This document shows positions 1 to 27,017 of a stretch of DNA of 27,017 nt, in pieces. The notes below the pieces were generated by a model. The model did no database searches and had not been told where the DNA came from. It saw only the letters and a program-made list of their open reading frames with translations. Source of the DNA: a virus. The position numbers and the translations under genes were made by a program. Where the stretch lies: the IMG/VR virus record IMGVR_UViG_3300020197_000128, positions 1 through 27,017 of that record; one strand, given 5' to 3'. How positions within the stretch are numbered: the stretch's first letter is position 1; each line of letters starts with the position of its first letter.

Positions 1-2
1 CA

Positions 3-158
3 CTGCATGAAAGTTTTCATAATGTATTTATCTTACAAATTGTAGAAATAATATACGAAAAAGACGGGAGCAAAAAATATCGTCGAGCGAAGAAATTGAC
101 GAGCTTGGCGATTCTTGCCCATAAAGGCATGAGCAGCATTATGCGAGTGTCCGCCTGA
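3..158 (+). CDS. C-terminal part of an unknown protein (cut by window start)
   Basis: An open frame runs from the first bases of the window to a TGA at 156-158 (51 codons, no start inside the window required). The encoded tail is lysine/arginine-rich in the middle (EKDGSKKYRRAKKL) and then mildly hydrophobic, which looks like real protein rather than a shadow. I do not recognise the family. It ends 40 bp before the 3' end of the tRNA-Leu, which lies on the other strand, so the two units converge. Confidence 0.4.
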   Translation: MHESFHNVFILQIVEIIYEKDGSKKYRRAKKLTSLAILAHKGMSSIMRVSA

Positions 159-198
159 GTCAATGCCCATCTATGCTTTGAAAGACGGATTTCCTAAG

Positions 199-301
199 TG
201 GCCTTGGAGGGAGTCGAACCCACACACCTTTCGGCACATGATCCTAAATTGGCGGCTTTTTGGCCGTGGTCATGCGTGTCTGCCAGTTTCACCACAAGGC
301 C
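199..301 (-). tRNA. tRNA-Leu, probable anticodon UAG, with 21-nt insertion in the anticodon loop
   Basis: The acceptor stem is a perfect 7 bp (GGCCTTG at 301-295 with CAAGGCC at 206-200), with discriminator A at 199. A D-arm with AACTGGCAGA, a long class II variable arm (GCC-GAAA-GGT) and a T-loop TTCGACT are all present, typical of tRNA-Leu; the T-stem has one mismatch. The anticodon stem CATGA/TCATG (274-270 with 241-237) is intact but closes a 28-nt loop instead of 7. Removing 21 nt (269-249), which itself contains the hairpin CGGC-CAAAAA-GCCG, leaves the canonical loop TTTAGGA, giving anticodon UAG. No CCA is encoded. Class assignment is solid; the anticodon is inferred from this excision model. 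Confidence 0.75.
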
Positions 302-361
302 GTGGCTATCTCTTGTATCCCTCCGAATCGAAACTTAGGTTACGATTTAAGGGAAGTCAAG

Positions 362-444
362 CGGAAGCGACAGGAATCGAACCTGCGAAGGTTTTACCCC
401 CAGCCGTTTTCAAGACGGTTTCCTCGACCACCCGGACCACTTCC
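362..444 (-). tRNA. tRNA-Ser (UGA)
   Basis: Acceptor GGAAGTG (444-438) pairs with CGCTTCC (369-363) with one G-U pair; the discriminator is G at 362, as expected for serine. The anticodon loop CTTGAAA gives UGA. A long variable arm and a T-arm with TTCGATT complete a class II tRNA. CCA is not encoded. It lies 40 bp downstream of tRNA-Tyr on the same strand. Confidence 0.95.
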
Positions 445-484
445 ATAAAGTTTGAACACAAACCGAAGGTAATTATCTGCCTAG

Positions 485-565
485 TGGGAGTGTGAGGAAT
501 CGAACCCCTTATCCACTAGGGCGGCTAGTTTACAGCCAGCGCAGCTTCCCACAGCATGCACTCCC
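485..565 (-). tRNA. tRNA-Tyr (GUA)
   Basis: Acceptor GGGAGTG (565-559) pairs perfectly with CACTCCC (492-486), with discriminator A at 485. Anticodon stem GCTGG/CTAGC closes loop CTGTAAA, anticodon GUA. The variable region is 14 nt, as in bacterial class II tRNA-Tyr, and the T-loop is TTCGATT. The D-arm is short and poorly paired and the T-stem has an outer A-A mismatch, so the tRNA is somewhat degenerate. Its 5' end is only 2 bp after the stop codon of the gene at 567-962, so the two are probably co-transcribed and processed. Confidence 0.92.
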
Positions 566-566
566 G

Positions 567-962
567 TTATACGGACTTCAGCGCCTCTTGAATTTTTTCG
601 TACTTCTCCCACACGAGCAACCGATCCTTAACATTCACAATTCGGAATGAAAAGAAAATCGGATAACCATTGATCGAGCGGGGTCCAGCTTTGTCGTAGT
701 ATTCATAAACCATACCAACATCTTTGCGGGCTTCCTCAGACAAATCTGAAAGCCCTCCCAAAGCAATCGGCATGAACACCATTCCAAGAATGTTGTCCCG
801 TTCTTCCCGCCGAACATGATCTGATGTAAAGACCAAGTTCATTGCAATATCCTTTGCCAACTGACCAATTTCTTGTTCAGAAAGGCTCGGAATGGACTTT
901 GGCTTAAACAAGTCCAGAGGAAGAACGTCAGACAATACGCTTTTATCCATATTCTCAGTCAT
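567..962 (-). CDS. unknown phage protein, 131 aa
   Basis: A clean open frame from ATG at 962 to TAA at 569-567. The protein is soluble, mixed charge, with an N-terminal acidic/hydrophobic segment and a C-terminal part rich in aromatic residues (YPIFFSF, VWEKYEKI). No recognisable motif, signal peptide or membrane segment is present, and I do not recognise the family. It is the first gene of a minus-strand unit that runs straight into tRNA-Tyr, tRNA-Ser and tRNA-Leu. The ribosome binding site is weak (GGTAG about 8 nt before the start). Confidence 0.75.
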   Translation of the reverse strand: MTENMDKSVLSDVLPLDLFKPKSIPSLSEQEIGQLAKDIAMNLVFTSDHVRREERDNILGMVFMPIALGGLSDLSEEARKDVGMVYEYYDKAGPRSINGYPIFFSFRIVNVKDRLLVWEKYEKIQEALKSV

Positions 963-1187
963 TTATTTCTACCAATTTGCCAAAGATCGAATTCAGTCTA
1001 ATCCATCCGTTGATAATTTTTTCAAGAGGCGATATAAAACAAATTTTTCTGTTTTTCTTCGGCTACCACAATTCTACCACCGTTTTGCAGCTTTGTAAAG
1101 TGGTTGCCAAAAATATTCTCTGGTACATGCTAACTTAGACACTTTCCGCCACAGAAGTATAAATTTCCCCATTAGAAATTCGGTAAA
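963..1187. other. divergent intergenic region, no gene seen
   Basis: AT-rich spacer between the minus-strand gene at 567-962 and the + strand genes from 1219. Short open frames exist on both strands but have no ribosome binding site or protein-like composition. It probably carries promoters for both directions. Confidence 0.4.
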
Positions 1188-1195
1188 TATAAATA
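1188..1195 (+). promoter_or_regulatory. T4-type late promoter box TATAAATA
   Basis: Exact match to the T4 late promoter -10 octamer, 23 nt before the ATG of a tagged peptide at 1219, in a divergent intergenic region. In T4 this box is read by gp55 sigma with gp33 and the gp45 clamp. Spacing would give a leader of roughly 15 nt. Functional assignment is inference. Confidence 0.5.
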
Positions 1196-1218
1196 AATAA
1201 AGAAAAAGGATGTAATAA

Positions 1219-1284
1219 ATGAAAAGTTTCAAACAATTTATCATGGAACAAAAGCGCAAGCAAGGGACATCCCTTACTAAATAG
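1219..1284 (+). CDS. 21-aa peptide consisting of a T4-like capsid-targeting sequence
   Basis: ATG at 1219 preceded by AAGGATG, stop TAG at 1282-1284. The peptide starts MKSFKQFIME, identical to the T4 internal-protein capsid-targeting sequence MKTYQEFIAE at positions 1, 2, 7, 8 and 10, including the Ile-x-Glu that the T4 prohead protease cuts after. Only 11 residues follow. It is either a minimal packaged peptide or the leftover start of a tagged gene whose body was lost. It stands right behind a TATAAATA late box, as expected for a virion protein. Confidence 0.5.
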   Translation: MKSFKQFIMEQKRKQGTSLTK

Positions 1285-1296
1285 AAATATAGAAAT

Positions 1297-1632
1297 ATGG
1301 CAATCCAATACACAGCATTAGGCGGGATCAACCTTTTCGGATGTGCCCGTGTCAAATTTTCGGCTTATTACATCTATAAATACGGTGAAAATTCCATCGT
1401 TTTTTTGCGGTACAAAGCTGTCCGTGGTGTTTTGGAAAAAGTTGCCATTAAAAAAGTAATTTTGCAGTCTGGATTCAAAACGGGTGGTTTAATTGTTCCT
1501 TTATATCAGGACACATTAAATGCTTACTACAATGAAGAAGAACTTTGTACCCATCAAGAAGGGGTTGATTTAGCAAAGGCTTATTACGAAAATCTAAAAA
1601 TATTGGCCAATGAAGCATCGAAAAAATGCTAA
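1297..1632 (+). CDS. unknown protein, 111 aa
   Basis: Open frame from ATG at 1297 to TAA at 1630-1632. The first half is rich in beta-type residues (GGINLF, VKFSAYYIY, NSIVFLRYKAVRG, EKVAIKKV) and the second half is helical, ending NEASKKC. The composition suggests a small beta domain plus helix. I do not recognise a family. No strong ribosome binding site is visible. The same frame stays open after the stop and continues into the next gene, so the boundary between the two may have been remodelled. Confidence 0.65.
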   Translation: MAIQYTALGGINLFGCARVKFSAYYIYKYGENSIVFLRYKAVRGVLEKVAIKKVILQSGFKTGGLIVPLYQDTLNAYYNEEELCTHQEGVDLAKAYYENLKILANEASKKC

Positions 1633-1719
1633 GAGTGCTGCTCATATATCAGGACCAAAATCAAAATTGGCAATTTAGAACCTGAACAAAAATTTGTTGT
1701 TCACGATGAATCCGAGTTC

Positions 1720-2016
1720 ATGCGATTGTCTAATGATGTGTCGGGATCAGTAAAGGCAATTTGTTACAAACCGGGTATCCAGCATCAAGCTGGTGTCGTA
1801 TATTGTTTCGACAAATCCAAAGAAGTTTTTTGGTTGAGAGAAGTTTATACTCATCAGCCGTGGCCATTTCCGTATTCTGCCGATTGTTGTCAAAAATGTG
1901 GTTCCAAATTGGTTGTTGATGAATTTTCAGACAAATATGGTGATTGGTGTTCCAATCCAGATTGCAGTTCAAATCCTCAAGAATTTCTCGATCAATTTCT
2001 GCTTGCAATTCTTTAG
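1720..2016 (+). CDS. unknown Cys-rich (zinc-ribbon-like) protein with remodelled ends
   Basis: The ATG at 1720 opens a 98-aa frame with two cysteine clusters (CCQKC at 56-60, CSNPDC at 77-82), the pattern of a small zinc-binding finger. Protein-like sequence continues upstream in frame to about 1660 (IKIGNLEPEQKF), where an AGGA box is followed after 5 nt by ATC instead of ATG. The original start may therefore be lost or non-canonical. Residues 84-98 are read from DNA that on the other strand encodes a capsid-protein fragment (1970-2161), so the natural C-terminus was replaced when that fragment joined. Function unknown. Confidence 0.5.
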   Translation: MRLSNDVSGSVKAICYKPGIQHQAGVVYCFDKSKEVFWLREVYTHQPWPFPYSADCCQKCGSKLVVDEFSDKYGDWCSNPDCSSNPQEFLDQFLLAIL

Positions 2017-2161
2017 CTAAAATGTTGGTTAATTCTGCCTCAGCGTCTATATTGTGAAATTGTCGCAAGTCCTCAGCGGCTTCTCTGGACCAAACAGCTT
2101 TAAGTTTTCGCTGAGTTGCAACAATTTGTTGACTATCTATAGTAAGAGGAAATTCACACAT
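1970..2161 (-). pseudogene. relic of a T4 gp23-type major capsid protein gene
   Basis: The minus strand encodes about 64 uninterrupted codons that read like the region of T4 gp23/gp24-family capsid proteins just before the conserved EI..REI helix: TIDSQQIVATQRKLKAVWS, then EDLRQFHNIDAEAELTNIL and EIDREILEDL. These match the family pattern ..V.A.(S/T)R.LKA.WS.E.AQDL...H.(I/M)DAE.EL..IL..EI..EI.RE. There is no start codon context, and neither the N-terminal capsid domains nor the C-terminus is present, so this is a fragment, not a gene. It lies antisense to the tail of the gene at 1720-2016. I am confident of the family from the combined motif; the origin (recombination) is inferred. Confidence 0.7.
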
Positions 2162-2176
2162 AAATAAGGAGGACAC

Positions 2177-2317
2177 ATGGCCTGCTGCGGTAGAAAAAAG
2201 CCTAGACGGACCAAGGGTATATCTGGTAAAATAAATCGAAGTTCGCTTGATAAAAACAAGCGTTCCAAAAAGGTAACAAATGAGCAACAGCAAAGCAATA
2301 CTCAAAGTCAGCAATGA
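2177..2317 (+). CDS. small basic Cys-Cys protein, 46 aa
   Basis: A strong ribosome binding site (AAGGAGG at 2166-2172) stands 4 nt before the ATG. The product starts MACCGRKKPRR, is strongly basic, and ends in a Gln/Asn/Ser-rich tail. Its 3' end overlaps the start of the helicase gene by 38 nt in another frame, so the two are probably translated in a coupled way. Very small, basic proteins with a Cys-Cys start are common in large phages but I know no function. Confidence 0.65.
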   Translation: MACCGRKKPRRTKGISGKINRSSLDKNKRSKKVTNEQQQSNTQSQQ

Positions 2318-3719
2318 TTTTTCCTTCCTGATGACAGATCAGGTAGGAATTAAACATAAAATTTGGGATTGCCTACGATTCCGTGAAAGAAACTATTTCC
2401 ACAACCGCCGTTATAAAATGGGGATGTGGGATGGTTACACCGAATTTTTCAAACTTGAAACTGGTAAGTTCCTCACGGGGTTGCTGCCGGAAGTCATTTC
2501 TGCGTTGAAACACTTTAATGTATCATACGAAATTCAGGACGAAAGAACAAAGACTCCTTTTTTACATAGCGAAATCAAAGAAGATTTTTTCAACAACGCC
2601 CTGCCACCGGGATACACTCCGGTTACGCTACACGATTATCAAGTTGAATTAGTCAACAAAGTAATTAAACACAGAAGAGGCGTTATATTCGCACCCACAA
2701 GTGCAGGTAAAACTTTCATTATGCTTGGTATCTTGCGAGCGATCCCCGCCAATACTCCAACACTCGTTCTTCAAAATAGAATCGGCTTGGCCGAACAAAA
2801 CTATTCTGAAATTACCAAATGGGGCGTTCAGAATGTCGGCACTTTATGGGGCGGAAATGTAAACCCAAATATGATTACCGTTGCCTCGGTTCAATCTGTG
2901 GCCAAAATGGAAAAGGTGCTATCAAAAATCAAAGTGGTAATCGTAGATGAAATTCACGACATGATGAGTGCCTTGCCTAAAGCTGTATATCGTAGACTTA
3001 AAAGTTGCGATATACGAGTGGCCCTCAGTGCCACTCCATTCAAGTTTGGTGAGAAAGATAAAGTTCAAAAATATTACGTCAAAGGATTCTTCGGACCAGT
3101 TCTGGAAATTAAATCTGCGGAGAGCGGTGTCCTCACAACTAAAGAACTACAAAATCGTGGCATTCTTTCTGCGTCCGATTGTACGTTCTATCCGATAGAT
3201 GAACCTGAAATCCCTTACGATATTTACTTGGATGCGGTAACTCGTGGCATTGCAGAAAGTTTTCATTTCCACAAGATTGTCACGAAACTCGCCAAAAAGC
3301 AAACTGGCCGAACACTTATTCTGGTGGATCGTATCGCCCACGGCGATGCTTTGCACAATCTCTTACCGGGGTCTTTGTGGGTACAAGGCAAAGATGATTC
3401 TAAAACCCGCAAAGGAGTTGTTGAAACTCTTCAAAAATCAAAAAAGAACGTAATTGCGATTGCTACCCAGCAGATTTTCAATACGGGCATCAATGTCTTT
3501 ATCCATAACCTGATAAATGCCGCTGGTGGGCAGGCGGATCACCAAATTATCCAAAGAATGGGTCGTGGACTCCGTACCGCAGAGGACAAAGAAGGATTAA
3601 ACTACTATGACTTCTTATTCAATATAAATCCCTACCTCTTGGAACACAGCCGGAAGCGTATCAAAATATTGAAAGAACAAGGACATACTATTACAATAAA
3701 AGATAAAATTGACTTTTAA
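2280..3719 (+). CDS. uvsW: UvsW-like superfamily 2 DNA/RNA helicase
   Basis: A 479-aa protein with the order of a UvsW helicase. The N-terminal region (about 1-110) includes the family-typical MGMWDGY segment. Motif I is APTSAGKT (138-145), motif II DEIH (223-226), motif III SATP (250-253) and motif VI QRMGRGLR (425-432). T4 UvsW is an ATP-dependent branch-migrating helicase that unwinds R-loops and recombination intermediates and switches origin replication to recombination-dependent replication; length (T4 about 500 aa) agrees. The start is preceded by AAGGTAAC. A 102-aa unknown gene follows 9 bp downstream. No disrupted motif is visible. Confidence 0.93.
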   Translation: MSNSKAILKVSNDFSFLMTDQVGIKHKIWDCLRFRERNYFHNRRYKMGMWDGYTEFFKLETGKFLTGLLPEVISALKHFNVSYEIQDERTKTPFLHSEIKEDFFNNALPPGYTPVTLHDYQVELVNKVIKHRRGVIFAPTSAGKTFIMLGILRAIPANTPTLVLQNRIGLAEQNYSEITKWGVQNVGTLWGGNVNPNMITVASVQSVAKMEKVLSKIKVVIVDEIHDMMSALPKAVYRRLKSCDIRVALSATPFKFGEKDKVQKYYVKGFFGPVLEIKSAESGVLTTKELQNRGILSASDCTFYPIDEPEIPYDIYLDAVTRGIAESFHFHKIVTKLAKKQTGRTLILVDRIAHGDALHNLLPGSLWVQGKDDSKTRKGVVETLQKSKKNVIAIATQQIFNTGINVFIHNLINAAGGQADHQIIQRMGRGLRTAEDKEGLNYYDFLFNINPYLLEHSRKRIKILKEQGHTITIKDKIDF

Positions 3720-3728
3720 AGGAACTGT

Positions 3729-4037
3729 ATGAAAGACTTGCCACCTGAATTCTACAAAAAACACAGCGAAATTATGGCTGAAAACTATACCAAAATTGCC
3801 AAAAAATTAGGCATTATCTGGGAATCATATTTTGAGGACGCTAAAGTTTTTCTGAAAAATGACGATTATAAGATATGGGTCTTTCTATGCGGAGTAGAAG
3901 AAACCTTCAAAGAGGCAATGGATATACGCCTGCTGAGCAAAAATGGCGCAAAGAAATATGTCACAAAAGTGACAGAAAAACGCCTCTATTCGATTCGAGG
4001 CAAAAACGACCTCGAACTTTATCTAAATAATATGTGA
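3729..4037 (+). CDS. unknown protein, 102 aa
   Basis: ATG at 3729 with AGGAACTGT just upstream, 9 bp after the helicase stop, so probably in the same transcript. The protein is charged and largely helical (EFYKKHSEIMAENYTKIAKKLG), with one central hydrophobic stretch (IWVFLCGVEE) too short and polar-flanked for a membrane span. No known motif. Position beside uvsW suggests an early or middle gene, but nothing in the sequence shows its job. Confidence 0.75.
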   Translation: MKDLPPEFYKKHSEIMAENYTKIAKKLGIIWESYFEDAKVFLKNDDYKIWVFLCGVEETFKEAMDIRLLSKNGAKKYVTKVTEKRLYSIRGKNDLELYLNNM

Positions 4038-4051
4038 GGATATTATGATAG

Positions 4052-4216
4052 AAAGCTCGTGGTGTTGTTCCCAAGCCAGACTACAACTGCTCTGTGGCTG
4101 AATATAACACTAAACAAAAGTGTGACAAATACATTTTTGTGAGTCTCTGGCCTCTTGAAAATCCCACAAAAGCCTATGTGCTTGGCTATCTGACCGGGAA
4201 CTCCTTGGCGAGTTAA
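4052..4216 (+). pseudogene. orphan coding fragment without start codon
   Basis: Between two genes, a frame of 54 codons with no ATG/GTG at its front reads as protein: GVVPKPDYNCSVAEYNTKQK, then CDKYIFVSLWP and AYVLGYLTG. The aromatic/beta pattern and the lack of a start suggest the C-terminal part of a former gene truncated by deletion or shifted out of frame near 4050. I do not recognise the family. The ATG at 4044 reads in a different frame. Confidence 0.4.
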
Positions 4217-4267
4217 AGCCAGTTGCTATAACGTAAAAATATCAGAACTAAATCAAATGGATCAAAA

Positions 4268-4909
4268 ATGAACGAAGCATTTGAAAAGGCTTGGGAAAAA
4301 TTCCAGAAAGCTCTGGCCAAGAGAGCCATTCGCACAATGACGAAAAATGAAATTCAATTGATTTGGGATTTAATCCAAGAGATAAAGCCTAAAGCCATGT
4401 TGGAACTTGGCGGACAACATGGCCACTCAGGGCTTGTCTTTTCTGATGCCATGAAAAACGTAGGCGGTCTATTTATTACCGTTGAATTAGGTGCGTGCCC
4501 GGAGAATAACTACCCGCCAGAAAGTTGCGGCACTTTAGAATTCCTTCCAGACGACGATCCCTCGATCATCAAGGTTTGGGGAAATGCCGAAAAGAAATTG
4601 CCAGAATTACTTCAAAAATATCCAATCGAATTGGTTTTCCATGATTGTGCCCATACTTGGGATCACGTCGAATTTTGCGTCAAAACAATTCTGGACTACG
4701 ACCCAAAAATCACGCAAATGTGCCACGATTGTGCAGAAGGAATGTGGAAGCCAGATGTAGAAACAAAATATGGATATATCTGTGCCGAGCGACCCGTATT
4801 CGATAAGTATTTTTTGAATAATCCTAATTACAAATATAAAATATTTGAGGAGAAATATGGAGTTGGAATAGCCACCTACAATGGGACGCAAAAAGAAATT
4901 AATCAATAA
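4268..4909 (+). CDS. class I SAM-dependent methyltransferase-like protein
   Basis: A 213-aa protein with a Rossmann-type methyltransferase layout: motif I MLELGGQHGHSG (44-55), an acidic residue ending strand 2 (VELG, 72-75) and a motif IV-like VFHDCAHTWDHV (123-134). This resembles the Methyltransf_24 / cephalosporin-hydroxylase-like group whose members modify sugars or small molecules. Glycosyltransferases elsewhere in the window would fit a role in glycan decoration, but the substrate cannot be read from sequence. The 3' end overlaps the HNH gene by 29 nt. The ribosome binding site is weak (GGATC). Confidence 0.78.
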   Translation: MNEAFEKAWEKFQKALAKRAIRTMTKNEIQLIWDLIQEIKPKAMLELGGQHGHSGLVFSDAMKNVGGLFITVELGACPENNYPPESCGTLEFLPDDDPSIIKVWGNAEKKLPELLQKYPIELVFHDCAHTWDHVEFCVKTILDYDPKITQMCHDCAEGMWKPDVETKYGYICAERPVFDKYFLNNPNYKYKIFEEKYGVGIATYNGTQKEINQ

Positions 4910-5159
4910 GGTTGCCAAAAAGAAATACGAAAAGAAATGCTATTTCTGCAATGAAAACTGTTATGCCATTTTAGATTGCCATCGTATTGTGCCCGGCGAA
5001 GAAGGCGGCACTTATACGGACTTCAATACAGTTGTGACTTGTTCTAATTGCCACCGTAAAATTCACAGTGGGCAAATAAAAATCGACCGGAAGTATATGT
5101 CTACTTCCGGTCGATGGATTCTACATTACTGGATTGATAGCGTAGAAAAATGGGAATAG
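4881..5159 (+). CDS. HNH endonuclease domain protein, 92 aa
   Basis: Zinc-ribbon HNH layout: C20-x2-C23, H34 (CHRIVPGEEGG), N49 (FNTVVTC), C54-x2-C57 and H58-x3-H62 (CHRKIH), after a lysine-rich N-terminus. HNH domains cut DNA with one metal ion; in phages they occur as homing endonucleases, packaging-associated nickases or restriction-like enzymes. No intron or extra DNA-binding domain is present, so this is a stand-alone HNH domain. It begins inside the methyltransferase gene (29-nt overlap). Homing activity is possible in a region with many gene relics, but this is inference. Confidence 0.87.
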   Translation: MGRKKKLINKVAKKKYEKKCYFCNENCYAILDCHRIVPGEEGGTYTDFNTVVTCSNCHRKIHSGQIKIDRKYMSTSGRWILHYWIDSVEKWE

Positions 5160-5187
5160 CCGCTAGTTGCAGCGGCACCGTCAATGA

Positions 5188-5250
5188 ACTACGCCCAAGG
5201 TCGATGATTCCAGTGGACCGTTTTTTGATTCTGGATATAAGCAACACTGC
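5188..5250. repeat. 63-bp direct repeat, copy 1
   Basis: Differs by one base from 6061-6123. Copy 2 is the 3' end of the histidine phosphatase gene; copy 1 supplies the last codons of the broken ADP-ribosyltransferase-like gene. The repeat therefore spans a gene end and its stop codon. Confidence 0.95.
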
Positions 5251-5499
5251 GTTTTGCACGGTCTGCATATATTTTTGCACTTTTTAAATCTTTTGTAAAG
5301 AAAACCTTGTCAAGATTTTTCTTTCTGCCTTTTTCTGAAATGTTACCGGTGTTAGCTGGCGGCAAAATATATTCACCATTGTTTAAATCTACAGTTGTTC
5401 CATGATAAAACTCCGCTCCTGTAGGAGCAGATTTGCCGAATGCCTCAAAAGATTCTTTTTGAAGTTGATAAGATTTAAATTAAAACTCAATTTATTCAT
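5189..5499 (-). pseudogene. ADP-ribosyltransferase-like gene, frameshifted and with a foreign tail
   Basis: The ATG at 5499 (overlapping the stop of the preceding gene) starts MNKLSF, as in the tagged gene at 7909, but that frame soon dies. A different frame, open to TAG at 5191-5189, encodes EFYHGTTVDLNNGEYILPP, then LDKVFFTKDLKSAKIYADRA. This is the YHGT...VFFT-x-D-x-x-x-A pattern of Arr-type (rifampin ADP-ribosyltransferase-like) and related ARTs. No start codon exists in that frame, so a single-base frameshift separates start and body. The last 20 codons (from SVAYIQNQKT) are a copy of the histidine phosphatase C-terminus, replacing the third ART motif. Most likely a decayed, chimeric gene; programmed frameshifting is a less likely alternative. 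Confidence 0.6.
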
Positions 5500-5869
5500 A
5501 TTTAAATGGTTCTAGGTACTCAGAACTAACATGCAACGTCACGCCGGACCATGGGTCCGTGGGTTCGTTGAATATTATTTCATAAGCCCAATACCCGAAG
5601 GGGTCCTTCGAAGTGGCCTTGGCCCGATAACGTTGTAAAATTTTTGCTTTATGTTTTCCTTCTGCTGGGCCTCCGTGGTAAATTACTTCATGACCCCTTG
5701 CAAAATCTGCAGGGCGATCATGAAAATCTTTTTCGGGCGGCTCCCCTCCGGGGAACCTTCGATCACCAGTCGCCCACTGCATCTTTCCCGGTTCCACCCA
5801 ATCCATTTCGTTGTATAAATCTTGGTCATGAGCTTGTAACCACTCATCGAATGCCTTTAGTTTTTTCAT
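5492..5869 (-). CDS. unknown protein with capsid-targeting-like N-terminus, 125 aa
   Basis: ATG at 5869 preceded by AAGGAAATG. The N-terminus MKKLKAFDEWLQAHDQ fits the tag shared by other small proteins in this window. The rest is hydrophilic, with an acidic/proline-glycine segment (RFPGGEPPEKDF) and a beta-rich C-terminal half (HEVIYHGG, YWAYEIIF, VTLHVSSEYLEPF) resembling a small barrel. No known catalytic motif. Its stop overlaps the start of the broken ART-like gene (ATGAATAA), showing that the two were once translationally coupled. Confidence 0.75.
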   Translation of the reverse strand: MKKLKAFDEWLQAHDQDLYNEMDWVEPGKMQWATGDRRFPGGEPPEKDFHDRPADFARGHEVIYHGGPAEGKHKAKILQRYRAKATSKDPFGYWAYEIIFNEPTDPWSGVTLHVSSEYLEPFKYE

Positions 5870-5881
5870 GTTAGCATTTCC

Positions 5882-6010
5882 TTATAGGTATGGCCTCAAT
5901 GATTCATACTCTTTTCTGGAGACATAGGGATATTTTCCCTTTGTGGTTCCCATCTGAGCACGTTCATTGTCAGAGGTCTCATCAATTCTCAGCCACTGCT
6001 TGAAGTCCAT
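5882..6010 (-). CDS. 42-aa protein with capsid-targeting-like N-terminus
   Basis: ATG at 6010, TAA at 5884-5882. The peptide begins MDFKQWLRIDE, the same hydrophobic-x-x-W-L...E pattern as its neighbours, followed by a short polar body (MGTTKGKYPYVSRKEYESL). A late-promoter-like ACTAAATA lies 25 nt upstream. It sits between the histidine phosphatase and the 125-aa tagged protein, all on the minus strand. Function unknown; virion packaging is inferred from the tag only. Confidence 0.6.
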   Translation of the reverse strand: MDFKQWLRIDETSDNERAQMGTTKGKYPYVSRKEYESLRPYL

Positions 6011-6034
6011 GTGTTATATACCATAGTTTTGTCA

Positions 6035-6042
6035 TATTTAGT
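6035..6042 (-). promoter_or_regulatory. late-promoter-like box ACTAAATA
   Basis: Keeps the TAAATA core of the T4 late octamer and stands 24 nt before the ATG of the 42-aa tagged protein, the same spacing as the exact box at 1188. Two mismatches to TATAAATA, so only a candidate. Confidence 0.25.
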
Positions 6043-6060
6043 GGACATTAGTTAAAAAGC

Positions 6061-6123
6061 ACTACGCCCAAGGTAGATGATTCCAGTGGACCGTTTTTTG
6101 ATTCTGGATATAAGCAACACTGC
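6061..6123. repeat. 63-bp direct repeat, copy 2 (3' end of histidine phosphatase gene)
   Basis: 62 of 63 bases identical to 5188-5250. Here the repeat is in its native place, encoding the phosphatase C-terminus and stop codon; copy 1 is the transplanted one. Confidence 0.95.
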
Positions 6124-6634
6124 AATTGTCAGGATAATTGTGTAAATCGGCCACAACCTTTTCTTGCCCCGCAATAATATCGTACATCGCCTTAATGACT
6201 GAGCCGTGTGAAACAACGAGCAGCTTTGGATGATCTTCTTCCAAAATATAATGTCGCATTCGGCTGACGAATTCATCCTCATTTTCCATAAAGAAATGAA
6301 AATCTTCTTCGTGATGCCAATGGAAATGATTGTATTCAAGCTTTCTATTTACGACTTTACATTCGTCGTAACTCATCATGATTTCTCTGGGACCGGACTT
6401 AACTTGAAAGTCGATGCCAGTTAAGCTGTGAATAATGTCGGAAGTTTGCAAGCAGCGATGATAAGGTGAAGTAATACCAACAAATTCATGTATATCTGGA
6501 ATATGATCCCTAAGAAATCTACCTGTTTTAACCGCTTGTTCTACTCCCCGTGGAGTTAATTCACTATCCAGATTTGTTGTAAGTTTGATGTTGTAGTGGC
6601 TTTCTCCGTGCCTCACGAAAATATAATCTTTCAT
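6062..6634 (-). CDS. histidine phosphatase superfamily (phosphoglycerate-mutase-like) protein
   Basis: A 190-aa protein with the RHGE signature at 8-11 (catalytic His9), LTPRG at 26-30, an acid candidate in GPRE (81-84) and the second histidine in VVSHGS (140-145). This is the branch-1 histidine phosphatase fold, which moves phosphate through a phosphohistidine; substrates range from sugar phosphates to nucleotides and proteins and cannot be told here. Its ATG overlaps the stop of the upstream DDAH-type gene (ATGA), so they form one translation unit and may act in one pathway. The last 20 codons were copied to 5188-5250. Confidence 0.9.
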   Translation of the reverse strand: MKDYIFVRHGESHYNIKLTTNLDSELTPRGVEQAVKTGRFLRDHIPDIHEFVGITSPYHRCLQTSDIIHSLTGIDFQVKSGPREIMMSYDECKVVNRKLEYNHFHWHHEEDFHFFMENEDEFVSRMRHYILEEDHPKLLVVSHGSVIKAMYDIIAGQEKVVADLHNYPDNCSVAYIQNQKTVHWNHLPWA

Positions 6635-7440
6635 TCAAATTCATCCAATCTCAAAGTGAGACACTTACAGGCACCACCCGCTTTTATAAACTCTGACATA
6701 TCAATATGATACACTTCGTAGCCCAATCTTTCAAGCTGTTTGTAGGTGTTTTCGCAACCACTTGGCATTACAATTTTGTTTCCTAAGCAAACAGCATTGC
6801 ACGCAAATTTCTTTGCATCTTCTTCACAAACATTGATGTAATCTAAAGTATTTTCAATCTTTTGTGCAATGTCTTGAGAAAAAGCTGGAAGGTATGTCAA
6901 TACAAAGCCATCTTTCAAAGGACAAAAACAAGTGTCAAGATGATAAAAATAAGGATCGACTAAACGCATAGAATGAATTGTCATTCTGCCAAGATTTAAT
7001 CTAACTTCTTCATCTTCGCAAAGAGCCATTTGATGGGAGCGAAATCCATGTCCTGCATAAAGATGATGATTACAAGAAAAAAGGGCATCGCCTGCCCCTT
7101 CAAAGAAATTTTTTACTTCGATTGTTTTGAATCCATTTTGTTCAAACCAAACTTTATAAAGTTGAGTTTCTGGGCGACGTTCTGGGTGGAAGAATTTTGA
7201 TAAATAAGCTGTATCTTTATAAATCAGAGCAGCATTCGCTGTGAAAACAATATCGGGCAAATTTAGCTGACCTTCCATCTCAAATATTTCTGCACCAAGT
7301 TCCTTCAGCATATTAACTAAATCTTCCCATTGACGTATGGCAAGTTGTGTGTCAACAAAAATTTCTTTGGGCTTCATCCAAGGATTGATTGAATAAGTTA
7401 CATCATAATAACTTGGTTTACACATAAGAATTTTTGCCAT
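6631..7440 (-). CDS. DDAH / arginine-deiminase-type amidinohydrolase (guanidino-modifying enzyme)
   Basis: A 269-aa protein with the pentein-fold signature of dimethylarginine dimethylaminohydrolase and relatives: PDIVFTANA (62-70), FFEGAGD (112-118), H167-x-D169 in YHLDTCFCPL, and the catalytic Cys260 in GGACKCLTL. Family enzymes hydrolyse guanidino groups of arginine, methylarginine or related compounds through a Cys thiouronium intermediate. Length (about 255-275) is normal and all catalytic positions are present, so it should be active; the exact substrate is not readable. I prefer the ATG at 7440 (GGAAC box 5 nt upstream) over the one at 7452. It is coupled to the histidine phosphatase by an ATGA overlap. 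Confidence 0.87.
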   Translation of the reverse strand: MAKILMCKPSYYDVTYSINPWMKPKEIFVDTQLAIRQWEDLVNMLKELGAEIFEMEGQLNLPDIVFTANAALIYKDTAYLSKFFHPERRPETQLYKVWFEQNGFKTIEVKNFFEGAGDALFSCNHHLYAGHGFRSHQMALCEDEEVRLNLGRMTIHSMRLVDPYFYHLDTCFCPLKDGFVLTYLPAFSQDIAQKIENTLDYINVCEEDAKKFACNAVCLGNKIVMPSGCENTYKQLERLGYEVYHIDMSEFIKAGGACKCLTLRLDEFE

Positions 7441-7475
7441 ATTTTGTTCCATAACAAAATTTCACTAATATAATT

Positions 7476-7745
7476 TCAATTTTTGAAGGCCATTAACCTT
7501 AAAAGATCGCCAATAGTTCCGCCTTGGGAACTATCTATACGAGCCAAAACACTTCCCTGTATGTCTTCAGGTAATGCAGAGAATTCTCCCAGAGATTGTA
7601 ATTTTTGCTTCAAATTATCTTTATTGAAGGTGTCCAGACCCTGAGACAGACCTTTTTTTACATCTAGCCCTAAGTAATTTAAGATTACATTGCGATAAAA
7701 GTCAAAATCTTTTTCTTCAGATTCTAGCCATTGTCTAAATTTCAT
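7476..7745 (-). CDS. unknown protein with capsid-targeting-like N-terminus, 89 aa
   Basis: ATG at 7745 (TTAAG just upstream is a weak ribosome site). N-terminus MKFRQWLESEEKD matches the shared tag. The remainder is helical (FYRNVILNYLGLDVKKGL, LKQKLQSLGEF, GDLLRLMAF) with no cysteines and no known motif. It lies 36 bp upstream of the DDAH-type gene on the same strand and just after a tiny membrane protein gene. Function unknown. Confidence 0.75.
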   Translation of the reverse strand: MKFRQWLESEEKDFDFYRNVILNYLGLDVKKGLSQGLDTFNKDNLKQKLQSLGEFSALPEDIQGSVLARIDSSQGGTIGDLLRLMAFKN

Positions 7746-7750
7746 CTTAA

Positions 7751-7864
7751 TTAAAACCTAAATGTGTTATTTTCTCTAATTGCCTGTTCGTGACCAACGT
7801 AATAATCAATTGCAAACCCGATAATAATGCCGAGAATGGTCGCCAAAATTCCTTCTTGTTTCAT
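7751..7864 (-). CDS. 37-aa single-span membrane protein
   Basis: ATG at 7864 with GGAAG 9 nt upstream; TAA at 7753-7751, only 5 bp before the next gene. The sequence has a short N-terminus (MKQEG), one hydrophobic helix (ILATILGIIIGFAIDYYVG, about residues 6-24) and a polar tail, the form of small phage membrane proteins such as holin-like or envelope-modifying peptides. No specific family recognised. Confidence 0.62.
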   Translation of the reverse strand: MKQEGILATILGIIIGFAIDYYVGHEQAIRENNTFRF

Positions 7865-7908
7865 TTTATGTGCTTCCAACAACTTGAACTCTGCTGATAT
7901 ATAGATGT

Positions 7909-8727
7909 ATGAACAAATTAAGTTTTAGACGCTGGGCGATTTTGAAAGAATGGGCGGATTTCGGATTCGAGAAGAAATTATCTGATTTCAAAGCAAACCA
8001 ATTAGGCGGAACAATTCCACACGAGGGTTCCCGGCCAATTGATCCTATTGATTCCGAAATTATCACCGATGAATTAAATCGCCTACCTCCATTGGGTTAC
8101 TTTTCTTGCCGATCTAAAATGTCGAATTTATTGGAGTGGGGATATGACGTTGGAGCGTTGCAGGTTTTTATCAGCCCGCTCGGTTCCTACAAAACCATCA
8201 TCCGTCGAAAAACTAGAGACTTACAAGGAGAAGAAACGTGGGTTTGCAAAGATGTCGTTGACTTCAAAGAAAACGAACACAATGACAATGAAATTCCGTT
8301 AGCGCACAAGATATATAACCATCTCCATGAGCTTCACAAAGAAGAATTGGATTCTCCTAAACCAGAATATAAAGATTTTGACAAATTGGCTCACGCCATA
8401 TTTAGCGAAGTTAGACGGAATTATCCAGCTTACTGCATGTTTCCTGTTGGCATGAAGAAAATAGATGAGGGATACTACAAGATCATTTACGAATTCCGTG
8501 GTCACGGCGTAGAAGCACCGGGCGGAAACAGGGCAGAACAATTCAATATTGACGTGTTTTGGGACAAGAACAAAGGATTGGTTAAGTGTTGGGGATATAA
8601 CATAGATTCCAAGGTTCGTCAGCACACTTGGGCAGTTCAGCCATCAGAGTTTGAAGAGTGGTTTGCTCCTACCCAAGACATAAAAAAAACAGTGTGGATA
8701 ATAAAAACAATCTTGATGACGTACTAA
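7909..8727 (+). CDS. unknown protein with capsid-targeting-like N-terminus, 272 aa
   Basis: ATG at 7909. It begins MNKLSFRRWAILKEW, a variant of the shared tag (F-x-x-W-x-x-x-K-E); the same first six residues open the broken ART-like gene at 5499. The body is mixed alpha/beta, with segments such as QVFISPLGSYKTIIRR, YKIIYEFRGHGVEAPGG and IDVFWDKNKGLVKCWGYNI, suggesting one or two beta-rich domains. No catalytic motif recognised. It is divergent from the minus-strand block and precedes the carbamoyltransferase by 45 bp. Confidence 0.75.
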   Translation: MNKLSFRRWAILKEWADFGFEKKLSDFKANQLGGTIPHEGSRPIDPIDSEIITDELNRLPPLGYFSCRSKMSNLLEWGYDVGALQVFISPLGSYKTIIRRKTRDLQGEETWVCKDVVDFKENEHNDNEIPLAHKIYNHLHELHKEELDSPKPEYKDFDKLAHAIFSEVRRNYPAYCMFPVGMKKIDEGYYKIIYEFRGHGVEAPGGNRAEQFNIDVFWDKNKGLVKCWGYNIDSKVRQHTWAVQPSEFEEWFAPTQDIKKTVWIIKTILMTY

Positions 8728-8772
8728 AAAATTGATATACTTTACCAGTTTTTGTGTAAGAGAACCAATAAA

Positions 8773-9669
8773 ATGAAAAACTTCTTGTCGGTGAAACAAC
8801 TGGACCGTGACAAGATTGAAAAACTACTAAATTCGGCAATGGAAATCGAAAATACGTTCCATGCACACCCTCACTTCCGGTTCGACCAATCGGATAAGAC
8901 AATGGCTTCTTTCTTTGGTGAAGCCTCTACTCGAACAAGACTTTCTTTTGAAAGAGCCATGCATTGGCTCGGCGGATCGGTAATCACAGCAGCAGACGCT
9001 TCGACATCTTCTTCTCTAAGGAAAGGCGAAAGTATCCGTGATACACTTTATACCCTTTCCCAATATTCAGATGTAATTGTCTTTCGTCACCCGGATGAAA
9101 ATTGGGTTAAAGACGCAGATGCATCATCAGTGCCAATCATAAATGCTGGAAATGGCAGCGACGAACATCCCACTCAAGCGATGTTGGATTTGTTGACGAT
9201 CCACAAAAAATTCGGTCGCACATCAAATCTCAAATTCCTTTTCTGCGGCGATTTGCGTCATAGCCGCACAGTAAAATCACTGATTCAGCTTCTAAAACTA
9301 TACGACAATAATCAGTTTTTGTTGTGCCCTGCGAAGCATCCAGAATACAGCTTTGACTATCAAGAAAATGATGGGTCATATGTAGACAATGTGGCTGACG
9401 TATCCGATGCCGACGTAATTTACATGACTCGAATCCAAGACGAACGATTTCCGGGCATCGACACCAAAACCTTAAAATTTCCCATTTTAACAAGAAAATT
9501 TGTAGAGAATTTAGGTCAAAACGCAATAATCTTACATCCTCTTCCGAGGCGTGGAGAAATACATACCGATGTAGATGAGGATTATAGAGCCGTTTACAAA
9601 GACAAACAAATAAGAAACGGATTATATATAAGGATAGCAATATTAAAGGAATTACTAAGTCATGTTTAA
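8773..9669 (+). CDS. pyrB: aspartate carbamoyltransferase, catalytic chain
   Basis: A 298-aa protein with all main ATCase motifs: carbamoyl-phosphate site STRTR (52-56), the 80s-loop Ser/Lys (SLRKGES, Lys84), HPTQ (132-135), GDLRHSRTV (159-167), the TRIQDERF aspartate-side segment and HPLPR near the C-terminus. It would condense carbamoyl phosphate with aspartate, the first committed step of pyrimidine synthesis. Length is normal (about 300-310) and nothing is missing. I prefer ATG at 8773 (AAGAGA about 10 nt upstream) to the TTG at 8752. No regulatory chain (PyrI) is nearby. The stop overlaps the next start by 8 nt. A host-derived metabolic gene; with dCMP deaminase it points to pyrimidine supply. 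Confidence 0.95.
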   Translation: MKNFLSVKQLDRDKIEKLLNSAMEIENTFHAHPHFRFDQSDKTMASFFGEASTRTRLSFERAMHWLGGSVITAADASTSSSLRKGESIRDTLYTLSQYSDVIVFRHPDENWVKDADASSVPIINAGNGSDEHPTQAMLDLLTIHKKFGRTSNLKFLFCGDLRHSRTVKSLIQLLKLYDNNQFLLCPAKHPEYSFDYQENDGSYVDNVADVSDADVIYMTRIQDERFPGIDTKTLKFPILTRKFVENLGQNAIILHPLPRRGEIHTDVDEDYRAVYKDKQIRNGLYIRIAILKELLSHV

Positions 9670-10210
9670 GAAGAACCTTTTAAATTTCGCCATTGCAACG
9701 TTATTGCTTTTAGTAGCTGCAATTTATTTTAGCAAAGAGCAGTTTAATCATTCTGGGCCTCAGCAAAACATTTGGGGCAATGTTCAAGCTAACGATATTC
9801 CAAATCCAAATCCTCCTGTAATAACGCCTCCCGATAATGGTTCGCTGGTAATCACGACTTACGAGGAAGCCTTGACAGAGGCCAAGCGATCTGACCGAAA
9901 GATATTGATAGTCTTTGGTGCTAATTGGTGTGCATGGTGTCACAAGCTCAAAGAGACTGTGAAAAGTCCAGAAGTAAAAAAGGCTATAGATGATGGAAAT
10001 ATAATTTACATTTATGTGGACACTGACAACAGAAAAGATTTGGCTCGCAAGTACAATGTGAATGCAATTCCAGCTTATGTCTTAATTGACAAGAATGAAA
10101 ACACAATTCGTTCGGGTTCGGGTTTCAAAGACCCGACAAATTTTGCAAACTGGCTGTTGGGACGTTGGGGAACCAATCAAGGTTTTTTGACTTGGCTCTT
10201 TGGAAGATAA
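9662..10210 (+). CDS. membrane-anchored thioredoxin-fold protein
   Basis: A 182-aa protein with a short basic start, one hydrophobic segment (about 8-23, a signal anchor or uncleaved signal), a proline/asparagine-rich linker (about 41-60) and a thioredoxin domain with active site WCAWC (89-93) and cis-proline in AIPAYVLID (Pro138). The domain most resembles thioredoxin_7/DsbD-gamma-type proteins facing the periplasm. It could reduce or form disulfides in virion or envelope proteins. The ATG lies within the end of pyrB (8-nt overlap), so it is translated with it, though no metabolic link is evident. Topology implies a Gram-negative-like envelope, which is inference. Confidence 0.9.
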   Translation: MFKKNLLNFAIATLLLLVAAIYFSKEQFNHSGPQQNIWGNVQANDIPNPNPPVITPPDNGSLVITTYEEALTEAKRSDRKILIVFGANWCAWCHKLKETVKSPEVKKAIDDGNIIYIYVDTDNRKDLARKYNVNAIPAYVLIDKNENTIRSGSGFKDPTNFANWLLGRWGTNQGFLTWLFGR

Positions 10211-10227
10211 CGGGTCTAAATAATTGA

Positions 10228-10911
10228 ATGAAAAACTTTCGTGAATGGCTGTTGTTACGAGAAAAAGCCAATATGGCCAATACAGGTTATATGGAAGGTA
10301 TGGTCGGACGAGATGAACTAAATGATTATCGTGGACTACACCAAGCTCCAGACCAAAGCAACGGCTCCCCTATGTACGACGTTACTAAAAACGGAACTTA
10401 TTCAGATGATTTCTACTCCCAAAACGCCGTTAGGTATTATGGAGACGGACAAATTTTTGATAACGAATCTATTTACTTGGTACAGTCCCTACGAGGCAAA
10501 CCAAATGCTTCAGTCAAAATTTATCGGGCTGTGCCAAAAGTTATCACTAATCAAGAAAAAATTAATGACTTAGACTGGCAAATGAAGTACATCCTAAAAT
10601 ATGGTCGCTTGCCACCGCATGTTAATACCTCATTAGATAAGTATAAGTATTACGACTACATCCATAAAGAAATCGAATCGTTAAGTTCTCAACCAATAAT
10701 CCCTGATAATAAAATCTCTATCAATCCGGGTGATTGGGTGACAACTACACGTCGCTATGCCCAAATGCACGGACAAGGGACACTTAAAAACCAATATCGC
10801 ATTTTGACTAAAACTGTTAAGGCTAAAGATTTGTATACAGACGGGAATAGCGTCCACGAATGGGGTTACAACCCACAGGATGGCGGATCGGGGAGTAATG
10901 CGAGCAATTAA
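10228..10911 (+). CDS. putative ADP-ribosyltransferase with capsid-targeting-like N-terminus
   Basis: A 227-aa protein. N-terminus MKNFREWLLLREKA is the clearest copy of the shared tag. The C-terminal half follows the R-S-E plan of ARTs: VKIYRAVP (Arg100), GDWVTTTRRYAQMHG (the Ser-Thr-Ser-like strand, 169-182) and SVHEWGYNP (Glu211). ARTs transfer ADP-ribose from NAD+ to protein, RNA or DNA; T4 Alt is an ART packaged in the head and injected to modify host RNA polymerase. A tagged ART here would be the same idea with a different enzyme. Its stop overlaps that of the converging ART-like gene by 4 nt. The ART call rests on motif order only and could be wrong; the tag is directly visible. Confidence 0.72.
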   Translation: MKNFREWLLLREKANMANTGYMEGMVGRDELNDYRGLHQAPDQSNGSPMYDVTKNGTYSDDFYSQNAVRYYGDGQIFDNESIYLVQSLRGKPNASVKIYRAVPKVITNQEKINDLDWQMKYILKYGRLPPHVNTSLDKYKYYDYIHKEIESLSSQPIIPDNKISINPGDWVTTTRRYAQMHGQGTLKNQYRILTKTVKAKDLYTDGNSVHEWGYNPQDGGSGSNASN

Positions 10912-11291
10912 AGTTCTTTTTTGACGTATTCTTTGCTTAAAATTTTGATATTTTTGGGATTAAAAACGAACCCGTCAAAATGACCATCTTCATCGGGCAA
11001 AATGGCTCCATCATAGCCCAATTGTCTCAATTGATCCAAGAGATATTTTTGGTATTCATCCCATCCTGCTGGGTTGTTAATGGTTACTTCTAAAGTATAA
11101 ATTATTTTATTGCCAGCAGCGCCTTTATTTCCATTCAATAGTTCTTGTTTGTCAGAAGTGAACCAGACAATTTTTTGAAGTGCCTGTTTAAAATTGAATC
11201 TTGAAAATTCATTGTTGCTGCTGTGGTAAACAATTATTTTTTTAGAATCGTTTTCTTTTATCAACCATTTTTTGAAGCCAATTTTCATCAT
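10908..11291 (-). CDS. ART-PolyVal/AcrIF11-type ADP-ribosyltransferase-like protein with capsid-targeting-like N-terminus
   Basis: A 127-aa protein starting MMKIGFKKWLIKEND (shared tag), followed at once by a compact ART-like domain: VYHSS (His23), F-x-x-F-x-F, IVWFTSDKQE (42-50), YTLEVTINNPAGW, then GYDGAI (92-97) and FVFNPKNIKIL near the end. This order is that of the small ARTs found in phage polyvalent proteins and in the anti-CRISPR AcrIF11. Such enzymes modify a host protein by mono-ADP-ribosylation. It faces the other ART-like gene tail to tail with a 4-nt overlap. A late-like ATTAAATA box lies 30 nt upstream. Domain call fairly firm; target unknown. Confidence 0.77.
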   Translation of the reverse strand: MMKIGFKKWLIKENDSKKIIVYHSSNNEFSRFNFKQALQKIVWFTSDKQELLNGNKGAAGNKIIYTLEVTINNPAGWDEYQKYLLDQLRQLGYDGAILPDEDGHFDGFVFNPKNIKILSKEYVKKEL

Positions 11292-11320
11292 GTAGTTTAG
11301 TTATGTTATAAAAAGCAAAT

Positions 11321-11328
11321 TATTTAAT
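11321..11328 (-). promoter_or_regulatory. late-promoter-like box ATTAAATA
   Basis: TAAATA core 29 nt before the ATG of the ART-PolyVal-like gene, similar spacing to the exact box at 1188. Two mismatches to TATAAATA in AT-rich DNA, so a weak candidate. Confidence 0.25.
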
Positions 11329-11425
11329 CGACGCAATTCTCAAAATGACAGTTGGAATTTTTCCGAAAAATCAAAATTGCAATTGCTATATAAAATATCA
11401 ATTTTCTTCAAATAACTTGAATATT

Positions 11426-11743
11426 ATGTCAAAATCAGCAGCAGCAACAACAACAACAACAATAGAAAAATTAGACACTACAAAAAATTATCCAAGTTTA
11501 TTTGGTAGTCATGCTTCAATGATTTGTGAAGATTTGACTAATCGTTTGACTGATCCAACTTTAGTTATTTTGAAAGACAATGATGGTTACTATATGACAA
11601 AAAAAGACAGATTAGACAACGGTAGTGCTGATCCTTATCGCTGGACTACATGCGAACATAAAGTGTTGTTGCTAAAGAGCTTATTCCCAAATCACAAGAT
11701 TCATTGTTTTGATAATAAAATAATATTTGAAGAACGAGACTGA
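11426..11743 (+). CDS. unknown protein, 105 aa
   Basis: I choose the ATG at 11426; an upstream in-frame ATG at 11345 would add 27 residues of poor protein quality over what looks like promoter DNA (TATATAAAATATC). The protein starts MSKSAAATTTTTIEKL, a low-complexity Ala/Thr stretch read from a GCA/ACA codon run that could slip, followed by a compact domain (PSLFGSHASMICEDLTNRL, LVILKDNDGYYMTKKDRL, RWTTCEHKVLLLKSLFPNHK). No motif recognised. The gene at 11756 follows after 12 bp. Confidence 0.6.
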   Translation: MSKSAAATTTTTIEKLDTTKNYPSLFGSHASMICEDLTNRLTDPTLVILKDNDGYYMTKKDRLDNGSADPYRWTTCEHKVLLLKSLFPNHKIHCFDNKIIFEERD

Positions 11744-11755
11744 ATATATACATTT

Positions 11756-12367
11756 ATGAAAACATTTATAGAATGGCTGCAATCAACTCTCGGAACCGAG
11801 TATGTTGATGAAACACAAATAGATGCTTTATACGACAAAGCAAAATATTCTGTCAGATTGGTTCAGCTATACGACCAGAGTCTGCCAATAGATCAAAGAC
11901 TATTGCTTAATATAAGTACAATTGCCACACTTAATACAGGCGTATATGGGATGTATACCTCTAGTGAAGATAGAAAAGTAGTTGGGACAAATTTGATGTC
12001 AAAGATAAGAATGAAATTTGGAGATGAAATTTTACAAAGTCAAAAAATAAACAATATTCCAACGGCTATTATCAAAAAATATATTCCAGATATTGACACA
12101 AAACAAATTAAATCATCAGATGTGATTCATGTAAATGTTCAAAAGCATTTACAACAACATGGTGATTCTCTTGAGGCCGTTCTTGAAATAGCCAACACAA
12201 TAGTGCATGAATGTACTCATGAATTAGAAAGACAAACAACAGGCACTACAAGTGAATCCGGACCTGTTCAAGCAGAAAGAAGATTTATGGATTGGGTAAA
12301 TAGAAATTGGAAAACGATTATCACTAGAATCCCTCAACTCGCAACATTTAAAAGAAAACAGGTTTAA
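11756..12367 (+). CDS. HExxH zinc metallopeptidase-like protein with capsid-targeting-like N-terminus
   Basis: A 203-aa protein beginning MKTFIEWLQSTLG (shared tag). A helix ANTIVHECTHELERQ carries the zincin motif HECTH (151-155); Glu174 in PVQAERRF, 19 residues on, is a plausible third ligand, as in gluzincins. The helical N-terminal part has no known motif. Zincin peptidases hydrolyse peptide bonds with a His-His-Glu bound zinc; a packaged peptidase could act in head maturation or, after injection, on host proteins. No signal peptide. The family beyond the zincin signature is not recognised, and a non-catalytic role cannot be excluded. Confidence 0.82.
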   Translation: MKTFIEWLQSTLGTEYVDETQIDALYDKAKYSVRLVQLYDQSLPIDQRLLLNISTIATLNTGVYGMYTSSEDRKVVGTNLMSKIRMKFGDEILQSQKINNIPTAIIKKYIPDIDTKQIKSSDVIHVNVQKHLQQHGDSLEAVLEIANTIVHECTHELERQTTGTTSESGPVQAERRFMDWVNRNWKTIITRIPQLATFKRKQV

Positions 12368-12404
12368 TTCTAACTCGGCTGACGGGCAACTATTTTGATT
12401 AAAA

Positions 12405-13193
12405 ATGAAATTAGGAATAGCTTATAATTCTTTTGATGGAATTGAACTTTTAGGTTATGCAATTGAAAGCATAAGAAAGGAAGTAGATTTCATTTGTTTA
12501 ATCAAACAAGAGATGTCTTTTCATGGCAATAAAGCCGATTTAAATGACTTAGAAGCAATTGACAAATTAAAAAAATATGGTTTGGCAGATTCAATAGTCA
12601 ATTATACTCCAAATTTATCTTTGTCGTCTAGAGAAAATGAAACAATTATAAGAAATTTAGGGTTAGATCAATCCATTGAGAACGGATGTTCTCATCATAT
12701 TTCGGCTGATGTGGATGAGTTTTATTTACCAAATCAATTAAAGTATGCAAAAGAAGCTGTTTTACAATTCGATTGCTCTATAGCTGAGAGTATTGATTAC
12801 TTTAAACATCCAACATGGAAAGTTGTCCCAGAACGGCGGAATTTAATTCCTCTTATTCATCCGGTTGAAAATAGATATGAAATGAATTTAAAATTCCCTT
12901 TTCCTGTAGACATAACACGGCGACAAGCAAAATACGATAAATGTTTAGTATTAGACCCAGAAAAATTTATAGTTCATCACATGACTTATGTTAGAAACAA
13001 CATTCACAAAAAAGCATTAAACAATATAAATCATAAAAACGACTTAAAAAATAATCTTAATGGATTTGATAAATACAAATTAGGGGACAGATTGGTTATG
13101 CCTCCTGATTATTTGAACAGAAAAACAGTAGAAACAATAAATTTATTCGGAATTGAGGTATTAAATGGGAGCATCGTCTACGACAGGAGTTAG
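12405..13193 (+). CDS. GT2-like glycosyltransferase
   Basis: A 262-aa protein with a GT-A-like start (MKLGIAYNSFDGIELLGYAI), a charged middle, and SADVDEFYLP (100-109) containing D102-x-D104, the metal and nucleotide-sugar binding motif of this fold. It resembles the group of short glycosyltransferases with DVDEF found in phages and polysaccharide clusters. Its last 29 nt overlap the start of the following gene, so a shared transcript is likely. Substrate unknown; together with the glycosyltransferases at 18230 and 25705 and the mutase at the window end it suggests glycan decoration by the phage. Confidence 0.75.
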   Translation: MKLGIAYNSFDGIELLGYAIESIRKEVDFICLIKQEMSFHGNKADLNDLEAIDKLKKYGLADSIVNYTPNLSLSSRENETIIRNLGLDQSIENGCSHHISADVDEFYLPNQLKYAKEAVLQFDCSIAESIDYFKHPTWKVVPERRNLIPLIHPVENRYEMNLKFPFPVDITRRQAKYDKCLVLDPEKFIVHHMTYVRNNIHKKALNNINHKNDLKNNLNGFDKYKLGDRLVMPPDYLNRKTVETINLFGIEVLNGSIVYDRS

Positions 13194-13542
13194 TGGAGTC
13201 GGGGATTCAAACCAAGCAACCACAAAAGATTTATCACGTTGGGAGCTTGGCCCACAAATTCTTTTGGCGGGCATTGCGACCTCTATTGAATTAGATGTTT
13301 CTGCATCGCCACCTTCTTATGGAGGAACCGTTATACTTCCAGAACCTTTGCTTGGTTTGGGAGAAGAGCATGTTGTTCTTTTAACCACATTGAATGGCGG
13401 AGCCGCCTATATTATTGACATGAACGACGAAGATTTAGATGGCGATGACGAAGATGATCATTTCACTGATTTTACGTTTCGAACTGACAGCGATTGTGAT
13501 GTTATGTACATAGTTACAAAAGTAGGGATAAGGCCAGATTAA
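13165..13542 (+). CDS. unknown beta-rich protein, tandem copy 1, 125 aa
   Basis: Starts MGASSTTGVSGVGDSNQAT (Ser/Gly/Thr-rich, flexible), then WELGPQILLAGI and a beta-rich domain (GTVILPEPLLG, EHVVLLTTLNGGAAYIIDM), an acidic run (DEDLDGDDEDD) and a conserved end (CDVMYIVTKVGIRPD). No enzyme motif. The form (flexible start, compact beta domain, strong similarity between neighbours) suggests a virion surface or decoration protein, but this is a guess. TTGAGG is the ribosome site. The acidic insert is longer than in copy 2, indicating expansion of Asp/Glu codons after duplication. Confidence 0.72.
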   Translation: MGASSTTGVSGVGDSNQATTKDLSRWELGPQILLAGIATSIELDVSASPPSYGGTVILPEPLLGLGEEHVVLLTTLNGGAAYIIDMNDEDLDGDDEDDHFTDFTFRTDSDCDVMYIVTKVGIRPD

Positions 13543-13568
13543 AATATTATTCGGAATTGAGGTTTCAA

Positions 13569-13916
13569 ATGGGAGCATCATCTACGACAGGTGTTAGTGG
13601 GGCCGGGGATTCAAACAAGGCAACTGTGAAACATTTATCACGTTGGGCACTTGGTCCACAAATTATTTTGGCTGGCATTGCAGGTTGTCACGTAGAATCG
13701 ATTGAAGGACAATTCATCGGAACTGTTGTGTTTCCAGAACCTTTGCCCGGTTCGGGAGAAGAGCATGTTGTTGTTTTAACCACATTAAATGGCGGCACCG
13801 CTTATGTTCTTGATATGGACACTGAAAATGATCATTTCACTGGGTTCATAATTATTGCCGATAATGATTGTGATGTTATGTACATAGTTACAAAAATAGG
13901 GATAAGACCAGATTAA
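13569..13916 (+). CDS. unknown beta-rich protein, tandem copy 2, 115 aa
   Basis: Paralogue of the preceding gene, sharing MGASSTTGVSG, GPQI.LAGI, LTTLNGG and CDVMYIVTK.GIRPD. I use the ATG at 13569, which aligns with copy 1 and has TTGAGG 7 nt upstream; an earlier in-frame start would lie within that box. The middle (residues about 38-50) and the acidic loop differ most from copy 1, while the core strands are kept, so both copies seem to be maintained proteins. Function unknown. Confidence 0.72.
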   Translation: MGASSTTGVSGAGDSNKATVKHLSRWALGPQIILAGIAGCHVESIEGQFIGTVVFPEPLPGSGEEHVVVLTTLNGGTAYVLDMDTENDHFTGFIIIADNDCDVMYIVTKIGIRPD

Positions 13917-13982
13917 AATACACACCGCAACAATTTATCAACCCGGCTCGTTGCCGAAGGGTCATGGCTGCTTCTAAGCCAA

Positions 13983-14702
13983 CTACCCGTGAGTTTCTAC
14001 CACTCCAATTCCTAAATATTTCTTTCCTGTTCGGTTCAAAACCTCCGTATATTGATCGGTGAATTCGACATTTTTGTATTGTGGCTTCAAAGATTGCCAT
14101 AAATCCACTACATGCTGACAACCCGTACTTACAATATCATGCAAAGCAACCAAACGAGAATTTTTCTTAGCTAACTCCCAATCACTTTGAAATATTGGGT
14201 TTGAATGGTCGCCATCTACGAAAACTAAATCCCATTTTCGAGAAGCAATCAATTCGGCAAATTCTTTACTTTCTGTAGATGCAACCAAATATTTGAATTC
14301 GGGATTTTGTTGAGAAAACAAAGTCAAATCCGAACTTTCGACAAGATCGACTCCTGCCGCAGCTTTTATTTCGTTGAACCTAGACAAATAAGCAACAGTG
14401 ACCAAAAAGGTTCCACCGAATCTTGTCCCTATCTCAAGATAAGATTGTATTTTTTGATCGCTCAACCAAACAAGATATTTGGAAAATTGTTTCGGATATT
14501 GCCAAAGTCTCATTCCTTTATCAACTTCAAAATACTGTGGTATAGCTCGATCAGTTATGCCATTAGATTCAAGAAGTTGGTATTCTGCATTGATGCCACA
14601 ATTCAGAATCAAATTCTCAACAAATGATTCGTCTTTAAGCCATTCTACTGGCACAGACATAATTATGTTGATATATTGTTTTGCTGTTTGAGGCCAAATC
14701 AT
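13983..14702 (-). CDS. class I SAM-dependent methyltransferase-like protein
   Basis: A 239-aa protein with a helical N-terminal part (1-85), motif I SYLEIGTRFGGT (87-98), the acidic end of strand 2 (GVDLVE) and motif IV FVDGDHSN (161-168), then VALHDIV. This is the Methyltransf_24-type Rossmann pattern, often found near glycosyltransferases where members methylate sugars. It is more complete than the related-looking protein at 4268. ATG at 14702; GGTGTTCC upstream gives at best a weak ribosome site. The stop region faces the tandem pair on the other strand. Confidence 0.8.
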   Translation of the reverse strand: MIWPQTAKQYINIIMSVPVEWLKDESFVENLILNCGINAEYQLLESNGITDRAIPQYFEVDKGMRLWQYPKQFSKYLVWLSDQKIQSYLEIGTRFGGTFLVTVAYLSRFNEIKAAAGVDLVESSDLTLFSQQNPEFKYLVASTESKEFAELIASRKWDLVFVDGDHSNPIFQSDWELAKKNSRLVALHDIVSTGCQHVVDLWQSLKPQYKNVEFTDQYTEVLNRTGKKYLGIGVVETHG

Positions 14703-14781
14703 GGAACACCTTTAAGTCAGCGATGATTGATCCCGTTGCCGGTGGCCAACCTTCCTCGTAGGATTTGATGACCTTGAACAC
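14635..14781 (-). pseudogene. short coding remnant after the 243-aa gene
   Basis: Directly after the stop of the gene at 14788 the same frame continues as protein-like sequence: VFKVIKSYEEGWPPATGSII then ADLKVFHD, before running into the 5' end of the methyltransferase gene in a different frame. A GTG at 14781 could start it. The first 28 codons look like the start of a real protein and the rest is methyltransferase DNA read out of frame. Probably the remnant of a gene replaced by the methyltransferase. Family not recognised. Confidence 0.3.
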
Positions 14782-14787
14782 ACCATC

Positions 14788-15519
14788 TCAGAACTCATAT
14801 TTGAATTTATCTTCAAATAGGGCGAGTAATTCATCATTAAGACAATTTCTATAGATTTCAAGGTCAAATGTAATTTTTTTCAAATCTTCTTCGGAGACAA
14901 GTTTCTTAAAATATGGAGACAGGCACAAGTAATACGGTGAGATTTTTCCAAGGTTGATCCACCGGATCAAATTTTTGTTGATAACGGCTTCTCGGTATTT
15001 TTCGAGGGTAGGTTCGGGACCGAGAGTTTTAAAAATAAACTCTTTGGTTTTTTCAAACGCATCCAAGACTTTTTGGGACGAAGCCGTAATTTTAGTGGTG
15101 AAACCCTTTTCGGAGGCGACAGAATCATATTTCTTTTTCCACAATTTCCAACGCTTCCATGCCTTTTCCCCGACGAGAACATTGGGTTCGATAAGGGGAT
15201 GTTCATCGCTCCCAAGACTTATATTTTTCAATATATCGAGTTGGGCACGGACATACAAGGGATGATCCTCTTCTTCGAGAATTCCTTGGGTTTCTCGGAC
15301 AAATTTGTAACAAACCTTGAACATTAACGATTGCCGTGGATCACCCCGGCGTAATTTTGTATGATCGTAAGTAGGGAAAAATTTTCTGCTTTTCTCTATC
15401 CAGATAATGCACAATTTGTAGGCAATGGATTCTAGCTTATCCATGCCATAACAAGCGATTGCATCGAGAATTGGCATAAAATCATCCTCGGAGTTTGACG
15501 AATTTCTCTTTTTGGCCAT
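14788..15519 (-). CDS. unknown protein, 243 aa
   Basis: A clean frame from ATG at 15519 (GAGGTACA just upstream) to TGA at 14790-14788. The protein is charged and helical throughout, rich in Lys, Glu and aromatic residues (YKLCIIWIEKSRKFFP, WKRWKLWKKKYD, FIFKTLGPEPTLEKYREAV). No cysteine cluster, signal or known motif. A late-promoter-like CATAAATA lies about 33 nt upstream. It could be a structural or assembly protein, but nothing in the sequence proves that. Confidence 0.8.
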   Translation of the reverse strand: MAKKRNSSNSEDDFMPILDAIACYGMDKLESIAYKLCIIWIEKSRKFFPTYDHTKLRRGDPRQSLMFKVCYKFVRETQGILEEEDHPLYVRAQLDILKNISLGSDEHPLIEPNVLVGEKAWKRWKLWKKKYDSVASEKGFTTKITASSQKVLDAFEKTKEFIFKTLGPEPTLEKYREAVINKNLIRWINLGKISPYYLCLSPYFKKLVSEEDLKKITFDLEIYRNCLNDELLALFEDKFKYEF

Positions 15520-15551
15520 TGTACCTCATGCGCAGTTTAAATCAACCGGAA

Positions 15552-15559
15552 TATTTATG
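15552..15559 (-). promoter_or_regulatory. late-promoter-like box CATAAATA
   Basis: One mismatch to the T4 late octamer TATAAATA, 32 nt before the start of the 243-aa gene and reading towards it. Confidence 0.35.
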
Positions 15560-15599
15560 CTTTTTGATCTTGAACATCGAAAATTTATTGCTACTATAT

Positions 15600-16045
15600 G
15601 GTAAGTCTCGTCGTGAAAAACTTTAAGACACTGAGATGGAAGCTCTAAGTACAGAAATGTATAAACGGCTAGTTCCCGTTTCTTCCCACTTGAAATATTT
15701 GAGAGTACCCCCTCGAAGAAATCAGGTGAAAAAACCGACCGCCTTGACAGGTATCAGGATGGCCAACAAGAACCATCCGGGTCAGCAGCGTAGGTGTGCC
15801 AAGATTAGCCAAAATGCCGTATTTCACTCAAAAGACGAGCGAGTGAACTAATCTATGGTTTGGTTGCTGCATTTTAAGTCCGTCTTTCATTGATGGACGA
15901 AAATTGGGTACACTGAAACTTCGTAGAAATACGGAACATTAAGTTAAGAAGTGTATTGTTTTAGTAAAGTTTCCTCTACTAAAACAAGAAGAAAGAATAT
16001 TACTCCATAGTATTCTTTCTTTTATAAATTTACATAACTTAACCC
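15600..16045 (+). ncRNA. probable large structured non-coding RNA
   Basis: A 650-bp gap without a convincing gene is packed with complementary segments. Stems seen by eye, 5' to 3': TACA-GAAA-TGTA (15650-15661); AAACGG/CCGTTT (15663-15681); TGAC/GTCA (15745-15784) enclosing GGATGG/CCATCC (15757-15778); CCGTATTTC/GAAATACGG (15817-15934, 9 bp) enclosing ACTC/GAGT and GTCCGTC/GATGGAC (15878-15898); and TTAAGTTA/TAACTTAA (15939-16042) enclosing two hairpins, GTTTTAGTA/TACTAAAAC (15958-15985) and an 11-bp stem (15989-16021), i.e. a three-way junction. TTTCTTC and CACTTGA near 15680-15694 can pair with GAAGAAA and TCAGGTG near 15715-15728 as a pseudoknot. Strand is uncertain; + is assumed because the next gene is on +. 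Size and style recall ornate phage RNAs such as ROOL or GOLLD, but I cannot match it to a known class. Confidence 0.5.
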
Positions 16046-16168
16046 GGCTCTTGGTCTGCGCATATCGCAATAAAGAGCTATAATTCAGTATCTTATCTTG
16101 TTTTAATTCCTAGTGAAAGATATACTTAGATAGGTTTATCTCAGTGGCTAAATGAAGATGTAGCAAAA

Positions 16169-17485
16169 ATGGATCATGTAAAGTTTTCCGAATTTCTTGG
16201 AAGTTTGGAAACGAACAATTGCCTTTTTCTTTTCGAGCCGGAAATCTTGGATTTCACCGAGAAGAAGAAGGAAGAAATCAAGTTGCATATCCATGCAACT
16301 GGTGGTCTATCTTATACTTTGGAGATTGAGAAAGTCGATGATTTGGAGAGAGTGGCACAATCGTTGACGTATTCCTTATTTGCCAAGGGATCGAGGGTAA
16401 TCACTTGGAATTGGAAGAATTTTGCGAGCTATGTGCTTGGCAAAACAAAAAAGCCGCTTGTATGCGAGTGTGCAATTATTGATTTGAAAATAATCGAATC
16501 ATATTTAGGCTTAAAATCGGCTGTGCCAAAGACTTTGGGTGAAGCGTTAGGCCGTATGAAAAAAGTGATGGCAGAACCAAATTACAAAAAATCCTCCGTG
16601 ATTTACCGAAATATTCATTTGCCGCTTATGACTACTGTTTTGCCGCATCTCGAAACAGTTGGAATAATCGACCCAGATTTTGATGGCCAATCTTACGCCT
16701 ATTACGAAATTGATGGTCAAGAAAATGGTCGCTTGCTTTGTCACAAGGCTTATGGGAAGGGCTATATCCCGCACAATTTGACCGAAGAAAAGCGGGCCAA
16801 GTTGAAGCCTCTTTGTGACCAGTTTTTCATGTATTTTGATTTCAATAGCATGGAAGTCTTCATGCTCGCTTGGCTGTCTAAAGACCCACTATTAACCGAA
16901 CTTTGCCAAAAAGACGACGTATATTTTGCACTTTACGAAAAAATAATTGGAGAGCAAACTAACTTAAAAGAAGCAAGGGATAAATGTAAAAAATTCTTCT
17001 TGCCGGTTATATACGGAATGTCGGCTCATACTCTGGCTGACAGGCTCAAAATTGCAGAGGCCAGCGCTGAAGCAATTGTAAACCGTATGCATGAACTTTT
17101 TCCGACTGCTCTGGCTTGGGTACAGGCTTATCAAGATCGGGTAAAAGAAATAGGCTATGCCGATGATATATTTGGTAAACGCCGTTATTTCGATGGAAAA
17201 GAATATAGAGTACGCAATTTTTGCGTCTCATCTCCCGCCTCAATAGTTTGCTTGGAAAAACTAATTCAACTTTATCAAGCTCTAGTTCCATTTACAAAAC
17301 TGACCTACCACGTCCATGATGGATACATGGTGTATGCATCTAAAGACAAATGGAAGGAAGTTTACAAAAGAGCTAAAGTCGCCCTCTCTTCTGAAAGCCA
17401 ACTATGTCCCGGCTTGAAGCTGAGGGTATCTGCGAAAGCAGGTAAAAATCTCAATGAATTAAAAAACGTAGTCAAAAAGGAATAA
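16169..17485 (+). CDS. polA: family A DNA polymerase
   Basis: A 438-aa protein carrying the polymerase domain of the Pol I family. Template-grip segment GQENGRLL (183-190), motif A YFDFNSMEVFMLAWLSKDP (222-240, catalytic Asp224), motif B R270-x3-K274 to VIYG (280-283), FGKRRYF (335-341), the RNFCVSSPAS helix (349-358) and motif C VHDG (382-385, catalytic Asp384). The glutamate usually after that Asp (HDE) is Gly, a tolerated but rare change. The N-terminal part (1-170) is short and does not show the three 3'-5' exonuclease motifs, so proofreading is probably absent or provided by another protein. The next gene starts 2 bp after the stop. This is the replicative polymerase candidate; T4 itself uses family B. 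Confidence 0.93.
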   Translation: MDHVKFSEFLGSLETNNCLFLFEPEILDFTEKKKEEIKLHIHATGGLSYTLEIEKVDDLERVAQSLTYSLFAKGSRVITWNWKNFASYVLGKTKKPLVCECAIIDLKIIESYLGLKSAVPKTLGEALGRMKKVMAEPNYKKSSVIYRNIHLPLMTTVLPHLETVGIIDPDFDGQSYAYYEIDGQENGRLLCHKAYGKGYIPHNLTEEKRAKLKPLCDQFFMYFDFNSMEVFMLAWLSKDPLLTELCQKDDVYFALYEKIIGEQTNLKEARDKCKKFFLPVIYGMSAHTLADRLKIAEASAEAIVNRMHELFPTALAWVQAYQDRVKEIGYADDIFGKRRYFDGKEYRVRNFCVSSPASIVCLEKLIQLYQALVPFTKLTYHVHDGYMVYASKDKWKEVYKRAKVALSSESQLCPGLKLRVSAKAGKNLNELKNVVKKE

Positions 17486-17486
17486 T

Positions 17487-18068
17487 ATGAAGGATATATG
17501 CGTTAATTTTCCGATTACCAATGAGGAATTTCAAGAATTAAGTGACAGCTTCACAAAACTTTGTTATCATGCTGCTCACGAACTTCAAAGAAAGAATTCC
17601 CGCAATAACTACACCGACGACTTTGATGATATAAGCCAAGAACTTCATCTGTCGATGATCCGTGCTGGCTCGTATTTCAAGCGTCAGGTTTATATCGAAA
17701 ATTGTTTGGAACTTGCCAAAAAGTATGCGTCCAAGGATAAGTTTCTTTCCAAAATCGTATTCAATTTGGATGAGCTTTGGACAAATCGCACAAGACACGG
17801 TGCCAATCGCCAAAAGTTTGGTCCTCATCAAGAGGCGATCTTGGAAAGGATCATAAAAAAGACAGTCCCCAAGGACTACAGACCAAATCCAAAGGCACGG
17901 CTCAAAATAGATGGAAAGTTTGCTAGATACTGTAAAGCCATTATGTGGAACGGCCAGAAGAATATGGGAAAAAAGATTACAAAGGAAAAAGTCATCCGAT
18001 CAGGGCAAGTTTCTTTGTCGGAATATGACTACCTTGGGCCATTACAGTCCGTGGTTTGTTCTTTGTAA
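17487..18068 (+). CDS. unknown basic protein, possible sigma-factor-like
   Basis: A 193-aa protein starting 2 bp after the polymerase stop (GGAATAAT before the ATG). It has an aromatic/acidic helix region (YTDDFDDISQELHLSMIRAG, then FKRQVYIENCLELAKKY), a basic middle (LWTNRTRHGANRQKFG, with many Arg/Lys) and KFARYCKAIMWNGQKNMGKK near the end. The DDISQE helix and the basic helices recall sigma region 2 proteins, and a T4-like phage with TATAAATA boxes should encode a late sigma, but I see no decisive match to gp55. A replication partner of the polymerase is an equal alternative. No Cys cluster or ATPase motif. Confidence 0.72.
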   Translation: MKDICVNFPITNEEFQELSDSFTKLCYHAAHELQRKNSRNNYTDDFDDISQELHLSMIRAGSYFKRQVYIENCLELAKKYASKDKFLSKIVFNLDELWTNRTRHGANRQKFGPHQEAILERIIKKTVPKDYRPNPKARLKIDGKFARYCKAIMWNGQKNMGKKITKEKVIRSGQVSLSEYDYLGPLQSVVCSL

Positions 18069-18083
18069 TTTTATTTCTATAAT
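18056..18083 (+). promoter_or_regulatory. sigma70-like promoter candidate
   Basis: TTGTTC (18056-18061), 16-bp spacer, TATAAT (18078-18083), at the end of the upstream gene and before a 160-bp leader. The -10 is exact, the -35 poor. The leader contains an imperfect long-range stem (GGGGATTCTTTTA at 18111 with TAAAAGAAATCCC at 18166), which could fold the 5' end of the glycosyltransferase mRNA. Confidence 0.35.
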
Positions 18084-18229
18084 AGCATGAGAGTGGGGTA
18101 GTTGATTGCCGGGGATTCTTTTATATTTATGTAGTTATTTAAAATTAAAAGAGATATTTATTTTGTAAAAGAAATCCCTAGTGTTGCAGTCTCACATTCT
18201 TACATTTTCTTGGTATCTGGAACAGAAAC

Positions 18230-19108
18230 ATGCAAGCGGTTTACGTCTTGAATGAAGAGCCATTCTACATGACGATGGCCTCTTACAGCTTCCGAACTCT
18301 TAGGCAACACAATCCAACCATCCCTGTCTTAGTTTATTTTGTTGAGGATAAATGTCGTGATAGTCGTGGTATTACCAACAAAGAAACTCTCTCTCGTCAA
18401 ATCAAACTTGTCAACAAAGAAGAGTTATTTCAAATTTGTAAAGAGTTAAATATTAAACTCAAGATTTACAATGATTTGGATTTGAAAGAAGAGAAGGGGT
18501 ATTTTTCTGCACAACGAATTGTTTTTGCTGAGTGCCCTTTTGAAAGAGTGATTCTGATAGATTCGGACACTTTCATTTTTGATGACATAACGTGTTTGTT
18601 TGATATTTACAAAGATTGCGACTTCGCTGCCACAACGAATACGTTTGGCGATCACTACCCTAATACCGTTTTTACGACAACGAATTTGAAAAAAAAGTCA
18701 TTGCGTGCTTTCAATTCCGGGGTCGTTTTGTTCAACAACCATCTTTTGCGCAAGTATGGTGAGGTTGTTTACGATTATTGCATGAGTCTAAAGAAGAAAA
18801 TTCACCCTATGGGTGAGTGGGTTTATCAGGTTAGTCAAAATGCGGGAGGCCGAGAAGAATTGGCTTTTACGTTGTTTGCTCTGGATCGTGAACTGAATTA
18901 TGTGTATTTTGATTCTGCGCATGTTGAGAAGGAATTTTACCGTGGTCCGACTAAAATATTTCATACGTTATCTCACAACTGGTTGACTTTCTTTCACAAC
19001 CAATATCTCAAAATGAATGTACTCAAGGTTGTGGCTTTCCAAGCCACTGTTCAACAAGAGCGAAAGTTATTCCTACCGAGCAAACTTATCCAGAGAAAAA
19101 GACAATGA
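18230..19108 (+). CDS. GT8-type glycosyltransferase
   Basis: A 292-aa protein with a GT-A fold: start MQAVYVLNEEPFYMTM, a conserved YFSAQRIVFAE segment, VILIDSDTFIFDDI with the D111-S-D113 metal/nucleotide-sugar motif, and AFNSGVVLFNN typical of the GT8 glycogenin/galactosyltransferase-like group. It would transfer a hexose from a nucleotide sugar, onto DNA, a virion protein or a surface glycan; the acceptor cannot be told. No membrane segment. It overlaps the Nudix pseudogene start by 4 nt (ATGA). Confidence 0.88.
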   Translation: MQAVYVLNEEPFYMTMASYSFRTLRQHNPTIPVLVYFVEDKCRDSRGITNKETLSRQIKLVNKEELFQICKELNIKLKIYNDLDLKEEKGYFSAQRIVFAECPFERVILIDSDTFIFDDITCLFDIYKDCDFAATTNTFGDHYPNTVFTTTNLKKKSLRAFNSGVVLFNNHLLRKYGEVVYDYCMSLKKKIHPMGEWVYQVSQNAGGREELAFTLFALDRELNYVYFDSAHVEKEFYRGPTKIFHTLSHNWLTFFHNQYLKMNVLKVVAFQATVQQERKLFLPSKLIQRKRQ

Positions 19109-19529
19109 AAGAGTACGTTTTGGTTTATTTGAAGCCGGTGAAAGAATTGATTTCACCGGGCGAAAATCTTAATTATCGTGTTCGGACAAACATACCAGTT
19201 TTGCTTATCTTGAAAGAAAAACCGGGGCAAAAGGGACGCCTTAATTTAGTTGGCGGGAAAGTAGAAGAAGGCGAGACGCCAGAAAAAGCGGCCCACAGAG
19301 AATTAAAAGAAGAAGCTGGATGGCTCGCCGCCGATATGAAGAAACAGAAAAAGTTGAATGGTATACATGGAATGATGCGAAAAATGACTATCGCCTGATG
19401 CCGAATTTGCGTATAATTATCCCATTACTACATACAGAAACAAAGGGCTGGCGGATTGTTGATCAGGAATCGAGCGTAGGCGTTGATTGTCACAAGATTT
19501 CAGTTGAGTTGCCTTTTATAAATGGATGA
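19105..19529 (+). pseudogene. Nudix hydrolase gene, disrupted by deletion/frameshift
   Basis: The first frame (19105) encodes an N-terminal Nudix half with the box GGKVEEGE...RELKEEAG (residues 50-72). Right after the box the frame turns into unrelated sequence and stops at 19398. A second frame starting at ATG 19320 continues with family-like sequence (RYEETEKVEWYTWNDAKNDY, then LRIIIPLLH). A normal Nudix fold needs about 20 more residues between the box and that segment, so a deletion near 19320 removed part and shifted the frame. The catalytic box is intact but the folded protein should not form. Intact relatives clean up oxidised or non-canonical nucleotides or NAD derivatives. Confidence 0.8.
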
Positions 19530-19532
19530 AAA

Positions 19533-21062
19533 ATGCGTGAATTAACTCCCGAAGAGCAAGCAAAACTTGAGTTGCTAACGGACCCAGACGTTACCAAAAC
19601 CAAATTTGCTTGGGATGAAACTTTTCAAAAGAAATTGCTGGGGATGCTTTTAACAGATCAGTTCATGCTTGTTCAGAGTGTAGATAAGATCAAACCAATC
19701 TATTTTTCAAGCGAAGCCCACGTTACGATTTGTGGGCTTCTTTTTGAATATTTTGCAAAACACCACACAGTTCCAGAAAGATTTATTCTCCATCAAGAGC
19801 TTCAAGATAAGCTAAAAGATCGAGAAAAAGCAATTCAAATCTATTACACAGGCGAACTTCATACTCTTTACGAGTATTATGTTCCCGGTTTAGATACCAG
19901 AGAATATTTGCTTGATAAAGTCACTTACTTTGCCAAAGTTCAGGCAATTAAAGTGGCTTTCCATAATTGCTTGGAAAAGATGAATGAGGCTCCCGAAGAT
20001 GAGAAAACATGGGGCTTTGTTTACGAAGAAATGCGTCAGGCGATGACGATTGACCGGCATTATGAGCCGGGTCTTGAGTATTTCATAAATATTCAAGAAA
20101 TGTTTAATCGTATGGATAAACGCTATGAAGGTTTAGACCGATTTACTTCATCCTTTGAAAGCATTGATAACGCCCTAACGGGCGGTGGTTTATTTCCGGG
20201 CCAGATTGGAGCATGGATTGGCTTGCCCGGCACAGGCAAATCTCTCGCTCTCGTTAAAGCAGCCGTGGCCAATGTTTTATTGGGCCATAAAGTTTTGTAT
20301 TTAACAATGGAAATGGATGAGGTAGGCATCGGGCAACGATTTACCTCTCAATTCACCAAATTAGACATTAACCTTCTTCGTCAAAACAAAGACGAGATTA
20401 TAAGAACTATTGAGGAATTTGGGAAAGACAAAGATGATAAAAATCAACTCATTATCAAACAATTCCCCGGTGGCCAGATTGATGTGAATGGTATCCGGGC
20501 ATATTATGCTCAGTTGGGGCTTCGAGGTTGGAAACCCAATTTGTTAATTATTGACTACGTTGGTGAAATGAAGGATGATCCTTCAGTTAAAAAGTATGAG
20601 TCGGCATATCGTATATTGCGTGACTTGAGAGGATTTGGTGTAGAGAAACAACACGGCACACTAACTTGTGTGCAACCTAATGCCAGTGCCGCAAAACTCG
20701 AAATTAGTCAATATATTGATGAGAGCAATATTGGTACGTCGTTCGACCAGTTTAAACCATTGGATGCTTTCTGGTCGATCAACCAACAGGGTCGTGAGAA
20801 AGACGCTGAAGTTGGTCGTGGCTTTATCATCAAACACCGTGATGGTTCTTCTCGCTTTCCGTTTAAGATTGGCTTTGATTATCGCATGGGAACCTTGGAT
20901 ATATTCGAGATTTCAAAAGAGCGTTACGCCAATCAAATGACCAATGCTGCCGAGAAGAAACAAGACGAATTTGTGCTGGATAAGTACACACCGTCCAAAA
21001 AGAAGAAAGAGAAAAAGAATAGTATCATCGACCCTGAAGACGAAGAATTGGGAGGTCAATAA
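19533..21062 (+). CDS. dnaB: DnaB/gp41-type replicative helicase
   Basis: A 509-aa protein with a helical N-terminal domain (about 25-170), linker helix, and RecA-type C-terminal domain: Walker A GLPGTGKS (230-237), a switch residue region LYLTMEMDE (256-263), Walker B LLIIDYVGEM (337-346) and TCVQPNASAAK with the sensor glutamine. This is the superfamily 4 hexameric helicase that unwinds DNA 5' to 3' at the fork, working with the polymerase at 16169. The C-terminal tail is charged (KKKKEKK, then acidic). Start ATG 19533, with TGGATGA before it. The stop overlaps the next start by one base (TAATG). Confidence 0.93.
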   Translation: MRELTPEEQAKLELLTDPDVTKTKFAWDETFQKKLLGMLLTDQFMLVQSVDKIKPIYFSSEAHVTICGLLFEYFAKHHTVPERFILHQELQDKLKDREKAIQIYYTGELHTLYEYYVPGLDTREYLLDKVTYFAKVQAIKVAFHNCLEKMNEAPEDEKTWGFVYEEMRQAMTIDRHYEPGLEYFINIQEMFNRMDKRYEGLDRFTSSFESIDNALTGGGLFPGQIGAWIGLPGTGKSLALVKAAVANVLLGHKVLYLTMEMDEVGIGQRFTSQFTKLDINLLRQNKDEIIRTIEEFGKDKDDKNQLIIKQFPGGQIDVNGIRAYYAQLGLRGWKPNLLIIDYVGEMKDDPSVKKYESAYRILRDLRGFGVEKQHGTLTCVQPNASAAKLEISQYIDESNIGTSFDQFKPLDAFWSINQQGREKDAEVGRGFIIKHRDGSSRFPFKIGFDYRMGTLDIFEISKERYANQMTNAAEKKQDEFVLDKYTPSKKKKEKKNSIIDPEDEELGGQ

Positions 21063-21565
21063 TGGAAAAGCCGATTGTAGAAAAAACCGAAGTAACAGTT
21101 GCTGGTCGGACGGTGATTATAGACCCCGACCGCATGAAATTTAATGAAGTCACTTTGAGTGACTACATGGCGGACGAGTACGCTTGGATAGATTACTTCG
21201 GCAAGCAATTGGAATATGCAACTAAAGAACTTGCGATAGCTGAGGGTCGCTATGACGCTCTATATAATCAAAAGTTCGTGGAGTCCAAGGACAATGACTC
21301 TGCGTCGGATAATTATGCCAAAGCAAAGGCCGCATCGAACGAGGATGTGGTTAAAGCCTATGAGCATAAGGTTGAACGTAAATTTGTGGTGGGCTTATTG
21401 AAGGCTCACTTAAGAGCATGGGATAAGAATCACGAGAACGCCCAAAATCGTGGTCACACCTTGCGTAAAGAGATGGATAAACTCAATCGGGATATTTATT
21501 CCGAGCAAGATTCTGGCACTTGCAATTTTGAGGATTTCCTGCCGATGGGAGGCAAAGAACCGTAA
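21062..21565 (+). CDS. helical protein, UvsY-like recombination mediator candidate
   Basis: ATG at 21062 within TAATG at the helicase stop, so translation is coupled. The 167-aa protein has a short beta start (VTVAGRTVIIDP) and then long amphipathic helices (LSDYMADEYAWIDYFGKQLE, KAYEHKVERKFVVGLLKAHL, RGHTLRKEMDKLNRD). Layout and size recall UvsY, the T4 mediator that loads UvsX recombinase on single-stranded DNA and contains similar helices, and the position next to the replicative helicase fits. I cannot show sequence identity by eye; a structural coiled-coil protein is an alternative. Confidence 0.75.
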   Translation: MEKPIVEKTEVTVAGRTVIIDPDRMKFNEVTLSDYMADEYAWIDYFGKQLEYATKELAIAEGRYDALYNQKFVESKDNDSASDNYAKAKAASNEDVVKAYEHKVERKFVVGLLKAHLRAWDKNHENAQNRGHTLRKEMDKLNRDIYSEQDSGTCNFEDFLPMGGKEP

Positions 21566-21583
21566 AAAAGAACGAGGGCTGAG

Positions 21584-21760
21584 ATGAAGTTCCAATCAAA
21601 GATTGGCCGGATTGGCCGGATTGGATACGTTTTGAAATACTTGCGTGAGCAAGGCGTAGAAGCCCCTTGTGTTTTCATCATGAATGGTGTAGCATTTAAT
21701 TTGTCAAATAGAAAACGACGCCAACTTTTTGGCAAGACTTTGTTTTTGGAATCATTTTGA
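21584..21760 (+). pseudogene. chimeric 58-aa ORF carrying the copied tail of the nuclease-like gene
   Basis: ATG at 21584 with GAGGGCTGAG upstream. Residues about 31-58 (CVFIMNGVAFNLSNRKRRQ and following) are nearly identical to the C-terminus of the nuclease-like protein at 23102, from a near-identical DNA stretch of about 85 bp. The front part (MKFQSKIGRIGRIGYVLKYL) has a different origin and includes two and a half copies of the 9-bp repeat ATTGGCCGG. The nuclease core (Asp, Glu, His residues) is missing, so this cannot be an active enzyme. Most likely a truncated duplicate of the 23102 gene whose 5' part was deleted. Confidence 0.6.
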
Positions 21761-21783
21761 AAGAAAAAGCAGAGGATAAAACA

Positions 21784-22002
21784 ATGAAAACTTTATTTAA
21801 CCCATTCTATAAGATTAATGAACAAATTGCTAGAGAACATGCTGGCAAAACTCTTGCAGTTGATATGGAGACCGGAGACATTCTATTAGTTAGAACTTCT
21901 ATTGAGATTCTGCAATATATGATGAAAAAATTATATCCTGATGTCATATATTCTCAGGTTACTCTGCCAGAAAACAAATTAACATATCAATTGGTTCATT
22001 AG
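21784..22002 (+). CDS. small DUF5678-like protein, 72 aa
   Basis: ATG at 21784 with AGAGGAT 6 nt upstream; the longer frame from the TTG at 21757 is less likely. The core HAGKTLAVDMETGDILLVRT followed by a helix and YSQVTLPENK follows the short beta-beta-helix plan of DUF5678 (a G-K-x-[VL]-A-[VI] strand, a second strand and a helix). Proteins of this type are common in phages and of unknown function. Assignment from pattern only. Confidence 0.62.
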   Translation: MKTLFNPFYKINEQIAREHAGKTLAVDMETGDILLVRTSIEILQYMMKKLYPDVIYSQVTLPENKLTYQLVH

Positions 22003-22097
22003 AGAAAGAATTTCTCAAATTGGCAGATAAAGCTGGAAAAAGTGTTGCTGATTTTGACTTAGAGATTTGGCTTTCCTATAGAAAAAAGTTAACTTGA
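22003..22097 (+). pseudogene. possible gene remnant after the DUF5678-like gene
   Basis: After the TAG, a different frame reads SLEKEFLKLADKAGKSVADF then DLEIWLSYRKKLT, ending with TGA at 22095-22097. It looks like protein but has no ATG or GTG start; a TTG inside is possible but without a ribosome box. Probably the tail of a lost gene. Confidence 0.3.
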
Positions 22098-22156
22098 ATA
22101 AACTCGGTTTTTAATGTATGTTTTTCTTTCTTGTTTCCATTTAAGGAGTTTATGCA

Positions 22157-22690
22157 ATGAAGAAGGTAAAAGTACAACTGGTAAGTATTGCCCCGATGCT
22201 TATGAACAAGCGACAAATGATTTCGGAAGAAGCGGCCCTCGCTAAAAAGAAATCGGATGTGATTGACCCCAAAGTAGATGCCGAAAATAAATCACATCAT
22301 GATCCCAAAATCGGGTATTACATTGCTTCGGATCAAATCGAAGGATGTATGCGTGAGGCAGGCAAGAACTTGAAGAAAGGCCGTGGCAGCCTCAAAAAGA
22401 CAATTCTTTCTTCTGTCTTTTGTGACGACGAAAAAATTCCTCTTGGTCGAAAAGACTATGACGAAATAGATCGTCGCTTTTGTACGCTTCCAAGCACGGG
22501 AGCCGGTGTTCTCATCAATCGGGTCAGATTCAATAGCTGGAAGGCCAAATTTGTTTTGACCTTCGATGAGACTCGCATCAGCGAGAAAGAAGTAAAGGCT
22601 TGCCTCGAAGAAGCCGGGGCCGTCACTGGAGTCGGCAGCTATCGACCAAAATTCGGAAGATTCAAAATTGAATCTTTTGAAGTGCAGTAA
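22157..22690 (+). CDS. conserved-looking phage protein of unknown function, 177 aa
   Basis: ATG at 22157 with a good ribosome site (AAGGAGT, 22143-22149). Features: a hydrophobic first strand with VSIAPMLMNKR, a charged loop (30-50), YIASDQIEGCMREAGKNL, and a C-terminal end with AGAVTGVGSYRPKFGRF. This start (P-M-L-M-N) and end (G-[VI]-G-x-[YW]-R-P...FGRF) recur in a phage family I recall without an established role; the glycine-rich end has some likeness to RAMP (Cas7-like) folds, which I would not claim. It is followed directly by the phased repeat array. Confidence 0.78.
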   Translation: MKKVKVQLVSIAPMLMNKRQMISEEAALAKKKSDVIDPKVDAENKSHHDPKIGYYIASDQIEGCMREAGKNLKKGRGSLKKTILSSVFCDDEKIPLGRKDYDEIDRRFCTLPSTGAGVLINRVRFNSWKAKFVLTFDETRISEKEVKACLEEAGAVTGVGSYRPKFGRFKIESFEVQ

Positions 22691-22746
22691 ATCATTATGT
22701 GATGCCATGTCATGTGATGTTTTGTGGTGTATTGTGCTGTGCTGTG

Positions 22747-22765
22747 CGACAGACTTGATCTGTCG
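22747..22765 (+). other. hairpin A, copy 1 (7-bp stem, CTTGA loop)
   Basis: CGACAGA/TCTGTCG stem followed by TTTCATT and hairpin B. No long U-run follows, so it is a weak terminator at best; copies 2 and 3 (22864-22882, 22976-22994) have the same setting. Confidence 0.85.
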
Positions 22766-22772
22766 TTTCATT

Positions 22773-22792
22773 AACCCATCAGAAAATGGGTT
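22773..22792 (+). other. hairpin B, copy 1 (7-bp stem, CAGAAA loop)
   Basis: AACCCAT/ATGGGTT stem. Identical copies at 22890-22909 and 23002-23021. Always between hairpin A and the next NNNTG tract; absent from the last two units, which lead straight into a gene. Confidence 0.85.
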
Positions 22793-23067
22793 GATGTATT
22801 GTGATGTTTTGTGATGTTTTGTCGTGCAATGTGATGCAGTGTCATGTTCTGTGCTGTGGAGTACGACAGACTTGATCTGTCGTTTCATTAACCCATCAGA
22901 AAATGGGTTGTTGTGTTGTGATGTTTTGTAATGTGATGTGATGCTCTGTGATTTACTGTTATGTTTTGTGTTGCACGATAGACTTGATCTGTCGTTTCAT
23001 TAACCCATCAGAAAATGGGTTGCTGTGCTGTAAAGTTGTGTGTTGTCGTGTGTAGTCATGTGCTGCA

Positions 23068-23092
23068 CGACAGACTTGATCTGTCGTTTTTT
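23068..23092 (+). terminator. hairpin A copy 4 with U-run, directly before a ribosome binding site
   Basis: CGACAGACTTGATCTGTCG followed by TTTTTT and then GGAG and the ATG at 23102. Hairpin plus U-run is an intrinsic-terminator form, placed in the leader of the nuclease-like gene and 2 nt after an NNNTG tract; this is the layout of a leader attenuator. It could also simply end the upstream transcript. Confidence 0.6.
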
Positions 23093-23101
23093 GGAGTTTA
23101 T

Positions 23102-23512
23102 ATGGACGACATAGAAACAATTTTCTCCAAAAAAGATGTAATCACAGAAGAAGCGAGAGCTTACAAGGCTTACATCGAGAATACTTGGGGAAATTTATTT
23201 CGAGTTGAACTCGAAATACCTTTAAAAGAATTATTCCCCAAGCCAACAAATACCGGCCTTAATCATATATGGAAATATGGCAGTGCCGACGTGGTAGTTT
23301 ACCGGGGTGACAAGTTAGTTGCCATATTTGAGCCGGGCGGCTCTCATCATTTGAATGACGAAAAACAAATGAAAAACGACAGAAGAAAATGGATGCTCTG
23401 CAAAAAGAATGGAATCCCTTGTACATTCATTATGAATGGTGTAGCATTTAATTTGTCAAATAGAAAAAGACGCCAACTTTTTGGCAAGGCTTTATTTTTG
23501 GAATCATTGTAA
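23102..23512 (+). CDS. PD-(D/E)xK-like nuclease-fold protein, 136 aa
   Basis: ATG at 23102 with TTTTGGAG upstream; an in-frame extension into the repeat array is not credible. The core ADVVVYRGDKLVAIFEPGGS (Asp63, Glu77), then HHLNDEKQMKNDRRKW and a last strand CTFIMNGVAF, is the beta-beta-alpha-beta order of small restriction-like nuclease domains (DUF2726/DUF559/Vsr-like), with D..E-x-G instead of the canonical E-x-K and a His pair. It may be a nuclease or a degenerate DNA-binding relative. The last 85 bp exist as a second copy at 21675-21760. The leader carries an NNNTG tract and hairpin A. Confidence 0.8.
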   Translation: MDDIETIFSKKDVITEEARAYKAYIENTWGNLFRVELEIPLKELFPKPTNTGLNHIWKYGSADVVVYRGDKLVAIFEPGGSHHLNDEKQMKNDRRKWMLCKKNGIPCTFIMNGVAFNLSNRKRRQLFGKALFLESL

Positions 23513-23580
23513 TGTGGCGTCATGTGTTGTTATGCAATGTGTTGTCATGTCCTGTTGTGTACGATAGATTTAATCTGTCG
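23505..23580 (+). repeat. fifth NNNTG tract with diverged hairpin A, leader of dCMP deaminase gene
   Basis: Eleven pentamers (10 with TG in phase, 23505-23559), again 2 nt before a hairpin, CGATAGATTTAATCTGTCG (23562-23580). The hairpin loop and one stem base have changed but pairing is kept through a G-U pair. The tract begins inside the last codons of the nuclease-like gene. Confidence 0.85.
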
Positions 23581-23588
23581 TTTATTTT
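23562..23588 (+). terminator. diverged hairpin A with U-rich tail before the dCMP deaminase ribosome site
   Basis: Stem CGATAGA/TCTGTCG, then TTTATTTT and GGAG, ATG at 23598. Same architecture as at 23068, so the arrangement tract + hairpin + U-run + ribosome site occurs before two unrelated genes. Confidence 0.55.
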
Positions 23589-23597
23589 GGAGTGAAA

Positions 23598-24077
23598 ATG
23601 AAAAAATTCGGCCACGGCAAAGATTTAGATAAATGGGATAAGCGATTTGTTGAGCTTGCCCGACACATTTCTACATGGTCAAAAGACCCTTCAACGCAAA
23701 CTGGTGCGGTGATCGTAGACCCTAATTTTAGGATCATATCTACGGGATACAACGGATTTCCTGTAGGGGTTCAAGACCATCCAGAGCGATATGCTAATCG
23801 TGCATTAAAGTATCAAATGATTGTGCATTGTGAGCGTAATGCCCTCCTATTCGCTCGTGAGGCATTACACGATGCTTGTCTATACACTTGGCCATTTATG
23901 AGTTGTAGTGTTTGTGCGGCGATGGTAATTCAGTCTGGGATTACTCGTTGCGTGGCCCCAGAGATTCCAGAGCATTTGCGGGAACGCTGGGCCGAAGATA
24001 TGGCTCTTTCTACTCAAATGTTTGAGGAAGCGGGTGTGGAAATAAAGATAATGCCATTATCTCTATTTGGTTTGTAA
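23598..24077 (+). CDS. deoxycytidylate (dCMP) deaminase
   Basis: A 159-aa zinc-dependent deaminase. HCE (77-79) supplies the His ligand and proton-shuttling Glu, with Cys instead of the usual Ala between them; SCSVC (102-106) gives Cys103 and Cys106. The N-terminal DPSTQTGAVIVDP and GYNGFPVGV are typical of dCMP deaminases (ComEB/T4 cd). It converts dCMP to dUMP for dTTP synthesis; with aspartate carbamoyltransferase it points to phage control of pyrimidine pools. ATG at 23598 has GGAG 5 nt upstream and is better than the GTG 6 nt earlier. Leader regulation by the NNNTG tract is possible. Confidence 0.93.
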   Translation: MKKFGHGKDLDKWDKRFVELARHISTWSKDPSTQTGAVIVDPNFRIISTGYNGFPVGVQDHPERYANRALKYQMIVHCERNALLFAREALHDACLYTWPFMSCSVCAAMVIQSGITRCVAPEIPEHLRERWAEDMALSTQMFEEAGVEIKIMPLSLFGL

Positions 24078-24134
24078 ACTATACAACGATTTTTTTCTGT
24101 GGTAGAATCTGGCGTCTCGTATAGGAGAATGGAA

Positions 24135-24764
24135 ATGTCTTTTACGTCTAAGTGGACTACAGAAGAAATTGAGGCCGTTAAAGCTGGGGGAGTTCCAGTC
24201 GGTCGTACTGTTCATGCTGTTAAAGTGATGCGTTTGCGATTGGGCCTTGCGAAATATAAAGTTCCTAAATGGACTAAAGAACATAAAGTTGAATTGATTC
24301 GCTTGCATCTTGCTGGTACACCGACTAGGGAGATTGCCAATCTTTTGCCATATACGCAACGGAGCATTCAGGAAGAAATTGTGAGGTTGAAACTTCCTCA
24401 TAAGAGTCCGTGTCGATTTACTCGGATTGAAATTTTGACTTTTGAGAAATTTTTGAAAGAGAATTGGCGTCAAAAAACTCCTACGGAATTGGTTGCTCTT
24501 TGGAATCAAGACCAAGCGAGAAATGGTCGTAAAGTCAATGAACGTAAGGTTGTTGTTTACTTAAAACGGCTTGGCCTCAAAATTCCTAGAGATGAAGTAA
24601 TCAAGATCACTTTACTTAAAAAGCGAGAACAGGAATGGCTCAAGGAAAAAAATATTGATGCCATTAGGCTACGGCGTGCCAGAATTATGAGGGAAAGAAT
24701 CGAAAAAGGCAGGGATATATGGACTGGTATGCCAAAAGTTGCCTTTGGGTTTCCGATAGGGTAA
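24135..24764 (+). CDS. putative DNA-binding protein with helix-turn-helix/SANT-like repeats
   Basis: I choose ATG 24135 (AGGAG 8 nt upstream) over GTG 24099 and ATG 24129. The 209-aa basic protein has repeats starting with Lys-Trp-Thr: KWTTEEIEAVKAGGVPVGRT and KWTKEHKVELIRLHLAGTPT followed by a recognition-like helix (REIANLLPYTQRSIQEEIVR). This is the pattern of tandem Myb/SANT or GcrA-like helix-turn-helix units. The C-terminal part is very rich in Arg and Lys. It probably binds DNA as a regulator or, given the repeats, as part of a mobile or packaging function; no nuclease motif is visible. Confidence 0.75.
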   Translation: MSFTSKWTTEEIEAVKAGGVPVGRTVHAVKVMRLRLGLAKYKVPKWTKEHKVELIRLHLAGTPTREIANLLPYTQRSIQEEIVRLKLPHKSPCRFTRIEILTFEKFLKENWRQKTPTELVALWNQDQARNGRKVNERKVVVYLKRLGLKIPRDEVIKITLLKKREQEWLKEKNIDAIRLRRARIMRERIEKGRDIWTGMPKVAFGFPIG

Positions 24765-24886
24765 ATTTCCCATTTTCATTAGAGATAAACGTGATTTATA
24801 GGGAAAATTGCTTGCCGCCCCAGCGACAGACGTGGATTTCTTTGTTTTAAATAATAGGAAATATGTGTTAGTATTTTATTTTTTTA

Positions 24887-24894
24887 AATAAATA
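24887..24894 (+). promoter_or_regulatory. late-promoter-like box AATAAATA
   Basis: One mismatch to TATAAATA, about 45 nt before the gene at 24939; a TATAAT lies just downstream (24899-24904), so host-type and late-type promoters may overlap here. Confidence 0.35.
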
Positions 24895-24938
24895 GCATAT
24901 ATAATGTGGTTGACTACTAATCTACAAAGGAGATTATC

Positions 24939-25169
24939 ATGGCGAGTTTTACAGTCGATTTGACACCTGCATTAAGAAACATGGGGACCGAAGGCTCATT
25001 AGATACATCTATTAATTCCGATGGTAATTCCATTCAGCGTACTTACCACGGTTTGTTAATTGAAACAGCTTCAGGTAAGAAAATGGTTGGCAATGTAGCA
25101 GACGGCGGCGGCTTTACAGACGATATTGCTGAGGTCGGTGACATGCCGAATGTTACGGAAGATGAGTAA
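24939..25169 (+). CDS. unknown small protein, 76 aa
   Basis: ATG at 24939 with a strong ribosome site (AAAGGAGA). The protein begins MASFTVDLTPALRNMGTEGS, is acidic, rich in Gly, Asp and Thr, and has a beta-type centre (YHGLLIETASGKKMVGNVA). It stands alone between a promoter-like region and a strong hairpin, so it forms its own transcription unit, the arrangement of a highly expressed small virion protein. It has no similarity I can see to the tandem pair at 13165 beyond composition. Function unknown. Confidence 0.75.
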   Translation: MASFTVDLTPALRNMGTEGSLDTSINSDGNSIQRTYHGLLIETASGKKMVGNVADGGGFTDDIAEVGDMPNVTEDE

Positions 25170-25250
25170 TGCAGGCATTTGTCATGGCTCGAAAATCACA
25201 ATCTGCTGAGTAATGCAGAGTGAAGATCGTAGTTCATTTCAAACACTAAA

Positions 25251-25290
25251 GATAAAAGGGACTCAAACTTATTGTTTGGTCCCTTTTATC
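25251..25290. terminator. long inverted repeat, probable bidirectional terminator
   Basis: GATAAAAGGGAC pairs perfectly with GTCCCTTTTATC (12 bp) and an inner CAAAC/GTTTG extends it, with one unpaired T. It lies between a + strand gene and a converging minus-strand gene. The U-rich and A-rich parts of the stem serve both directions; no separate U-run follows. Confidence 0.75.
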
Positions 25291-25341
25291 ATTCTTGGTG
25301 ATGAAAAAATTTAAACTTTATGCTTTAGGCTCGTGGGCAGT

Positions 25342-25572
25342 TTATTCTTGGTCTTTTTTCCAGTTTTTACCTTTGCGATTATAGGCTTTTTTGTTTTTCC
25401 AAGCACCTGTGCCACTTTGGTGGGGTTGATGGCCAAGGGCAATCGGACCACTTGTTAGTGTCATTATGTCGGATTTACCACTGATAAAATCATTGTAGTC
25501 TTTGCGATTTATATGTTTGCCCTTTTTGCCTTCTCTTATCACGAGCCATTCGTTGAAATTTGGAAATTGCAT
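25342..25572 (-). CDS. small protein with capsid-targeting-like N-terminus, 76 aa
   Basis: I start at ATG 25572, which has GAGG 5 nt upstream; the longer frame from 25629 adds unlikely residues. It begins MQFPNFNEWLVIREGKKGKH, the shared tag, followed by a short body with IALGHQPHQSGTGA and a very basic tail (NKKAYNRKGKNWKKDQE). The GHQPHQSGTG-plus-basic-tail form looks familiar from small phage proteins but I know no function; the basic tail suggests nucleic-acid binding, fitting a packaged internal protein. Confidence 0.72.
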   Translation of the reverse strand: MQFPNFNEWLVIREGKKGKHINRKDYNDFISGKSDIMTLTSGPIALGHQPHQSGTGAWKNKKAYNRKGKNWKKDQE

Positions 25573-25671
25573 ATTGCCTCTATTTTTATCTTGCGTGAAG
25601 GTATATATCGCAATATGATAAGTTTTCAAAAATTAATGTGAAGCGAACCCCGTGTGAGCCGGGTATAAATA

Positions 25672-25705
25672 GCCTGCCGGAACGAAAGTTTCGGCAGGCG
25701 TTTTT
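25672..25705 (+). terminator. intrinsic terminator (strongest on + strand)
   Basis: GCCTGCCG/CGGCAGGC with inner AAC-GAAA-GTT, followed on + by GTTTTT. On the minus strand the same hairpin directly follows the glycosyltransferase stop and is followed by CTATTTATA, so it may also end that transcript. Confidence 0.7.
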
Positions 25706-26733
25706 CATCCTGCAATAATTTTGTATTGATTTTGACCTTCCTTCTCTAAGGAAAAATCGCTTTTTTCTATATTGAATGAAACGGGGTCTGGTTCGGAAAA
25801 TAAATGTAAGTTTAATAGTTGGTCTATGTAATTCCAAATGCCTATTGGTCTATGATTTTGCCCACCCAATATAACTCCTCGGCTTTCTAGTGTAAAGAAT
25901 CCTTTTTCTTCAATTTTATTTTTAAAGATTTCAGAAATAAATATTTTTCTGCCGCCATAATTCCCATTTTGTCTGTTTTTGAGTAAAGGCATTATATTGT
26001 TCGTTCCTGGCAATTTGTAAATATGGTGACAGTGAATAAACCAACCGCCCAAAATTTTGTGTTCGCCTATCATATGAGTGCCGCTTATGAGGTTTGATCC
26101 TGTGGGATAAATTTTTGCAAATTTAGCAGTAATGCCCATGCAGTGATCGCCCCAGCCATGCATTAGTTTTTTTCGCATGTTCATGATCTTGACTGACTCT
26201 GGTGTTTCAAGGATTGTTTTGATTGATTTTTGACTCAAGCAAGAAATTTCCCACTCGTGATAGGGGCCCCCGTTAGGGGTATACCAATGTTGTTTCCCAA
26301 ACATCAATGCCAGATCATGTTCCGTTGGTTGGACATTATTCATTGGTTCTGTTGAAACATAATGTTTTTCTTGCCAATCGTAATCTTCGTCAAGATGTGT
26401 TATTAAGGCATCTATATCTGTAATTGTGTCTTCATCCATGCCGATAAACCAGCGAGCATCTTGCAAACGTTCAGGAATTTTTTCTGTTATATAGGAGAAT
26501 TTTTTATGGCAGGGTTCGTCATGTTTAAATCTCATTATTTCAAAATGCAAGTTGTCTTTCTCGTAGGCTTTGATTTCTTCTTCTAGGCGACTCACATGAT
26601 TTTCTTGGAGAAGCATAACCATTTTGATTTTGAATTTTTCATAGTTGTGGATGCCATATTTAAGAAAATTTTGGATTCTGTGCTGAAATTCTTCTTTTTC
26701 AGAACATATTATGTGAAATTCTGCGTCATACAT
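25705..26733 (-). CDS. GT-A-fold (Fringe-like) glycosyltransferase
   Basis: A 342-aa protein. WFIGMDEDTITDIDALITHL (95-114) contains the DxD-type motif (MDEDT), GGPYHEWEISCLS and HGWGDHCMG resemble the acceptor and catalytic-acid regions of Fringe/GT31-like enzymes, and HCHHIYKL supplies a possible third metal ligand. It would transfer a sugar from a nucleotide-sugar donor. Its start overlaps the UDP-galactopyranose mutase gene by 8 nt, making UDP-galactofuranose a plausible donor; this is inference. No membrane segment is visible. The hairpin at 25672 lies just beyond its stop. Confidence 0.8.
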   Translation of the reverse strand: MYDAEFHIICSEKEEFQHRIQNFLKYGIHNYEKFKIKMVMLLQENHVSRLEEEIKAYEKDNLHFEIMRFKHDEPCHKKFSYITEKIPERLQDARWFIGMDEDTITDIDALITHLDEDYDWQEKHYVSTEPMNNVQPTEHDLALMFGKQHWYTPNGGPYHEWEISCLSQKSIKTILETPESVKIMNMRKKLMHGWGDHCMGITAKFAKIYPTGSNLISGTHMIGEHKILGGWFIHCHHIYKLPGTNNIMPLLKNRQNGNYGGRKIFISEIFKNKIEEKGFFTLESRGVILGGQNHRPIGIWNYIDQLLNLHLFSEPDPVSFNIEKSDFSLEKEGQNQYKIIAG

Positions 26734-27017
26734 TTTGTATTGCCTTTTTAGCTTTAGTGATTGCCGATGCTATTGATTGGTCAATATCTAAATATTTATA
26801 TTCTCCCAATCTGCCGCCAAAAATCAGATTCGATTGATTCTTTTTTAAATTAGTGTATTTTTCATAAATTTCTGAGTTTCTATCATTCCTAATTGGGTAT
26901 AAAGGGTCGGGATTATCTTTGTAAGAAATTGGGTAATCGTAAGAGATAATGCTTAGTTCTGTGTCCAAATTTAGGTTATAGTGTTTGGTTGCTTCACCTT
27001 GCTTGTAGAAGTGACGG
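26726..27017 (-). CDS. glf: UDP-galactopyranose mutase, C-terminal part (cut by window end)
   Basis: The frame is open to the window edge and shows the C-terminal signature of Glf: SYDYPI, YPI, then NLIFGGRLGEYKYLDIDQSI and a final helix. Glf is a flavoenzyme that converts UDP-galactopyranose to UDP-galactofuranose; the GGRLGEYKY segment forms part of the FAD/substrate site. The N-terminal flavin-binding half lies outside the window. Overlap with the glycosyltransferase start suggests joint translation and a joint pathway that adds galactofuranose to a virion or host-surface glycan. Confidence 0.9.
   Translation of the reverse strand, partial: RHFYKQGEATKHYNLNLDTELSIISYDYPISYKDNPDPLYPIRNDRNSEIYEKYTNLKKNQSNLIFGGRLGEYKYLDIDQSIASAITKAKKAIQNV

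Follow-up and report, generated by a model that had tools for sequence, protein, structure and literature searches.

A probable phage-encoded VIPR system with a TGY core: phased YNNTG tracts downstream of a Vipr homologue in an uncultivated phage

The window analysed here, the whole 27,017-nucleotide stretch of IMG/VR virus record IMGVR_UViG_3300020197_000128, contains five tracts of pentamers with TG in a common phase, each running into a conserved hairpin, and the question it raises is what such an arrangement serves. In attenuation of the Bacillus trp operon a protein oligomer, TRAP, is placed on phased RNA triplets near a hairpin, and a preliminary description of this DNA proposed a ring protein of a similar type. 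The evidence points instead to a phage-encoded VIPR system in which each of the five tracts forms the guide portion of a vrRNA, a reading to which we assign a probability of about 0.94.

The phasing, previously counted as 52 of 57 NNNTG pentamers, is real. On recounting, TG falls in phase in 51 of 56 consecutive pentamers, distributed over five tracts on the + strand, whereas 5000 dinucleotide-preserving shuffles of the same five tracts gave a mean of 25.0 TG-phased pentamers (sd 2.0, maximum 33). The autocorrelation that had been suggested as a check shows sharp peaks at lags 5 and 10, these TG-TG distances being found for 49 and 42 of 78 TGs, respectively, against 1 at lag 4 and 0 at lag 6. 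The base directly after TG is a pyrimidine in all 56 pentamers, so that the repeat unit is YNNTG and only two bases are free, not the three originally described; in the window pentamers these two positions have entropies of 1.86 and 1.80 bits. It is this pyrimidine constraint, leaving two rather than three free bases, that led to the identification of the system as VIPR. A search of both strands of the 27 kb window gave no further TG-phased tracts, Rfam matched neither the tracts nor the hairpins in the window and in 16 loci, and no DNA similarity to annotated phages was found.

A 2026 preprint introduced VIPR (Viral Interference Programmable Repeat) as the first RNA-guided system whose code is not contiguous, and as one from which CRISPR may have descended (PMC13142463). 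As described there, the system comprises a phage-borne RAMP protein, Vipr, and guide RNAs, the vrRNAs, which consist of 9-16 YNNGG repeats and a folded 3' tail; the NN pairs recognise double-stranded DNA, leaving one base unread between consecutive pairs, and competing phages and satellites are repressed, the targets being mainly satellites and prophages (PMC13142463). The fixed triplet is given as GGY "or a related consensus" (PMC13142463, fig. S17), and TGY may already be among the related consensuses of the supplement. VIPR is thus an already known kind of system, to which the window adds a member with a TGY core, extending it to this core in an uncultivated phage; the traits found are a RAMP homologue with a G-loop, 9-14 pentamers per tract, a structured 3' tail and a viral record.

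The gene upstream of the tracts (vipr, 22157-22690, + strand) encodes a 177 aa protein of family phrog_4652 (E 1.2e-21) that, judged by sequence, is a homologue of Vipr, an ancestral CRISPR RAMP. Searched alone with phmmer, the protein matches PDB 36pp_D, "SUSP1 Vipr protein", with an E-value of 8e-14, and a profile of the Vipr family gives one strong match to a solved structure, the same chain D of 36pp (E 5.6e-42). Its closest annotated relatives belong to SUSP1, SUSP2 and their kin, with 89% of the protein covered, and a G-rich loop, GVGSYRPKFGRF, lies close to its C-terminus. An AlphaFold2 model (pLDDT 84.4) has the predicted fold of a RAMP, closest to Csm3 of the Csm3/Cas7 group (Foldseek E 2.5e-7; VIA Z 12.7 over 158 residues at 4.2 A).

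All elements of the locus lie on the + strand, in the order vipr, four putative vrRNAs, a small ORF and a fifth vrRNA, and the array is surrounded by replication and nucleotide-metabolism genes. The vrRNA1 guide tract (22695-22744) begins 4 nt past the vipr stop codon and has 10 repeats, all with TG and all with the pyrimidine, whose free bases read TA GA CA CA GA TT GG AT GC GC; its tail, a copy of hairpin A (22746-22766), is GCGACAGA cttga TCTGTCGT. The first copy of a second hairpin, B (22770-22795; ATTAACCCAT cagaaa ATGGGTTGAT), occupies the interval between vrRNA1 and vrRNA2, and its 20-nt core is exact in a relative, contig L003. The vrRNA2 tract (22792-22861; 14 repeats, 13/14 TG, 14/14 Y) carries the code GA AT GA TT GA TT CG AA GA AG CA TC GC GG and is followed by hairpin A at 22863-22883 (ACGACAGA cttga TCTGTCGT) and the second copy of hairpin B at 22890-22909. 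In vrRNA3 (22909-22973; 13 repeats, 12/13 TG, 13/13 Y) the code is GT GT GA TT AA GA GA TC GA AC TA TT GT; a C-G to U-G change in its hairpin A (22975-22995; ACGATAGA cttga TCTGTCGT) keeps the stem, and the third copy of hairpin B lies at 23002-23021. The tract of vrRNA4 (23021-23065; 9 repeats, 7/9 TG, 9/9 Y, the same in L003) reads GC GC AA TG GT CG GT CA GC, and its hairpin A (23067-23087) precedes a run of Ts and a ribosome binding site, GGAG. A 136 aa ORF, loosely nuclease-like (23102-23512), fills the interval to vrRNA5 (23510-23559; 10 repeats, 9/10 TG, 10/10 Y; AA GG CA GT TA AA GT CA CC TG), whose hairpin A (23561-23581; ACGATAGA tttaa TCTGTCGT) is followed by GGAG and the dCMP deaminase start.

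The earlier view that conserved hairpins are locked to the tracts has been confirmed, each tract running into hairpin A. This hairpin, with an 8-bp stem that survives C-G to U-G changes, is present in five copies, 3' of all five tracts, and hairpin B in three copies between units 1-4, with a 10-bp stem in the first copy. Folded alone, hairpins A and B reach -10.5 and -11.3 kcal/mol, with z scores of -3.1 and -3.4, respectively.

The closest known counterpart is the type II VIPR of Escherichia phage SUSP1 (PDB 36pp, PMC13142463). Like the window, it combines a homologous Vipr of about 20 kDa, in a phage genome, with tandem pentamers in which three bases are fixed and two are free, numbering 9-16 per guide and leading into a folded 3' tail; in both, several vrRNAs lie downstream of vipr on the same strand, as read from the GG-phased tracts in SUSP1. 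Several differences are apparent. The window triplet is TGY and not GGY, the one tested experimentally, which counts against the assignment, and the window Vipr is only about 30% identical; no vap1 follows vipr, nor was any recognised vap gene seen downstream of the window vipr, which also counts against it, a different 136 aa ORF lying inside the array. The hairpin sequences also differ, and the second hairpin, B, is found between the units. With the CRISPR RAMPs Csm3/Cas7 the window protein shares the RAMP fold, the G-rich loop and a predicted coating of the guide at a regular period, but the window period is 5 nt, not 6 nt, and fixed bases lie inside the guide. Unlike CRISPR-Cas, the window lacks a direct-repeat/spacer array, the variable part being the in-phase pentamer tract, and no other cas genes were seen among the window proteins scanned.

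Taking the published mechanism as an analogy, we expect vipr to encode a small RAMP protein whose subunits would coat the vrRNA, so that the fixed UGY bases would be held out of pairing and the two free bases presented. The NN dinucleotides would then pair with double-stranded DNA as NNxNNxNNx, each repeat passing over one target base, which would usually be the wobble base of a codon, and a competing phage or satellite bound in this way would have its transcription repressed. It is on this analogy that we infer transcription, binding, targets and repression at the window locus.

Similar arrangements were sought in other viruses by scanning viral contigs for nine in-phase TGs, which gave at least 119 stretches; many of those listed are not microsatellites, their free bases being diverse. 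Several further tract-hairpin arrays are found among the matches listed, in tandem and with hairpin sequences unlike those of the window. Among the matches listed, all tracts of a record lie on a single strand in 39 of 40 records. The proteins beside the arrays of other records resemble the phrog_4652 protein of the window, and a family search detected phrog_4652 in 30 of 39 tract records, among the matches listed, versus 1 of 50 control records, which were microsatellite records from the same scan; in the sole positive control the homologue lies inside the 5-kb stretch around the control's own tract. A Vipr family profile adds two tract records, G008 and G030, bringing the count to 32 of 39 among the matches listed, and in these 32 records the homologue is mostly beside the array. 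In the remaining 7 of 39 tract records, several of which are fragments or partly covered, a Vipr homologue was undetected, and this weighs against the VIPR reading, as does the orientation of the tracts, which in most other TG-type records lie on the strand opposite to that of the genes around them, unlike in the window and SUSP1. In bacteria and archaea, (TGNNN)11 stretches are simple repeats in 115 of 120 cases.

Elsewhere the core triplet is TGC, TGT, TGA or GTG, and nearly every array keeps three bases of the pentamer constant and leaves two free; since dozens of viral records carry such cores, the choice of triplet seems to be characteristic of a clade. If the GTG/NN, TGA/NN and TGC/NN arrays are true members, Vipr clades use different fixed triplets, and clade-specific triplets could be matched to Vipr residues.

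Some of these arrays have features of their own. In G009, G018, G020 and G021 (L250, L264, L065 and L267) GTG/NN tracts lie between a vipr-like gene and its neighbours, in intervals of ~600-800 nt, several of them immediately 5' of an opposite-strand start codon. In L042 (G014) every TGT/NN tract is placed between the arms of its own inverted repeat of ~20-25 bp, with a stem sequence that differs from unit to unit. In L092 (G030, 18631-19553), AAGCCGAG rather than a hairpin stands between the short TG-phased tracts, of which there are at least 11; TG alone looks fixed, with the third base free, and a weak Vipr homologue adjoins (E 1.7e-6). This array may represent VIPR in a form whose pentamers have three free bases or whose guides are staggered.

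The ORF inside the window array (23102-23512) raises the possibility that the target is cut rather than only repressed, the 136 aa product acting as an accessory enzyme. Its placement between vrRNA4 and vrRNA5 on the same strand and a weak similarity to Pfam DUF2726 are consistent with such a role; however, this similarity (E 0.2) is below the cut-off, a single-sequence structure model is uninformative, and no relatives were found in annotated phages or other VIPR records, besides the ORF's own 3' remnant. Being weakly nuclease-like and unlinked to other Viprs, the ORF can be called a vap gene only as a guess, and coupling to a nuclease is regarded as unlikely. Upstream of vipr, at 21664-21757, the 3' end of this ORF (23416-23508) recurs at 92% identity, in L003 as well, as either a remnant of an earlier copy or a duplication.

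If the wobble base is the one skipped, the NN pairs should resemble codon positions 1-2 on either strand, and this was examined with each record's own genes as the model and random reads from the same genomes, in 200 runs, as the control. Among the matches listed, codon positions 1-2 are the best fit for 63 of 103 vrRNAs versus 34.8 +/- 4.9 for random reads (maximum 50), or, by genome, for 22 of 33 versus 9.8 (maximum 18); in the window, sense codon positions 1-2 fit best in four of the five vrRNAs. Independent resampling of the two NN columns reproduces most of this excess, indicating that the signal is mainly the base composition of the free positions and not the pairing of bases. The statistic supports the published one-base-skip rule for TG-type guides as a set, and does so without knowledge of any target. 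It also qualifies the notion that selection acts on spacing only: the fixed bases are indeed selected, but the free bases, with their codon-position statistics, are not mere filler.

Scans of IMG/VR with 8-pair cores gave no natural target for vrRNA1, vrRNA2 or vrRNA3. The vrRNA1 core had 19 matches, none convincing, and the vrRNA2 core 6, all ending at the core. For vrRNA3 there were 103 matches, of which 96 lie in frame within genes; these genes belong to many unrelated families that have acidic peptides like V[DE]FK[DE][DE]S[DE] in common. The best match, in a tail-tube-like phage gene, covers guide pairs 1-10 of the 13 in the L003 version and was judged to be within chance because so many families were matched. 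The same tracts could be Vipr guide RNAs directed at the phage itself, and both the failure of the vrRNA1-3 scans to find a foreign target and the position of the array amid replication and nucleotide-metabolism genes would suit such self-regulation. Against it, matches in the window (27 kb of the genome) and the other sequences examined, allowing skips of 0-2 nt, were no better than those of shuffled guides, with no good 1-nt-skip match among them, and published targets are mainly satellites and prophages (PMC13142463), which makes self-regulation improbable.

The original proposal, a TRAP-like attenuator in which a ring protein on phased NUG leader repeats controls termination at hairpin A, has in its favour the phased repeats, which at two genes directly precede a hairpin that carries a U run and adjoins a ribosome binding site. 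The likeness to TRAP extends to an oligomer on phased RNA near a hairpin, and the expectation of a phage protein that oligomerises on 5-nt-phased RNA holds; its kind does not, the protein encoded upstream being a RAMP-like Vipr and no TRAP ring. The motif is YNNTG, with a fixed TGY and two free bases, and not (G/U)AG, and the free bases, given their codon-position signature, appear to carry guide information. Moreover, three of the five hairpins have no gene directly after them, the tracts of most other records cannot be leaders of flanking genes because they are antisense to them. Where hairpin A abuts a ribosome binding site the downstream genes may conceivably be attenuated, but no finding of this analysis supports it. 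A TRAP-like attenuator is very improbable, and DNA-level binding at half-turn spacing, put forward as an alternative, is not needed.

A comparison with L003, a 5.6-kb contig, shows a natural instance in which one guide has been lost and another has changed fast. The two sequences differ by 2 SNPs in ~5.3 kb of flank and by six in vrRNA3 and its tail (five of them in the guide tract), so that 6 of 8 SNPs fall within less than 90 nt, far from an even distribution (about 5e-10 by a hand estimate). Three of the six fall in NN pairs and change AC to AT, TT to CT and GT to AT, which as codons would correspond to Thr to Ile/Met, Phe/Leu to Leu and Val to Ile/Met; of the others, one keeps the pyrimidine, one is a C-G to U-G change in the stem, and one affects a TG present in L003 and lost in the window. 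L003 also lacks vrRNA2, as if it had been removed by recombination across the repeated hairpins. That the tracts are neutral microsatellites, functionless pentamer slippage products decayed by mutation, is scarcely credible: slippage does yield tandem pentamers, and near-perfect (TGNNN)n is common in genomes, but decay would erode all positions alike, whereas here the fixed bases are kept and the free positions are near random, the tracts are linked to Vipr, and the vrRNA3 SNPs change NN or keep or restore the grammar.

The strain pair bears on the question of where new VIPR guides come from, no adaptation machinery being known. It has been tentatively proposed, at less than even odds, that the window represents a VIPR lineage, reading in a UGY frame, in which guides are replaced even between near-identical strains, through unit recombination across the hairpins and through point changes that track codon-level variation of the target protein, and which may carry a nuclease within its array. 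In L423, a more distant relative with 77-85% DNA identity in blocks, vipr is broken after about residue 96 (around position 4280), there is no array, and dCMP deaminase follows shortly after; the VIPR system is thus dispensable.

Other features of the window include genes resembling dimethylarginine dimethylaminohydrolase (6631-7452) and aspartate/ornithine carbamoyltransferase (8752-9669), an unusual metabolic cargo for a phage, and two adjacent similar ORFs (13165-13542 and 13557-13916; MGASSTTGVSG...), probably a tandem duplication. In addition, a third tRNA-like gene of 103 nt (199-301), matched by Rfam and unreported by ARAGORN, lies near tRNA-Ser and tRNA-Tyr.
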